NCBI GenBank assembly: GCA_017999985.1
Contig: JAGNKU010000013.1
Span: forward strand, 62,001-126,000
Length of the DNA: 64,000 nucleotides
DNA from: Phycisphaerae bacterium
Lineage (GTDB): Bacteria > Planctomycetota > Phycisphaerae > UBA1845 > Fen-1342
Direction of reading: 5' to 3'
Shown here: piece after piece, positions 1 through 64,000 of the stretch
Numbering within the stretch: the first letter of the stretch is position 1
How the letters are laid out: each line of letters opens with the position of its first letter
Translations under genes and position numbers: made by a program
The notes under the pieces: generated by a model
The model's database searches: none
Told to the model about the DNA's origin: nothing
Seen by the model: the letters and a program-made list of their open reading frames with translations, nothing else

Positions 1-3644
<3,644 letters not shown>

Positions 3645-3740
3645 GGGCTGTCATACCTCTTCTTAAGTACGCGCCTCCCGGCCGCCGGCCGGAAGGATGC
3701 ACGCGGTCCTCGGGGCCCAGCCGCGCCGGTGGGCCGGTGG

Positions 3741-4232
3741 TCAGGCATTCGCGGCGCGGGCTTTCACGCCGCTGGCGACCCATTCCTCGGCGCGCATCGT
3801 CATGCCCACGACGCCGCGCGCCCGTCGAAAACCCAGTTCCTCGCAGAAGTCCACCTCGGTGCCGTAGGCCACCAGGTCGACACGCTGCACGCCTTCGGCG
3901 TACATGGCGTCGAGCACCCGCCGGGCCATCTCGGTGGCAATCCCGTTGGTGTCGTGCTCGATGCGCCCGTCGGTGCGGGTGACGGCCGCCGGGCCCTGGA
4001 GCGTCGGGTCCAGCTTGCACTCCGTCAGATAGCCGCGCAGCCCGTCGCACACACCGCGGGCGATCCCGATCAGACGCCCATTGACGTGGGCCGTCACGAA
4101 CGCGGCGCAGTGCTCGGTCATCTTGCGAATCTGCTCCGGTCGCGCGGCGATGTCGTGCTGCAGCCGCCGGTAGAACTCGGTGAGTTCTTCCGGTGTCACG
4201 TCCTGGCCCGTGCCGTACACGACTTCGAGCAT
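3741..4232 (-). CDS. GNAT-family N-acetyltransferase inserted between rpoB and rpoC
   Basis: The 163-residue product has the layout of a single GNAT acetyltransferase domain: an N-terminal helical part (residues 14-40), a beta strand with A-H-V-N-G-R-L-I-G-I-A, an acetyl-CoA pyrophosphate-loop region around N-G-I-A-T-E-M-A-R-R, and a C-terminal E-E-L-G-F strand typical of the fold. GNAT enzymes move an acetyl group from acetyl-CoA to an amine on a small molecule or protein; the substrate here cannot be read from sequence. The ATG has AGGAG 8 nt upstream. It begins 30 nt after the rpoB stop and ends 96 nt before rpoC, on the same strand, so it should be cotranscribed with both polymerase genes. 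That placement is unusual and might mean co-regulation with transcription or simply an insertion tolerated in the operon. Confidence 0.8.
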   Translation of the reverse strand: MLEVVYGTGQDVTPEELTEFYRRLQHDIAARPEQIRKMTEHCAAFVTAHVNGRLIGIARGVCDGLRGYLTECKLDPTLQGPAAVTRTDGRIEHDTNGIATEMARRVLDAMYAEGVQRVDLVAYGTEVDFCEELGFRRARGVVGMTMRAEEWVASGVKARAANA

Positions 4233-4262
4233 GGTCGCGCTCCTGTATCTCGGCTCGCCGCC

Positions 4263-8087
<3,825 letters not shown>

Positions 8088-8292
8088 TCGAGCAGCCCTC
8101 GCGGTTTGTCGAACGGTCAACGTTCAGACCAAGCCCCCAGGTCGGTGCCGCGCGCGATGTGCGCTGGACAGACCATGCCCCTCCCACAGACGTGGGTCGC
8201 CTGTGGACAGAATCCCCGCCATGGATTCCATCAGCAATGAGCAAAACCTGCCGGTCCGTCGCGCACTACCACCGAAATCTCGCAAGCCACAC

Positions 8293-8321
8293 ATTATTGC
8301 CAGAGGGCACCTAGAACGCAA
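8293..8321 (-). promoter_or_regulatory. Candidate sigma-70 promoter for the rpoB operon
   Basis: On the minus strand the sequence TTGCGT (8316-8321) is followed after 17 nt by AATAAT (8293-8298). The -10 matches consensus in five of six bases and the -35 in three of six. It lies about 205 nt upstream of the rpoB ATG in the 331-nt divergent gap with ruvX. No other recognisable element was seen in that gap. The call rests on spacing and -10 match only. Confidence 0.4.
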
Positions 8322-8418
8322 GCGTGTTCTCGGTTATTTTGTGAACATGCGGCCGCGGTCGGATGCGACACCGCCAACCCACGACGACCTCGCGCCGGGA
8401 CGAGCCAACAGGCACATT

Positions 8419-8865
8419 ATGGGACACTGGATCGGACTGGACTACGGCACCCGCCGCATCGGCGTCGCCACGGCCGACCCCCGCGGCCGTATCGCCACCC
8501 CCACCACCACGCTGAACAGCTCCGGGAACGCTTCCAGGGACGCCCAGACCATACTGCGTTGGACCGCCGACCGCGATGTTCAGGGCATCGTCCTCGGTCT
8601 GCCACTCAACATGGACGGCTCCGACAGCCAGCAGACGCGCCGGACGCGCGCCTTTGCCGACGCGCTCCGCCGCGCGAGCATCGTGACCGTCGAACTCTGG
8701 GACGAGCGCTTGAGCACTTTCCAGGCGGACGAGCACCTCGCCGCCGCAGCGGTGCGCCCCGGACGCCGGCGGGCGCTGCGCGACGCGCTGGCGGCGCAGG
8801 TGATCCTGCAGTCGTTTCTCGACGCGCGGCGCGCCGCCGCCGACCCACCCGCGCCGGCGGAATGA
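8419..8865 (+). CDS. ruvX: RuvX/YqgF-family RNase H-like nuclease (pre-16S rRNA processing / Holliday junction resolvase-like)
   Basis: The 148-residue product from ATG 8419 matches the usual length of the YqgF/RuvX family. The three acidic positions of the RNase H-like fold are present: the aspartate in G-L-D-Y-G-T-R-R-I-G-V-A at the N-terminus, the glutamate in L-W-D-E-R-L-S-T, and the aspartate in D-A-L-A-A-Q-V-I-L near the C-terminus. The family matures the 5' end of 16S rRNA in Escherichia coli and has also been proposed to resolve Holliday junctions. The frame is open upstream to 8203, but the conserved domain begins only three residues after the chosen ATG, so the longer forms are unlikely. 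It is transcribed divergently from rpoB. Confidence 0.92.
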   Translation: MGHWIGLDYGTRRIGVATADPRGRIATPTTTLNSSGNASRDAQTILRWTADRDVQGIVLGLPLNMDGSDSQQTRRTRAFADALRRASIVTVELWDERLSTFQADEHLAAAAVRPGRRRALRDALAAQVILQSFLDARRAAADPPAPAE

Positions 8866-8946
8866 TTGCCTCGGACGCGATGTCGCGGTGGCACGCGCAC
8901 CCCCTATAATCGCAACCTGGCGCCAGACCCCGTGGGAGACCGCGAC

Positions 8947-9492
8947 GTGAGTGCCGAGTGGAATATGCCGCGGCGGACCGATGCCTGTGCCGGCTGCGGG
9001 CGCGCGTTCGAATTCGGCGAGACATTTCAGGCGTTCCTGTACGAGCTCGACGGCAGCTACACACGACGAGACTACTGCACCGCCTGCCAGCCGCCCGCCG
9101 TGCCCGCCGCTGTGGGCGCGTGGAAGACACGCCGCCCCGCCCCGGCTCCGCGCGCGGTGCGCCCGTTTGACCGCGAGGCCATCCTCGCGTTTTTCGAGCG
9201 GCTGGAGGACGCGGTCGCGGCCCAGCAGGTGCAGCTCCGTTTCGTGCTGGCGCTGCTGCTGTGGCGCAAGAAAGCCCTGAAGCTGGAGCGCACCGCCCAG
9301 CTCAATGGTCGCGAAACCTGGGAGTTCACGGCGCCGCGGACCGGCACACTGCATCGGGTTGTCCGCCCCGAACTCGACGAGGAAGAGCTGGAACGGCTCA
9401 GCGAACAACTGGAACACCTGCTGGCAGGCGAGCCCGTGGCAGGCGGCAAAGCGCTGTCCGATTGCCTGTGGAAGGAGGAGACCGATGAGTAA
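8947..9492 (+). CDS. Hypothetical protein with two CxxC motifs (zinc-ribbon-like N-terminus)
   Basis: The 181-residue product begins at a GTG with GGGAG about 8 nt upstream; the frame is open further 5' but without a comparable ribosome site. Two CxxC motifs (C-A-G-C near residue 13 and C-T-A-C near residue 44) suggest a small treble-clef or zinc-ribbon fold. They are followed by a proline/alanine linker and a charged helical region with F-F-E-R-L-E-D and an E/L-rich C-terminus. I do not recognise a named family beyond this. The stop overlaps the start of the next gene by 8 nt (ATGAGTAA), so the two are translationally coupled and the protein probably acts with the lipoprotein and RDD protein that follow. 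Confidence 0.75.
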   Translation: MSAEWNMPRRTDACAGCGRAFEFGETFQAFLYELDGSYTRRDYCTACQPPAVPAAVGAWKTRRPAPAPRAVRPFDREAILAFFERLEDAVAAQQVQLRFVLALLLWRKKALKLERTAQLNGRETWEFTAPRTGTLHRVVRPELDEEELERLSEQLEHLLAGEPVAGGKALSDCLWKEETDE

Positions 9493-10333
9493 GGCCCGCG
9501 TGGCGCTCTTGCCGCTGCTCGTCCTCTTCGCCGGCTGCCGCGCGCTGCCCTGCAACCCGCCGCAGAGCCGGATCGAGGCGCTCGATCGCGTCAATAACAA
9601 CTTGTTGAGACTCCAGCAGCCCTTGAGCTGCTCCGCGCTTGTGTCGTTTCGCTTCCGCGACGCCGATGGCAAGGAGCACGCGTTCATCGGGCACGAAGCC
9701 CGGCTGCTGTTCCAGACGCCGCAGTCGGCGGTGTTCGATGTGCGCTCACTGGCGGGGACGGTGGCCCAGTTCGGCTCCAACTCCCGGCGCTACTGGGTAT
9801 GGATCGACGTTCCGGACCTCCGCAAGCTGTGGTGGGGAACATGGGGCTGGGTCGCCGTCGGAACGGAACGCCGTCTGCCGGTGCCACCCAACGAGTTGTT
9901 CGACGCACTGATGTTGCGGCCGCTGCCGGAGAGCCTGGAGGGCGGACAGCCGCCGCTGCTGCGCGTGGACGGCCAGGACGTGCGGTTGCTGTACACCCGC
10001 CTCGGCCCCCGCAAACAGACGCTCGGGTGGCGCGAGATCCGCGTGGATCCCTGCCCGCCGTACCAGCCGCTGGAGGTCATCGACCGCCTGCCGGATGGTC
10101 AGACGCTCATGCATGCGGAGCTGAAGGGTTACCAGGAGGTCGTGAAGGGCGGCCCGTTCACGCCACGGCACTACGTCGTTCGCTGGCCGCAGCACGACGC
10201 CGAGATGCGCCTCGACATCCTGAGCACCAAGTACCGCAGCGAGTTGCCCGAGGACGTATTTGACTTCCCGGACGGGTGGACGGGCGACACCGAATCCGTC
10301 GACGTGACGCCCGCGGGCACAGCGCAACCGTGA
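9485..10333 (+). CDS. Predicted lipoprotein, function unknown
   Basis: The 282-residue product starts with a short basic stretch, a hydrophobic core and a lipobox ending L-F-A-G-C at residue 18, so it should be a lipid-anchored envelope protein. The mature part is mostly beta-strand-like with many W, Y and R residues (for example R-R-Y-W-V-W-I-D and W-W-G-T-W-G-W-V-A-V). It resembles outer-membrane-associated sensor or carrier lipoproteins of the LolA/LolB type in size and texture, but no diagnostic motif was recognised. It overlaps the upstream zinc-ribbon gene by 8 nt and the downstream RDD gene by 4 nt (GTGA), making a three-gene unit. Confidence 0.8.
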   Translation: MSKARVALLPLLVLFAGCRALPCNPPQSRIEALDRVNNNLLRLQQPLSCSALVSFRFRDADGKEHAFIGHEARLLFQTPQSAVFDVRSLAGTVAQFGSNSRRYWVWIDVPDLRKLWWGTWGWVAVGTERRLPVPPNELFDALMLRPLPESLEGGQPPLLRVDGQDVRLLYTRLGPRKQTLGWREIRVDPCPPYQPLEVIDRLPDGQTLMHAELKGYQEVVKGGPFTPRHYVVRWPQHDAEMRLDILSTKYRSELPEDVFDFPDGWTGDTESVDVTPAGTAQP

Positions 10334-11979
10334 CTACCTGGCGGAAGCGGCAGTTCGTCCCGGCTGGCGGCGTGGGGGTGGCGCTGCTCGCCGCGCTGGC
10401 CTTGCCGGCCGGCGCTCAACCCCCATCCGCGACCGCAGAACTCACGCCGTGGGCCGCGCGGCTGGTCGCTGGCCAGCAGACGCTGTGGCTCGTGCGGTCC
10501 GACGACCGGGGCGCGCGGATCTTCCTTCGTGGGCCGAACGAGGCCTTCGCGCCCGGCACCCCGCTGGGCGCGCCCCTCGATCAACTCGTCGTGAGCCATG
10601 ATTTGCTGTATGGCTTCACGCGCGACGGGGCATTTTATTCTCTGCGGCCGGAAGGCTGGACGCGCGAGCTGGATCTGCCGGGCCGGGTGCACCCGGTAGA
10701 GCTAACCGCCGATGACTTCGGGTTGGTCGCCCTGATCCGCTCGCCGCGCGCGGGCGAGCTGCCGCGCCTGGTGGACGGCGCCCGGCCGGCTACGTCGCAA
10801 CCCTTCGACCCTGGCACGGCCCCGTTCAGCGTGGTGCGCTATGACAGCCAGGGCTGGATCGCCATCACGCCGGCGCCGCTCACCCTGGCACCGGAGGGCC
10901 CGGTCCCGCCGCGGCTGGCCGTGCTGCGCGACGCGCTGTGCCTGCTTTGGTGGTCGCCCGACACGCACGATATCGAGCATGTCACCTGGGACCCCGCAAC
11001 ACAGGTGTGGCGTCCCGGGCACCCGACGCCGGCGATCCCTGACCTGGATGCGTTCTGGCTGGTCACCGTCAGCCGCGTGCCCACCCTGATCGTGGCGACG
11101 CGCACGGCGGGCGCGCCACCGGCCCTGAGCGCTTTTCGCCTGTTCGGCGGTCTGCAGGGCCTGCCGGTCGAATGGCGCAGAACGCCGTTGCAGGTCTCCG
11201 AACTTCCGCCCGGCGTGGAGGCGCTGCGGTACAGCTCGGCGTGTGCGTTCAACCAGCACGCCGCGCTGCTGATGCTCGACGCCGCACACGCACCCTTCGT
11301 GCGCTGGGCGCGGCTCGACGGAGCGCCGCTCGAGCACACGGTGGCTGCGGCGGACGTGTTCGGCGCGCCAAGCCGGTCCGCGCGGGCGCCGCAGTGGATC
11401 CAGGGCGCGACGCTGCTGCTGCTGCTCGCGGTAGCGGTAGCGCTGTTCGCATTTCGGCGCAATGCCATCGCCTCCGTCGCGAATCTGCCGGAGGATTGCG
11501 CGGTGGCGCTCACCATCCAGCGCCTGGTGGGCAGCGTTGTCGACCTGGCGCCGTTTCTGTTGATCTTTGCGGCCGTGTTCGGCGTGAACTGGTACCGCGG
11601 CCTCGGCGAGTTGTTCGGCTGGGCGGCGGGGCGGGATGCCGCGCGCGGCCAGTTCCCGGCGCTCGTCACCCTGCTGTGGTGGGCCACAAGCTGCGTCGCG
11701 GCGGTTCTCTACTGCCTGATCATGGAGCTGCTGACCCGCCGCACCGTCGGCAAGGTCCTGACCGGCACGCGGATCGTGTCGGAAACCGGCGAACCCGCGA
11801 CGCCCCAGCAGATTCTGGTGCGGAACGCGCTGCGGCTGGTGGAGTTGTTGCCGCCGCTCTGGGTGTTGGGGTTCCTGGTCGTGCTGTCGCGCAACCGGCA
11901 GCGGCTGGGGGACATCTTCGCCCGTACGCTGGTCGTGCGCCGGGTGCGGCCACGCGACCCTGCCCCCCCCACCGATTAG
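10330..11979 (+). CDS. Exported/membrane protein with C-terminal RDD domain
   Basis: The 549-residue product starts at a GTG overlapping the previous stop. An N-terminal signal-like segment (V-A-L-L-A-A-L-A-L-P-A-G-A) is followed by a long periplasmic part that looks like repeated beta-propeller blades (short strands, W and G rich). A transmembrane segment (L-L-L-L-L-A-V-A-V-A-L) lies near residue 365. The last 160 residues have the RDD-domain pattern: R-L-V-G-S-V-V-D before a membrane helix, a second helix pair, and T-V-G-K-V-L-T-G-T-R-I-V. RDD domains occur in bacterial inner-membrane proteins whose function is largely unknown and sometimes linked to ion transport. It is the last gene of a three-gene cluster. 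Confidence 0.8.
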   Translation: MTTWRKRQFVPAGGVGVALLAALALPAGAQPPSATAELTPWAARLVAGQQTLWLVRSDDRGARIFLRGPNEAFAPGTPLGAPLDQLVVSHDLLYGFTRDGAFYSLRPEGWTRELDLPGRVHPVELTADDFGLVALIRSPRAGELPRLVDGARPATSQPFDPGTAPFSVVRYDSQGWIAITPAPLTLAPEGPVPPRLAVLRDALCLLWWSPDTHDIEHVTWDPATQVWRPGHPTPAIPDLDAFWLVTVSRVPTLIVATRTAGAPPALSAFRLFGGLQGLPVEWRRTPLQVSELPPGVEALRYSSACAFNQHAALLMLDAAHAPFVRWARLDGAPLEHTVAAADVFGAPSRSARAPQWIQGATLLLLLAVAVALFAFRRNAIASVANLPEDCAVALTIQRLVGSVVDLAPFLLIFAAVFGVNWYRGLGELFGWAAGRDAARGQFPALVTLLWWATSCVAAVLYCLIMELLTRRTVGKVLTGTRIVSETGEPATPQQILVRNALRLVELLPPLWVLGFLVVLSRNRQRLGDIFARTLVVRRVRPRDPAPPTD

Positions 11980-11992
11980 TGTACTGCCTCAT

Positions 11993-12083
11993 TGAGAGTG
12001 ACTCAGGGGTGGTACGGGCGTCCCGCCGGTCGCAGGAACGGGCAAGATGCCCGTACCACCCACGCTGCTGCAGTCATTCTCAG
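11993..12083. repeat. Nested palindromic (REP/MITE-like) intergenic element
   Basis: A 91-nt element between two convergent genes has two nested inverted repeats. The inner arms are perfect 12-mers: GGTGGTACGGGC at 12008-12019 and GCCCGTACCACC at 12049-12060. The outer arms TGAGAGTGACT (start 11993) and AGTCATTCTCA (end 12082) match in 10 of 11 positions. Between the inner arms is a C/G-rich loop. The shape fits a REP-type or miniature inverted-repeat element; it might also stop transcription from both sides, although no T-run follows. Only one copy was seen in this window. Confidence 0.6.
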
Positions 12084-12095
12084 GTGCCATGCCGC

Positions 12096-12569
12096 CTACG
12101 TCGTCAGGCCCGCCGCGCGCAGCACCGCCGCGAGCCCGCTCACATCTTCCGCGCTGAAGCTACCGACTTCGTGACTGTCAAGGTCGAGCACGCCCCAACA
12201 CGACCCGTCGGCCTCCAGCAGCGGTATCACCACCTCCGAGCGGTCGCGCGGATCGCAGGCGATGTAGTTCGGACCAAGGTCCTGCACGTCACGCACAACG
12301 AGCGGCCGGCGAGTCTTGAACACTGTCCCGCACGCCCCATGCATTCCGATCGGCGAACACGCCGGCTTGTCGCGCCGCGCCGCGAGCACCAGCTCGTCGC
12401 TACCCGCATGCACATAGATCCCGACCCACGAGACGCCGGTGTCCTTCAGCGCGTCCCAGAGCGCATCGACAACGGCGCGCACGCGCTGTGCCCGGTCGCC
12501 GGCTGCCTGGAGTTCAAGCTGCACGCGCTCATAGGGACGGCTCTGCATGCCAACATCATCCGCGTCCAT
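12096..12569 (-). CDS. msrC: GAF-domain free methionine-(R)-sulfoxide reductase (fRMsr)
   Basis: The 157-residue product is a single GAF domain of the fRMsr (YebR/MsrC) type, which reduces free L-methionine-(R)-sulfoxide in the cytoplasm. The three cysteines that define the enzyme class are in the expected surroundings: A-C-S-P-I-G, G-A-C-G-T-V-F and Y-I-A-C-D, the last followed by R-S-E-V-V-I-P-L. The C-terminal strand W-G-V-L-D-L-D-S-H is also typical. The length equals the usual 150-165 residues. The start at 12569 lacks a clear ribosome site; a second ATG seven codons in is possible. It stands alone, divergent from the riboswitch-controlled genes. Confidence 0.8.
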   Translation of the reverse strand: MDADDVGMQSRPYERVQLELQAAGDRAQRVRAVVDALWDALKDTGVSWVGIYVHAGSDELVLAARRDKPACSPIGMHGACGTVFKTRRPLVVRDVQDLGPNYIACDPRDRSEVVIPLLEADGSCWGVLDLDSHEVGSFSAEDVSGLAAVLRAAGLTT

Positions 12570-12623
12570 GCCGTACGCGGCAAGCGACGCTTGATTTTGG
12601 CGCGCCGCGCGATAGATTACGCA

Positions 12624-12822
12624 CGGTCACTGGTGTCCGCCGCTTGGGGCGGTCGGAAGAATAGGGAAGCCGGTGCAAGTCCGGCACGACCCCGTCGCTG
12701 TGACCGGGAACGAACGCTGCACGAGTCATTGGCCGCTGTGGCGGCTGAGAAGGCGCAGCCAGTAGGTGTCGCGGGCCACGCCCCGACGAGCCCGGAAGTC
12801 AGAAGACCTGCCAGTGTGACCG
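12624..12822 (+). ncRNA. Cobalamin (B12) riboswitch aptamer
   Basis: The conserved cobalamin-riboswitch core is visible in order: GGGAAGCCGGTGCAAGTCCG (within 12660-12685), a CTGTGACCGGGAA block near 12697-12710, and the 3' signature GGAAGTCAGAAGACCTGCC at about 12794-12812. The closing P1 stem pairs CGGTCAC at 12624-12630 with GTGTGACCG near 12814-12822. Downstream, 12822-12860, a second hairpin-forming stretch (CGATCG arms enclosing CCTT/AAGG) could be the expression platform. In this family, adenosyl- or methyl-cobalamin binding represses the gene downstream, here a dockerin-tailed exported protein 217 nt further on. Confidence 0.93.
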
Positions 12823-13039
12823 ATCGTCGGCGCGCCTTCGCGGGAAGGGCGATCGAGCATGTCGCGCGGCTTTCACTCCCCTACATTGCCCGGCGACGCT
12901 TCCGCCTCGCTGACGCCACGCGCGCCAGCGGACGTGCGCTCCATGCCTCTCCCCGTCAGCGATCCGACGTAATCACCGTCGGCGCGGCTCCGGGCCGCGA
13001 CCGGTGCGCAGTGCGGCGCGGCCGCAGGTGGAGGTTTTC

Positions 13040-13738
13040 ATGCGTGGGAGATGGTTGGCAGCATTGGCCGGCGGCCTGACGCTGGCGTGGGTAAGCACGA
13101 GCTTGGCGCACACGCTCGACGACGTGCGTGTGCAGTGGTGGACGGGGACCGGCGAACACCGGGTGCTACTGGTCGTCGATTTCTGGCCGTACAACGACGA
13201 CGGGGACAGCTTCGCATTCGGCTATCAATTCGACGCGGCGACCGTCACGGGCCGCGAGCTCCTCGACGCTCTGGTGGCGACGAACCAGGGGTTCACGTAC
13301 GCCGAGTCCAGCGGGTTTCTCACAGATATCTGGTACGTCCACGGCAACGTCAGCTACCACGCGGTGTACGACTGGCCGACGTCGTACGTCAGCTATTGGG
13401 TGAGCACCGACTTCGGCACAACGTGGGACTACTCCATGTGGGGCATCGACGGACGTGCGCTGCAGGATGGCGACACGGACGGCTGGCTCGGGCAGCCCGG
13501 CGACGATTACACGAGCGTCCCGGTCACGCCGCTGCGGCCGCCGGTCATGCCTGGGGATCTGGACTGCAACGGCGCCGTGAGCTTTGGCGACATCAACCCG
13601 TTCGTGCTCGCCCTGACCAACCCGCCGGCATACGCCGAGAACTTCCCGGATTGCAGCCTCCTGGCAGGTGACGTCAACGGCGACGGGACAACGGACTTCG
13701 GCGACATCAACCCGTTCATCGCCCTGCTCCAGCGGTGA
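13040..13738 (+). CDS. Exported dockerin-tailed protein under a cobalamin riboswitch
   Basis: The 232-residue product begins at ATG 13040 with GGTGGAGG 6-7 nt upstream. Residues 1-24 are a signal peptide ending S-L-A-H. The central domain (about 25-165) is rich in W and Y, with S-Y-W-V-S-T-D-F-G, a G-R-E-L-L-D-A-L helix and Q-D-G-D-T-D-G-W. This arrangement recalls the transcobalamin-like DUF4430 beta domain, but the resemblance is by eye only. The last 60 residues hold two dockerin-type calcium loops, G-D-L-D-C-N-G-A-V-S-F and G-D-V-N-G-D-G-T-T-D-F, each followed by G-D-I-N-P-F. B12 control and export suggest a role in cobalamin capture or in replacing a B12-dependent function; neither is proven. 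A pseudopilin gene follows after 3 nt. Confidence 0.8.
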   Translation: MRGRWLAALAGGLTLAWVSTSLAHTLDDVRVQWWTGTGEHRVLLVVDFWPYNDDGDSFAFGYQFDAATVTGRELLDALVATNQGFTYAESSGFLTDIWYVHGNVSYHAVYDWPTSYVSYWVSTDFGTTWDYSMWGIDGRALQDGDTDGWLGQPGDDYTSVPVTPLRPPVMPGDLDCNGAVSFGDINPFVLALTNPPAYAENFPDCSLLAGDVNGDGTTDFGDINPFIALLQR

Positions 13739-13741
13739 ACC

Positions 13742-14536
13742 ATGCGTGCGTCACGCGGCTTTTCGTTAATCGAGCTACTCGTCTGCACGGCGATCATCGC
13801 GGTGCTGCTGGCGATTCTGGCACCGAGCCTGTCAGCGGCCCGCGCCCAGGCCCAGCGCGTCCAGTGCGCCAGCAACCTCCGCCAACTCGCGGTCGCCTGG
13901 CACTGTTACACGGGTGAGTACCGCGGCCGGGCGATGCCGCTGGCCTACACGGACCTGCGGATCATCGGCAGCGGCCCACCCGTGTATTGGTGGGGCACGA
14001 ACGATGTCGCCGGTGTGGACCACACGCGCGGGTTCGTCTGGCCGTATCTGCGATCGGACCTGCGTGTCAACGGCGTTTATGAGTGCCCGCGGCAGCCTTG
14101 GGGAACGTACATTCCGCAGGGGGCCGCGCGGGCGGTGACGAGCACGTACGGCTATAACGGCTACTACCTTTGCCCGCCGCACACGCCCGGCTGGACCATG
14201 CACATCGGCGCTAAACCCTGGAAGAACCTGGACCTGCTGCGGCGACCCCAGGCCCTGTTTCTGTTTGCCGACACGCTGATCGACCTCGGACAGGCCCAGC
14301 CCGAGAACGACGCGCTACTCGACCCCCCGTCGATCTACTTCGCGCGCCGGTGGATCCCCAACAGCGCCCCGACCACCGCGTTCCGGCACCGGGGGCGCAC
14401 GAACGCCGCCGCGGCGGACGGGCACGTCGCGGCACACGGGCCAACCGGAGGGGCAGTGGTGTCGTGGCGGTTCGGGATCGGGTCGGTGGGGGCGGAGAAC
14501 GACCCGCACTATGTCCCGGACTGGCAGTCCTGGTAG
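13742..14536 (+). CDS. Pseudopilin-like exported protein (prepilin N-terminus)
   Basis: The 264-residue product starts M-R-A-S-R-G-F-S-L-I-E-L-L-V, a class-III signal with the glycine-phenylalanine cleavage point and the glutamate at +5, followed by the hydrophobic pilin helix. After the helix comes C-A-S-N-L-R-Q-L, as in the planctomycete pseudopilins of the DUF1559 type, and near the C-terminus F-R-H-R-G-R-T-N with A-A-D-G-H-V, the usual H-x(n)-DG signature. Such proteins are processed by a prepilin peptidase and assembled by type II secretion or type IV pilus machinery. The ATG lies 3 nt after the previous stop, so it shares the B12-riboswitch transcript. There is no dedicated promoter in the gap. 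Confidence 0.85.
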   Translation: MRASRGFSLIELLVCTAIIAVLLAILAPSLSAARAQAQRVQCASNLRQLAVAWHCYTGEYRGRAMPLAYTDLRIIGSGPPVYWWGTNDVAGVDHTRGFVWPYLRSDLRVNGVYECPRQPWGTYIPQGAARAVTSTYGYNGYYLCPPHTPGWTMHIGAKPWKNLDLLRRPQALFLFADTLIDLGQAQPENDALLDPPSIYFARRWIPNSAPTTAFRHRGRTNAAAADGHVAAHGPTGGAVVSWRFGIGSVGAENDPHYVPDWQSW

Positions 14537-14610
14537 TGGGTGACGGAATGTCGTCGAGGTGGCGCGTCGCGTCGCCGATTGTAGGAGTTTGTCCGGTAGT
14601 GCCGCGTGGA

Positions 14611-14639
14611 TTGATTTGGACGCGCGGCGCATCTATCCT
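14611..14639 (+). promoter_or_regulatory. Sigma-70-type promoter for the Trm112-phosphoesterase-methyltransferase operon
   Basis: TTGATT (14611-14616) and TATCCT (14634-14639) are separated by 17 nt; each matches consensus in four of six bases. The predicted transcript start near 14646 leaves a short leader before the GGAGGA ribosome site at 14665-14670. Confidence 0.5.
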
Positions 14640-14682
14640 AATTTGACCGGTACCGTCTGAACCTGGAGGAACGAGCGTAGAG

Positions 14683-14862
14683 ATTGCGCCGATTAGTCCT
14701 GATCTGCTCGCCATTTTGGCTTGCCCGGCGGGCGCGTGTCACGGGGCGCTGGAGCAACGTGCCGATAGGTTGGTATGTCTTCAATGCGGACGGCGCTATC
14801 CGATTCAAGAGCGCTGGCCAGTGTTGATCCCGGAGGAGGCGGAGCCGCCCCAGGAGCCCTGA
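14683..14862 (+). CDS. Trm112-like zinc protein, apparently with a non-standard ATT start
   Basis: The 59-residue product has the Trm112/YcaR pattern: L-L-A-I-L-A-C-P near the N-terminus, then L-V-C-L-Q-C-G-R-R-Y-P-I and a final W-P-V-L-I-P-E-E-A. The usual four zinc cysteines are here as C-P-A-G-A-C and C-L-Q-C, the first pair spaced four apart instead of two. Such proteins bind zinc and in eukaryotes and archaea activate methyltransferases. No ATG, GTG or TTG occurs in this frame after the stop at 14644, so the likely start is ATT 14683, 12 nt after GGAGGA; a GTA at 14677 is the alternative. The stop touches the start of the phosphoesterase gene. The methyltransferase two genes on has its own Trm112-like tail. 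Confidence 0.7.
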   Translation: MAPISPDLLAILACPAGACHGALEQRADRLVCLQCGRRYPIQERWPVLIPEEAEPPQEP

Positions 14863-15711
14863 TTGAAACGCGCGCAGCCCAAGAACAAGAGCTTCGCCAT
14901 CATCAGCGACATCCACGCGAATCTGGAAGCGCTGACGGCGGTTTTGGCCGACATCGACGAGCGCGGCGTGCGCGAGATCGTCTGCCTGGGAGACATCATC
15001 GGTTACGGCGCGAATCCGAAGGAATGCCTCGACCTCGTGCGCGAGCACTGCCGCATCACGATGATGGGCAACCACGACCACGCGGTCCTGTTCGAGCCGA
15101 CCAATTTCAACCTGCCGGCCGAGCGGGCCTGCTATTGGACGCGCCAGGTGCTCGAGGACGAACCGGACCCGGAGCTGCGCTGTGCGCGCTGGAAGTTCCT
15201 CGGCGAGCTGCCGATCCGCGTGAAAGAACGCGACGTACTGTTCGTGCACGCGTCGCCGCGCCGGCCGATGAACGAGTACATCTTCCCCGAGGACGTATTC
15301 ACCAACCCGCAGAAGGTCATCGCAAACTTCGAGCGGCTGGACGCGCGCCTGTGCTTCGTCGGCCACACGCACCAGCCCGGCGTGTTCGTCGACGACCCGT
15401 ATTTCGATCCGCCGGACGAGCTGCCGGATTCGCCGTTCTACGAGGTCGACAACGAGCGGGCGATCGTGAACGTCGGCAGCGTGGGCCAGCCGCGCGACCG
15501 CGACGCCCGGGCGTGCTACGTGATCGTGCGCCGCCGGCCGGAGATGTTCGAGGACGGGGTCGAGAGCCTCGCGGCGGCGGCGCTCAATTCGAGCGTGGAG
15601 CAGGTCGAGTTTGTGCGCGTGGAGTACGACCTGGAGCAGACGGTGCAGAAGATCCTGGCGGAGCCAGCGCTGGAAGACCTGCTCGGCACGCGGCTATACG
15701 ACGGGCGGTAG
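14863..15711 (+). CDS. Calcineurin-like metallophosphoesterase
   Basis: The 282-residue cytoplasmic protein starts at TTG 14863, directly after the preceding stop, with CAGGAG 8 nt upstream. All metal-binding blocks of the superfamily are present: I-S-D-I-H-A-N near residue 15, C-L-G-D-I-I-G-Y-G near residue 43, M-G-N-H-D-H-A near residue 68, F-V-H-A-S-P and V-G-H-T-H-Q-P. These hold a two-metal centre that hydrolyses phosphate mono- or diesters; the closest general type is the YfcE/MPP-DR1281-like group of small phosphoesterases. The substrate is unknown. It sits between the Trm112-like gene and the methyltransferase, 50 nt before the latter, and should be cotranscribed. Confidence 0.88.
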   Translation: MKRAQPKNKSFAIISDIHANLEALTAVLADIDERGVREIVCLGDIIGYGANPKECLDLVREHCRITMMGNHDHAVLFEPTNFNLPAERACYWTRQVLEDEPDPELRCARWKFLGELPIRVKERDVLFVHASPRRPMNEYIFPEDVFTNPQKVIANFERLDARLCFVGHTHQPGVFVDDPYFDPPDELPDSPFYEVDNERAIVNVGSVGQPRDRDARACYVIVRRRPEMFEDGVESLAAAALNSSVEQVEFVRVEYDLEQTVQKILAEPALEDLLGTRLYDGR

Positions 15712-15761
15712 CCTGCAACTCTGGATACGCCCGCGGACGCAGCGCCAAGGAAGGTCAGTCC

Positions 15762-16664
15762 GTGATCACGCCCCGACGTCTGAAGCAGCTCTACGAGCAG
15801 GGCCAGAACATCAGCGCCTGTTTGCGGGAGGAGCTGGCGCTTCAGCAGAACACGCGCGAGATCATCGAGCTCTCGTATGACCTGCAGGCCGGCAGCTACG
15901 TCGCCGCCATGCACGACGCCGAGCAGGCGCGGCTCAAGCAGGACTACACGCAGAAGATCGCCGCGACGATCGCGCGGCTGTGCACGCCCGCCTCCGTGCT
16001 CGAGGCCGGCATCGGCGAGGGGACGACGCTCTCGGGCGTGCTCGCGTACCTGCCGGGCGGGATCCGGAGCTACGGGTTCGATCTGAGCTGGTCGCGCGTC
16101 GCGTATGCCAGACGCTGGCTGCGGAGCAGGCAGATCCGGGCTTGCACGCTATGCTCCGGCGACCTGGCCAACATCCCGTTCCTGGAGAACTCCATCGACG
16201 TGGTGTTCACCTCACACGCCATCGAGCCCAACGGCGGCAACGAGTTGGCGATCGTGCGCGAGCTGTACCGCGTGGCACGCCGGTATGTCGTTCTGCTTGA
16301 GCCGGCGTACGAGTTCGCCAGCGTCGAAGTGCGGCAACGGATGGACGCACACGGCTACTGCCGGAATCTGAAAGGTGTGGCCGAATCCTGCGGCTACGAC
16401 GTCGTGGAGCACGGATTGTTCCCGTACACGGGCAACCCGTTGAATCCGACGGCACTGACGATCATTCGCAAGGAGCAGCGCGGCCCGGCACCCGACGACG
16501 TCTTCGCCTGCCCGCGCTTCAAAACGCCCCTGCAGGAGGTCGCGGGGATGCTGTTCAGCCCGGAAGCCCTCGTGGTCTACCCGATCCTGGATGGGATTCC
16601 GTGCCTGCGCAGCGAGAACGGCATTGTGGCCAGCAAGTTCCCGGAGATCGTGGCTCAGCGCTGA
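15762..16664 (+). CDS. SAM-dependent methyltransferase with degenerate Trm112-like C-terminal tail
   Basis: The 300-residue product begins at GTG 15762, with AAGGAAGG 8 nt upstream. After about 70 residues of helical N-terminus comes a Rossmann-type SAM site, V-L-E-A-G-I-G-E-G-T-T, then Y-G-F-D-L-S (motif II), C-S-G-D-L-A-N-I-P-F and a motif IV-like I-D-V-V-F-T-S-H-A-I-E-P. Residues 245-300 resemble a Trm112 domain (V-F-A-C-P-R-F-K-T-P-L, then Y-P-I-L-D-G-I-P-C-L), but the second CxxC pair is missing, so it probably does not bind zinc. A separate Trm112-like protein is encoded two genes upstream and could serve as the zinc partner. The methyl acceptor is not known. Confidence 0.82.
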   Translation: MITPRRLKQLYEQGQNISACLREELALQQNTREIIELSYDLQAGSYVAAMHDAEQARLKQDYTQKIAATIARLCTPASVLEAGIGEGTTLSGVLAYLPGGIRSYGFDLSWSRVAYARRWLRSRQIRACTLCSGDLANIPFLENSIDVVFTSHAIEPNGGNELAIVRELYRVARRYVVLLEPAYEFASVEVRQRMDAHGYCRNLKGVAESCGYDVVEHGLFPYTGNPLNPTALTIIRKEQRGPAPDDVFACPRFKTPLQEVAGMLFSPEALVVYPILDGIPCLRSENGIVASKFPEIVAQR

Positions 16665-16689
16665 ACACGCCACGCGCGGCGCGGGCGAG

Positions 16690-17160
16690 CTACGTCGAGA
16701 AGCGGAAGATCGTCGGCTGTGCCAGGCGCAGGTAATCCTCCACGCTCAGAATCAGCGAGGTCGTCAGCTCGCCGGCGTTGAAAGCGATGACCGCGTTTTC
16801 CCGAATCGATTCATCCACGTACAGCTCGAATGGCAGGATCGGCTGGCCGAACGGCGGCACTGCGCCAGGCGGCAGTCCAGTCAATTCCAGCAACTCCTCC
16901 GCCGAGGCGAAACGCAGCTTCTTCGCGCCGAAGTGTTTCTTGATGGCGGCGGAGTCGAGCTTGCGCGCCGCGCTGAGCACGAACAGGCGGAACGTCGCGT
17001 CAATCTTCAGCAGCAACGCCTTGCCGCCGACGCGCAGCTCTTCCCCGCGCGCCTGCGCGGACTGCTCCGACGTGTACGTCGGCTCGTGCTCCACCTCACG
17101 GAACGTCACGCCGCCATCACGCAGAAACGTGCGAATCCGATCCAGCAGCGCGGCGCTCAT
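16690..17160 (-). CDS. YbaK/ProX-type aminoacyl-tRNA deacylase domain protein
   Basis: The 156-residue protein is a stand-alone YbaK/aminoacyl-tRNA-synthetase-associated domain. Visible family features are the N-terminal helix with F-R-E-V-E-H-E-P, the G-G-K-A-L-L-L-K-I strand carrying the invariant lysine, the L-S-A-A-R-K-L-D-S segment and the G-A-V-P-P-F-G loop. Members remove wrongly attached amino acids from tRNA in trans (Cys-tRNA-Pro, Ala-tRNA-Pro and similar); the exact specificity is not evident. It is transcribed on the minus strand, 27 nt downstream of the esterase gene's end, and convergent with the methyltransferase gene. Length agrees with the family (150-170). Confidence 0.88.
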   Translation of the reverse strand: MSAALLDRIRTFLRDGGVTFREVEHEPTYTSEQSAQARGEELRVGGKALLLKIDATFRLFVLSAARKLDSAAIKKHFGAKKLRFASAEELLELTGLPPGAVPPFGQPILPFELYVDESIRENAVIAFNAGELTTSLILSVEDYLRLAQPTIFRFST

Positions 17161-17187
17161 GTGCCACCTCGGTGGGCGCCGGTCCCC

Positions 17188-18744
17188 CTACCACTGGTCC
17201 GTGCGGAACGGCGACGCCGGCAGACCGTCCTTGTTCATCAGGTTCGGCTCGGCTTCCATGCTCCAGCCGAAGCGCACGGCGACCGGGGCGGCCACGGCGT
17301 CGCTGGAGACGACCACCGTCGCGCCATCGATGCGGGCCTCGGCCTTGACGAACTTCTGGTCGGCGCCGGCGATTTCGAACCAGGTCAGTGGCTTGTCGTC
17401 GCGTGCGGCGAGCCCGCCGCCCACATGGTCGAAGCTCACGCGAATCTTGTTTCCTTCAACGGCCATCGACTTGTAAAGCGGGCCGGAGTAGACGAGGTTC
17501 TTCTGACCGTAGGTGTTCGCGAGTGCCCACAGGGCGAGCCGCCGGCCGACTTCCTGCTTGTTCTTCGGATGGATGTCATCCAGGTCGGTGATGTCCGTCG
17601 TGACCGCCATGCCGGTGTTCGGAATCGCCAGCGCCGCGGTCTGGGCCTGCCAGACTTCCGGGATTGCTGTCGGGGCGATGGCCTTCTGGATCTTCTGGTA
17701 GCGGAACGGCGCAATCTGGACGTAGTAGAACGGGAAGTCGTCCTGGCCCCAGACGCTGCGCCAGCCGCCGATCAGCGCCTTCATCTTCTCGAAGTACAGC
17801 ATGCCGTCGCCGCCAGCGGCGTTGGATTCACCCTGGTACCAGATCGCCCCGCGCAGCGCGAATGGCACGAGTGCGTGCACCATGCCGTTGTAGAGGCCGG
17901 TCGGCCGGCCTTCATGCGCGAGCCCGTGACGCGGCCAAGCCGGCGCGGGCGGCAGCGGCTTCTCAGCGCTCAACGCCGCACGCGCAGCCGTGACCCAGGC
18001 GTCGATCGGTCCAAGTGCTGAGCTCACCGCGGCGCGGTATTCGGCATCCGCCGCGGCGATTTCCTGCTTGATCGGTTCCAGCTTGGGCAGGTCGGCGAAC
18101 CCGCACGGCGGCGTCCACGGCTCGATGCGCGTGCCGCCCCACGAGGTGCAGATCAGGCCGACGGGCACCTTCAGCTCACGGTGCAGCTCGCGGCCGAAGA
18201 AATACGCCGTCGCCGAGAAGCCGCCCCAGATGCCAACCTTGATGTTGTCGGGGGTGCAGACGCGCCACTCGGCATCGACGTCCGGCAGCGGCTGGCCTGC
18301 GGGCCGGTGCGGGACCTGGAAGGTACGAATCTCCGGGTAGTTCGCGGCGGCGATTTCCTTCTCGGCATCCTGGACCTGGTTGATGCCCATCTCCATGTTG
18401 GACTGGCCGGAGCAGATCCAGACCTCGCCGACGAGGATGTTCTTCAGCGTGATTGTGTTCTGGCCCGTGACGACGAGGTCATGCGGCCCGCCGGCCGTAA
18501 GCGCGGGCAGCTTGACCTGCCAGGCACCGGCAGCGTCGGCGACCGCATTCAGCGATTGCTCGCCCAGCCTGACCGTTACCTTCTCACCCGGCGCGGCCCA
18601 GCCCCAGATGGGAACGGGCACGTCGCGCTGCAGGACCATGTTGTCGCCGATCACGTGCGGCAGACGCACATCGGCCATCGCCGGCAGTGCGACGAGCAGC
18701 AGGGTCAAACAGGCAGTCAGGCAGCGACGGTAGTAACGGTGCAT
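17188..18744 (-). CDS. Sialate O-acetylesterase-like exported carbohydrate esterase
   Basis: The 518-residue product from ATG 18744 (AAGGA upstream) has a signal peptide ending P-A-M-A-D. A short beta domain follows (residues 22-105, with V-L-Q-R-D-V-P-V-P-I-W-G-W-A), then an SGNH hydrolase domain. The catalytic serine is in W-I-C-S-G-Q-S-N-M-E-M, and the aspartate-histidine pair in D-L-D-D-I-H-P-K-N-K near residue 415. A further block I-W-Y-Q-G-E-S-N also matches. These enzymes remove O-acetyl groups from sialic acids or xylan-type polysaccharides outside the cytoplasm. The longer in-frame start seven codons upstream lacks a better ribosome site. A ROK regulator lies immediately upstream on the same strand. 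Confidence 0.88.
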   Translation of the reverse strand: MHRYYRRCLTACLTLLLVALPAMADVRLPHVIGDNMVLQRDVPVPIWGWAAPGEKVTVRLGEQSLNAVADAAGAWQVKLPALTAGGPHDLVVTGQNTITLKNILVGEVWICSGQSNMEMGINQVQDAEKEIAAANYPEIRTFQVPHRPAGQPLPDVDAEWRVCTPDNIKVGIWGGFSATAYFFGRELHRELKVPVGLICTSWGGTRIEPWTPPCGFADLPKLEPIKQEIAAADAEYRAAVSSALGPIDAWVTAARAALSAEKPLPPAPAWPRHGLAHEGRPTGLYNGMVHALVPFALRGAIWYQGESNAAGGDGMLYFEKMKALIGGWRSVWGQDDFPFYYVQIAPFRYQKIQKAIAPTAIPEVWQAQTAALAIPNTGMAVTTDITDLDDIHPKNKQEVGRRLALWALANTYGQKNLVYSGPLYKSMAVEGNKIRVSFDHVGGGLAARDDKPLTWFEIAGADQKFVKAEARIDGATVVVSSDAVAAPVAVRFGWSMEAEPNLMNKDGLPASPFRTDQW

Positions 18745-18935
18745 GGGAGGTTCCTTCACGTACAACAGCCTTCGTGGGCGGCCGATCCCGGCCCGGATGC
18801 CGGGACGCCGCGGACGAGCACGTTAGCGGCGCGCGGCGGGTCCCTGCAAGCAGGCAGCGCGTGCCGACGAGTGCGGTTGCGTACACCGCCGAGAGCGGTG
18901 GCCGACGCGCGGGGTCCGCCGTGCGACGGGGCGCG

Positions 18936-20090
18936 TCAGCTCCAGCTCGGCAATCGAAACAGGCGCTGGAGTGCCGGCACGACCGCGCCACGTACGCCGG
19001 CAAATTCTCCGCGCGTCGCAAACACGACGTCGGTCTGGCCGCACCTTTGCCGCGCGCGCCGCGCGGCCAGGTTCTGCGCCAGACGCGCCTCGAACGCCGC
19101 GCCGAGCTCGGCCACGTCCGCCTCGATGACAAGCCGGCCCGGCTCCAGCAGGTCGACGGCGCACAGTACCAGCTGCATCAGGTCGCCCGCGACGCGATCC
19201 ATCGCCGCCACCGCACCGGCCTGCCCGGCCTGGAGCGCGGCCACGAATTCCGCCGCGCCGGCAAATGGGCGGCCGCGGTCGTCCCGCGCGTCCACCAGCG
19301 GATGTAGCACCGGCGTCGCGAGCTCACCCGCCGTACCGAACTCACCGCGGTACGGCTCACCGTGGATGATCAGGCCGATGCCCACGCCCACCTCGCCCCG
19401 CGCGGCATCCGCGAACCGCAGCACGACCGAGAGCTGGTTGCGCACGTCACCGGCACCAGAGAAATGCGTGGCCAGGCCCACAGCCGCGGCGTCACTGATC
19501 ACATCGGTGTGGACGCCCCAGCGCTGCTCGCACATCGTCCGCAGCGCGACGTCGCGCCAGTTCAGCGGCGCGCTCCAACGCACGATGCCGGCCGCGCTGT
19601 CCACCCCACCCGGCAGCGCGATGCCCACCCCGCGCAGCCGCGACCACCCCAGTCCCGAGTTGTCCGTTGCTTCCTGCCGGACCTTGAACAGCCGCTCCCC
19701 AATTGCGGTCAGCCGGTCGATGGTCCGCGCGGGCGACTCCGGCGTGTAGCCCGCACGCCAGCGGTACTGCAGATGGCCCGTGATATCCGCCAGCCCGGCG
19801 CGAATCGTCGTGTCGGACACCTCGAAGCCGAGCGCGTGCGGCGTGCGATCAGACAGCGCCAACATGCGAGGGGCGCGGCCGCCGTGCGTCGCCCCTAGAC
19901 CGGTTTCTTCGAGCAGGCCCTCCGCGAGCAGCTCGCGCACAACCGCGGTAACCGTCGGGGGACGGATCCGAGTAATCCTGGCCAGCTCGGCCCGGGAGAT
20001 CCGACCGGCGGCTCGAACGCGATTCAGGATCAGGGCGCGGTTCACCTGGCGATTGAGTTGCGGCTTCCCGGTAGGATAGCTCGTAAACAT
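18936..20090 (-). CDS. ROK-family transcriptional regulator (NagC/XylR type)
   Basis: The 384-residue protein has an N-terminal winged helix-turn-helix (residues 15-75, I-S-R-A-E-L-A-R-I-T then P-T-V-T-A-V-V-R-E-L-L) joined to a ROK sugar-kinase-like domain. The ROK part includes G-V-G-I-A-L-P-G-G-V-D, the W-S-A-P-L-N-W block and a G-V-G-I-G-L-I-I-H-G stretch followed by G-E-F-G-T-A-G-E. The cysteine-rich zinc motif of many ROK proteins is not evident, as in some regulators. Members repress sugar-uptake or glycan-degradation genes and respond to sugars such as GlcNAc or xylose. Neighbours suggest the esterase downstream and the aldo/keto reductase on the other side as targets. Three GACCAA repeats lie 39-58 nt upstream of its start. 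Confidence 0.88.
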   Translation of the reverse strand: MFTSYPTGKPQLNRQVNRALILNRVRAAGRISRAELARITRIRPPTVTAVVRELLAEGLLEETGLGATHGGRAPRMLALSDRTPHALGFEVSDTTIRAGLADITGHLQYRWRAGYTPESPARTIDRLTAIGERLFKVRQEATDNSGLGWSRLRGVGIALPGGVDSAAGIVRWSAPLNWRDVALRTMCEQRWGVHTDVISDAAAVGLATHFSGAGDVRNQLSVVLRFADAARGEVGVGIGLIIHGEPYRGEFGTAGELATPVLHPLVDARDDRGRPFAGAAEFVAALQAGQAGAVAAMDRVAGDLMQLVLCAVDLLEPGRLVIEADVAELGAAFEARLAQNLAARRARQRCGQTDVVFATRGEFAGVRGAVVPALQRLFRLPSWS

Positions 20091-20128
20091 GGGGGTTACC
20101 TTAATTAAGTAGAATAACTAACGCAAGC

Positions 20129-20148
20129 GACCAAGACCAACCGACCAA
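20129..20148. promoter_or_regulatory. Three GACCAA repeats in the ROK/aldo-keto reductase divergent gap
   Basis: GACCAA occurs at 20129-20134, 20135-20140 and 20143-20148. A TTAATTAA palindrome lies nearer the ROK start, at 20101-20108. On the minus strand a TATTCT at about 20111-20116 could be the ROK -10. Clustered direct repeats in a regulator's own upstream gap are common operators; binding here is inference. Confidence 0.4.
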
Positions 20149-20266
20149 ACACCCGAGTCGCCCTCGTGCGGCCCAGTGCGTTTCAGTAGAATCCGCCGCC
20201 GCAAACAGCCGACCGGAGCGCGCCTCGACGCCCGTCAGCTGGCCGTGTTTGGCCGGAGAGTGACCG

Positions 20267-21193
20267 ATGAGCCTTCCGCAGCCGCCTGATCGGGGCCGGC
20301 CTCAACTACACCGCCCGCCGGGCGCTGCGCCGGGGCTACCACGCCGCGCGTACGGCCGCACCGGCGAACAGTTGTCAATCATCGGTGTGGGCGGGATGCT
20401 GGTGGCGAACCTGGAGCCGGGGCACGCGCGCCGGTTGGTAGCCGAAGCGATCGAGCGCGGAGTAAATTACTTTGACGTGGCACCGAGCTACTGGAACGCC
20501 GAGGAAGTGCTCGGGCCGGCGCTGGAGCCCTACCGCAACCGCGTCTTTCTGGCGTGCAAGACGCTGGAGCGCACGCAGGAAGGCGCACGCGCTGAACTGG
20601 AGCGCTCACTGGAACGGCTGCGCACAGACCACTTCGACCTGTACCAGTTGCACGCCCTGTCCGACGTGGCCACGGACGTGGATGTGGCTTTTGGGCGCGG
20701 CGGCGCGCTGGAAACACTGATCGAAGCCAAACGCTCCGGCCGCGTGCGCTACCTGGGGTTCTCGGCGCATTCGGAAGCGGCAGCCCTCGCGGCCCTCGAT
20801 CGATACGCGTTTGACTCGGTGCTTTTCCCGGTCAATTTCGCCGCGTACACGGTCGGCCATTTCGGGTCACGGATCATGGCCAAAGCAGAGGCGCAGGGCG
20901 TCGCCCGACTGGCGCTCAAGGCCATGGCCCGCCAGGCCTGGCCCGCTGATGACCCCCGTCGACCGCAGTTCCCGAAGTGCTGGTACGAGCCGATCACCGA
21001 CCCGCGCGAGGCCGAGCTCGCGTTGCGCTTCACGCTGAGCCAGCCGGTCACAGCCGCCTTGCCGCCCGGCGAGGAGATGTTGTTTCGCCGCGCGCTGGAC
21101 ATTGCGGCTGCTTTCCGCCCGCTCACGCCGGTGGAGCAGACCGAAGTGAATTTGCTGGCCCAGGCGCTGACCCCGGTCTTCAGCGCGTCGTGA
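20267..21193 (+). CDS. Aldo/keto reductase
   Basis: The 308-residue product begins at ATG 20267 with GGAGAG upstream. It has the aldo/keto reductase barrel: a G-G-M-L-V start, F-D-V-A-P-S-Y-W-N-A-E-E-V-L-G (catalytic aspartate and tyrosine), the lysine in L-A-C-K-T, and the histidine in L-Y-Q-L-H-A-L. R-Y-L-G-F-S-A-H-S is the usual strand after the active site. Such enzymes reduce aldehydes or ketones, or oxidise sugars, with NADP(H). The C-terminal region lacks the R-x-x-N cofactor helix seen in the best-studied members, so cofactor preference is unclear. Transcribed divergently from a ROK regulator, it is likely a sugar-related enzyme. Confidence 0.88.
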   Translation: MSLPQPPDRGRPQLHRPPGAAPGLPRRAYGRTGEQLSIIGVGGMLVANLEPGHARRLVAEAIERGVNYFDVAPSYWNAEEVLGPALEPYRNRVFLACKTLERTQEGARAELERSLERLRTDHFDLYQLHALSDVATDVDVAFGRGGALETLIEAKRSGRVRYLGFSAHSEAAALAALDRYAFDSVLFPVNFAAYTVGHFGSRIMAKAEAQGVARLALKAMARQAWPADDPRRPQFPKCWYEPITDPREAELALRFTLSQPVTAALPPGEEMLFRRALDIAAAFRPLTPVEQTEVNLLAQALTPVFSAS

Positions 21194-21365
21194 CTCTCAG
21201 AGGTGAATCGGCGCAGTCCCAAGCTACTGCATCACCGTGATGGCGCGACCCAATCGCCGGCTTCACACAGCAGTGCGGTCCGTCATCGTGGTGCGTGGAA
21301 CTGGCCCGGCAAGCACACCAGCCGGCCGTCCGTCGCGCGGCGCATCCGGTCGAGCGCAGCACCCG

Positions 21366-24200
21366 TCACTCGCGCGGCAACAGAACGTACGCCAAGCCGC
21401 CCGTCTGGCGCATCCAGACCTTTTCCAGATCGCCACGGAGGTACGCGCGGCAGCCCTCCTCCGGCGTCCGCACGGCCGGGTCATTGACCAGCACGCGCCC
21501 TTCGGCGTCGAACCCGGTGACGACAATCAGGTGGCCCGCGGTGGACTTGTATGGCGCGCCGGTCAACATGCCCACCTCCGGCGCCCGGATCGAGATGATG
21601 AGCGGCTGACCGGCGGCGATCATGCGCTCCACGTCGCTCCACCCGGAGAAGCGCGCCAGGTAGCCCGGCACGTCGAGCGCGTACGCCGCCTGAACGGCGC
21701 GCGGCCAGCCGCCAAAGAGCTTATGCACCGGGTCATAACACAGGCGGGCAACATCCTCCGGCCCGCTCTCCACGCCGCGATAGGACAAGACCATGCTCAC
21801 CGAGGTCGGACTGCAGATCTGCCCCTTGAATTCGGGAACGTTCGTCGCCTGCGTACGGAACGGCACGGGCAGGCGGCGCTGCCAAGCCGACGGCGGCATC
21901 ACGGCCTCTGGCTCCGGGCGTGGCAACGCCGGCGGAATGCCGGTCAGATCACTCAGGCAGAGGTCCACGCGCCGCACACGCAGCGTCGCGCTCTGGCCCT
22001 CTGCACACGCCGTCCGAATGCGATACTGCACGCGGTCAAAGTAGTCCGGCGAACGGAAGTAATCGACGTCGATCTTGCCCTGCTCGCACGTCTCGATGCG
22101 CTCGTCCGCCAGCGTGACCGCGCCCCACTCCCCGACACTGAGGTACGGCGACCAGACGCCCGTGTCCTGCCGGCCCACACGCACCTCGAAACGGAACCCC
22201 GCCTGTTCCGGCGTATCGACGTTCCACGAGGCCACGACCTCGTTGAACCAGAAGTCCGTGTCCAGCACCGGGGACTCGTACGTGCCCGCCTGCGCTCCCG
22301 CGCATGACAAGATCACGCCGCGACCGTCATCCGCCAATGCGCCGTATTGGATCGTCCCCGCCTGGAAGCTCGCGGCGTCGGTGTGAGCGATGGCGTGATG
22401 CGTGTAGGGCAGCGGTGGCTGCGGGCCGCACAGCAGGTCATCGACGGCGGCCGCCATCTCGGCCAGGTATTCCTCGCCGCGCGCATGCTGCGTCATGCCG
22501 GCCAAAAGGTAGAGGTGCTCGCCGTGTTGCACACGGGCCGTGTCGAGATGCCAGTCTTCCCACAGCCCACCCTTGCGCAGGATCGTGACGTCGCGCCCGT
22601 TGAGGCCGCGGACGAAATCCTTGTTGTGGAACTCGAGGCGCGGCGCCGCGAAGATCTCCTTGAGCTTGCCGCACACCTCCGCGCTGACCAGCTTGCCCTG
22701 TTCCAGCATCAGGTAGTAGCGCAGGCACTGCCGCACCGTGGCGCCGTGCGAATGGTCGTGCAGCGGGTCGCCGTAGCGCGGCTCGGCGATGCCGTAGTGC
22801 TTCCCGCACCACAACCCGCCGCCGTGCTCCTTGTCGTAGAACGCGTAGCGCTTCGACCCGATCAGTTCCTGGATCTTCTCCAGCCCGACGAGTTGGCTGT
22901 ACTTCGCCGCCAGCTCGTTGTCGGAGCGCTTGATGACGAGCTGCAATTCGCGCTCGATCGCCGGATCCAGGTTCGCCACGGCCTCCGGGTGCGTCGCGAA
23001 GTACGCCATCACGATGCAGATCTTCGGCACGCTCGCGCCGTAGAACATCGAGTCCGGGCGCACGAGCGCCGCGCGCAGGTTCGTCAGGTCCAGCACGCCG
23101 AAGGCGCGCGCTTCGTCCGGAATGCCCAGCTTCTCGCCGACCTGGCGCTCCAGCGCCTCCAGCGCAGGCTGCAGTTCAGGATCGAGCGGCGTATCGAACT
23201 CGAGGTTGTACGACTGCAAGTGCATGGCATGGGCCCAATCGCGCACATAAGACGGCGGCGCCCCGGTGGTCATCACGGGCGAGGCCGCGAGCGCCGTCTC
23301 GAGCGCGGCCGCGCTCACTTCGGTCGCCCGGGGCGACGCTGCCAGCGCCGCGGCCATCCGCCGCGCGGCGTCCGGCCGCAACCGCAGAATCTTGATGCCC
23401 AGGCATTTGCGATCCTTGGTCAGGTAATCGGTCAACGGCTGCTCGCGCACCGCCGGCGACGCGGAATGCAGGAAATCAACGGTGCCGTCGGGCGCGTGGG
23501 CGATCAGGCCGGTGTGGCCGGCATATTGCGAGTCCGCGTCGCCGCGGATGATGTTCACGAAGTCGCCGTCGCGCAGCTCCCCGAGGATGCCCGGCACGTT
23601 CTCCTTGGGGATGTAGTGGTCGGCGATCGGCTCGTCCGGAATGTCCTGCCCAATCCCGAACTTGGCGAAGAACGCCGCCCGCTTACAAACCTGCTTCAGC
23701 GGCACCGCCGCCGCTCCGCCGCCGAGCGTCGCCGTCAGGTCCTCGAACAGGAACGCGTTGTTGCGATCCCAGTCGGCGATCGTGTAGTGGTTCCGCGTCA
23801 GCATGGAGACGACGCCATCGCGGTAACGCAGCCGCTGCAGCGTGCGCAGGAAGCTCCACCAGTCGCGGCTGAGCGCCATCGAGAACATGTGCTCGCAGAA
23901 GGTCAGGCAGTCGCTGCGGCTCAGGCAATAGATCGGATCGGGATCGATGAACTCGTACGGGAACTCGCCGAGCAGGTAGATGTCATAGGGCTGGCCGATG
24001 TTCTGACGACCGAGGCGAATGACACGCCGCGCCAAGTCCGGCTCCCGCGCATGCACCACGGGCAGATACTGGTCGAGGTCGGTCTCGCTGAACGTGTACA
24101 GCGGCCTGGTTGACCCTTCTGGAGCCGTGCGGCAACCCGCAAGCACACCCGCCATCGCGATCCCCATCAGCAGCTTCAGCGCACAACACCCGGGCTTCAT
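21366..24200 (-). CDS. Lipoprotein fusing DUF1460, class A beta-lactamase-like and C39-like peptidase domains
   Basis: The 944-residue product has a lipobox (V-L-A-G-C, residues 19-23), so it should be anchored in the envelope. Domain 1 (about 35-275) resembles DUF1460, a cysteine amidase-like fold, with S-D-C-L-T-F at residue 98 and A-G-H-T-G-L-I-A at 228. Domain 2 (about 325-590) looks like a serine hydrolase of the class A beta-lactamase fold: S390-V-P-K393, S426-D-N428 and K543-G-G545. A beta-sandwich linker (about 600-750) leads to domain 3 (775-944), a C39/papain-like peptidase with C796, H890 and an N-D pair at 907-908. All catalytic residues appear intact. This points to peptidoglycan or peptide processing. 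GGAGAAGG precedes the ATG. It is divergent from a phosphoesterase gene across a 100-nt gap. Confidence 0.82.
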   Translation of the reverse strand: MKPGCCALKLLMGIAMAGVLAGCRTAPEGSTRPLYTFSETDLDQYLPVVHAREPDLARRVIRLGRQNIGQPYDIYLLGEFPYEFIDPDPIYCLSRSDCLTFCEHMFSMALSRDWWSFLRTLQRLRYRDGVVSMLTRNHYTIADWDRNNAFLFEDLTATLGGGAAAVPLKQVCKRAAFFAKFGIGQDIPDEPIADHYIPKENVPGILGELRDGDFVNIIRGDADSQYAGHTGLIAHAPDGTVDFLHSASPAVREQPLTDYLTKDRKCLGIKILRLRPDAARRMAAALAASPRATEVSAAALETALAASPVMTTGAPPSYVRDWAHAMHLQSYNLEFDTPLDPELQPALEALERQVGEKLGIPDEARAFGVLDLTNLRAALVRPDSMFYGASVPKICIVMAYFATHPEAVANLDPAIERELQLVIKRSDNELAAKYSQLVGLEKIQELIGSKRYAFYDKEHGGGLWCGKHYGIAEPRYGDPLHDHSHGATVRQCLRYYLMLEQGKLVSAEVCGKLKEIFAAPRLEFHNKDFVRGLNGRDVTILRKGGLWEDWHLDTARVQHGEHLYLLAGMTQHARGEEYLAEMAAAVDDLLCGPQPPLPYTHHAIAHTDAASFQAGTIQYGALADDGRGVILSCAGAQAGTYESPVLDTDFWFNEVVASWNVDTPEQAGFRFEVRVGRQDTGVWSPYLSVGEWGAVTLADERIETCEQGKIDVDYFRSPDYFDRVQYRIRTACAEGQSATLRVRRVDLCLSDLTGIPPALPRPEPEAVMPPSAWQRRLPVPFRTQATNVPEFKGQICSPTSVSMVLSYRGVESGPEDVARLCYDPVHKLFGGWPRAVQAAYALDVPGYLARFSGWSDVERMIAAGQPLIISIRAPEVGMLTGAPYKSTAGHLIVVTGFDAEGRVLVNDPAVRTPEEGCRAYLRGDLEKVWMRQTGGLAYVLLPRE

Positions 24201-24255
24201 CGCCTTCTCCAGCGGCAGGAAAACATGGACGATCGGGCGGGATTATCGCAGAATG

Positions 24256-24265
24256 GTGTATACAC
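24256..24265. promoter_or_regulatory. Perfect 10-bp palindrome in a divergent promoter gap
   Basis: GTGTATACAC sits midway in the 100-nt gap between the divergent triple-hydrolase lipoprotein and phosphoesterase-propeller genes. A perfect palindrome there is a plausible operator for both, although no regulator gene is adjacent. Confidence 0.35.
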
Positions 24266-24300
24266 TGAAAGCCGGACGTGGCGATTTCGGAGTGAACGAC

Positions 24301-26538
24301 ATGCTGATTCGACGACTGGCGATCGGCGGCGGGGGACTCGCACTGTTGCTGGCGGGCGCTGCCGTGGCACGCGCCACGGACGATCACGCCGCCACGCCCG
24401 GCGAGTTCTCCGTCATGCACATCTCCGACATCCACGTTGAGCCGCACCTCGCCCGCAGCGGCCGGGCCGGGCCGGTGCGCGGTGCGGAGACGATCAAGTG
24501 GATCGTCGCCCAGGCCGCCCTGCCGCAGGAGATCCCGCCGTTCAACCTGACGGCCCCGCCCCCGGCGTTCACCTTCGCCACCGGCGACCTGACCGAGTAC
24601 GGGGTGATCGACGGCACGTGGGACCTGTTCGAGGCAGCGTTCCGCGAGCTGCCGTGCCCCTTGTACGTCGTGCCCGGCAATCACGACAACACGTGGGGTG
24701 CGCTCTACGCCGTCATGCGGCAGCGCCACCAGGGCGAGAACTACTCCTTCGACCACGCTGGCTGCCACTTCATCGGCCTAAGCTCGGCCTCGCCGCAGGA
24801 GCCCGTGCCGTCGATCGACGCCAAGACGCGCGCCTGGCTCAAGGACGACCTCAGCCGTACGCCGGCCGCGACGCCGATCTTCATCGCCCTGCACCACCCG
24901 CTCCACAGCTCCGAATTCGCGAATCCAACGGAGTACGACACCCTGATCGACCTGCTGCGCGATCACAACGTCGTCATGTTGCTCTACGGTCACGGCCACG
25001 GCGTGGAATACCGCGATTTCGGTGGCATCGCAGGCGTCATGGGCGGCTCGACGTTCGGCAAGACCGCCGGCTATGGTCTGCTCAGCGTCCAGCCTGGCAA
25101 AGTGCGGTACGCGTATCGCTATGAGCAGGGTGGCCCAGCCGCCACCGACCAGCAGACGGCCGGCCCCGCCTGGCAGAAGGTGTACGAAGGCCCGCTGCCC
25201 ACCGCCGCTCCGCCGCGCCTCTTCCAGATCGCCAGGCCGGCGCCCGACGCCGCGCTGAATGCGGGCCAGCTCATCGCACAACTGACGGTCCTGGGCGATG
25301 GGACCCTCCCCGCCGGGACCCGCGCCACGTTCCGGATCGACGGCCAGGAACTGGCGACGGTCACCGGCGCCGCCGTGCTGGAGCCGGTTCCGCTCGCGGC
25401 CAACGAGCTGACCGCGGGCGCGCACCTGCTCTCGGTGACCGTGCAGCTCGCCGACCAGCGGAGCGACCTGCGCACCCGCAGCTTCCTCGTCGCGCGCCCG
25501 GACACCGAGCTCGTCTGGCGCAAGCAGTTGCCGGCCGCAATCAAGGCGCAGCCACTGGTCATCGGCGATACACTGGTCATCGCCGGCAACGACGGCCGCG
25601 TGACGGCGCTGGATAAGCGCACCGGCACGGAACAGTGGTCGTTCACGACCGGCGGCGAAATCCTCGGCCGCCCTGCGTGGTCCGGCGCTGCAATCGTGTT
25701 CGGCTCCGGCGACGGCCAAGTGTACGCCGTCAGCGACGCCGGTAAGCTGCAGTGGAAATTCGAGGCCGGTGCGCCGGTCTACGGCTGGCCGCTGATTGCC
25801 GGCGGTTCCGTGTACATCGGCGACAACGGGGGCCGGCTGCACGCGCTGGACGTGTCCGACGGGACGCGGCGCTGGACGTTCGAGCGGGCGGACTTCACGA
25901 TCGAATCCCAGCCAGCCGTGTGGGGCGACCTCATCGTGTGCGGCGCGTGGGACGGTTACCTCTACGCGCTCAACGGCGCGGACGGGAAGCTTCGCTGGAA
26001 AGCGTACGGCCCGGCCGCCAGCGAGAAGAAGTCACGCTACTACGCGCCGGCCGACTGCGGACCCGTCGTGATCAACGAGACCCTGTTTGTCTGCGATCGC
26101 GGCTACGAACTCGGCACGTTTTCGGCCACCGGCGAAATGAAGGCGAAATGGGCGAACAAGGCCAGCGGCATCGCGGCCGGCGCTGACGGCGAAACGCTCT
26201 ACGCGCGCACCAACGACGACCGCGTGCTGAAGCTGAACGCGCGCGGTGAGCCGGTCTGGGAAGCCAAGGTCCCGGCCGGGCGTTTCCCGATCGCCCCCAC
26301 TGTGCATGACGACCGCGTCTATGTCTGCTCGAATCGCGGGCTGCTCAGCGTACTGGACGCGCAGACCGGCAAACCCGTGTGGAACTACCAGGCCACCCCA
26401 GGGCTCTTCGTCATGGCCCCCGTCACGGTGGACGCCGGTGACGCCGCGGGGCCGGTCTGCTATGTGGCGGGCATGGATGGGTCGCTCACGGCGGTGCGGG
26501 CGCGGCCAACGGCCGGCTCAGCGCGCGGGCCCGGTTGA
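24301..26538 (+). CDS. Exported metallophosphoesterase fused to a PQQ-type beta-propeller
   Basis: The 745-residue product starts at ATG 24301 (GGAGTG 7 nt upstream) with a signal peptide ending A-R-A. The phosphoesterase domain (about 35-260) carries H-I-S-D-I-H-V, F-A-T-G-D-L-T, V-P-G-N-H-D-N, A-L-H-H-P-L-H-S and Y-G-H-G-H-G, so the two-metal site seems complete. A short immunoglobulin-like linker (about 300-400) follows. From about 400 come seven or so blades of a PQQ-like propeller, with repeated D-x-x-T-G-x-x-x-W-x-F/Y motifs (D-K-R-T-G-T-E-Q-W-S-F; D-A-Q-T-G-K-P-V-W-N-Y). No function can be named beyond an extracytoplasmic phosphoesterase. Its last 21 nt overlap the convergent regulator gene. 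Confidence 0.85.
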   Translation: MLIRRLAIGGGGLALLLAGAAVARATDDHAATPGEFSVMHISDIHVEPHLARSGRAGPVRGAETIKWIVAQAALPQEIPPFNLTAPPPAFTFATGDLTEYGVIDGTWDLFEAAFRELPCPLYVVPGNHDNTWGALYAVMRQRHQGENYSFDHAGCHFIGLSSASPQEPVPSIDAKTRAWLKDDLSRTPAATPIFIALHHPLHSSEFANPTEYDTLIDLLRDHNVVMLLYGHGHGVEYRDFGGIAGVMGGSTFGKTAGYGLLSVQPGKVRYAYRYEQGGPAATDQQTAGPAWQKVYEGPLPTAAPPRLFQIARPAPDAALNAGQLIAQLTVLGDGTLPAGTRATFRIDGQELATVTGAAVLEPVPLAANELTAGAHLLSVTVQLADQRSDLRTRSFLVARPDTELVWRKQLPAAIKAQPLVIGDTLVIAGNDGRVTALDKRTGTEQWSFTTGGEILGRPAWSGAAIVFGSGDGQVYAVSDAGKLQWKFEAGAPVYGWPLIAGGSVYIGDNGGRLHALDVSDGTRRWTFERADFTIESQPAVWGDLIVCGAWDGYLYALNGADGKLRWKAYGPAASEKKSRYYAPADCGPVVINETLFVCDRGYELGTFSATGEMKAKWANKASGIAAGADGETLYARTNDDRVLKLNARGEPVWEAKVPAGRFPIAPTVHDDRVYVCSNRGLLSVLDAQTGKPVWNYQATPGLFVMAPVTVDAGDAAGPVCYVAGMDGSLTAVRARPTAGSARGPG

Positions 26539-27627
26539 GCTGCGGACAACAAGTTCCGTCGGCAGTTGGCATGACGTCGGCATGCTGTACTTGTCGACGA
26601 TTGCCTGCCGCAAGAGCGCGTAGGCGCGCGCGGCCATTTCGTCGAGTGGCTGCCGGACCGTCGTGAGCGGCGGGTCGAGCAGCGGCGCGGACTGCGGGTC
26701 GTCAAAGCCGACGACGGATACATCCGCGGGGACGGACCGCCCGGCGCGCCGGACCGCCTGCAGCACGGCCAGGGCCAGATAGAAGCCACCGGCGATCACC
26801 GCGGTCGGACCGTCCGGCGCCATCAGGCGTTTTTCGATCTGCGCCATCGTTTCTTCGTCGAGGACAACGCTGTCTTTCGAGACCGGCAGGTCGCACGGCG
26901 TGAGGTGAATGCCACGGGCCATGAGTTCAGCGGTCGCGCCGCGCGCCCGGTCGCGGGCGTTGCTCAGGTTCATCGGCCCGGACAGGACCATGAACCGGCG
27001 ATGCCCAAGCTCCCACAGGTGCCGGGCCGCAACGCGGCCTCCGCTTTCGTTGTCACAATCCACCGTCACCAGGCGCCCCTCCGGGAACGCGCCGCCGAGC
27101 ACGACCACCGGGTAGCGCTCCGCGAGGCGCTCGACCGCGGCCTGCGACTCCAGGGGTGGATGGATGCAGATCGCGCCAACGTCCTTGCGCCCCTTGTCGC
27201 GCAGATCGAACCGATCGTGGAAGAAGAACTCCACGGAACGCGTGTCGGAGCGCGCGGCGCGCCGCAATCCGTTGATCAGCGTGCTGTGGTAGTAGTCGTC
27301 GATGTTGACGTGGTAGTGCTGATCGAACAGCAGGCCGACGAACAACTGGCGCTGCACCTGGTTGGCCGGATCGACATCCTCGCGCACGTACGTGCCGCGC
27401 CCCACCTCCCGCCGCAGCCATCCGGCCTCCACCAGCCCTTCCAGCGCCTTGTGCGCCGTGATCAGGCTCACGTCGACCAGCGTGCTGATCTCCTTCGTCG
27501 ACGGCAGCTTGCAGCCGGGCGTGAGCACGCCGGACCGAATCGCCGCAATCAAAATCTCGCGCGTCTGGAGATACTTCGGCATGGGGTCCCGGCGATCAAC
27601 TTTCGGCAACGAGAGAGGACCGCTCAT
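26518..27627 (-). CDS. GntR-type helix-turn-helix regulator with LacI-like sugar-binding domain
   Basis: The 369-residue regulator (from ATG 27627, GGTGAG upstream) has an N-terminal GntR winged helix (Y-L-Q-T-R-E-I-L-I-A-A-I-R-S-G, then L-P-S-T-K-E-I-S and V-S-L-I-T-A-H-K-A-L). It is joined to a periplasmic-binding-protein type 1 domain as in LacI (V-A-A-R-H-L-W-E-L-G-H, V-V-G-F-D-D-P and T-T-V-R-Q-P). This combination is typical of AraR-like carbohydrate regulators. An earlier ATG (27669) and a later one (27582) are alternatives. Ligand unknown, but the AGE epimerase and GH20 genes upstream on the same strand make an amino-sugar plausible. The 3' end overlaps the convergent propeller gene by 21 nt. 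Confidence 0.88.
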   Translation of the reverse strand: MSGPLSLPKVDRRDPMPKYLQTREILIAAIRSGVLTPGCKLPSTKEISTLVDVSLITAHKALEGLVEAGWLRREVGRGTYVREDVDPANQVQRQLFVGLLFDQHYHVNIDDYYHSTLINGLRRAARSDTRSVEFFFHDRFDLRDKGRKDVGAICIHPPLESQAAVERLAERYPVVVLGGAFPEGRLVTVDCDNESGGRVAARHLWELGHRRFMVLSGPMNLSNARDRARGATAELMARGIHLTPCDLPVSKDSVVLDEETMAQIEKRLMAPDGPTAVIAGGFYLALAVLQAVRRAGRSVPADVSVVGFDDPQSAPLLDPPLTTVRQPLDEMAARAYALLRQAIVDKYSMPTSCQLPTELVVRSSTGPAR

Positions 27628-27899
27628 ATTCCGGCTCACCATTGCACAGCAACCGCAGCCCCATTCCAAGTTTACAGCCTATTTCAGCCGACGCAAGGCG
27701 CGGACGGTCCAACACGCACGACCGGACGCACCGGCACCCTGACTCCACCGCGCACACCCGCGCGCCGGCGTGGCGATACGCCACGACTTCGGAGGCGTCG
27801 CGCTCCGGCCAACGGCGTTATCGGGCATGCGGCACGCCGGCGCACTCCCAGCCGTAACGTGCCGCGCTCCAAACCGGAGTGGCGTCTCAAGCGGCGTGC

Positions 27900-29090
27900 T
27901 CAGGCTTGGCGCGCTTGCGCCAGCATCTCCTCGGCCAGTTTCCAGCAGTAGAGCTGCGTGCGCGGGATATGGAAAGGCCCTTTCCACAGGCCGCCCTTGG
28001 CCGGGTTGGAGACGGTGCCGTCGCGATGCAGGTAGCCGAACCACTCGCCGTGCTGGGCGTCCGGGAAGTGCGCCAGCGTCCACTCGTGGATCTGCTCGTA
28101 CATGTGCGCGTAGCGCGCCGCACCGGTCAGGTGGTATGCAAGCAGTGCCGCGTACAGCGCTTCGCTGTGCGGCCACCAGAGCTTCATGTCATGCTCGAGT
28201 TGCTGTGGCGGCTTGCCGCCCACGTCCACAAAGTACAGCAGTCCGCCGTACTGCCGGTCCCAGCCGCGCTCGAACGACCACTCCAGGATTTTCGTCGCCC
28301 GCCGGGCCAGGGCCGCGTCACCGCGCCGCCGCGCGACCTCCATGATGAACCACGCCGACTCGATCGCGTGCCCCGGGTTCATCGTGCGGCCTTCGAGCGA
28401 ATCCGAGCGCTGGCCGTTCGGCTCCACCACCTCCAGCACGCAGCCGTCCTCGGGTCGGACGAAATCGCGGAAAACCTCCGCGATCGTCTCGTCCAGGATC
28501 GCCTCGTACGGTCCCGGCGCGTCGATCTGCGCCAGCGTGTCCGCCGTGTTCAGAATGCACATCAGCGGCGACAGGGCTTTTAACGGCCGGGTGCGCGGGT
28601 TCGTCTTCGGCTCGATCAGCCCCGGCGTCTGCAGGTAGCGCATGAACGACTGGAACAGGTCGATCGCCCGCTGGCGGATTTCGGCCTCGCCCGTGGCCTG
28701 CGCCAGCGCCGCGAAGCCCAGCGTCGCGAAAATCTCGCTGTACACGTAGCGCCGCATGCGCAACGGCTGCCCGGAGCGCGTTACGAGAAAGTACAGCTTG
28801 CCACGCTCGTCGAAGCAGTGCCGCGTCAGAAAGTCGTAGCCATGCCGGGCGAGGGCCAGCCACTCGGCGCGCGGTTCGACGCGCGTGTAGAGCGTCGCAA
28901 ACATCCACGTCGCCCGCCCCTGTATCCACACCGGCTTGTCCGTGCAGTAGATCGACCCGTCCCGATCCAGGTGCGTGAAGAACCCACCCTGTTCGCGGTC
29001 GACCGCGTGCCGCTCCCAGAACGGGATCACATCTTCAAGCAGCCCGGTACGGTGTGTATCACTCAGTTGCGTAAGTCGCTTGGCGTCCAT
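27900..29090 (-). CDS. N-acylglucosamine 2-epimerase (AGE) family protein
   Basis: The 396-residue product is an alpha/alpha-barrel of the AGE/renin-binding-protein family. Conserved features include R-A-T-W-M-F-A-T-L-Y, F-D-E-R-G-K-L-Y-F near residue 95, R-R-Y-V-Y-S-E-I-F-A-T-L-G, the histidine in M-N-P-G-H-A-I-E-S-A-W, W-W-P-H-S-E-A-L and G-E-W-F-G-Y-L-H-R-D-G. These histidines are the acid/base residues of the family. Members interconvert N-acetylglucosamine and N-acetylmannosamine, or epimerise mannose or cellobiose. The substrate is not settled by sequence, but a neighbouring GH20 hexosaminidase favours an amino sugar. It lies 67 nt downstream of the GH20 gene on the same strand. Confidence 0.9.
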   Translation of the reverse strand: MDAKRLTQLSDTHRTGLLEDVIPFWERHAVDREQGGFFTHLDRDGSIYCTDKPVWIQGRATWMFATLYTRVEPRAEWLALARHGYDFLTRHCFDERGKLYFLVTRSGQPLRMRRYVYSEIFATLGFAALAQATGEAEIRQRAIDLFQSFMRYLQTPGLIEPKTNPRTRPLKALSPLMCILNTADTLAQIDAPGPYEAILDETIAEVFRDFVRPEDGCVLEVVEPNGQRSDSLEGRTMNPGHAIESAWFIMEVARRRGDAALARRATKILEWSFERGWDRQYGGLLYFVDVGGKPPQQLEHDMKLWWPHSEALYAALLAYHLTGAARYAHMYEQIHEWTLAHFPDAQHGEWFGYLHRDGTVSNPAKGGLWKGPFHIPRTQLYCWKLAEEMLAQARQA

Positions 29091-29157
29091 CTCCGGCTCC
29101 TGATCCAGCGGGGTCGCGCGGCGGGCACACTATACCGGGCCGGCCCGCGCCGCGCAA

Positions 29158-31968
29158 TCAGTCCAGTCCGCTCACGCCGACCACGATCAGCGCGCCGGCC
29201 GCGTCGGCCGAGCGCAGCGTGAGCCTGCGGATCACCCGTTCCGGCCGCGGATGCGACCACACCAGCGCCCGCAAGGCCACCGCCTCGCCGGACGCCGTCG
29301 TGCCCGACCAGACCACCGGCGCCTCCGCGAGCGCCATGCCGTCGCCGTAGGCCAGCACGTTGCGGCCGTAGACCACCGGCAGATCCGCTTCCGTACCGTC
29401 GTCGTACGTCACGCAATACTCGCCCACCGGCGTGCCGTCCGCGCAGGCAAAGTTGGTCGCATGCAGGATGACCAACTGCGCGGCTTGGCGCTCCAGGGTC
29501 AGTTCCACCGTGGACGGAAACCCCGCGCCGTGCGTCAGCTTGCTGCGCAGCACGATGGCCGACCGGTCGGCCGGCGCTCCAATCTGAAACGCCACCCCCT
29601 TCAGGCGCGTCCGCCCACTCGGCACATCCCGCAGGTCGTGCTCCGGCCCAAGCTCGAACCAGCCGCGCTCGTCCGCGGCCGCCAGAGCGTAGTTGCATGC
29701 CGCCCCGATGTCCGCCACCCACCCGCTCCGGTTCGCCGGCGGCAGCGCGCTCAGGCCCATCAGGTCCAGGAAGTATGCGCGGGCGGGATAGGTGTCCGGG
29801 TCCGGCGGCTGGTCGGCGTTCCAGGCCGCTTCGGCGGCGAGCACGTAGGCCGCATACTGGGGCAGGTGCCGGGCGAAGCTCTCCGGATCGAGCGAGTAAC
29901 CGGCCCAGGTCGTTTGCAGCAGCCCGCGCGCCTTCTTCGCGTATGCCGCCCGCGCGAAGTTCACGATGTTCGCCGGCCGGTCCCAGGTGGCCGCCACCGT
30001 CTCGAAACCCGCCGCGTGAAAGACGTCCAGATTCGTGAAGTCCTCCGGCGGATTTCCACAGTAGTGCCAATCCGCAATGCGGATGTCGTCCGGGAGTTCC
30101 GCGCGCAGCGCGGCGGCCGACTCCCTGGACTTGGCGTGGCAGGCATCGGGCCCTTCGCCCTTGGCCAGCAGCATGTCGCCCCACATCATCGTGCGGACCC
30201 CGCGCTCCGCCAGCCACGCGTGTAGCCGCTGCGTGTCGGTCAGGAAAAGCTGCTCGACCGTGAAGGCCTGGCTCGACTCGCGATACGGCACGCGGCCACG
30301 GTGGTCAAACTCGTCGTGACCGATGTGGAACCACTTCGGCTGAAAAAGCTCCAGCGCCTCCGCGTAGATTCTGAAGATGAACTCGTAGGTCGCCGGATTA
30401 GTCACACAGTAGGCCCATTTCGCGTCCGGGTCCTCGGCCAGTTCGAGATGATGCCCCGTTTCGAACATCCACTGACAGTGGCCGAGCGACATGACCAGCG
30501 GGATCACCTCGATGCCGGTCTCGGCGCACGCGCGGAGAATCTGTCGCACGTCGTCTTTCGGCATGCCGTACTGCGGGTGGTGAATCTCGGGGTAGGCGTC
30601 CCACTCAACGTACTCGGCCTGCAGGACAAGGGCGTTCATCTTCAGCGCCGCAAGCACGTTGCGAACCAGCTTGAGATGCAGCTCGGGGCCCTGCCCGCCC
30701 GTGAACATGTGCACGCCGCGAAAACGCAGCGCCGGCCAGTCCCGGATCTCCGCGCTGCGCACCACGACTTCGCCACCGGGCGTGCACGACGTGAGCTGAA
30801 TCAGAGTCTCGACCGCGTAGCGAAAGCCGGCGGTGCTGTCGGCCTCGACGGTGATGCCGGCCGGCGACACGGTGAGCTGGTACCCTTCCGACGACCAATT
30901 CGGAAGTACCGCGGGCTGAAACCGGATGGCCGCGACCGGTATCCGTTCCTGCTCAGCGTCCAGGGCGGCGGTGACGCCGTGCCGCTCCGCGAGGTACCGC
31001 GCCCAGCGGGCGGCGGCCGGTCGCGCGGCCGGAACACCAACTTCAATTGGCGGCCGGCCCGTCAGCACAAACCCGCCGGGACCGAATTCCGCGCGCTTGG
31101 GACGCGGAATGACCACCGGCGGATCGTCGGCGACGTACGTCTGGACATCCGGCCGTGCTTCGATTGCCGCGACCGCGGAGATGACTTCGGCCGGCGCCGA
31201 AGTCGGCGCATCCGGCGGCAGGTGATAGACGATCCGGTAGCGCGTGGTCTGGCCGGCCTTCAGCCGCGTCCCCAGGTCGCCAAACCAGAAGTAAGGGTTG
31301 TCCGCGGTCGCCCAGCGGTCCTTGCGGTAGTCATAGACGATCAGCTCGGGCTTCCCGTCCACCTCGATCCGTATCGGCCCCAGGCGCGAGTCAAACTCCA
31401 GCGTCCGGAAGCCGCGCGCCAGTGTGTTGACGGCGCGCTCCGCAGAACGGGCCGCAACCGGTACAACACCATGAACAGTCTCGCCCCCCGCCAGTTCCGC
31501 CATGTACGGTCGCCCGACAATCAGCGTCGGATTCAGTCCGCCGATCCGCCACTGCAGCAGCGCTTCGGCGTCCTGTTTGACGAAGCGGGCGTCCAGCACC
31601 TGCTCGATCCGGCCATCCGCGTGCAACGTGATCGTCTCCACGCCCTCGAACGATCCGTCAGCGCCGCGGTGCACCAGGCGCAGGCGCGCGCCGCCGTCAA
31701 CGGACTCGTGCACTGCGTCCGCGACCGAGCGCTCGTCCGGTCCGACGTAGTAGTGCGGTGCCCAACCCGGCGTCGTGATCACCAGCTCGCTGTGCCGGAT
31801 GACCTCGATCCCGTCGTACAACACGCGCAGGCCGGGATGGCGCGGCTCCAACAAAACTCGCGCGCGACCCTGGCTCAGCTCCTGACGCGGCGTGCCGGCC
31901 CACGCGGCCGTGCACGCCAATGCCGGTAATATCCACCCTGGCACGCTCCGCATGGTTCTGCCCTGCAT
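29158..31968 (-). CDS. Exported GH20-type beta-N-acetylhexosaminidase
   Basis: The 936-residue product from ATG 31968 (GAGGTG 6 nt upstream) has a signal peptide near residues 6-26; another ATG at 31953 is possible. After about 280 residues of beta structure comes a GH20b-like domain (V-V-I-P-R-P-K-R-A-E-F). The GH20 barrel follows, beginning R-F-R-G-V-H-M-F and containing W-F-H-I-G-H-D-E-F-D, where the adjacent aspartate and glutamate are the catalytic pair. The histidine in place of the common glycine before them is a minor variation. GH20 enzymes remove terminal GlcNAc or GalNAc from glycans, with the 2-acetamido group assisting. The released sugar could feed the AGE epimerase encoded downstream. 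Confidence 0.87.
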   Translation of the reverse strand: MQGRTMRSVPGWILPALACTAAWAGTPRQELSQGRARVLLEPRHPGLRVLYDGIEVIRHSELVITTPGWAPHYYVGPDERSVADAVHESVDGGARLRLVHRGADGSFEGVETITLHADGRIEQVLDARFVKQDAEALLQWRIGGLNPTLIVGRPYMAELAGGETVHGVVPVAARSAERAVNTLARGFRTLEFDSRLGPIRIEVDGKPELIVYDYRKDRWATADNPYFWFGDLGTRLKAGQTTRYRIVYHLPPDAPTSAPAEVISAVAAIEARPDVQTYVADDPPVVIPRPKRAEFGPGGFVLTGRPPIEVGVPAARPAAARWARYLAERHGVTAALDAEQERIPVAAIRFQPAVLPNWSSEGYQLTVSPAGITVEADSTAGFRYAVETLIQLTSCTPGGEVVVRSAEIRDWPALRFRGVHMFTGGQGPELHLKLVRNVLAALKMNALVLQAEYVEWDAYPEIHHPQYGMPKDDVRQILRACAETGIEVIPLVMSLGHCQWMFETGHHLELAEDPDAKWAYCVTNPATYEFIFRIYAEALELFQPKWFHIGHDEFDHRGRVPYRESSQAFTVEQLFLTDTQRLHAWLAERGVRTMMWGDMLLAKGEGPDACHAKSRESAAALRAELPDDIRIADWHYCGNPPEDFTNLDVFHAAGFETVAATWDRPANIVNFARAAYAKKARGLLQTTWAGYSLDPESFARHLPQYAAYVLAAEAAWNADQPPDPDTYPARAYFLDLMGLSALPPANRSGWVADIGAACNYALAAADERGWFELGPEHDLRDVPSGRTRLKGVAFQIGAPADRSAIVLRSKLTHGAGFPSTVELTLERQAAQLVILHATNFACADGTPVGEYCVTYDDGTEADLPVVYGRNVLAYGDGMALAEAPVVWSGTTASGEAVALRALVWSHPRPERVIRRLTLRSADAAGALIVVGVSGLD

Positions 31969-32017
31969 GCGTGCACCTCGCTGATCGTCGAACCATCCCC
32001 GCAACACGGAATTCACG

Positions 32018-32046
32018 CTGACTGGAGCGACATGGTGTTATATAAT
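32018..32046 (+). promoter_or_regulatory. Strong sigma-70-type promoter for the DUF4434 gene
   Basis: CTGACT (32018-32023) is followed after exactly 17 nt by a perfect TATAAT (32041-32046). The expected start near 32053 gives a 50-nt leader before GTG 32102 and argues against the in-frame ATG at 32045, which lies inside the -10 box. Confidence 0.65.
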
Positions 32047-32101
32047 GTCGGTCGGGTCCGTTCGCAACGGTGCGCCGGAGCACAGCCGGGAGTACGAAAC
32101 A

Positions 32102-33043
32102 GTGAGAATCACGGGCACGTTCCTTGACGAGATCACGCACGATATCCCGAGCCAGAACTGGGGTCCGGAGGAATGGGCGGCCGACTTCGACGTCATGCGA
32201 CAGATCGGAATCGACACGGTCATCATCATCCGCGCAGGCTATCAGCATCAGGCCATCTTCAATGCGTGGTCACTGTTCGAGCACCGGCCGATGCTACCCG
32301 TGCGCGAGAACCTCGGCCAGCTATTCCTCGACCTCGCCCAGGCCAACGGCATGCGCCTGTTCTGGGGCCTCTATGACCCCGGCGACTGGGCCCAGAACGC
32401 CGCGCACGCGCTTGCGCTCAATCGTGAGTTCATGAAGGAAGTGAACGAGCAGTTCGGCGATCATCCGGCGTTCGCCGGCTGGTATATCACGTTTGAATTG
32501 TCGCGCGATGACCCCGCGCAGGTAGACCTTGTCAGGGCCGCCGGCCAGCACGCGAAGTCGCTAAAGCCGGACGCGCCCACGCTCATCTCGCCCTACATCG
32601 CGGGTCCCAAGGCGCCCCCGGGCCAGTCCTGCATTTCGCGCGAGCAGCATGCGGACGAATGGCGTTCGATTTTCGCCCGCATCCGGGATTGCATCGACAT
32701 CGTCGCTTTCCAGGATGGCCACATCGATTACCTCGACCTGCCGGAGTATCTTGGCACGAATCTGCGTCTGGCGCGCGAGGCGGGCATGACCTGCTGGTCC
32801 AACGTGGAAACTTTCGATCGCGACATGCCGATCAAGTTTCCGCCGATCGACTGGCGAAAGCTCGAGTACAAGATCGACGCCGCACGCGAGGCGGGCATGG
32901 ACAAGCTGATCACGTTCGAGTTCTCGCACTTCCTGAGCCCGCACTCGATGTATCCCAGCGCGCACACGTTGTTTCGTCGCTACTGCGAGCGGTTTGGCAT
33001 CGAGATCTCGCCGGCGATCCCGCTCAGCAAGGATGAAGCATGA
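32102..33043 (+). CDS. DUF4434 domain protein (TIM-barrel, glycosidase-like)
   Basis: The 313-residue product begins at GTG 32102 (GGGAG 9 nt upstream) with I-T-G-T-F-L-D-E-I, the usual beginning of DUF4434 proteins. Features consistent with a glycosidase-like barrel are N-W-G-P-E-E-W, D-T-V-I-I-I-R-A-G, R-L-F-W-G-L-Y-D, F-A-G-W-Y-I-T-F-E-L with its glutamate, I-S-P-Y-I-A-G, and V-A-F-Q-D-G-H-I. No signal peptide is visible with this start, so it may be cytoplasmic. It is transcribed divergently from the GH20 gene, and a role in handling oligosaccharides is likely but unproven. An ATG 19 codons upstream exists but overlaps the promoter. Confidence 0.8.
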   Translation: MRITGTFLDEITHDIPSQNWGPEEWAADFDVMRQIGIDTVIIIRAGYQHQAIFNAWSLFEHRPMLPVRENLGQLFLDLAQANGMRLFWGLYDPGDWAQNAAHALALNREFMKEVNEQFGDHPAFAGWYITFELSRDDPAQVDLVRAAGQHAKSLKPDAPTLISPYIAGPKAPPGQSCISREQHADEWRSIFARIRDCIDIVAFQDGHIDYLDLPEYLGTNLRLAREAGMTCWSNVETFDRDMPIKFPPIDWRKLEYKIDAAREAGMDKLITFEFSHFLSPHSMYPSAHTLFRRYCERFGIEISPAIPLSKDEA

Positions 33044-33167
33044 TGGGCAGACACCCGCGCGGATTGACCCGGGCGCGGTTCCAGTCCGCGTGAACGTCCG
33101 ATAATCTCGGAACTATATAACGTTCGAATTCAAGAAAACAAGTATAGGAAGGCTGCAGGGCCATCTG

Positions 33168-33173
33168 TATAAT
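33168..33173 (+). promoter_or_regulatory. -10 element upstream of a dockerin-tailed exported protein
   Basis: A perfect TATAAT lies 59 nt ahead of the ATG of the next gene, in an AT-rich patch (33105-33175) that stands out from the GC-rich surroundings. No good -35 was seen at 16-18 nt. Confidence 0.45.
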
Positions 33174-33231
33174 GACGAACATGAGGTCGTCGTACCGGCA
33201 TCGGGCGACAGTGCCCTAGGAGGAAAGTGCT

Positions 33232-34119
33232 ATGTTTCGACGGTTTGCTGCGCTCACGTTGGTGGGGATCGCTGTTACTGCATCGGCCTTCGCGGCCGGC
33301 ACCGTTTCGTTCATCCTCGAATCGCCCCAGGCCGGCACGAATGTGCCCCCCGGCGCGACCATCGACTGGACCATCAAGGTCAGCGTCTCCACCGGCGACA
33401 ACGTCGGCCTGGCGCTGTTCGCCTGCGACCTGACGCAGGACGCCGCCAACCCCGAAAAGTTTGATCTGCCGTACGGCAACGCCGCCTCGATTCCCGCCGC
33501 ACTGGCCAAGTTCAACCGCCCGCTCGGCATCACCAATCCCGGCGAAGCCGGCAACCCGTCCGGCTACGTCGGCGTGCAGCGCGGCACCGCCGGCGCGAAG
33601 AACCTGGTTCAGATCGGCGGCGCCCAGAACACGTTCGGCACCGCGATGGCCTCGGGCTCGGGCATTGCTGAGAACGCGGTCGTGACCGGCGGCATCGGCC
33701 AGAGCGGCCAGCAGATCGTGCTGTCCGGTTCGTTTACGGCCCCGGCGACCACGGGCGCTTACACCTTCCGCCTGGAGAACGCCCTGGCGAACGTGTTGAC
33801 CAGCGTGGCGACGCCGCCGGCGTATTCGCCGGTGACGGCGGCGACTGTGAATGTCGCCGGTGCGAGCTTCACGTTCAACGTTCAGTCGGCGCCCGCGTAC
33901 TGCCTGGGGGACCTGAACTGTGACGGTCTGGTGAGCTTCGCGGACATCAACCCGTTCGTCTTGTACTTGTCGAACTACGCGTCGTGGCAGACGACGTACG
34001 CGGGCTGCAATCCGAAGAACGGCGACATCAATGATGACGGCGTGTATCCGGGCTTCGGCGACATCAACCCGTTCGTGACACTGCTGAGCACGAGCTCGCT
34101 GCCGATCACCTGCCCGTAA
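33232..34119 (+). CDS. Exported dockerin-tailed protein of unknown function
   Basis: The 295-residue product is preceded by a strong AGGAGG ribosome site. It has a signal peptide (residues 1-22, ending A-F-A-A), a beta-sandwich domain rich in G, A, N and T (about 23-220), and a C-terminal pair of dockerin-like loops: G-D-L-N-C-D-G-L-V-S-F and G-D-I-N-D-D-G-V-Y. Each is followed by A/G-D-I-N-P-F-V, with cysteines spaced as in the other dockerin-tailed protein downstream. The body looks like a cohesin-type or carbohydrate-binding beta-sandwich, but no family is certain. It has its own promoter and terminator, suggesting high, independent expression; a surface or structural role is possible. Confidence 0.82.
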   Translation: MFRRFAALTLVGIAVTASAFAAGTVSFILESPQAGTNVPPGATIDWTIKVSVSTGDNVGLALFACDLTQDAANPEKFDLPYGNAASIPAALAKFNRPLGITNPGEAGNPSGYVGVQRGTAGAKNLVQIGGAQNTFGTAMASGSGIAENAVVTGGIGQSGQQIVLSGSFTAPATTGAYTFRLENALANVLTSVATPPAYSPVTAATVNVAGASFTFNVQSAPAYCLGDLNCDGLVSFADINPFVLYLSNYASWQTTYAGCNPKNGDINDDGVYPGFGDINPFVTLLSTSSLPITCP

Positions 34120-34156
34120 CGGCGGGCGCGACGTAGCACTTGAGCGTTGTTCACAC

Positions 34157-34197
34157 ACGCAGGCCGGCGAGTCATCGTCGGCCTGCGTTCTTGTTGT
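34157..34197 (+). terminator. Rho-independent terminator after the dockerin-tailed gene
   Basis: Arms ACGCAGGCCGGCGA (34157-34170) and TCGTCGGCCTGCGT (34175-34188) form a 14-bp stem with one G-U pair and a GTCA loop, followed by a T-rich TCTTGTTGT. It ends transcription 38 nt after the stop codon. Confidence 0.85.
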
Positions 34198-34212
34198 GTG
34201 GCCGTGGTGGGC

Positions 34213-34866
34213 TTACGAGCTCCGACGGGCCCGTGTGTGTGAGTAGCGCACTTCGTAGATGTTACCACGTCGGAGCACGCGCCCGATCGTCCGCCAGAGG
34301 ATCGTGAGGTCGGTCCGCAAACTGAGCGACTCAACGTACGCGACGTCGAATTCGAGTTTGTCCTCGATCGTCAGACCACCCCGTCCGTGCACCTGCGCTA
34401 GTCCGGTCAGGCCGGGCCGGACGAGCAGTCGCCCGCGCTGCCGGGCATTCCACTCCGCCGCCTGTTGGAGGTAGAGCGGACGTGGTCCCACGAGTGACAT
34501 TTCGCCGCGCAGCACGTTCAGAATCTGCGGCAGTTCATCGAGGCTGGTCTCGCGAAGCCAGCGGCCGACGGGAGTCAGACGCGGGTCGGCGCCGTGCTGC
34601 GGCGAATCACCGAAAGGGTCGACGCCGGGTCGCATCGTGCGGAATTTCAGGAGCGTAAACGGTCGCGCGCGCTGGCCGGCGCGCGTCTGGCGGAAAACAG
34701 CCGGGTGGCCATCGCGGCGAACCAGGGCGGCAATGATCAGCAGCAGGGGCGCCAGGGCGACACATGCCACGCACGCAGCGTACCAATCGATCCAGGCTTT
34801 GAGCCGCAGGTAAGAAGGTGGGGCCGGGCAGCGTACGGGTGTGGCGAACGAGTCCGCGCAGCTCAT
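34213..34866 (-). CDS. Bacterial sugar transferase (phosphoglycosyl transferase, WcaJ/PglC type)
   Basis: The 217-residue protein starts at ATG 34866; a longer frame lacks support. It has one hydrophobic segment (A-A-C-V-A-C-V-A-L-A-P-L-L-L-I-I-A) near the N-terminus, then the family core: V-F-R-Q-T-R-A-G, F-T-L-L-K-F-R-T-M, the catalytic D-E at T-S-L-D-E-L-P-Q-I-L-N-V-L, and M-S-L-V-G-P-R-P-L. Short members with a single re-entrant membrane helix transfer a sugar-1-phosphate to undecaprenyl phosphate at the inner face of the membrane, the first step in making exopolysaccharide or O-antigen. No other polysaccharide genes are adjacent in this window. Confidence 0.9.
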   Translation of the reverse strand: MSCADSFATPVRCPAPPSYLRLKAWIDWYAACVACVALAPLLLIIAALVRRDGHPAVFRQTRAGQRARPFTLLKFRTMRPGVDPFGDSPQHGADPRLTPVGRWLRETSLDELPQILNVLRGEMSLVGPRPLYLQQAAEWNARQRGRLLVRPGLTGLAQVHGRGGLTIEDKLEFDVAYVESLSLRTDLTILWRTIGRVLRRGNIYEVRYSHTRARRSS

Positions 34867-35020
34867 GGCGGCAGTGTAACCGGGACCGCCGCGGGATCGT
34901 AGCCCCGTACGATGGCCGGCGCTATGACAGTCCCGGAACATCGCGCGGCCGCCGCGCTGGCCGGCCAATGCGGGCAGGCGTCGGCGGTCGGCCCCGCGCG
35001 TACCTTTTCGGCGGAGGGGG

Positions 35021-35049
35021 TTGCAGGACGGGGGCGGGCGCTGTAAGAA
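35021..35049 (+). promoter_or_regulatory. Possible tRNA-Gly promoter
   Basis: TTGCAG (35021-35026) and TAAGAA (35044-35049) are spaced 17 nt apart and lie 37 nt before the tRNA. The -10 is a weak match. Confidence 0.3.
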
Positions 35050-35086
35050 TATTGGTTGCCTGCCGCGGTAGCATCCGGCCGCGCAT

Positions 35087-35158
35087 GCGGGTGTAGCTCA
35101 GTGGTAGAGCGTCACGTTGCCAACGTGAATGTCGTGGGTTCGAGCCCCATCACCCGCT
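35087..35158 (+). tRNA. tRNA-Gly (anticodon GCC)
   Basis: A complete 72-nt cloverleaf: the GCGGGTG/CACCCGC acceptor stem, the T-arm with GGTTCGAGCCC, and the anticodon loop TTGCCAA giving anticodon GCC, which reads GGC and GGU. CCA is not encoded. Confidence 0.95.
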
Positions 35159-35159
35159 T

Positions 35160-35865
35160 TCTCCCAAGTCACACCGAACGCATTCCTTAGCGCACCTGCC
35201 GGCGTGGGGCAGCGCGAACTGAAACGCAGCCAACTCCTGTAATTAGCGGATTGCAGGGATTCGGAGGATCGCGCGACGGCCCGTGCTTTCTCTCGGCAGC
35301 CGTCATCCGAAGCCGCGGCCGGCCGATGCGCGTGTCGAAGTAGATGCGGCCGGGGATGCAATCACTCTCGGCCGCTGGCCGCCACATGGACAACTTGGCC
35401 TGCGGGTGCTGCTCGGGTCCGAACGACTCACCGGCCGGCAGGTTTCGTCGCGGAGATCGATCAGGCCGACGACGTCCTGCGGCCGGACTGGTAGACCCTG
35501 GCAGACCTCCGTGTCTCTCCCTGCCCGCCCCAGCGCCGACCCTGAGCGCTGTGGTGCTCCATGAGTTGCTCGGGCACCCCTGGGAGGGCCCGCATCGGCC
35601 GTCAGGCCCGGAAGATACTCGAAAACGAGGTTGGCGCAACGGGGGCGGACGCTGGTATAATCGGGCATCACAGTCGGCGGCATAGCCGGGTGATGTCGAA
35701 AGGGGAATTGTCGGTCATATCTGCATCTTTCGCTGTGCCGAAGTACGGGGCTTTGCGGCTAACGGGCACGCCGCCTCTCATGCGAATGGTTTCAGGGCTT
35801 GCGGGGAAACGGTATTCGAAGCCTGCGTAACCCGGCCGGATCGGAAAGACTCCAGGAGGCAGAAG
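35160..35865 (+). pseudogene. Gene-poor gap with a likely decayed gene (possible TldD/PmbA-like remnant)
   Basis: This 700-nt gap has no intact gene. Between about 35283 and 35620, stretches of codon-like sequence move between plus-strand frames: G-L-R-V-L-L-G-S-E-R-L-T-G, then (shifted) F-V-A-E-I-D-Q-A-D-D-V-L-R-P-D-W before a TAG, then (shifted) A-V-V-L-H-E-L-L-G-H-P-W-E-G. The last resembles the H-E-x-x-G-H zinc motif of TldD/PmbA proteins or another metallopeptidase. Third positions are G/C-rich across each stretch, as in a real gene hit by frameshifts. A TATAAT at 35656-35661 could be a promoter for the sialidase-like gene that follows. The family assignment is weak. Confidence 0.3.
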
Positions 35866-37476
35866 ATGAGAGCGAAGCACTGGGGCGTACTGGCAGTGGC
35901 GGTGGCAACATTGATGTGGAGTTGGGGGCAGGCAGTTGGGGCAACCGTGTCTAAGGCAGCGGCGACGGTGCATGAGCGTCCGCCGGCACCGGCGGACTTC
36001 GTGCCGGCAACGGTCCGACCTGAGGCGGTGCCGGCCAACGCGCGCGGCGTAGTGAACTTGGCCAGTGCGGGCTGGCAGCAGGAGGTCAATCCGGACTTCG
36101 GTCTGCCGGACGGCGAGCGTTGGGCGGGTGACATCGTCGTGACGACATTTTCCTACGATCAGGTGGAGCCATCCATGGAGCGTGCGCCGGACGGGAGCCT
36201 CTTCCTGGCGGTCGAGGAACATGGCGAGTACGACGGCTGGATCCGGATTTGGCGGTCCGTCGACGACGGAAAGCACTGGGACTGGATGGTCGGCTTCAAG
36301 GACGCCGGAGGCTCGCGCAATCCGGCCCTGACGGTGGCCCAAAATGCGGCCGGGCAGGACTACGTCTATGTGGCCTATCACGCTCCGGGGCGAAATGCCG
36401 TCGGCGTATACAAGGCCCCCACGAGTGGTGGCTTTGGCACGTTCCTCGACGTTGCGACCGGCCTGACCGCGACTGACGTGTACCCGCGCATCTGCACCGA
36501 CAACTCGCTCTGGCAAACGTACTACATCTATGTGACCTGGACCGACAACTACATCGACTATTACCCGGCGCTCTTCTCCCGCAGCCTGGACTACGGCGCG
36601 ACGTGGAGCGTCGTCATGAACCTCACTGGCGGTTCCGAAAGCTCGAGCTGGGTGACCCAGCCCGACATCGCGTTTGGAACGGCCGGCCTGTTCGTTGCCT
36701 TCGAGAAGCCGGGGTGGAGCGGCAGCGAGTGGCACAGCGAGATCTGGGTTACACGGAGCACCAACTTCGGGTCTTCGTGGAGTACGCCAGTGCAAGTATC
36801 GTCCGGGTCACTGCCGGCGTACGAGCCTGCGGTCGCCGCTGCGGTCGGCGAGAACGCGGTTCTCGTGGCGTACACGCGGACCTACTCGACGGACACAGAC
36901 ATCCACTACGCGTACTCGACGGACAGCGGGACGAACTGGAGCATGAACCACAGCCTGCCCTGGACCTGGGACAACGAGAAGGCCGTCGACGTGGCCGCCA
37001 GTACCGCCGCCGGCGGCAGGTTCCACGCGGCCTACTGGCGCGCGTATGACGTGGAGTACACCAGCGCCACCGTCGCGGCGCCCGACTCCTGGTCGCCCAC
37101 GGTCCTGGTGAATGAAGCAAACTGGGCGAGTAGTGCCTACCCGCAGCCGACGGTATGTGTTGACGAGCGCAAGCTCCCCAAATTCGAAGCGGCTGTCGCG
37201 TGGACGGATTACCGCGGGTCGTACTACCAAGCATATTTCGACGCGATGTATCTCGATTGCGTCGGCGACGTGAACTGCGACGGGCAGATTGACTTTGTCG
37301 ACATCAACGCCTTCGTCCTGTACCTGTCCAACCAGGCGGCGTGGCTGGCCACCTACCCGAGCTGCCCGCCGGAGAACGGAGATATCGACGGCAACGGCAC
37401 GTACCCTGCGTTCACGGACATCAATCCGTTCGTGACGCTGCTCACGACGCACTCGCTGCCCATGCTGTGCCCATAG
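35866..37476 (+). CDS. Exported sialidase-like (BNR) propeller protein with dockerin tail
   Basis: The 536-residue product has an AGGAGG ribosome site and a signal peptide (residues 1-26). The central region (about 60-455) contains at least four Asp-box motifs of the S-x-D-x-G-x-x-W type: S-V-D-D-G-K-H-W, S-L-D-Y-G-A-T-W, S-T-N-F-G-S-S-W and S-T-D-S-G-T-N-W. These are the hallmark of six-bladed BNR/sialidase propellers. The arginine triad and nucleophilic tyrosine of true sialidases could not be placed with confidence, so catalysis is uncertain. The C-terminus (about 460-536) has two dockerin-like loops with D-I-N-A-F and D-I-N-P-F, as in two other genes here. It is most likely a secreted carbohydrate-active or surface protein. 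Confidence 0.82.
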   Translation: MRAKHWGVLAVAVATLMWSWGQAVGATVSKAAATVHERPPAPADFVPATVRPEAVPANARGVVNLASAGWQQEVNPDFGLPDGERWAGDIVVTTFSYDQVEPSMERAPDGSLFLAVEEHGEYDGWIRIWRSVDDGKHWDWMVGFKDAGGSRNPALTVAQNAAGQDYVYVAYHAPGRNAVGVYKAPTSGGFGTFLDVATGLTATDVYPRICTDNSLWQTYYIYVTWTDNYIDYYPALFSRSLDYGATWSVVMNLTGGSESSSWVTQPDIAFGTAGLFVAFEKPGWSGSEWHSEIWVTRSTNFGSSWSTPVQVSSGSLPAYEPAVAAAVGENAVLVAYTRTYSTDTDIHYAYSTDSGTNWSMNHSLPWTWDNEKAVDVAASTAAGGRFHAAYWRAYDVEYTSATVAAPDSWSPTVLVNEANWASSAYPQPTVCVDERKLPKFEAAVAWTDYRGSYYQAYFDAMYLDCVGDVNCDGQIDFVDINAFVLYLSNQAAWLATYPSCPPENGDIDGNGTYPAFTDINPFVTLLTTHSLPMLCP

Positions 37477-37567
37477 AGCTGCGTTGCGGTTGACGGCCGA
37501 AAGGAGGCAGAGGACATATCCCAGCCTCCCTCGGTGATTTCGAGCTTCGGCGCTGCGTAACCGCGGC

Positions 37568-38107
37568 TCAGGTCTGGCGGCCGGGCTGGCGGAAACCGTC
37601 CGTGCCGGCGGCGGCGAGGACTTCGCCGAAATAGACGCGGTGATAGTCGCCCTGATAGTTCGGCGCTATGAAATCCGCCAGAAAGTGCGCCGGATCCAGG
37701 TCAGCGAAGTACATCTTCCGGCATTCCAGGATCAGCTCCGCCTCGGCGAAACCCGGACAGGCAATCTGACTGAGTGCGATCGGCGTCAGGCCACACTCGA
37801 TCATCTTGCGCGAATCGCGCCCGGAGCGCGTGCCAAGCAGGTTGAGCGCGGGGCGGTGGCGCTCGTCGAACGCACACAGGCTGAACGTGTCGTACTGCTC
37901 CATGAACTGCCACGTATAGCGCTGTGGGCGGACTACCACCACCGCCAGCGGGCGATGCCAGATTACGCCCAGCGCGCCCCACGACACGGTCATGCTGTTG
38001 AACCCACCGGGACGGTTCTCGCCCGCCGTCAGCAGAAACCAGCCGGGTTCCCAGGCGCCGAAGCTGGCCAGGTGCAGTTCCTGGAGCGGGATGATCTCGC
38101 GCGGCAT
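37568..38107 (-). CDS. Flavin reductase-like FMN-binding protein
   Basis: The 179-residue product fits the flavin-reductase split-barrel family: an N-terminal W-F-L-L-T-A-G-E-N, the F-N-S-M-T-V-S-W-G-A-L-G-V-I-W strand that contacts FMN, V-V-V-R-P-Q-R-Y-T, F-S-L-C-A-F, and a C-terminal H-R-V-Y-F-G-E-V. Such proteins reduce flavin with NAD(P)H or act on their own as flavoenzymes. Related proteins in anaerobes are often electron-transfer partners. The length (179) agrees with the family. It is convergent with the sialidase-like gene and divergent from the VIT-vWA gene, with no obvious partner gene. Confidence 0.85.
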   Translation of the reverse strand: MPREIIPLQELHLASFGAWEPGWFLLTAGENRPGGFNSMTVSWGALGVIWHRPLAVVVVRPQRYTWQFMEQYDTFSLCAFDERHRPALNLLGTRSGRDSRKMIECGLTPIALSQIACPGFAEAELILECRKMYFADLDPAHFLADFIAPNYQGDYHRVYFGEVLAAAGTDGFRQPGRQT

Positions 38108-38274
38108 GGCGGTCTCCTCTGTCTCGGCGACATCGTGCGGCTGCGTGCCCGGCGACGCAAGCCCGTGATCAGCCCCGACCAGTTGTTACGCACCTTTTAC
38201 ACCGCCGCTCCAGCCCGCGGGCATACTCCCTTGTGAGGAGCTTGAATCGGCCGTGCGAAGAAAGGTGGTGCAAC

Positions 38275-40545
38275 ATGCGCGAGCTGCGAAGGGGCAATGC
38301 AATGTCGTTGGCGATGGTGGTGGTCAGCCTGGCCGTTGTGGTTGTGGCCCAGGACGTGCGAAGCAGCCTCCCTCCGCCGGCGGCCAACGTCGTCGTGCCA
38401 CAACGGCGCGTGTTCTCATCCGTCGCGGGCGGCCCGATTCGGATTACCGGCGTAACCGTCGGGGCCGTAATCGTCGAGCAGGTGGCGACCACCACGCTCG
38501 ACATCTCCCTGGAGAACCCCGGCCCGGCCCGCACCGAGGCCGAGCTGGTGGTCCCCGTGCCCGCCGGCGTGGCCGTGCGCACCTTCGCGTTCGAGGGTGC
38601 GGCGGCGGAGCCGACGGCGCAGGTCCTCCCGGCGGGACAGGCTGGGCAACTGTACAACGCGATCGTGGCGAAGGCGCGCGACCCGGCCTTGCTGGAGTTC
38701 GTCGGCGCGCAGGTGATCCGTTCGAGTGTGTTCCCGCTGGAGGCTCACGGCAAGCAGAAGGTCCGGCTGACTTATGAGCAGGTGCTCAGCCGCGACGGCC
38801 GCCGGATTGATTACGAGCTACCCCGGACCGCGGCGCTCGATTACGACATCCCCTGGGACATCGCGGTGAAGATCACTTCGCCGACGCCGATCGCGACCGT
38901 GTATTCGCCGACGCATGCGCTGGAAACGGTGCGCGGCGCACGCGGCACCGTCTCGGTCCGTACGACGGCCGAAAGCCGGTGTGTGCCGGGCTCGTTCCGC
39001 CTGTCGTATCTGCTGGCAGATGAGGGTGTGACGGCGACCCTGCTGGCGTATCCCGATCCGGATTCGGCTGACGCGGGCTATTTCCTGCTGCTGGCCGGGC
39101 TGCCGCCGGCGGGTGCGGACACGCCCCGTACGACCCAGCCGCGCGAGCTCACGCTGGTCATCGACCACTCGGGGAGCATGGGTGGCGGCAAGCTCGACCA
39201 GGCGCGCGCGGCCGCCCTGCAGGTGCTGGAAGGGCTGGCCGAGGGCGAGTCGTTCAACATCATCGCGTACCACGACAGCGTGACAACGCTGTTTGCGCAG
39301 CCGGTGCGCAAAGCGGCGCCGTCGCTGCGGGGCGCGCGCGATTTTCTGCAGCGTCTGAACCCCGGCGGCGGCACGAATCTGCACGCCGCGCTCGTCGAAG
39401 CGCTGCGCCCGCCGCCGCTCGCCGAGACGCTCCCACTGGTCCTCTTCCTGACGGACGGGCTGCCGACCACCGGCGTCACCGCGGAGGTCGAGATTCGCCG
39501 CGTCGCAACGGAGCAGAATCCCCATCAGCGGCGTGTTTTCACGTTCGGCGTGGGCGCCGATGTGAATACGCCGCTGCTGTCGAGCATCGCCCTCGAGACC
39601 CGCGCGCAGGCGACGTTCATCCTGCCCGGCGAGGACGTTGAGGTGAAGGTCGCGGACGTCTTCAAGAAGCTGGAGGGCCCGATGCTCACCAATGTGGCGT
39701 TGAGAGCAGACACAGACGGCGCGCTCGCGGCGCCGCGCGTGACGGAGCTGCTGCCGGCGCGGCTGCCCGACCTGTTCGAGGACGACCAGCTTGTGCTGCT
39801 CGGCCGCTATCACGGGACCGCGCCGCTGGCCTTCACGCTCCGCGGGACCTACCTGGGCCAGCCACGCGAGTTCCGCCTGCGCTTCGACCTGGATTCGGCC
39901 AGCACGCGCAACGCGTTCGTGCCACGCCTGTGGGCAAGCCGGCAGATTGCGGCGCTCATCGACGACATCCGGCAAATGGGCGCGGATCCCAGGCCGGCAG
40001 CCGCGTCGTCGGCCGATCCGCGTCTCAAAGAGCTCACGGACGAGATCGTGCGGCTGAGCACGGAGTTCGGGATTCTCACCGAGTACACGGCGTTCCTGGC
40101 ACGCGAGGGGACCGATCTTGCCAAGCGCGACGTGGTGCGCGCCGAGGCCCTGCGGAACTTCCGGAACCGGGCCGTCGCGACCCGCTCCGGCCTGGGCGCC
40201 GTGAACCAGGCGATGAACGTGAACGCTCAGATGCAGCAGCGCGTGCTGAACAACGACAACCGCTACTATGACGAGAACATGAACCGCGTCGCGATCACGG
40301 AAGTGCAACAGGTCAACGACCTGGCGTTCTTCCGACGCGGTACGCGCTGGGTGGACAGCCGTCTTGCGACCGTGGCCGAGCAGACGCCGGACCGCGTCGT
40401 CGAGTGGGGCAGCCCCGCCTTCGCGGAGTTGGTAGCGCGGCTGGCGCACGACAATCGGTCCGGCTCACTGGCATTGGCGGGCGAGATCCTGTTGCGCGTC
40501 GGCGACCAACGCGTGCTCGTGCGCGGACCGGGCGCCGGTCAGTGA
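38275..40545 (+). CDS. VIT and von Willebrand factor A domain protein
   Basis: The 756-residue protein starts at ATG 38275 (AAAGGTGGTG 5-8 nt upstream), with an N-terminal signal/anchor. A VIT (vault/inter-alpha-trypsin) domain spans about 55-180 (V-E-Q-V-A-T-T-T-L-D-I-S, then E-F-V-G-A-Q-V-I-R-S-S-V-F-P-L). A vWA domain follows at about 290-470 with an intact metal site: D-H-S-G-S-M (the DxSxS motif), T-N-L-H-A-A-L and L-T-D-G-L-P-T. The C-terminal 200 residues are helical and include R-L-S-T-E-F-G-I-L-T-E-Y-T-A-F, a conserved tail in bacterial members. These are extracytoplasmic adhesion or assembly proteins, widespread in planctomycetes. No partner is evident next to it. Confidence 0.9.
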   Translation: MRELRRGNAMSLAMVVVSLAVVVVAQDVRSSLPPPAANVVVPQRRVFSSVAGGPIRITGVTVGAVIVEQVATTTLDISLENPGPARTEAELVVPVPAGVAVRTFAFEGAAAEPTAQVLPAGQAGQLYNAIVAKARDPALLEFVGAQVIRSSVFPLEAHGKQKVRLTYEQVLSRDGRRIDYELPRTAALDYDIPWDIAVKITSPTPIATVYSPTHALETVRGARGTVSVRTTAESRCVPGSFRLSYLLADEGVTATLLAYPDPDSADAGYFLLLAGLPPAGADTPRTTQPRELTLVIDHSGSMGGGKLDQARAAALQVLEGLAEGESFNIIAYHDSVTTLFAQPVRKAAPSLRGARDFLQRLNPGGGTNLHAALVEALRPPPLAETLPLVLFLTDGLPTTGVTAEVEIRRVATEQNPHQRRVFTFGVGADVNTPLLSSIALETRAQATFILPGEDVEVKVADVFKKLEGPMLTNVALRADTDGALAAPRVTELLPARLPDLFEDDQLVLLGRYHGTAPLAFTLRGTYLGQPREFRLRFDLDSASTRNAFVPRLWASRQIAALIDDIRQMGADPRPAAASSADPRLKELTDEIVRLSTEFGILTEYTAFLAREGTDLAKRDVVRAEALRNFRNRAVATRSGLGAVNQAMNVNAQMQQRVLNNDNRYYDENMNRVAITEVQQVNDLAFFRRGTRWVDSRLATVAEQTPDRVVEWGSPAFAELVARLAHDNRSGSLALAGEILLRVGDQRVLVRGPGAGQ

Positions 40546-40637
40546 TGCCCGCACCTCCCGCGCGGGAGTAAGATACGGTTGTGCCGTTCCGGCGGGCGCA
40601 CACCCACGCGTCCGCCGGCGGCGTCAGAGTGACAGGC

Positions 40638-41345
40638 ATGGCGCGTCGGACGATTCTCGTTATCGAAGATGACACCGCGATCCGTACCGGCATCCTCGCG
40701 GCGCTCGAGCTTGCGGGCTACAAGACGCAGGCGGCGGCGCGCGGCGACGAGGGCTGCCGGGTGGCGCTCCAGAGTGAATACGACCTGCTGCTGCTGGACC
40801 TCGTGCTGCCCGGGATGGACGGGATGGACATCCTGCGGAACCTGCGGCAGGCACACCCGACCGTGCCAGTCATCATCCTGACCGCGCGCGGCGATGAAGC
40901 CGACCGGCTGGAGGGTTTTCGGCGTGGCGCCGATGACTACGTCGTCAAGCCGTTCAGCGTGAAAGAGCTGCTCGCCCGCGTCGAAGCCGTGCTCCGCCGT
41001 TCGCCGGAGCGGCCGCTACCTGTCTCGGAAATCCGCTTGTCCGCCGGGGGCGTCGATTTGGCCCGGCGCGAAGTGCGTTTCGACGACGGCCAGAAGGCGG
41101 AGCTGTCCGAACGCGAATGGGCCTTGTTGGAGTATCTCGCCGTGCACGCGGAACGGGCGGTTTCGCGCGATGAGATTCTGTCGCGCGTCTGGCACGTGGA
41201 CCCGCACGGTTTCGAGACACGGACGATCGACATGCACATCGCCCGGCTGCGCGAGAAGCTGCGCGACGACGCGGCGCGACCGCAGGTGATCCTGACCGTG
41301 CGCGGCCAGGGCTACAAGCTGCATGTAGCGGAGTCGCCGTCGTGA
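40638..41345 (+). CDS. OmpR/PhoB-family response regulator
   Basis: The 235-residue protein has a receiver domain (residues 5-120) with E-D-D at 10-12, the phospho-acceptor D54 in L-L-L-D-L-V-L-P, the threonine in I-L-T-A-R-G and the lysine in V-V-K-P-F. A winged-helix DNA-binding domain follows (about 135-230), with L-S-E-R-E-W-A-L-L-E-Y-L and R-T-I-D-M-H-I-A-R-L-R-E-K-L. ATG 40638 is chosen because the receiver starts immediately after it; the frame is open 19 codons upstream. The stop overlaps the histidine kinase start, making a two-component pair, and two CNNM/CBS transporters follow in the same run. Confidence 0.95.
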   Translation: MARRTILVIEDDTAIRTGILAALELAGYKTQAAARGDEGCRVALQSEYDLLLLDLVLPGMDGMDILRNLRQAHPTVPVIILTARGDEADRLEGFRRGADDYVVKPFSVKELLARVEAVLRRSPERPLPVSEIRLSAGGVDLARREVRFDDGQKAELSEREWALLEYLAVHAERAVSRDEILSRVWHVDPHGFETRTIDMHIARLREKLRDDAARPQVILTVRGQGYKLHVAESPS

Positions 41346-42955
41346 GTCGCCCGTGGTCCATCTGGATCGGCTTCGGTCTGTGCCTGAGCGTTGTGCTCGG
41401 GGCGCTGTTGTGGCTGACGGTGACAGTGCTCGGGCTGGAAAAGCAGGCCGCCGACGCCCGGCGTCAGGCCGCATACGAGGAAAGTGTCCGACTGGCTCTG
41501 TGGCGGATGGACTCGGCGCTGGCCCCGGTGCTGCGGGCGACGCATCCGCTGATCCTGCTGAGTTTTGAGCTTTACCCGCAGGGCAGCGACAACTCCGTCC
41601 TGACGCCGGGCGCCGGAAAGACGGCCGCCACGTCGCGTACGCGGGAGTTCCTGCAGGGGCTGGATTTCGCAGCCCTGAACGCGGCGCTGCCGACGGCCGC
41701 CACCGATTTTCCAATCCAGCCACTGACCGTTGCGCAGACCAATCAACCGATGCAGCAGCAAATGATGCGCAACGTCCAGGAGACGCAGGCCCGGCAACGA
41801 GCGGTGCAACAGTCCAACGATCTATCGGATGTCGCTTTCGGGTCGGCGGATTGGTTCGGCGACGTGCCCGCCGGACCGTGGCGCCCGCTTTGGTTCAATG
41901 ACAAACTGCTGCTCGCACGGCGCGTGCCGTTCGAGGATGGCGCGTACCTGCAGGGCTGCTGGCTCGACTGGCCGGGTATCCAGCAACTGCTGGCCGGCGA
42001 GATCAGGGATCTCTTCGCGACGCCGCGGTTCGCACCCAGGCCGGCGGGCGCGGCGGACCCGCGCGGACGAGCGCTCGCCGCGCTGCCAATCCTGTTCGAG
42101 CCCGGCCCCGCTGTGGGCGACTTCACCTTGCCGGCCTCGCCGCTGCGGGCATTTCTCATCACCGCGTGGGCCGGCGTGTTGCTGGCCGCGCTCGCGGTCG
42201 GCGTCTTGCTGCGCGGCATCGTGGCGCTGAGCGAGCGGCGGGCGGTATTCGTGTCGGCGGTGACGCACGAGCTGCGCACGCCGCTGACGACGTTTCGTCT
42301 ATATACGGACCTGCTGGGCGACGAGCGCGTGGCGGACGGGCCGCAGCGGCAGCAATACATGCAGACGCTGCGCACCGAGGCCCTGCGGCTGACGCACCTG
42401 GTCGAGAACGTGCTGGCCTATGCGCGCCTGGAACGCGGGCGCGCGACAGCGCTGGATGGCACAGTGCGCTTGGCCAGCGCGCTGGAGCGGGCCCGCGAGC
42501 GGCTCGCCGAGCGCGCGGCCCAGGCGCAACTCGAGTTGGTGTGGGACGTGGACGCGGCGGGTGACGTGGTCGTTCGCGCCACCGATACCGCCCTCGAGCA
42601 AATCCTGTTCAATCTGGTCGACAATGCCTGCAAATACGCCGCAACGGCCGACGACCGCCGCATCGAGGTCCACGTCCAGCGCCGCGGCGACCGGCTCGTG
42701 ATCGGCGTCCGTGACCACGGGCCGGGGATTCCGCCGGCGGACGCGCGGCGGCTCTTCCGGCCCTTCCACAAGTCGGCGCGCGCCGCGGCGCACAGTGCGC
42801 CGGGCGTGGGCCTGGGGCTGGCACTGGCGCGGCGCCTGGCGCGCAGCCTGGGCGGCGACTTGCGACTCGTGTCGGGGGCGGGGCCCGGGGCGTGTTTCGA
42901 GCTGTGGCTGCGCAGCGCCCCCGCCGACATGGCGGGCTCGCCCGGAATCGTTTAG
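41342..42955 (+). CDS. Membrane sensor histidine kinase
   Basis: The 537-residue kinase starts at a GTG that overlaps the regulator's stop (GTGA). One membrane helix lies at about 10-30 and another at 269-292. Between them is a 230-residue periplasmic sensor with no recognised family. After the second helix comes the H-box V-T-H-E-L-R-T-P-L (H309), then a dimerisation helix pair, an N-box N-L-V-D-N-A-C-K-Y-A and the ATP-site blocks D-H-G-P-G-I-P and G-V-G-L-G-L-A-L. No HAMP domain is visible. The kinase should phosphorylate the adjacent OmpR-type regulator. The neighbouring CNNM genes suggest a divalent-metal or envelope signal. Confidence 0.94.
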   Translation: MSRPWSIWIGFGLCLSVVLGALLWLTVTVLGLEKQAADARRQAAYEESVRLALWRMDSALAPVLRATHPLILLSFELYPQGSDNSVLTPGAGKTAATSRTREFLQGLDFAALNAALPTAATDFPIQPLTVAQTNQPMQQQMMRNVQETQARQRAVQQSNDLSDVAFGSADWFGDVPAGPWRPLWFNDKLLLARRVPFEDGAYLQGCWLDWPGIQQLLAGEIRDLFATPRFAPRPAGAADPRGRALAALPILFEPGPAVGDFTLPASPLRAFLITAWAGVLLAALAVGVLLRGIVALSERRAVFVSAVTHELRTPLTTFRLYTDLLGDERVADGPQRQQYMQTLRTEALRLTHLVENVLAYARLERGRATALDGTVRLASALERARERLAERAAQAQLELVWDVDAAGDVVVRATDTALEQILFNLVDNACKYAATADDRRIEVHVQRRGDRLVIGVRDHGPGIPPADARRLFRPFHKSARAAAHSAPGVGLGLALARRLARSLGGDLRLVSGAGPGACFELWLRSAPADMAGSPGIV

Positions 42956-42959
42956 CCTG

Positions 42960-44330
42960 TTGGCCAACGTGTTTCCGCCCGCACCGTCGATAGTTGGGGA
43001 CCTTGCGCCCGCGGCGACCAGTGCGCCGGATGCGCTGCGGATTGCGCTCGGCGTGGCCTTGACGCTGCTGCTGATCGCGCTGTCCGGCGCTTTCTCCGGC
43101 AGCGAAACGGTCCTGTTTTCTCTGACCCGCACGCAATTGCAGCACGACCGGGCCAGTGCCAGCCCGCTGCGCCGGATGGCTGCGGCGCTGATGGAACATC
43201 CCAAGCGCACGCTCACGACCATCCTGATCGGCAACACCACCGTGAACGTGCTGCTCTACGCCAACACGTACGTCCTCTTTCAGCGGCTCGAGGTCTATCT
43301 CGGCGCGTGGTCGGGCGTGGCGTCCATAGCGGTCAGCCTGCTCCTGGTCACCATTGCCGGCGAAGCGATCCCCAAGACGCTGGGCGTGAGCCTCACCGAC
43401 CGCCTGACGCCGCTCGCGGCGCCGTTCGTGCATTTCGCGGGCTACGTGTTCAACCCGCTGGGGCGGCTGCTGAACGTGCTTGTCGTCGAGCCGCTGACCC
43501 GTGTCTTCTGGGGGCGCGCCGCCGCCGCAACCCACAACCTCACGACGATGGAGCTCAAGACGCTGCTGGAAATGAGCCGGCGGCACGGCGTGATCAATCC
43601 GACGGAGGATGCGTTCCTGCGGGAGGTGATCGATCTGGGCTACCTGCGCGTGCGCGACGTGATGGTGCCGCGCGTGGAGGTGCGCACGTATGACCTGAAC
43701 GCGCCCGTCGAGGGGCTGCGCGAGTTGATGCGCAGCACGCGGCGCAAGAAAGTCCCCGTCTATGACCGCACGGTCGACAACATCGTCGGGCTGATCTACG
43801 CGAAGGTGCTGTTCCTGAACCCCGACAAGCCGCTGCGCAGCCTTGTGCAGCCGGTGCGCTTCGTTCCCGAGCTGATTACCTGCGAGCAACTGCTGCTCCA
43901 CTTCCGCTCGACCAAGACGCAACTGGCCATCGCCGTCGACGAGTACGGCGGCATGGCCGGGCTGGTCACGCTCGAAGACGTGCTCGAAGCCATCGTCGGC
44001 GACCTGCAGGGCCCGGGGGAAGCCCCGGCGCTGCCCGAGATCGTGCAGCTCGGCGAGGGCGAGTTCGAAGTCAGCGGCCGGCTGAGCGTGCATTACTGGG
44101 CCGAGTCGTTCGGATTGCCGCGCGCGGAGGAGCATGTGGCCACGATCGGCGGACTGGTGACCGCCCGGCTGGGGCGCCCGGCGCGCGTTGGCGACGCGGT
44201 GCGCCTGAACAACGTCGCGCTGGAGGTCACCAGCGTCCAGCGGCGCCGCGTGGAGCGCCTGCGGCTGCGACTCTTCAACGACGCCGACGGCGATGGCCGC
44301 GGCGTGGCCGACTCGGGAGGGGCCGGATGA
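42960..44330 (+). CDS. CNNM (DUF21)/CBS/CorC_HlyC family membrane protein
   Basis: The product, about 456 residues, belongs to the CNNM/HlyC-CorC family: an N-terminal CNNM membrane domain (A-L-R-I-A-L-G-V-A-L-T-L-L-L-I, then S-G-A-F-S-G-S-E-T-V-L-F-S-L and further helices to about 165), a CBS pair (about 230-350, with V-R-D-V-M-V-P-R and K-V-P-V-Y-D, D-E-Y-G-G-M-A-G-L-V-T) and a C-terminal CorC_HlyC domain (about 370-440, G-E-F-E-V-S-G-R). The family exports or transports Mg2+ and related ions. Start choice between TTG 42960 and GTG 42969 is open; both lie just after the kinase stop. It overlaps the second CNNM gene by 4 nt. Confidence 0.9.
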   Translation: MANVFPPAPSIVGDLAPAATSAPDALRIALGVALTLLLIALSGAFSGSETVLFSLTRTQLQHDRASASPLRRMAAALMEHPKRTLTTILIGNTTVNVLLYANTYVLFQRLEVYLGAWSGVASIAVSLLLVTIAGEAIPKTLGVSLTDRLTPLAAPFVHFAGYVFNPLGRLLNVLVVEPLTRVFWGRAAAATHNLTTMELKTLLEMSRRHGVINPTEDAFLREVIDLGYLRVRDVMVPRVEVRTYDLNAPVEGLRELMRSTRRKKVPVYDRTVDNIVGLIYAKVLFLNPDKPLRSLVQPVRFVPELITCEQLLLHFRSTKTQLAIAVDEYGGMAGLVTLEDVLEAIVGDLQGPGEAPALPEIVQLGEGEFEVSGRLSVHYWAESFGLPRAEEHVATIGGLVTARLGRPARVGDAVRLNNVALEVTSVQRRRVERLRLRLFNDADGDGRGVADSGGAG

Positions 44331-45316
44331 ACACGCTCGCCCTGCTGATCGGCGCGCTGTTCGGGGTGGCCCTTTCGTTCTGCGCGTCGGGCATCGAGAC
44401 CGGCAGCTATTGCCTTAATCGCGTGCGGCTGCGCGTGTGGAGCGAGCAGAATCGCCCCGGCGCGCGGCGGCTCGCCGGGCTGATCGCGCGGCACGGCGAT
44501 CTGGTCATCACGCTCCTGTTGACCAACGTGCTGGCCGACTACATCTGCACGGCGTGCGTGACCGCCGTGCTGCTGCAACACGCCGTCGCGGCCGGCTCGG
44601 CCGAGTTCTGGACCACGCTGCTGGTCACGCCGGTCCTGCTGGTGTTCGGCGGCATTCTGCCAAAGGACCGCTTCCGGCGCGAAGCGGACCGGTGGATGTA
44701 CCCGCTGGCGCTGCCGCTGCACGCGGTCGTGCGGCTGGCGCAGGCAACCGGTTTCGTCTGGCTGATGCGCAGCGTGACCCGCACGTTCGCGCGGTGGATC
44801 GATCCCACGCGCGATGCGCGCGAGGCGCAGGTGCTGCCGCGCGCCAACGTGCGGCTGCTGTTGCACGAGGGCGCGGCGCTGGGCGGGCTCAGCAGCTTCC
44901 AGCGCGACCTGATCGACCGCGTGATGAATCTCGCGCATGTGCGCGTGGGCAGCGTCATGATCCCGCGCCAGCGCGCCGCGACGGTCGCGCTGGATGTGCC
45001 CCGCGACGATTTCCTGCGCATCGCGCGCATGGCCCACTTCTCGCGCCTGCCGGTGTATCGCGACGACCCGCGCCAGATCATCGGCGTGGTGGCGGTCTTC
45101 GACGTGCTCACCGACCCGCAGCGCCAGCCGATCGCGGCCCATGTGCGCCCGCCGATCACGCTCACCGAACAGGTCAACGTCTCGACCGCGCTGCTCCAGC
45201 TGCAGCAGGCCCGCGAGACGATGGCCATCGTGCAGGACCGCGCGGGCCGCTGCCTCGGCGTCCTGACGCTCAAGGACCTCGTCGAGGAAATCGTCGGCGA
45301 TCTCGAGGCATGGTAA
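44327..45316 (+). CDS. Second CNNM/CBS membrane protein
   Basis: The 329-residue protein begins at ATG 44327 inside the previous stop (ATGA). It has a CNNM-type membrane domain (L-L-I-G-A-L-F-G-V-A-L-S-F-C-A-S-G-I-E-T, four helices to about 150) and a CBS pair (about 195-325, S-V-M-I-P-R-Q-R, R-L-P-V-Y-R-D-D and L-G-V-L-T-L-K-D-L-V-E-E-I-V-G-D). It lacks the CorC_HlyC end domain present in its neighbour. The S-x-x-E-T segment near residue 22 corresponds to the S-x-S-E motif of the first protein. Tandem CNNM genes of this sort are common, and the pair may form a heteromeric metal transporter. Confidence 0.88.
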   Translation: MNTLALLIGALFGVALSFCASGIETGSYCLNRVRLRVWSEQNRPGARRLAGLIARHGDLVITLLLTNVLADYICTACVTAVLLQHAVAAGSAEFWTTLLVTPVLLVFGGILPKDRFRREADRWMYPLALPLHAVVRLAQATGFVWLMRSVTRTFARWIDPTRDAREAQVLPRANVRLLLHEGAALGGLSSFQRDLIDRVMNLAHVRVGSVMIPRQRAATVALDVPRDDFLRIARMAHFSRLPVYRDDPRQIIGVVAVFDVLTDPQRQPIAAHVRPPITLTEQVNVSTALLQLQQARETMAIVQDRAGRCLGVLTLKDLVEEIVGDLEAW

Positions 45317-45960
45317 CGCGCCCCGCGGTTGGCCGGGACAGTTGGGGACGCCTATGATCCGGTGATCACGTCGCCAGCCGAGCGAGCGGCGGTACATCAA
45401 CCGGGTCGGGCGACCCGGTCTTCACGCCGGCGAATTGGGCGGTCCGCCGGCCGAAGCGTTCCCAATTACCTGATCGCGTCGCGGAACCTCCGCGTCGCGT
45501 TGTCAGTCTGGGATGGGTTGCCGCAGTCGGCCCCGCGCGATCCCATGCGGCGCACGGTGTGCCGGGCCTTGCTTCGCAGCCACCCCGCGGAAATCTGAAT
45601 CACGTGCTCAGTGATCCTCCGTGGAAGTCGTGCGGCCGCGTGCCGCGCGCCCGTGGCGGCGGTGTGCCGGGAGTGCGTCCGGCACTCCTGCGGCCGGTTG
45701 GGATTCGCGGCGAGCACGTCCAGTGCGGGCGCGCGACCCGTGTTTCGCAGCCTCGCTCGGTGTGCTCCGGAGGGCGATGCGGTCGCAGCAACGGCTGGAC
45801 ATGCTCAACCTGCCGCTCCTCCGCCGCCACGTGGCTGCGTGGCACCGGCGCACGGCGTCTGTGATTGGGTCGGCGCGGAAGCGCACCGCGACACGGGAGC
45901 GCACCGCGCGGGAAGACGCGCCGCAGTCGGGGAGCACGCCGCGGCAGTGTGGGAGGCCAT
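45317..45960. other. Gene-poor gap between the CNNM operon and tRNA-Pro
   Basis: About 640 nt with no gene I can support. The open frames in it have no family resemblance and no ribosome site. A 7-bp hairpin (CCGGGTC/GACCCGG, 45401-45418) lies 85 nt after the operon but lacks a T-run. The region may be the border of the accessory island that starts at tRNA-Pro. Confidence 0.5.
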
Positions 45961-45989
45961 TCTCACGACCGGTTCGGGCCGCTATGATG
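45961..45989 (+). promoter_or_regulatory. tRNA-Pro promoter
   Basis: TTCTCA (45961-45966) and TATGAT (45984-45989), spaced by 17 nt, match consensus in four and five of six bases. The tRNA begins 11 nt after the -10. Confidence 0.6.
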
Positions 45990-45999
45990 CAGATGCGAC

Positions 46000-46074
46000 G
46001 GGGCGTAGCTCAGCCTGGCTAGAGCGCGTGGTTTGGGTCCACGAGGTCGCAAGTTCGAATCTTGTCGCCCCGAT
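46000..46074 (+). tRNA. tRNA-Pro (anticodon TGG)
   Basis: A complete 75-nt cloverleaf: acceptor CGGGGCG/CGCCCCG, D-arm GCTC/GAGC, anticodon stem CGTGG/CCACG with loop TTTGGGT (anticodon TGG), and a T-arm with TTCGAAT. The discriminator is A; CCA is not encoded. Confidence 0.95.
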
Positions 46075-46177
46075 TCGGAAGTGCCGCAAAGCGTGAGGCT
46101 TACAGCACGTCAGCAACCGGTCACTCCGTGCCCAATCCCCGGCACTACACTTTTCCCTACACTTTTGGAGAAGTGTC

Positions 46178-46354
46178 ATGCCACGGAGTCGACCTGCATC
46201 CAACCCGCTCTCGTTTCACCAGGCAACCGGGCAGCATTACGTAACCCGCGGGGGCCTGTCCATACCGAATATTCCATCCGCCGTGGTTGAGGCCGCGAGC
46301 GCGGGCTTGAACGGGCAGGCTGGGCTGATCGGGTCGCGCGAGAACGGCATCTGA
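46178..46354 (+). CDS. Small ORF resembling the N-terminus of a tyrosine integrase
   Basis: A 58-codon frame with GGAG 9 nt upstream of its ATG. It starts M-P-R-S-R-P-A-S-N-P-L-S-F-H-Q-A-T-G-Q, similar in feel to the amino end of planctomycete phage-type integrases (P-x-Y-R-L-H-K-x-S-G-Q), but no catalytic domain follows; after about 25 residues the resemblance ends and a stop comes. Its position 104 nt after tRNA-Pro fits a broken island integrase. A direct repeat CTACACTTTT (46144-46153 and 46157-46166) precedes it. It could equally be an unrelated short peptide. Confidence 0.3.
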   Translation: MPRSRPASNPLSFHQATGQHYVTRGGLSIPNIPSAVVEAASAGLNGQAGLIGSRENGI

Positions 46355-46450
46355 AGACTGTTGGTGCAGGGTCTTTCCCCGCGTCAGCGCATCACCAGCC
46401 CGCGAGACGAGCCCACCGGGCTGGCAGTTGCGGTCGAAACGGCGGGCGCG

Positions 46451-47470
46451 TCACGCGGCCCGCGTGTACCGGTGATGCAGCCCGCCGAGGTGCGGGATGG
46501 CGACGACGTGGCCGCAGCTCGGCGGCTCGACCTTGCGGGGGAGTGGCGCGTTCCGGTCGAGCGACAGGTGACTTCGGGCGTCATGATAGTAGGTGAAGTA
46601 GTCGCGGAGGATCCGAAGCAGGTGCGCTCCGTTGCGCACGATCACGTGATCCAGGCATTCGCGGCGGATCGAACCGATCACGCGCTCGACGTACGGGCTT
46701 TGCCAGGGCGAGCGGTACGCGATGACGACCTCCTCGATGCCCAGGTACTTGACGCGCTCGCAGAAGTCCTGGCCATAGATGCCGTCATGATCCCGGATCA
46801 GGAAACGCGGCGCCTCGTCAAAGGGGAAGGCCTCGACGATCTGCTGCGCCGTCCAACGCGCCGTGGGACGCGGCGTGACGTTGAAGTAAACCACGCGATG
46901 CCGGTCGTGCCGCAGCATGAGAAAGCAGTAGAGCAAGCGGAAACTCACGGTGGCCACAACGAAAAAGTCGATCGCCGCGATGTCCGGCACGTGGTTTTCC
47001 AGGAACGTCCGCCAGGTCTGGGAAGGCGGCTTGCGGGCACGGCCCATGTACTTCGCCACGGTCGACTCGGCAACCATCAAGCCGAGCAGCGCCAGCTCAG
47101 ATTGAATCCGCGGCGCCCCCCACAGCGGGTTGTCCCGTGCCATCCGCCGAATGAGCTTCCGAATCTCAGCGTCGGTCTTCGGCCGACCGAGCTTCTTGCG
47201 CGACTTCCAACGCCAGTAGAGCCGAAAACCCTCGCGATGCCAACGGATGATGGTCTCGGGCTTGACGATCGTCAGGCACGAGCGCCAGTTTGCCCAAAGC
47301 CGGGACAGCCACACCCAGAACAGCCGGTCACGCTTCCGCAGCCTGGGGCGCTTGGCTGATACCTGGAGAACGGCAAGTTGCTGGCGGAGCGCCAAGTTCT
47401 CGGCAACCAAGGCGGCGCGCGGAACGAGGAGTGCTCGAAGAAATAGCACAATGGTCGTCACGATACCCAT
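46451..47470 (-). CDS. DDE integrase-core transposase (IS3/IS481-type)
   Basis: The 339-residue product has a helical N-terminus (L-A-L-R-Q-Q-L-A-V-L-Q, then a helix-turn-helix-like region around W-G-A-P-R-I-Q-S-E-L-A-L-L-G) and an integrase-core domain. The catalytic acids are seen as D in I-A-A-I-D-F-F-V-V, D in L-I-R-D-H-D-G-I-Y-G and E in Y-V-E-R-V-I-G-S-I-R-R-E. Transposases of this single-frame kind are common in planctomycetes and acidobacteria. The reading frame appears intact. I could not find convincing terminal inverted repeats or a target duplication, so the element's ends are not assigned and it may be a relic. It sits between tRNA-Pro and the sigma-54 activator. Confidence 0.88.
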   Translation of the reverse strand: MGIVTTIVLFLRALLVPRAALVAENLALRQQLAVLQVSAKRPRLRKRDRLFWVWLSRLWANWRSCLTIVKPETIIRWHREGFRLYWRWKSRKKLGRPKTDAEIRKLIRRMARDNPLWGAPRIQSELALLGLMVAESTVAKYMGRARKPPSQTWRTFLENHVPDIAAIDFFVVATVSFRLLYCFLMLRHDRHRVVYFNVTPRPTARWTAQQIVEAFPFDEAPRFLIRDHDGIYGQDFCERVKYLGIEEVVIAYRSPWQSPYVERVIGSIRRECLDHVIVRNGAHLLRILRDYFTYYHDARSHLSLDRNAPLPRKVEPPSCGHVVAIPHLGGLHHRYTRAA

Positions 47471-47804
47471 CGGCGCGCCTCAGTTAGGGTTGTGTGAGGT
47501 GGAATCATAGCCGATCGCGCAGCGACGGACGAAGTGCATAAGTGCTTGCGGCGCAAGGCGGACGGAGTCTTCGGGAGGGACAACCAGCCTCGGTTCAATT
47601 CCGACCCTCGGGGTCAAACATCGACGAGCAGCCATCGGCCGCTGGCTGTGGGACCGATCCCGGGCTGTTTTTGTTCTCTTTCTGGCGCGAATCCGTCGGT
47701 ACTCGGCATCCGCGCGTCCAGGGACGGCTTCGCCATCCGCCAACGGGCGCGTGCTCGGTCAGGCATTGGTACAATCCTGTTCTCGCAAAGGAGTTAGTCG
47801 CATC
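47471..47804 (+). promoter_or_regulatory. Upstream gap of the sigma-54 activator with an extended -10
   Basis: This 334-nt gap has no gene I can support. Near its end, TGGTACAAT (47767-47775) is an extended -10 element (TGn-TACAAT) about 30 nt before the activator's ATG, with no clear -35. The rest shows only a T-rich run after CCCGGGC (about 47657-47680), which could be a weak terminator. Confidence 0.4.
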
Positions 47805-49352
47805 ATGGTTGAGCCGGGCGGACAGGTAACGGCGACCGATGACCGGTACCGGGCATTGCTCGCCGTTTCGGAAGCGATCGTCTCGTACCGGGATTTGCCG
47901 GCGCTGCTCGACCAGCTGGCAGGCCGGCTCCAGGAGGTGGTGTACTTCGATGGCCTCGCCCTGACGCTCCATGAGGCCGCGACCAACACGATGCGCCGGC
48001 ACGTCCTAGCAACTCCGAAGCTCGACCTGCCCCCATCGGTTCTCGTCCTTCCCGTCGAGGACGACCCCGCGGGGTTGGTCTGGCAGACGCAAAAACCCCT
48101 CATTGCTTCGCGCGCGGACGAGCTAATGCGCTGGCCACGATTGTTGGAGCAGATACAGCAATATGGCGCCCAGAGCTTCTTCTGGCTCCCGCTGACAACC
48201 AGCCGACGACGCTTGGGCACGCTCGTGTTCGTGTCCAAGCGGCCGTCCGCGTACGACGAGGCGGAAACGGGATTCCTGCAGCTCATCGCCAATCAGGTGG
48301 CGGTGGCGGTCGAAAACGCGCTGGCGTTCCAGGAAATCGAGGGGCTGAAGGACAAGCTCGCGAAGGAGAAGGCCTATCTGGAGGAGGAGGTTCGCACCGA
48401 GCACCGTTTCGGCGACATCGTCGGCGAGAACGCGGCGCTACGCGCCATACTCAAGCAGGTCGAGACGGTCGCTCCCACCGATTCGACGGTGCTTATCCGC
48501 GGCGAGACCGGCACCGGCAAGGAGTTGATCGCCCGGGCCGTGCACGATCTGAGCCCGCGCAAGGTTCGCACGTTTGTCAAGTTGAATTGCGCAGCCATCC
48601 CCACGGGGCTGCTCGAAAGCGAGCTGTTCGGCCACGAGAGGGGCGCCTTCACCGGCGCGATCGGCCAGAAGATCGGACGGTTTGAGCTGGCGCATCAGGG
48701 AACCCTGTTCCTTGATGAAGTGGGCGACATTCCGTTGGAGCTCCAAGCGAAGTTGCTGCGCGTGCTACAGGAGTACGAATTCGAGCGCCTCGGCAGCACG
48801 AAGACGATTCGAGTGAACGTGCGCCTCGTGGCCGCCACCCACCGCCACCTCGCGGAGATGATTTCCGCAGGGCGCTTCCGCAGCGACCTGTACTATCGGC
48901 TGAACGTGTTCCCGATCACGCTGCCACCCTTGCGTGAACGCCCGGATGACATCCCGCACCTGGTCCGCCACTTCACGCAGGGCTTCGCCCGGCGCATGGG
49001 CCGGCGGATCGAGACCATCCCGTCCTCAGTGATGGATGCCCTAGTCGGCTATGCCTGGCCCGGCAACGTGCGCGAGCTGCAAAACATCATCGAGCGCGCG
49101 GTGATCCTCTCCCAGGGCCCGACACTCCAGGTGCCCGTTGCCGAGCTGCAATCGGCAACTCAACCGGCCGCGACCTCAACCGCCGCTGATTCCCTCACGT
49201 TGACCGACGCAGAACGCGAGCACATTCTGCGCGCGCTGCGTGACACGAATTGGGTTCTCGGCGGCCCGGAGGGGGCTGCGGCCCGCCTCGGCATGAAGCG
49301 CTCCACGCTGCATTGGAAGATGAAGAAACTCAACATCTCCCGTCCTGAATAG
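47805..49352 (+). CDS. Sigma-54-dependent transcriptional activator (GAF-AAA+-Fis HTH)
   Basis: The 515-residue protein starts at ATG 47805. Residues about 15-180 form a GAF sensor domain. A coiled linker (178-200, L-K-D-K-L-A-K-E-K) leads to the AAA+ domain with Walker A G-E-T-G-T-G-K-E (233-240), the sigma-54 contact loop G-A-F-T-G-A (280-285), Walker B T-L-F-L-D-E-V-G-D, and the R-F-R-S-D-L-Y-Y-R-L arginine-finger region. The C-terminus is a Fis-type helix-turn-helix (A-A-A-R-L-G-M-K-R-S-T-L). It resembles FhlA/NorR-type activators. A sigma-54 promoter match lies 137 nt downstream, ahead of the next genes, which are its likely targets. Its 3' end is duplicated in decayed form at 52405-52624. 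Confidence 0.95.
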   Translation: MVEPGGQVTATDDRYRALLAVSEAIVSYRDLPALLDQLAGRLQEVVYFDGLALTLHEAATNTMRRHVLATPKLDLPPSVLVLPVEDDPAGLVWQTQKPLIASRADELMRWPRLLEQIQQYGAQSFFWLPLTTSRRRLGTLVFVSKRPSAYDEAETGFLQLIANQVAVAVENALAFQEIEGLKDKLAKEKAYLEEEVRTEHRFGDIVGENAALRAILKQVETVAPTDSTVLIRGETGTGKELIARAVHDLSPRKVRTFVKLNCAAIPTGLLESELFGHERGAFTGAIGQKIGRFELAHQGTLFLDEVGDIPLELQAKLLRVLQEYEFERLGSTKTIRVNVRLVAATHRHLAEMISAGRFRSDLYYRLNVFPITLPPLRERPDDIPHLVRHFTQGFARRMGRRIETIPSSVMDALVGYAWPGNVRELQNIIERAVILSQGPTLQVPVAELQSATQPAATSTAADSLTLTDAEREHILRALRDTNWVLGGPEGAAARLGMKRSTLHWKMKKLNISRPE

Positions 49353-49391
49353 CGCGCCAACCCGCCGGCGCAGGTGCCAAGCCGCTGGCGC
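49350..49391 (+). repeat. Downstream part of a duplication shared with 52622-52663
   Basis: The 42 nt beginning at the activator's stop codon reappear after the decayed activator tail at 52622-52663 with two differences (C/T and T/C). Together with the shared coding end, the duplicated block is about 260 nt long and reaches toward the two sigma-54 promoters. Confidence 0.75.
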
Positions 49392-49488
49392 GGGGGCGCT
49401 GACGCCTTGCAGGGGGCTCGACTGCACGGCCACTCTCAAGTTCTTCCTCCCGCAACTCTTAGGAAAAAACGACCGTCGAATGCGCCGC

Positions 49489-49505
49489 TGGCGCTTCCCA
49501 TGCTT
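49489..49505 (+). promoter_or_regulatory. Sigma-54 (-24/-12) promoter
   Basis: TGGCGC followed by ATGCT gives the required GG-N10-GC spacing (GG 49490-49491, GC 49502-49503). Five of six bases match TGGCAC and four of five match TTGCW. The predicted start near 49515 falls just before the AAGGAG of the next small gene, and the promoter lies 137 nt after a sigma-54 activator gene. Confidence 0.7.
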
Positions 49506-49532
49506 CTCCTGCACTTGACGAAGGAGCCCCGC

Positions 49533-49721
49533 ATGAATGGCCTCGGGTTCGGAACGGAGAGCCCGCCGGACTCGTTCGACGCCTTGGCAGCGCGCTTGAA
49601 CCAGAGATTCGACAAGCTCGCGGCAGACATCGAGCAAATGCGCAGGGAACTCGATGAGGCGGAAGAGCGGTCTGAGCGGCTCCGGCACAAACTGCTGGAC
49701 AATGGGGCGTTGCGTGGTTGA
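49533..49721 (+). CDS. Small coiled-coil protein
   Basis: The 62-residue product has AAGGAG 7 nt before its ATG, which lies about 18 nt after the predicted sigma-54 start. After a loose N-terminus (G-L-G-F-G-T-E-S-P-P-D-S-F), residues 17-58 form a continuous charged helix (L-A-A-R-L-N-Q-R-F-D-K-L, then M-R-R-E-L-D-E-A-E-E-R-S-E-R-L) with heptad-like leucines, so a coiled coil is likely. No family is recognised. It is probably the first gene of a sigma-54-controlled unit with the EAL protein gene 142 nt downstream. Confidence 0.65.
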   Translation: MNGLGFGTESPPDSFDALAARLNQRFDKLAADIEQMRRELDEAEERSERLRHKLLDNGALRG

Positions 49722-49863
49722 GCGCGCGGCGAACCGATGGCCAGCGCATCTTGAACTGGGAACGACCTCATGAATCTGCGTTCACTTTCCCCGCTTGGGC
49801 GCAACTTCAAGCGACACCCCTTCTGTCCTTCTCCCCGCAGGCAGACGAAGCGAAAGGACGCGT

Positions 49864-50670
49864 ATGCCGCCTCTGGCCGATCTCCGCGCGGTCGTTGATC
49901 GATCGACCGCATACTTCCAGCCGATCGTGGACCTGAACACGGCCCGGGTGATCGGGGCCGAGACCCTGGTGCGGTTCGTCAATCCGGATGGTACCGTGCG
50001 TGGTCCGGGCGGCCTCATCGAGCGGATCGAGGAGAACTCGGACGATCTCGAAGCGCTCACAGCGCGTCTCTTCCGCTCGATGGCAGAAAATGCCGGGCCG
50101 CTGCTGGGCCGGTACCGAGGCTTCTACATCAGCGCCAACGTACCGCCGGTGCTCCTCGCGTCGCCCCGGCTCAAGCAGATCCTCGACGATTCGGGTCTGG
50201 CTCGGTACATCGATCGCCTGGTGTGCGAAATCACGGAGCGGCAGGCTCTGACCGATGCCGGCCGGGAAGCGCTGGCGATCGCTCGACCGCTGGGGCTCCG
50301 CATCGCGATGGACGATTTCGGGACCGGGCAGAGGGGCTTGAAGCAACTGATCGGCCTGCCGCTCGACTTCCTGAAGATCGACAAATCAGAAATCAACCCG
50401 CTGATGAAGGACCCGACCGCCGACCGGCTGTTGCGCGGCGTGGTCGCGCTGGCGGCCGCCTTGCGCGTGAAGGTGATTGCTGAGGGCGTGGAAACCCGGG
50501 AGCAGGCCTTCTTCCTCCAGGCTGCGGGCGTGGACGCCGGGCAGGGGTGGTTGTGGAGCAAGGCCGTTACGCCCGAGGAGCTGGGGCGACTGATCGCGTC
50601 GGGTTTTTCTGAGCACATGCGGTGGCCCCGGTCATCGACGCCACGGGCCAGGCGCGGTTGGCGGAAATGA
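49864..50670 (+). CDS. EAL-domain cyclic-di-GMP phosphodiesterase with altered C-terminus
   Basis: The 268-residue product (ATG with AAAGGA 6 nt upstream) is a stand-alone EAL domain. Visible elements are A-E-T-L-V-R-F (the EAL signature as ETL), E-I-T-E-R-Q, D-D-F-G-T-G, F-L-K-I-D-K-S, A-E-G-V-E-T and A-G-Q-G-W-L-W-S-K. The metal and general-base positions all seem filled, so it may hydrolyse c-di-GMP to pGpG. No GGDEF or membrane segment is present. The last 15 or so residues (R-W-P-R-S-S-T-P-R-A-R) are an out-of-frame reading of a STAS-gene fragment that abuts the domain, so the original end of the gene has been lost. Confidence 0.87.
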   Translation: MPPLADLRAVVDRSTAYFQPIVDLNTARVIGAETLVRFVNPDGTVRGPGGLIERIEENSDDLEALTARLFRSMAENAGPLLGRYRGFYISANVPPVLLASPRLKQILDDSGLARYIDRLVCEITERQALTDAGREALAIARPLGLRIAMDDFGTGQRGLKQLIGLPLDFLKIDKSEINPLMKDPTADRLLRGVVALAAALRVKVIAEGVETREQAFFLQAAGVDAGQGWLWSKAVTPEELGRLIASGFSEHMRWPRSSTPRARRGWRK

Positions 50671-50743
50671 GCAAGCATGGAGCCCAGCGCATCGACGGCG
50701 ATTGTCTGACGAAGGCCATCGTGGTGGAGATTGTCGAAGGTGA
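50631..50743 (+). pseudogene. Truncated duplicate of the STAS gene at 53682-53957
   Basis: In the frame beginning near 50631 the sequence reads V-I-D-A-T-G-Q-A-R-L-A-E-M, then G-D-C-L-T-K-A-I-V-V-E-I-V-E-G-E. This lines up with the last 38 residues of the intact STAS protein (Y-I-D-A-E-G-K-A-R-L-A-E-M; G-D-C-L-T-K-A-I-V-A-E-I-V). The N-terminal half is missing and it lacks a start. It overlaps both the end of the EAL gene and the first codons of the following gene. Confidence 0.8.
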
Positions 50744-52101
50744 GTGTGGTCGAAGAGGCAACCAGACTGGCGGAATTCGGCGACCCCGGCGCTGGGTGCT
50801 CCTACCCGCGTGATCTGGCCGCGTTCGTGCACGAACGGTGGAGGCGGAGGCCCGATCCGGTGATCGGGACCGAGTTGCTGCCCGATGCCGGGAGGCTCGA
50901 GGCCTGCCTGTCCGCCTGCTACCACGCGAGCATGCTGCGCGAGGAGGAACGCCCGGTCAGGTTTCGCGCCATTCTCGCCCCTCCCGGGTTATTTCCCCCC
51001 GAGGGTCGGCCGCCCGACGGTCTACAGCGGCTCGATTTCGCTCGCCCGCTTCCGTTTCGTCCGAGCGAACTCCGACGGCTGGCTGTGGCTACTGACCCAC
51101 AGCGGACGCTAATTGGAGCGCAGGCCGATCGAGACGGAGAAGAGAACTTACACATCTGGGGCCTGATCCACTCGGGCTCGCGCTGGTTGAGAAACGTCCA
51201 GGGTGGCCGTCGCGCCGGGGCGCCGCTGCCGCCGGCGCCGGTCGTTCACGTGCAGGCGCCCGCGAGTATCGAGGTGTACAACGCGTACGAGCTGGTCGGA
51301 AAGCTCCAGGGGGGAAGGCTCTCGGGGGCTCGGGTAGACCTCTTTGAGTCGCAGTGGTTGTCGGAGCAGTTCGCGCGGGTGCAGGAAGAGATCCTGGAGC
51401 GGCACGAAGCCGCCCGGCAACGCGCGATCGAGATCTCAGGCCAGCGGTGGGCGCCGCTCGATCCCACACTGCCGCGCAGAATTGGTGAGCGCATGCTCAA
51501 ACGCGTCATCGCCGCGCTGCGCGACGCACGCCACGGCGGCACGATCATCTTCGTCCCCGAGGCGAGCGCCGCAGGCCTACTCGGCGATGATCTCCACCTC
51601 GACCTCAAATACCCGTTCGAGGAGGGCCGGTCCCAGTTTCGCTCTCTCGACCTGATCGTCGATATCCTCAACCGCCTCGCCCAGCTCTACGGCGGACCCG
51701 TCCAGTGCGGATCGGTGCCGGTCGGCTGGCGCGAGTTCGAGGCGACGACGGACGAGTCGATAGCGACACTCGACGAGGCGCTCTTCGAGATGGCGTATCT
51801 AACCGCCGGACTGGCGTTGGCCGACGGCGCCGTGGTCCTGAGCAAGCGCCACGAGTTGCTGGGCTTCGGCGCCATGATCTCCGGTCGGCTCCCAGCCGTC
51901 AGAAGCGTGGCGCGAGCGCTGGACCTCGAAGGTGAGAGGTTTGCCGAAGAAGATACCGCGAACGTGGGTGCCCGCCACCGCTCGGCCTATCAATTGGTCG
52001 GCGCGCTGCCTGGATCGGTGGCGGTTGTGGTCTCGCAGGATGGTGGCGTGCGCTTCGTCTGGAAGAAAGGTGGCCGCGTGACCTATTGGGAGCAGGAGTG
52101 A
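50731..52101 (+). CDS. Protein with C-terminal diadenylate-cyclase-like (DAC/DisA_N-fold) sensor domain
   Basis: The product is up to 456 residues; starts at TTG 50731, GTG 50740 or GTG 50746 are possible. The N-terminal 330 residues are unassigned (residues 100-145 are strand-rich, then a helical stretch with L-S-E-Q-F-A-R-V-Q-E-E). The C-terminus (about 335-450) has the diadenylate-cyclase fold signature: A-D-G-A-V-V-L-S at 364-371 and G-A-R-H-R-S-A-Y-Q-L at 413-422, matching the DGA and RHR motifs. It resembles the family of predicted DAC-like sensor domains with extra N-terminal modules. Whether it makes c-di-AMP or only binds nucleotide is unknown. It lies next to an EAL phosphodiesterase gene. 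Confidence 0.72.
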   Translation: MSKVSVVEEATRLAEFGDPGAGCSYPRDLAAFVHERWRRRPDPVIGTELLPDAGRLEACLSACYHASMLREEERPVRFRAILAPPGLFPPEGRPPDGLQRLDFARPLPFRPSELRRLAVATDPQRTLIGAQADRDGEENLHIWGLIHSGSRWLRNVQGGRRAGAPLPPAPVVHVQAPASIEVYNAYELVGKLQGGRLSGARVDLFESQWLSEQFARVQEEILERHEAARQRAIEISGQRWAPLDPTLPRRIGERMLKRVIAALRDARHGGTIIFVPEASAAGLLGDDLHLDLKYPFEEGRSQFRSLDLIVDILNRLAQLYGGPVQCGSVPVGWREFEATTDESIATLDEALFEMAYLTAGLALADGAVVLSKRHELLGFGAMISGRLPAVRSVARALDLEGERFAEEDTANVGARHRSAYQLVGALPGSVAVVVSQDGGVRFVWKKGGRVTYWEQE

Positions 52102-52142
52102 ACCGGGCGACCACTCAACGCGGCGGCGGGAAGCAGAAGCCC

Positions 52143-52362
52143 AAACTTGGAAACAGTCGCCCCCGGAGTCTCGGCCCCCGTCCTCGGTCGCGTGGGCCTG
52201 AGCTTCGGCCACGGCTTGCCCGCGATTAAGCACTGGGGGCTCGCAGTCATTCCGCGCGGTCCTCGTTCGCGGATTCACGTTCTTCGACATGGCCGAGGTT
52301 AACGGACCGTAGATCAACCAGACGTTAACCGGTGAGACCTTTGAGTCCTTCGAGGGCAAAGC
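52143..52362 (+). pseudogene. Decayed aldo/keto reductase fragment (frameshifts and stop)
   Basis: Joining three reading frames gives an aldo/keto reductase N-terminus: K-L-G-N-S, then (shifted) V-S-A-P-V-L-G-R-V-G-L-S-F-G-H-G, then (shifted) V-R-G-F-T-F-F-D-M-A-E-V-N-G-P, an in-frame TAG, and I-N-Q-T-L-T-G-E-T-F-E-S-F. These follow the order of the family's usual L-G-x-S-G-L-x-V-S-x-L-G-x-G-C-M-G-x-S and F-F-D-T-A-E-x-Y-G-P blocks. At least two frameshifts and one nonsense codon make it non-functional. It runs into the decayed activator tail. Confidence 0.72.
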
Positions 52363-52404
52363 GGAATGCGCGGTGACGCTCTTCGGGGACCCAACGCCCC
52401 AGCT

Positions 52405-52624
52405 GCGCGTTACCGACGTGCAATCGGCAGCTCAATCAGCCGCGGCCCCAACCACCACTAATCCCCTCACGCCGACCGATGGAGACCGAGAGCGTATCCT
52501 GCCGGCGCTGCGCGAGGCGAATTGGGTCCTCGGCGGCCCCGAGGGGACTGCGGCTCGGCTCGGCATGAAGCGCTCCACGCTGCACTGGAAAATCAAGAAG
52601 CTCGGCATCTCACGTCCAGAATAG
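52405..52624 (+). pseudogene. Decayed copy of the sigma-54 activator's 3' end (Fis HTH only)
   Basis: An open frame (GTG 52373 to the stop at 52624) encodes W-V-L-G-G-P-E-G-T-A-A-R-L-G-M-K-R-S-T-L and the last residues of the activator encoded at 47805-49352, with the same ending S-R-P-E and the same sequence after the stop. GAF and AAA+ domains are absent and no ribosome site is seen. It marks a second copy of the activator that has been lost except for its tail; the DNA-binding helix-turn-helix could still be made as an isolated peptide. Confidence 0.82.
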
Positions 52625-52761
52625 CGCGCCAACCTGCCGGCGCAGGCGCCAAGCCGCTGGCGCCCGGCCGCTGACACGGCGCCCGAAGCCTCGCGACGCC
52701 GACGAATGCAAGTCGTTGCACCTGGGCCACTTCGAAAATGTGCGGCCAGCGCGTTTGCCCG

Positions 52762-52777
52762 TGGCACATCCCATGCA
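52762..52777 (+). promoter_or_regulatory. Sigma-54 (-24/-12) promoter
   Basis: TGGCAC (perfect -24) and ATGCA with GG-N10-GC spacing (GG 52763-52764, GC 52775-52776). It sits 138 nt after the decayed activator tail, as the first sigma-54 promoter sits 137 nt after the intact activator. Transcription would enter the lipoprotein gene at 52862. Confidence 0.75.
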
Positions 52778-52861
52778 CTTCCTCCCCCGGATGAATGAGA
52801 CCGACGACCACTGGATGGTCCAGCTTGAATGGTCTCAGGCCAGGCAGGCAAGGAGAATCAG

Positions 52862-53266
52862 ATGAAGACAAGGCGCATTCGGTCAGTGGTCCTGATCGCG
52901 GTCGGTGTGCTCTCGGCCGGCATTTTCGGGTGCCCGGGCTGGACACCATGGCCCGCGTCCGTGTTGGAGGGCACCTGGGAGCTAATCCCGAGCGACACAC
53001 TCAACCCGCAGCTCGCGCATTGGTACCTTACATTCGATTCCAGGGGTGACCTGACCCAAGTCAAGTACACGTTCGTCGACCCGACCACGGTGACTTGGAA
53101 CGACCCACAGGGCACGGTCGACGTCGATGGAACTCAGGTCCATATCTCCTCTACCAAGAGCGGGAGCGGCCTCACATTCGACGGTACGCTGGACTCCGAA
53201 ACGGAGCCCGCCACCGCCACCGGCAATCTGACCGCGAACCTCATCTTTGCTGACATTCATATTTGA
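52862..53266 (+). CDS. Small predicted lipoprotein
   Basis: The 134-residue product has AAGGAGA 6 nt before the ATG. A basic start (M-K-T-R-R-I-R-S) and hydrophobic core end in the lipobox A-G-I-F-G-C at residue 24. The mature part is a small beta domain with W-E-L-I-P-S-D-T-L, W-Y-L-T-F-D-S-R-G-D and G-S-G-L-T-F-D-G-T, resembling lipocalin- or META-like envelope proteins in texture, but no family is certain. It is the first gene after the second sigma-54 promoter and is likely envelope-stress related, an inference from its location. Confidence 0.75.
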   Translation: MKTRRIRSVVLIAVGVLSAGIFGCPGWTPWPASVLEGTWELIPSDTLNPQLAHWYLTFDSRGDLTQVKYTFVDPTTVTWNDPQGTVDVDGTQVHISSTKSGSGLTFDGTLDSETEPATATGNLTANLIFADIHI

Positions 53267-53391
53267 ACGTCGCAGGGCGAGGCGACCCTCGTCAAGCAAT
53301 AGGAGCCGGACTGCGATGCCGACCGCGTCCTCTGTCGCGGCGGCCCGGCACCGACAACGAACTCACACCGTCACGGTCAAGGAGGTTTCCA

Positions 53392-53595
53392 ATGGTGATT
53401 TCGATTCATGATGTGCCACGTCAAGAGAAATACCTGCTCTTCTGCACCACGTTGAGCAATGGTGCGGCCCGGCGGCGGCACGCGCGAAGGCGCCGCAACT
53501 TCCGGGTGGCGAAACGGGTTCTGGCACTCATTGGCGAGTCGGTCGGCGGGCTGAGCCAGCGCGTCCCCGCGGCCCCATCGCAGGTCGTCGCCTAG
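53392..53595 (+). CDS. Small Arg-rich hypothetical protein
   Basis: A 67-residue frame with an excellent AAGGAGG 6 nt ahead of its ATG. The sequence is basic in the middle (A-R-R-R-H-A-R-R-R-R-N-F-R), with V-A-K-R-V-L-A-L-I-G-E-S following. No family is recognised; it may be a small DNA- or RNA-binding peptide. It lies in a run of similarly small genes with strong ribosome sites. Confidence 0.55.
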   Translation: MVISIHDVPRQEKYLLFCTTLSNGAARRRHARRRRNFRVAKRVLALIGESVGGLSQRVPAAPSQVVA

Positions 53596-53681
53596 GCGAA
53601 GGACTGTGACCAGTACGCCAGCAAGAGACGGGCACGAGTCGGCGATCCGCGGCCGCAGAGGCATCAACCGAGGTGATTTCG

Positions 53682-53957
53682 ATGTTGCGAATCACGGCGA
53701 ATGACAACCCGCGCGTTCTCACCTTCCGACTTGAAGGAAGATTGGAAGGGCCGTGGGTACACGAACTAGAGCAGTGCTGGCGCAGCCTGTTAGACGGCGC
53801 GAGCCAGCCAACCGTCCGCATCGACCTCACGAACGTGACGTACATCGACGCTGAGGGCAAGGCGCGGCTGGCGGAAATGCATGAGCAAGGAGCGCAGTTC
53901 ATCGCCGGCGACTGCCTGACGAAGGCCATCGTGGCTGAGATTGTCGGCGATGAGTAA
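53682..53957 (+). CDS. STAS-domain protein (anti-sigma-factor-antagonist-like)
   Basis: The 91-residue product (GAGGTGA 6 nt before ATG 53682) is a single STAS domain: V-L-T-F-R-L-E-G-R-L-E-G-P-W, then T-V-R-I-D-L-T-N-V-T-Y-I-D-A-E-G-K-A-R-L. In SpoIIAA/RsbV the residue after that aspartate is the phosphorylated serine; here it is alanine, so canonical phospho-switching looks unlikely. Related non-phosphorylated STAS proteins exist. A PP2C-type phosphatase gene lies three genes downstream, the usual partner type. A truncated copy of this gene is at 50631-50743. Confidence 0.85.
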   Translation: MLRITANDNPRVLTFRLEGRLEGPWVHELEQCWRSLLDGASQPTVRIDLTNVTYIDAEGKARLAEMHEQGAQFIAGDCLTKAIVAEIVGDE

Positions 53958-53985
53958 CGATCGATTCCGCGAAAGGAGACTCAGC

Positions 53986-54222
53986 ATGACGTTGCGACAT
54001 GGCAATCGAGTACGCAAGAACGGCGGGGAGCAGGTGGTGCGTGACTTGGAGCGCGCCGACGCGGTCGAGATGGGAGACCGCGGCCCCACCGAGGACGAAA
54101 TCCGACAGCGTGCCCACGAGATCTACCTGAGTCGCGGTAACGCGCCGGGTAACGCCGAGATTGATTGGCTTCAGGCGGAAGTCGAGCTGCGCGCCCGCAG
54201 GGCCGAGGCGCGTCCCCACTGA
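53986..54222 (+). CDS. DUF2934 domain protein
   Basis: The 78-residue product (GAAAGGAG 8 nt before ATG 53986) ends with the DUF2934 motif: E-D-E-I-R-Q-R-A-H-E-I-Y-L-S-R-G, then A-E-I-D-W-L-Q-A-E-V-E-L. DUF2934 proteins are small, soluble and widespread in soil bacteria, with no known function. It follows the STAS gene by 28 nt and precedes an HPF-like gene, so it probably belongs to the same stress unit. Confidence 0.82.
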   Translation: MTLRHGNRVRKNGGEQVVRDLERADAVEMGDRGPTEDEIRQRAHEIYLSRGNAPGNAEIDWLQAEVELRARRAEARPH

Positions 54223-54304
54223 GTCGTCGGTCTGGAGGGAGCAGTTCTTCGGCCAAGCGGGCAATCACGTAGAGAAAGCGAACGAGTTCACCAGGAGTCG
54301 AATC

Positions 54305-54631
54305 ATGAATATCCAAGTTGTGACGCGAGTGCCGTTATTGAGCGTGGTGCAGGAGCTGGTGGAGCTGCGGCTGGGGCGCGTCCTGCGCCGCTTGGGCCAG
54401 CGGGTTGAGCAGGCGGCCGTGACGTTCGAAGACCAGAACGGCCCGCGCGGCGGCCCGGACATCCTGTGCCGAATTTGGCTGCGGCTCCAGCCCCGCGGCG
54501 AGATCAACGTCTCGGCTATCGCGGCTTCGCCTGGCGCAGCGCTCAGCGAGGCGGCACAGCGCGCCGGTCGATGCGCCGAATCCTCGGTGCGACGGTCATG
54601 GACGGCGCGCGTGAGGGAGAACCGTTTGTGA
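54305..54631 (+). CDS. HPF/RaiA-like ribosome-associated protein
   Basis: The 108-residue product (AGGAG 8 nt before the ATG) follows the S30AE pattern of hibernation factors: M-N-I-Q-V-V-T-R strand, a long helix (L-V-E-L-R-L-G-R-V-L-R-R-L-G), the V-T-F-E-D-Q-N-G-P-R-G-G-P-D strand-turn, a middle strand, then a second helix (G-A-A-L-S-E-A-A-Q-R-A-G). Short proteins of this type bind the 30S A/P sites and store ribosomes under stress. The N-terminal part is shorter than average, so assignment is moderate. Its stop overlaps the phosphatase start (GTGA). Confidence 0.68.
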   Translation: MNIQVVTRVPLLSVVQELVELRLGRVLRRLGQRVEQAAVTFEDQNGPRGGPDILCRIWLRLQPRGEINVSAIAASPGAALSEAAQRAGRCAESSVRRSWTARVRENRL

Positions 54632-55593
54632 CCACCCGAATGCTAGAGAACGTGAAGGGACACGTGGTTGAGCGGACGGGGATGCAAACCCGATCCGCCT
54701 CGAAGCGGGAACGAGCGATGCTGACCCACAAACACATCGTGCATGCCGACGCTCCAAGTGACGGACACATGATCACAGGCCTGGCCGACCGCGTCCTGGA
54801 TCTACATGAGGAGCTGCGCAAGGCTCGCGACCAACTTGCCAAGTACGGCGAGACGCTCGTCGCGATCCAGCGCTCAATCCTGCCACAGCACCTGCCGAGC
54901 GTTCCCGGCCTTGATGTGGCTGTGCACTTCGCTGTTGCCGAGGGCGTGGGTGGCGATTTCTATGACGTCCATCCCGTCGGACCAGACCGCTGGGCGATTC
55001 TCATCGCGGACGTGGCCGGCCACGGTCTTGCCGCCGCCGCGATCCTCGCTCTGGTTCATGCACTCGGCAGCGCCGTGCAGGACCAGATAGCCGCAACTTC
55101 ACCAGGCACGGCCCTGGCGCTCGTCAACAAGCAATTGGCGACGCGTTACCTGGCCAATACGGGCCAATTCGTCACGGTGTTTGCAGGTTTGTACTCCGCA
55201 CGGGCTCAGACACTCACCTATGCAGCGGCAGGACATCCTCCGCCGCGGCTGGTTCGCGGTAGCGAGGTACAGCGGCTCAGTGACGTTTCCGGATTGCCGC
55301 TGGGAATCAGCATGGGAAGCGATTATCCCGAACGGACGGTGCAGCTGCTGCCCGGCGACCGCCTAGTTCTTTTCACCGACGGCATCACCGAGAGCAGGAA
55401 TGCTGCCGGCGAGGATTTCGGCGACGAGCGCTTTGATGGGGTCCTGCGCGGCCCGGCGGGTTCGGCCACGGCATTGCGGGACCATGTTGTCAGTTCAGTG
55501 CGGGTGTTTCGAGGGGGGCAGCCGGCGGGTGACGATGAAACGTGCCTCGTCGCAGTAGTCAAGCCCGTTCAAGACACGACTCAAATGCAGTGA
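54628..55593 (+). CDS. PP2C/SpoIIE-type serine phosphatase
   Basis: The 321-residue protein starts at GTG 54628 within the stop of the HPF-like gene, with GAGGGAGA 9 nt upstream. A coiled region (residues about 50-80, H-E-E-L-R-K-A-R-D-Q-L-A-K) precedes the PP2C domain, where the metal ligands are present: G-G-D-F-Y-D, A-D-V-A-G-H-G, F-T-D-G-I-T-E-S and D-D-E-T-C-L. It resembles RsbU/SpoIIE phosphatases that dephosphorylate STAS antagonists in partner-switching control of sigma factors. The STAS protein encoded nearby lacks the usual phosphoserine, so its substrate may be elsewhere. Confidence 0.88.
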   Translation: MTTRMLENVKGHVVERTGMQTRSASKRERAMLTHKHIVHADAPSDGHMITGLADRVLDLHEELRKARDQLAKYGETLVAIQRSILPQHLPSVPGLDVAVHFAVAEGVGGDFYDVHPVGPDRWAILIADVAGHGLAAAAILALVHALGSAVQDQIAATSPGTALALVNKQLATRYLANTGQFVTVFAGLYSARAQTLTYAAAGHPPPRLVRGSEVQRLSDVSGLPLGISMGSDYPERTVQLLPGDRLVLFTDGITESRNAAGEDFGDERFDGVLRGPAGSATALRDHVVSSVRVFRGGQPAGDDETCLVAVVKPVQDTTQMQ

Positions 55594-55608
55594 AAGTGAG
55601 GTAGTGCG

Positions 55609-57243
55609 ATGTCGATCACGACTAACGAGCCCACGCGGGCCTTGAGCGAAGAGAATCGAGCCGTTCCCGAAGCGCTGCTGTCAGCGGCGGACGGTTCACC
55701 CGTCGCGACGGCCGGACCGTCCGCTTCTCAGGTTCAACATCCGGAGCCAAACAGCCCTCTCCCCGGCACGCCGCCAACCGCACTTGAACTTCGGCCACGA
55801 TCGCCACGCTGGCGAAAGCGGCTGTTGCTGGCGGTGGGGGCCGTTGCCGGCCTGGCGGTGAGCGCGTACTTCCTGGTTCCGTGGGTGCATACGGCACTGA
55901 ACACCGTGAGCACCGACGACGCCTACGTCAATGGCCACGTGACGTTCGTGGCGCCACGCATATCCGGCCAGGTGGCCACGGTCCTGGTGGACGACAACCA
56001 CCGCGTCCGGAAGGGCGACATTCTCGTGCAGCTCGATCCCGAGCCATATGACGTTCAGGTCAACGTCGCCAAGGCCGCGGTCGATGCCGCGCGGGCCGAC
56101 CTGGCGGCCGCGCGGGCACAAACGCGCGGGCTGGCCGGGCAGGTTAGCAGCCTGTATTTCGCCCTCCAGCACGCGATCGAGGATGTGGACAACCAGATCG
56201 CCCTGCTCCATGCGCGCGTGGCCACGCTGAATGCTCGGCAGGCGACGCTCGACAATGCGGATTACGACTATCACCGCGTCGAGCACTTGTTCAACACGAA
56301 TGTCGCGGCGGAGAAGGAGATGCAAGACGCCACGGCAACTTTGAAGGTTGCCAAAGCCCAGGTGGACGAAGCGCTGGAAGCCGTTTACCAGGTGCGTGTC
56401 GCACTGGGCCTGCCGCGCAGGCCCGAATCCGGCGTGCTGACCGAGGTCCCCGACAACTTGGACCAGACCTTCTCGGTCGTGCGCCAGGTGCAGGCCAGCG
56501 TGATTCAGGCCGCCGCTCAGCTCGGAGTAGCGCAGCCGCTCGATGATTCCCCCAAAGAAATGGTCGCAAAGTTCTACCAGCGTGATCCGGAGGGAGACAT
56601 CGACCGCATCTTCGAACAACTGCTGGCGAGTGCTCCCGCAGTCAAACAGGCCGAATCTCGTCTGGCGCAGGCAGAGCGGCGCCTGGCCGACGCCGAGCTG
56701 AATCGCCGCTATTGCGACGTCATCAGTGAAATCGACGGCGTCGTGACGCGCCGCAACGTCAACCCGGGCAACACCGTGCAGGCGGGGCAAGCCCTGATGG
56801 CTGTCCGCTCGCTCACCGAGATCTGGATCGACGCGAACTTCAAGGAAACGCAACTCGCCGATCTGCGCATCGGGCAGCGCGTGCGGTGCGAAGTCGACAT
56901 GTACGGTGACCGCCATGAGTTCGAGGGGCGCATCACCGGCTTCACGATGGGCACCGGTCAGACGCTCGCGCTGTTGCCGCCGCAGAACGCCACGGGCAAT
57001 TTCGTGAAGATCGTCCAGCGTCTGCCGGTCCGCATTGAGCTGACCGATTACGACCCTGACAAGGCGCCGCTGTTCGTCGGCCTGTCGGTTGAGCCCTTCG
57101 TGTACTACAAGGAGCCGCCCACCGGCCCACACGCCGGCGAATTCCTGCAACCGCACGCTGATCTTCCAATGGGTGCACGCGCCGCGAAGTCCCAGACCAC
57201 GACCCGGGAAAGTTCCTTGCCGACCACGGTGGACAAGCCATGA
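55609..57243 (+). CDS. EmrA/HlyD-type membrane fusion protein
   Basis: The 544-residue product has a 65-residue Pro/Ala-rich cytoplasmic N-terminus, one membrane helix (about 70-92, L-L-L-A-V-G-A-V-A-G-L-A-V-S), then V-S-T-D-D-A-Y-V-N-G-H-V-T-F-V-A-P-R-I-S, a lipoyl-like half, a long coiled-coil hairpin (about 140-350), the second lipoyl half near D-G-V-V-T-R-R-N-V-N-P-G-N and a beta-barrel end. This is the EmrA design that carries substrates across the periplasm. Its stop overlaps the start of the MFS gene by 4 nt, so the pair form a tripartite-type efflux system; no outer-membrane TolC partner is in the window. Confidence 0.93.
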   Translation: MSITTNEPTRALSEENRAVPEALLSAADGSPVATAGPSASQVQHPEPNSPLPGTPPTALELRPRSPRWRKRLLLAVGAVAGLAVSAYFLVPWVHTALNTVSTDDAYVNGHVTFVAPRISGQVATVLVDDNHRVRKGDILVQLDPEPYDVQVNVAKAAVDAARADLAAARAQTRGLAGQVSSLYFALQHAIEDVDNQIALLHARVATLNARQATLDNADYDYHRVEHLFNTNVAAEKEMQDATATLKVAKAQVDEALEAVYQVRVALGLPRRPESGVLTEVPDNLDQTFSVVRQVQASVIQAAAQLGVAQPLDDSPKEMVAKFYQRDPEGDIDRIFEQLLASAPAVKQAESRLAQAERRLADAELNRRYCDVISEIDGVVTRRNVNPGNTVQAGQALMAVRSLTEIWIDANFKETQLADLRIGQRVRCEVDMYGDRHEFEGRITGFTMGTGQTLALLPPQNATGNFVKIVQRLPVRIELTDYDPDKAPLFVGLSVEPFVYYKEPPTGPHAGEFLQPHADLPMGARAAKSQTTTRESSLPTTVDKP

Positions 57244-58850
57244 CCTCCGCAACACTCAGTCCAGTCGCGATGAGCCGTCCGACAATCAACCCCTGGTTCG
57301 TCGCCGCCGCCGTGGTCGTGCCCACGTTCATGGAGATCCTGGACACGACGGTCGCGAACGTGGCGCTGCGGTACATGGCCGGCGGGCTGGCGGCGCCGGT
57401 CGCGGACAGCGAGTGGATTATCACCAGCTACCTGGCCGCGAACGCCATCGTCCTGCCGATCACCGGCTGGCTGGCGGCGCACCTCGGCCGGCGCAACTAC
57501 TTCCTCTTGTCGATCGCGATCTTCACGCTTTCGTCAGCGTTGTGCGGCATGGCCACCAGCCTCTGGCAGATGATCCTGTTCCGCGTGATTCAGGGTCTGT
57601 CCGGTGGCGGGCTCCAGCCGTGCAGTCAGGGCGTTCTGCTGGACAGCTTTCCGCCCGAGAAGCAGGGCACGGCCATGACGCTGTTCGGCCTGGCCGCCAT
57701 CATCGCGCCGATCGTCGGGCCCACGCTGGGCGGCTGGCTCTGCGTAAACTATAATTGGCGGTGGATTTTCCTCATCAACGTCCCGATCGGCCTGCTCGCG
57801 CTTGTCGCTTCCTACGTGTGCGTCGAAGACCCAGACTACCTCAAACACCAGCGGGCCGAGCTGCGTCGCCAGCCGCTGAACTTCGACTACATCGGGCTGG
57901 GCGTCCTGGCGCTGGTTATGTCTTGCTGGGAAATCGTCCTCAGCAAGGGGCAGGAGTGGGATTGGCTGGGCGACCCGTTTGGGCGTGTTCAGGTGCTCAT
58001 GATCCTGTTCGTCGTGGGACTTGGCTTCTTGATCGCGTGGGAGATGCGGTCCAAACACCCGATCATCAACTTCCGGGTGCTCGGCGAGCGCAATCTCGCG
58101 ATGGCCTGCATCATTCTGTTCTGTGCTTTCGCCGTGGTGTACGGCGCGAGCATCGCGCTGCCGGGGATGTTGCAGACGCTGTTCGGTTATGACGCGCTGC
58201 GGGCCGGCTCGGTGATGTCCCCGTCCGGCGCCTCCTCGATGGCCGCGATGGTGCTCGTCGGGGTATTGCTGGGTCGCCAGTTCGATGCGCGGTGGATGAT
58301 CGCAGCGGGGTTGGTGGCCATGGCCGCCGGGAGCTACTGGATGGCGCGCATGAACATCCAAATCAGCCCCTCGCAGGTCGTGTGGCCGCGGATGTTGCTG
58401 ACCCTGGGCCTCGGACTGCTTTTCGCCCCCGCGACCGTGGCGGCGTTCAAGTACATCCCGCTGCATCTGCGTGGGGCGGCGGTCGGGCTGCTGAGCCTGC
58501 TCCGCACTGAGGGCGGCAGCGTCGGCACGTCAATGGCCGAGAACGTCGTCGATCGGCGCCTTCAGTTCCACACGGAGCGCGTGGGCGAGTTCCTCGACCC
58601 GCTGAACCCGCACGTGAACACTTTTCTGGAGGAGTCGCGCCGCTACTTCCTCCAGATGACCGGCGATCCGGCCGGGTCGCAGCTTGGGGCCGTACAGGCA
58701 CTAAGCGAGTTGCGATTGCAGCAAGCGGCGTCGATGGCCTACCTCGACGTCTTCTGGTTGTGTGCCGTCGTATCCATTGTGCTGGTCGTTCTGGTGCTGG
58801 TGATGAAGCGTTCGGTGGCTGAGAAGGGCGAGCACGTTGCCGCACACTAG
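57240..58850 (+). CDS. EmrB/QacA-type MFS drug transporter (DHA2)
   Basis: The 536-residue protein has about 14 membrane helices as in the DHA2 family. The motif A signature is seen at G-W-L-A-A-H-L-G-R-R-N-Y, motif C-like G-P-T-L-G-G-W-L follows, and the N-terminal helix has E-I-L-D-T-T-V-A-N-V-A. It should export drugs or toxic lipophilic compounds with proton exchange, through the membrane fusion protein encoded directly upstream (ATG overlapping its stop). The C-terminal stretch (residues 420-500, around Q-F-H-T-E-R-V-G-E-F-L-D-P) is a soluble loop before the last helix. Confidence 0.93.
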   Translation: MTSATLSPVAMSRPTINPWFVAAAVVVPTFMEILDTTVANVALRYMAGGLAAPVADSEWIITSYLAANAIVLPITGWLAAHLGRRNYFLLSIAIFTLSSALCGMATSLWQMILFRVIQGLSGGGLQPCSQGVLLDSFPPEKQGTAMTLFGLAAIIAPIVGPTLGGWLCVNYNWRWIFLINVPIGLLALVASYVCVEDPDYLKHQRAELRRQPLNFDYIGLGVLALVMSCWEIVLSKGQEWDWLGDPFGRVQVLMILFVVGLGFLIAWEMRSKHPIINFRVLGERNLAMACIILFCAFAVVYGASIALPGMLQTLFGYDALRAGSVMSPSGASSMAAMVLVGVLLGRQFDARWMIAAGLVAMAAGSYWMARMNIQISPSQVVWPRMLLTLGLGLLFAPATVAAFKYIPLHLRGAAVGLLSLLRTEGGSVGTSMAENVVDRRLQFHTERVGEFLDPLNPHVNTFLEESRRYFLQMTGDPAGSQLGAVQALSELRLQQAASMAYLDVFWLCAVVSIVLVVLVLVMKRSVAEKGEHVAAH

Positions 58851-58899
58851 GCGAAGCGGAGAAAGAACGCTGCGGCGTTCTAGCGGCAGCGGGAGCAAG

Positions 58900-59352
58900 A
58901 TGATGGATGCCTCAATTATCAGTGCATTGGCAGCAGTGGCCGGGTCACTCACCGGTGGCCTCGCCACCATCACAACCGCCTGGGTCACGCAAAGAACGCA
59001 AAGTAAGCGCGAGCTCATTCGCGCGGAAATCAGCAAGCGTGAGACGCTCTATGCGGACTTCATCAGCGAGTGCTACCGGCTCCTGGTGGACTCGCTTGTG
59101 CGTACGTTGGACAAGCAGGACGCGATGTTGCCGGCCTATTCGCTGAGCAATCGCATCCGGCTGTCTGCGTCCGACGCAGTCCTTGCGGAGGCGGAGCGGA
59201 TCTTGAAACGGGTTACGGAACAGTACTTCGCGCCCAACCTCTCGCTGGACGGAGTGCGCGCACTCGTCGAGGCCGGGAGCGACGCTGATCCGCTCAAGCC
59301 GTTCGGCGAGGCGTGCCGCGCCGAACTGAAATCGATGCACAGGGGTTTGTAG
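58900..59352 (+). CDS. Small membrane-anchored hypothetical protein
   Basis: The 150-residue product (GGGAG upstream; ATG 58900 or 58903) has one membrane helix near its start (I-I-S-A-L-A-A-V-A-G-S-L-T-G-G-L-A-T) and a charged helical cytoplasmic or periplasmic part, beginning T-Q-R-T-Q-S-K-R-E-L-I-R-A-E-I. No conserved motif was recognised. Similar small proteins are common near efflux and stress genes. It follows the MFS gene by 49 nt and precedes the kinase gene. Confidence 0.7.
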   Translation: MMDASIISALAAVAGSLTGGLATITTAWVTQRTQSKRELIRAEISKRETLYADFISECYRLLVDSLVRTLDKQDAMLPAYSLSNRIRLSASDAVLAEAERILKRVTEQYFAPNLSLDGVRALVEAGSDADPLKPFGEACRAELKSMHRGL

Positions 59353-59430
59353 CGCTTCTCTTTGACGCCTGGCTTCGCGGCAGCATGCGAAGGCCTGGCT
59401 CTGTGTGGCGCTCGACCGCGGAACGGACCT

Positions 59431-62244
59431 ATGACTCCGAAACAGCACGCCCTCGCCAAGCAGATTTTCCTGGCCGCCTGCGAACAGCCGGTTGGCCAGC
59501 GCAGCGCGTTTCTCGACGCAGCGTGCGCGGGGGACCGCGAGCTTCACCGGCATATCAGTGACCTGCTGCGGTACCATAGCGAGGTCGAATTGACCGTCCG
59601 CGCGGCGGAAAGCGCCGCTTCGGCCGGTGAGCCCCCCCGCGAGGTTGTGGAACGAGACCAGTCGCGCCCCCTCGAGGGCGGGGTGATCGTCGCCGACCGC
59701 TACCGGATCGTCGCGCTCCTGGGCCAGGGCGGGATGGGTGACGTGTATCGGGCCGACGACCTCGTCCTGGCCCGGCCGGTCGCGCTCAAATTCCTGACCA
59801 CCCGGTTCAGCGGCGATGCGGCGTGGCTTGCCCGGCTCGTGTGCGAGGTGCGCGTGGCCCGCGAGATTACGCATCCGAACGTCTGTCGCGTGCATGACAT
59901 TCACGTCGACTCAGCCGCCGGCTCATTTATCTCGATGGAGTACATCGACGGCGAAGATCTGCGCTCCCTTCTCCGGCGAGTTGGCAGACTGGCGCCTGAC
60001 AAGGCGCTCGCAGTGGCGTGCGAGGTCTGCATTGGCCTGGCCGCCGCGCACGCCAAGGGTATCTTGCATCGCGACCTGAAACCCGCGAACATCATGCTCG
60101 ACAGCGCGGGTCGTGTGCGCATCACCGACTTCGGCCTCGCCGCGCCGCGAGAGTCAATCGCCGCGCTGGAAATCTGCTCCGGCACCCCGGGTTACATGGC
60201 CCCCGAGCTGTTTGCCGGTACCGACGTCTCCGTCTGCAGCGACATCTACGCTCTGGGACTGGTGCTCTACGAGCTGTTCACCGCGCGACCGGCGTTTACG
60301 GCGGAGAGCTTTACGGGGTTCGCGCGGCTGCACCAGCGCGCACCGGCGCCGCTGCCATCGGAACTCGTACCTGATCTGCCGCCCGTCATTGACGACGTGA
60401 TCCAGCAGTGCCTCCGGAAAGACCCGAGCGACCGCCCGGCTTCCGCCCTGGCAGTTGCCGCTGCACTGCCAGGTAGTGATCCGCTGGCTCTCGCCTTGGC
60501 GGCCGGCGTCACACCCTCGCCGGCGTTTGTGGCGTCCTCCGGGGCCGGCACGGGACTGCGCTCGGGAGCCGCAACACTGCTACTCGTGGCGACGTTTGCG
60601 TTCTTGCTGGCGATCGTTCTGCTAGCCGAGCGCGCGGGGCTCATGCCCAGTTTCCGGTATGCAAAGTCCGCCAGCGGACTGGCAGAGCGGGCCGAACTGC
60701 TGGCGAGCGACCTCGCCCCCTCGACGGAGTCTCATGCCCAGGCCTTCGGCTTCGCGCTTCGACCGGCGGAGGAGTTCTTCCCGTCTGGACTGGGTACGGC
60801 GCACCTGGCGTTCGCCGCGCAGCAACAAACAGCCCCGCAGTTCTGGTACCGCCAAAGTCTGGCGGTGCTTGCCCCGACGCAACCTCTGAATCTCACGTTC
60901 GGGAGCGCGCGGCCGACGCTGACGGATCCGCCGCGCACGGCGCCCGGGATGGTCACGCTGGTGCTTGACGGCCAAGGCGTCCTGCTGGCCTTCGAGGCGT
61001 ACCCGCCCCACGCGATCGAGACGGGTGCTGCTGCGCCCGTGAATTGGGCCTCGTTCTTTGCGGCCGCCGGCTTGGACTCGCAGGCCTTCTTCGACGCGCC
61101 GCCGCAGCTCGAGCCGTGGTTACCGTTTGACGAGCGTTGGGCCTGGACCGCGCGCACCACCGACAATCCGCCATACACGCTCCGCGTCGAGGCGGCCGCG
61201 TGCCGCGGCAAACCGGTGCTCTTCGCCATCCTGCGCGCCGCGCCCGAGCCGGCTGCGGTCCCGTGGTACCGCGATCTCGGGTGGCGCCGGACGGCGACCT
61301 TTTGCGCGCGCTTCGGGCTGCTCGCGATTGTGCTGGGCGGAGCGTTGCCGCTCGCGCGGCACAACCTGCGCCGCGGCCAGGGAGACCGGCGCGGCGCGTC
61401 ACGGCTGGCTGGCCTCGTGCTGGCGGGGCGGTTCGTGATCTGGGCGCTGAGTGCTGGTCATGTACCCCAGCTTGAGGTAGAGCTGCGTCTGCTCCTCTTC
61501 GGTCTTCTGAGTGCCTTTCTCGAAGCCGGACTGGTCTCGCTCGGCTACATTGCTTTGGAACCGTATGTGCGTCGCTTCTGGCCGAAGACGATCGTCACGT
61601 GGAGCCGGTTGCTGACGGGACAATTGCGTGATCCACTCGTGGCGCGCGACGTGCTCGCGGGCACGCTGCTAGGCCTGGGAATCGTGCTGCTATTCGTGCT
61701 GGATCGCCCCGTGCTCGATTGGGTCGGCTGGGGAACGCGCGAGCCGTTCCATGTGTTCTATGCGCTCGAGCCGCTGCTCGGCGCGCGGTACGGCTCGGCG
61801 GCATGCGTTTCCGCTTTCCTGTCTGCACTCTACGCGGCTCTCGTGCTGGTGATCACACTCGTACTTGCGCGCGTGGCCCTGCGTCGCACGTGGCTCGCCA
61901 GCTTTGCGACGGTCGCGGCGACAATGCCGATGTACCTGCCGGCCATGGCCCACCCGGCGTGGTCGTGGTTACCGCTCGCGGTTGTGCTGACCGTCCTCGT
62001 CTGGGGGGCGGCCCGCTACGGCCTGGTTATGATCGTCGTCGCCATTTTCGTTATGCGCCTGCTGCTCCAATTGCCGCTAAGCTTTGTTCCCGACACGCCG
62101 GGCTGGGATCCGGCGTTGCTCGTGTTCCTGATCATTGTCGGACTGGCCGTCTACGGCTTCATGCATTCGCGCCGCCGGTCGGCATGCAACTCGATCGGGC
62201 TGTCAGACCGCACCGCAGGAACAACGTCAAAAGGCGCCCCATGA
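59431..62244 (+). CDS. Ser/Thr protein kinase with a membrane-rich C-terminal region
   Basis: The 937-residue product begins with an 80-residue helical leader typical of planctomycete kinases. The kinase domain (about 90-350) has a glycine loop G-Q-G-G-M-G-D-V-Y, K120, H-R-D-L-K-P-A-N at 213-220, D-F-G at 233-235 and M-A-P-E, so it is probably active. One membrane helix (about 387-407) is followed by a 220-residue extracytoplasmic sensor-like part, and the last 330 residues contain about eight predicted helices. The latter half has no recognised family. It may couple an extracellular or membrane signal to phosphorylation. The stop overlaps the start of the next gene (ATGA), so the two act together. 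Confidence 0.88.
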   Translation: MTPKQHALAKQIFLAACEQPVGQRSAFLDAACAGDRELHRHISDLLRYHSEVELTVRAAESAASAGEPPREVVERDQSRPLEGGVIVADRYRIVALLGQGGMGDVYRADDLVLARPVALKFLTTRFSGDAAWLARLVCEVRVAREITHPNVCRVHDIHVDSAAGSFISMEYIDGEDLRSLLRRVGRLAPDKALAVACEVCIGLAAAHAKGILHRDLKPANIMLDSAGRVRITDFGLAAPRESIAALEICSGTPGYMAPELFAGTDVSVCSDIYALGLVLYELFTARPAFTAESFTGFARLHQRAPAPLPSELVPDLPPVIDDVIQQCLRKDPSDRPASALAVAAALPGSDPLALALAAGVTPSPAFVASSGAGTGLRSGAATLLLVATFAFLLAIVLLAERAGLMPSFRYAKSASGLAERAELLASDLAPSTESHAQAFGFALRPAEEFFPSGLGTAHLAFAAQQQTAPQFWYRQSLAVLAPTQPLNLTFGSARPTLTDPPRTAPGMVTLVLDGQGVLLAFEAYPPHAIETGAAAPVNWASFFAAAGLDSQAFFDAPPQLEPWLPFDERWAWTARTTDNPPYTLRVEAAACRGKPVLFAILRAAPEPAAVPWYRDLGWRRTATFCARFGLLAIVLGGALPLARHNLRRGQGDRRGASRLAGLVLAGRFVIWALSAGHVPQLEVELRLLLFGLLSAFLEAGLVSLGYIALEPYVRRFWPKTIVTWSRLLTGQLRDPLVARDVLAGTLLGLGIVLLFVLDRPVLDWVGWGTREPFHVFYALEPLLGARYGSAACVSAFLSALYAALVLVITLVLARVALRRTWLASFATVAATMPMYLPAMAHPAWSWLPLAVVLTVLVWGAARYGLVMIVVAIFVMRLLLQLPLSFVPDTPGWDPALLVFLIIVGLAVYGFMHSRRRSACNSIGLSDRTAGTTSKGAP

Positions 62245-63626
62245 GACGCTGCAACGAATCGTCCGGAACGCTCACCATCCGGGAATGGACAGCGCGGCTC
62301 AGCGTTGCCTTCGCGCTCGGCGCGACAGCGATCCTGCCGGGCTGTGCTGCCATCCCGGCCGACGTCCAGGCCCGGTGCCAGCGCGGCTACGTCTACTACC
62401 TGGACGGCGCTGGCGGAGGCAGCCCACTGATCAATTGGTCCTCCGGAATTCGCGACGGACTTCGCAATGCCGGCTACCCCGGCTGGGGAGAAATGTTCTC
62501 CTGGGAGACCGGTCTGGGCGTCGCGCCGGACCAAATCGCCAGCAACGAATACAAGCGTGCCAAGGCGACTGAGCTCGCCCGTGAGATCACGGAGTTTCAT
62601 CAAGATCACCCGGATACACCGATCACTCTGGTTGGGCTTTCCGCGGGCACCGTCGTGGCGGTCTTCACGCTCGAATCGCTTCCCGACAGTCCGATCATCG
62701 AGAACGTCGTCCTGCTCTCCGGCTCCTTGAGCGCGGACTACGACCTTACCACAGCGCTGGCAAGGGTGCGTCACAACGTCTACATTTTCACTTCGGATCG
62801 CGATGCGATCCTCAGTGTCCTGTTGCCGATCACCGGGCCGGCTGACCGCAGCGCCGATACCAACAGCGTCATCGGCGCGTCCGGCGCGATCATGCCGCTT
62901 GCCCCTTCGCCGGAGACGGCGAGCCAATACGGCAAAGTGGTCGAAGTGCGCTGGAACCCGTCCTTTCGCAGTTTCGGAAACCGCGGCGAGCACCTGGACA
63001 CGGTCAACGAGCTCTTTGTCCGCGAGTTCGTGGCGCCGTTGGTGTTCGCCGCCCCCACAAGTCGGGCGGGCGCCTCACCTCCGCCGGGCAGAGTTCGTAA
63101 CCCGGATTATCAGTGCTGGGCGCCGTTTGCACCGGGCTCGTGGGCGGTCCTGGAAGGGACATGCACGCACGACGGCCATGCGGACGCTTGCCACATCAAG
63201 ACCACGCTCATCTCCAAGACGGTCGAAAGCGCCGTTGTCGAGCACGACCTGACGATCAACGGCGAGCGGCCGGCGGAGATTCCGTGCCGGCAGCGCTCGA
63301 TCCTTTTGGCCAATATCGATCCACAGGATCATCCGATCACGCATCCCCGCGCGAAAGTGGACCGGATCGGCCAAGTTGAGATGTCCATTCTCGGGAAGTC
63401 GACCAGGTGCGATGTAACGCGGATCGCCGCGCCGAGTGAGTTCGATTTCTGGGGCGGCGACATTCAGGCCGAGACATGCACTTCCAGCACGGTGCCCGGA
63501 TACCTGGTGCGTCTCGACCTCAGGACCATGCTCGACAGCAAGCGATACGAATTTGCGCTGCGAGTGACGAGCTTCTTTGTGGCATCGTCCCCCGTTCATT
63601 CCTCCAGAGCACGCGACGCGCCTTGA
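62241..63626 (+). CDS. Alpha/beta-hydrolase-like lipoprotein
   Basis: The 461-residue protein starts at an ATG overlapping the kinase stop. Its N-terminus has a signal with lipobox A-I-L-P-G-C, so it should be lipid-anchored. The middle (about 50-250) resembles an alpha/beta hydrolase: Y-Y-L-D-G-A-G-G-G, and a nucleophile elbow G-L-S-A-G-T following I-T-L-V. An aspartate in T-S-D-R-D-A-I and a histidine in G-E-H-L-D-T are candidates for the rest of the triad. The last 190 residues (from about 270) hold no recognised domain and contain six cysteines. Substrate unknown. Its neighbour, a membrane kinase, suggests regulation of envelope hydrolysis, an inference. Confidence 0.72.
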   Translation: MRRCNESSGTLTIREWTARLSVAFALGATAILPGCAAIPADVQARCQRGYVYYLDGAGGGSPLINWSSGIRDGLRNAGYPGWGEMFSWETGLGVAPDQIASNEYKRAKATELAREITEFHQDHPDTPITLVGLSAGTVVAVFTLESLPDSPIIENVVLLSGSLSADYDLTTALARVRHNVYIFTSDRDAILSVLLPITGPADRSADTNSVIGASGAIMPLAPSPETASQYGKVVEVRWNPSFRSFGNRGEHLDTVNELFVREFVAPLVFAAPTSRAGASPPPGRVRNPDYQCWAPFAPGSWAVLEGTCTHDGHADACHIKTTLISKTVESAVVEHDLTINGERPAEIPCRQRSILLANIDPQDHPITHPRAKVDRIGQVEMSILGKSTRCDVTRIAAPSEFDFWGGDIQAETCTSSTVPGYLVRLDLRTMLDSKRYEFALRVTSFFVASSPVHSSRARDAP

Positions 63627-63683
63627 GAACCAGTTCACGCCGCAGCACGGTAGTAGTGCCGAAGCAGCCCCCCGAGAAGCCGT

Positions 63684-64000
63684 CGGCATTTTACGTTGCC
63701 AGCCCGCTTCAGGGGGACGGCTTCAGGTGAGCGCTTCTCAGCATCGGGTAAGGGGCAGTTGGTCTGGGGGCCGCTGGGCCACTCGCGGAGCCTCCAGGTG
63801 CTTCGCAACCCACGTTATGCCGGGGCCTACGTCTTCGGCCGCACCAAGGCCTGCCGGCGACCGACCGGACGGGGTGGCTACAAACCCCAGCCGCAGGAGA
63901 AGTGGCATACGCTGATCCTCGATGCCCATCCCGGATACGTCAGTTGGCAGCAGTACCAAGATCATTTGCAGACGCTGCACTTTTGCGGGCGCGCCCATGG
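63684..64000 (+). pseudogene. Fragment of a large serine recombinase (runs off the window)
   Basis: From about 63684 the plus frame reads G-K-G-Q-L-V-W-G-P-L, L-Q-V-L-R-N-P-R-Y-A-G-A-Y-V-F-G-R-T, then E-K-W-H-T-L-I-L-D-A-H-P-G-Y-V-S-W-Q-Q-Y. This is the recombinase domain and zinc-ribbon neighbourhood of large serine recombinases. The catalytic resolvase N-terminus is missing: two stops (TAG TAG, 63651-63656) precede the fragment and another gene ends at 63626. The frame is open to base 64000, so the C-terminal part may continue to the right. It looks like a broken recombinase from an integrated element. Confidence 0.8.

Follow-up and report, generated by a model that had tools for sequence, protein, structure and literature searches.

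The family DUF1460 is reportedly assigned to the N-acetylmuramoyl-L-alanine amidases on the authority of Xu et al. in 2014, as cited in PMC10318531. The same activity is given in the Pfam description of DUF1460, and Cys-His-His catalytic residues have been reported for the member structure 4Q5K (PMC10318531). The serine enzyme PBP-A of Thermosynechococcus elongatus, a low-molecular-weight penicillin-binding protein (PBP), is a DD-carboxypeptidase/endopeptidase that acts on muropeptides, and PBP-A is described as confined to cyanobacteria (PMC11189452). Both kinds of activity have been ascribed to one polypeptide in Chlamydia pneumoniae, where AmiA is an amidase with DD-carboxypeptidase activity attributed to an SxxK motif in the amidase itself, according to the passage of PMC13104611 that cites this work. 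The turnover of peptidoglycan and feeding on it have been little studied in planctomycetes, and no paper on peptidoglycan recycling in this phylum was found in the literature searched. The planctomycete lipoprotein described here joins known families in a new domain architecture.

The gene occupies positions 21366-24200 on the minus strand of the window, that is, of the whole 64,000-nucleotide stretch of Phycisphaerae DNA that was analysed, and encodes a 944-residue protein with three hydrolase domains in the order A, B, C. Its ATG start codon at 24200 is preceded by the Shine-Dalgarno sequence GGAGAAGG, and its N-terminus is a lipoprotein signal peptide, MKPGCCALKLLMGIAMAGVLAGC (residues 1-23, 24132-24200, minus strand), with a VLAGC lipobox at C23; most relatives have a lipobox as well. 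The reading frame and the catalytic residues are kept at approximately 50-70% identity in nine other genomes, and this conservation, together with the codon signal and the recognizable domains, excludes a chance open frame on a GC-rich strand. A contig or assembly artefact was likewise ruled out by the identical domain order in ten genomes from separate assemblies. The open frame, which has both a ribosome-binding site and a lipobox, is confirmed as a genuine gene. The AlphaFold2 model of the whole protein, based on an alignment of 25 sequences, reached a pLDDT of 84 and predicts four structural modules with three active sites; a partly helical linker (residues 281-325, 23226-23360, minus strand) connects domains A and B in the model. 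The initial annotation had described three different hydrolase-type active sites in one anchored protein, and the Pfam matches, the model, the lipobox, and the invariant residues bear this out.

Domain A (residues 31-280, 23361-24110, minus strand) is a DUF1460/AmiA-like cysteine amidase domain. It matched PF07313 over residues 64-264 (E 1.3e-24, 87.2 bits compared to a cut-off of 27), and its sequence relatives in the PDB are 2p1g, 2im9, and 4h4j/4q5k. The predicted triad C98/H229/H245, placed from sequence motifs rather than by superposition, is invariant in all 18 copies of domain A among the distinct relatives fetched.

The C-terminal part of the protein was modelled as two domains, a beta-sandwich followed by a C39 domain. 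The beta-sandwich (residues ~600-770, 21891-22403, minus strand) is defined by its strands in the model and accompanies the C39 domain, with which it was aligned jointly in stand-alone relatives; the fold search gave no match for it among the matches listed, a list filled by class A enzymes. The C39 family comprises cysteine peptidases. The C39_2 domain (residues 777-944, 21369-21872, minus strand) matched PF13529 over residues 777-909 (E 1.2e-17, 65.3 bits compared to a cut-off of 24), and its triad C796/H890/D907 is invariant in 47 of 47 intact copies. Stand-alone beta-sandwich/C39_2 modules are widespread in the phylum. The same module was also observed in one open frame with a sulfatase (L049:601-3897) and in another with an S9 prolyl-oligopeptidase (L016:1-2421).

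Domain B (residues 326-597, 22410-23225, minus strand) has the class A beta-lactamase/PBP-A fold, with the motifs S390-V-P-K393, S426-D-N428, and K543-G-G. PF13354 (Beta-lactamase2) was matched weakly by the 944-residue protein itself (residues 369-412, 15.9 bits, below the cut-off of 22), by all 19 of the 19 relatives having domain B (best E 2.2e-10), and with up to 47 bits by stand-alone B relatives such as L072. Modelled alone, the domain reached a pLDDT of 89.7, and a fold search with residues 331-594 ranked PBP-A (2j7v) first (Z 25.7, 232 aligned residues, rmsd 2.8). Class A beta-lactamases trailed PBP-A by less than one Z unit, as for LRA-5 (Z 25.5, 227 residues, rmsd 2.6). With PBP-A and the class A enzymes as nearest folds, domain B is a serine-hydrolase fold, and residues S390, K393, S426, N428, and K543 are invariant in all 25 intact copies.

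A variable middle residue in the SxN motif is a trait of PBPs. In the copies of domain B, S426 and N428 flank an aspartate in 18, a serine in 6, and a glutamate in 1. Across the same copies no conserved glutamate was found in the stretch corresponding to Glu166, between the SDN motif and the next helix, where D456 and D478 are near-invariant and D482 is partly conserved. Direct alignment of domain B with TEM-1 gave no usable match, so the omega-loop argument is based on conservation within the family. Given the variable middle residue and the lack of a conserved Glu166-like residue, domain B appears, as judged from its sequence, likelier to be a PBP-A-like DD-peptidase than a beta-lactamase. 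The earlier description of a class A-type serine domain thus stands, and the beta-lactamase label gives way to that of a predicted PBP-A-type enzyme. Domain B would represent a further branch of the beta-lactamase fold outside cyanobacteria, probably with a role other than resistance.

The distribution of the family was surveyed at three levels. A pattern scan of approximately 85,000 species genomes, restricted to close-relative patterns, returned 14 loci, all in planctomycete records. A match to some part of the protein was present in 23 of 41 relatives, and also in 40 of 392 genomes drawn from the phylum, mostly as module C alone, with only two candidates scored per genome in the latter survey. 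Domain B itself was present in 15 of the 41 relatives. The distinct architectures containing it were A-B-C (10), A-B (5), B-C (5), and B alone (5); A and C are likewise found singly, and the order of modules is invariably A, B, C. The full fusion that had been seen in the window was thus recovered in ten genomes, all Planctomycetota, as one member of a wider modular set.

Two substitutions of modules were found within this set. In L011, counted as A-B, the C39 part is replaced by a C-terminal M15 D-Ala-D-Ala dipeptidase domain of the VanX type (4.4e-41) with the motifs SRHNRGCAVD...EWWH (SxHxxGxAxD + EWWH). In L033:4954-7878, counted as B-C, Pfam identified an N-terminal phosphodiester glycosidase (NAGPA) in place of domain A, and L031:2-2290, which is 82% identical to L033, was assigned the same swap by sequence similarity. 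A tree of domain B requires six label changes and fits both an ancestral A-B-C architecture and its repeated origin. The set of architectures and the M15 and glycosidase swaps establish the family as modular, with domain B as its hub. The combination of domains had been noted as unfamiliar; NCBIfam holds no model for the A-B-C protein, and neither the three-enzyme fusion nor the interchangeable set of modules bears a name in NCBIfam or in the literature searched.

In the window, the A-B-C gene is flanked by a divergent gene (24301-26538, plus strand; start inferred at the ATG before the signal peptide) for a secreted protein with a calcineurin-like phosphoesterase domain and a PQQ/BamB-like beta-propeller. 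This gene is likewise divergent from and adjacent to the A-B-C gene in L021, L022, L024, and L032, and it is present in L027. Past it, just upstream of the A-B-C gene and on the same strand, are genes for a GntR/LacI-type regulator (26518-27669, minus strand; 64-71% identical in L021/L024/L027), a GlcNAc 2-epimerase family protein (27900-29090, minus strand; PF07221, 2e-62), and a GH20 beta-N-acetylhexosaminidase-like protein (29158-32016, minus strand; PF02838 and PF00728). The L027 operon is headed by the 64%-identical regulator; then come a gene whose NagB and PIG-L matches are weak, as read from its homologue in L021, and, directly after it, an A-B gene.

Other genomes connect the family with genes for muropeptide breakdown. 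In L022 and L032 the gene after A-B-C encodes a transglutaminase core with a PF00144 serine hydrolase, and in L032 (8717-12010, plus strand) an M15 D-Ala-D-Ala dipeptidase is joined to both in the same frame. The genome of the window itself has a homologue of the L032 fusion that lacks the M15 domain (L068:8724-11327, minus strand) and is divergent from a gene for the exo-N-acetylmuramidase NamZ; this pairing of the transglutaminase/PF00144 gene with NamZ recurs in relatives, and the NamZ locus of the own genome is on another contig than the A-B-C gene. In G012 an A-B gene belongs to a run that also holds two PF00144 genes, with NamZ and a NagB-like gene approximately 8-12 kb away. The window, L022, L027, L032, and L096 thus all associate the family with amino-sugar and muropeptide genes.

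Several further frames were recorded. An acetyl xylan esterase (AXE1) family gene is directly downstream of the A-B-C gene in L021 (8947-9915) and adjoins it in L023, L024, and L026; its product might deacetylate wall sugars. Two frames of L096 gave no Pfam match, one beside the A-B gene run (9044-11023, minus strand, 660 residues) and one between the NagB-like gene and NamZ (14418-15596, plus strand, 393 residues). Open frames of 885 and 831 residues join a PF00144-type serine hydrolase to NamZ in G033:C24:20016-21803 and G040:C66:6008-7816, respectively. A NamZ fusion in the own genome, suggested by a 742-residue open frame, was rejected, as the signal peptide places the real start approximately 320 codons downstream. 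At positions 1-8240 of the window, two minus-strand frames (~1216 and ~1286 residues) are opposite a 2733-residue plus-strand frame, and codon usage favours the minus strand.

NamZ was present in 13 of 15 genomes with domain B compared to 3 of 26 without it (Fisher p 2.7e-6, a statistic that ignores the relatedness of the genomes), and the contrast was similar among genomes at least 90% complete (12/13 versus 1/14). The transglutaminase/serine hydrolase gene was found in 9/15 versus 3/26 (p 0.003). A GH9 cellulase used as a control also co-occurred with domain B (9 of 15 versus 3 of 26), and therefore lineage or a polymer-degrading lifestyle accounts for part of the NamZ signal; the NamZ association is numerically stronger than that of the control.

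The neighbouring genes and the co-occurrence with NamZ point to catabolism of peptidoglycan fragments; taken with what the families are known to do, this context suggests that muropeptides are dismantled step by step at the envelope. We consider it probable that the A-B-C protein is an envelope-anchored lipoprotein that takes apart peptidoglycan fragments outside the cytoplasm for the salvage of sugars and peptides. Domain A would probably cut the MurNAc-L-Ala bond, and the probable role of domain B is that of a PBP-A-like D-Ala-D-Ala carboxypeptidase/endopeptidase working via an acyl-serine at S390. The C39 cysteine peptidase would probably cut another bond in the released stem peptide; its exchange for M15 in L011 suggests that it too acts on this peptide. 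Fusion of the three enzymes would bring consecutive reactions on the same substrate together at a single site. We infer these bond specificities; the domains may cooperate, and the substrate could come from either the cell's own turnover or other bacteria. More tentatively, and with rather less than even confidence, the whole family could be viewed as a planctomycete set of lipid-anchored, muropeptide-dismantling fusions, in which a PBP-A-like DD-peptidase hub is combined with an amidase, a C39 peptidase, an M15 dipeptidase, or a phosphodiester glycosidase, such that one cell-surface polypeptide cuts several bonds of one wall fragment.

The organism has PBPs and a D-Ala-D-Ala ligase and hence makes its own peptidoglycan, which makes it conceivable that the protein serves the remodelling or maturation of this wall, by stem-peptide trimming or septum splitting, rather than salvage. 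An amidase and a DD-carboxypeptidase in one protein are indeed known from a division enzyme, the C. pneumoniae AmiA, as cited in PMC13104611. However, the patchy occurrence of domain B, in 15 of 41 relatives, is unlike that of a core wall enzyme, and the neighbours are catabolic and amino-sugar genes with no divisome genes among them, so that we regard a role in the cell's own wall as unlikely. Still less probable is a general extracellular digester of peptides that feeds the cell, in which the amidase and serine domains would have substrates other than the wall. The C39 modules that occur alone or in S9 peptidase and sulfatase frames would suit such a digester, but MurNAc-L-Ala or D-Ala bonds are the known targets of the families to which domain A, domain B, and the M15 replacement belong, and the NamZ association exceeds that of the cellulase control. 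Between the two substrates first proposed for the protein, the stem peptide of peptidoglycan is favoured over peptides imported for food. A drug-resistance beta-lactamase would suit the class A fold and its motifs S-x-x-K, S-D-N, and K-[ST/G]-G but is very improbable, given the lack of a conserved omega-loop glutamate, a D, S, or E in the middle of SxN as in PBPs, and the catabolic gene context. Equally improbable is a binding-only role for at least one catalytically idle domain, for which the degenerate domain B of L037, lacking the S-x-x-K part, could be cited, as the catalytic residues are invariant in every intact copy despite wide sequence divergence.

Under the preferred reading of muropeptide salvage, the interchangeable modules hint at the substrate of the C39 module, and a single protein with three unrelated intact sites makes the amidase, carboxypeptidase, and endopeptidase steps directly testable in one enzyme.

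Compared with the described systems, each module combines familiar and distinct features. Domain A resembles the solved DUF1460/AmiA-like proteins (PF07313; 4q5k, 2p1g, 2im9) in family score, alignment, and Cys-His-His residues; unlike those members, whose chains of 240-333 residues match neither domain B nor domain C, it forms the N-terminal third of a fusion protein. Domain B has its best structural match, by a narrow margin, in PBP-A of T. elongatus, and both are serine enzymes of the class A fold, although a PDB sequence search with the domain B profile detected neither PBP-A nor any other entry up to E 0.1, and the conserved loop GGGLWxGKHYG is peculiar to domain B. With the class A beta-lactamases (PF13354; LRA-5 and CTX-M structures) domain B has in common the fold (Z ~25) and the three active-site motifs, whereas it differs in the absence of a conserved deacylating glutamate, in the change of SDN to SSN or SEN in relatives, and in its sub-cut-off Pfam score. 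Module C is like the C39_2 peptidases (PF13529; PDB 3erv) in domain score and conserved Cys/His/Asp residues, but it carries a beta-sandwich of its own and is lipid-anchored within the fusion. The bacteriocin-processing C39 peptidases have an ABC transporter partner, and a bacteriocin exporter was ruled out here by the lack of a fused one. Bifunctional wall enzymes such as the chlamydial AmiA are known. As far as AmiA is portrayed in PMC13104611, both polypeptides, found within the wider PVC group, unite amidase and penicillin-type carboxypeptidase functions, as predicted ones in the A-B-C protein, which distributes them over separate cysteine and serine domains and adds a third enzyme.
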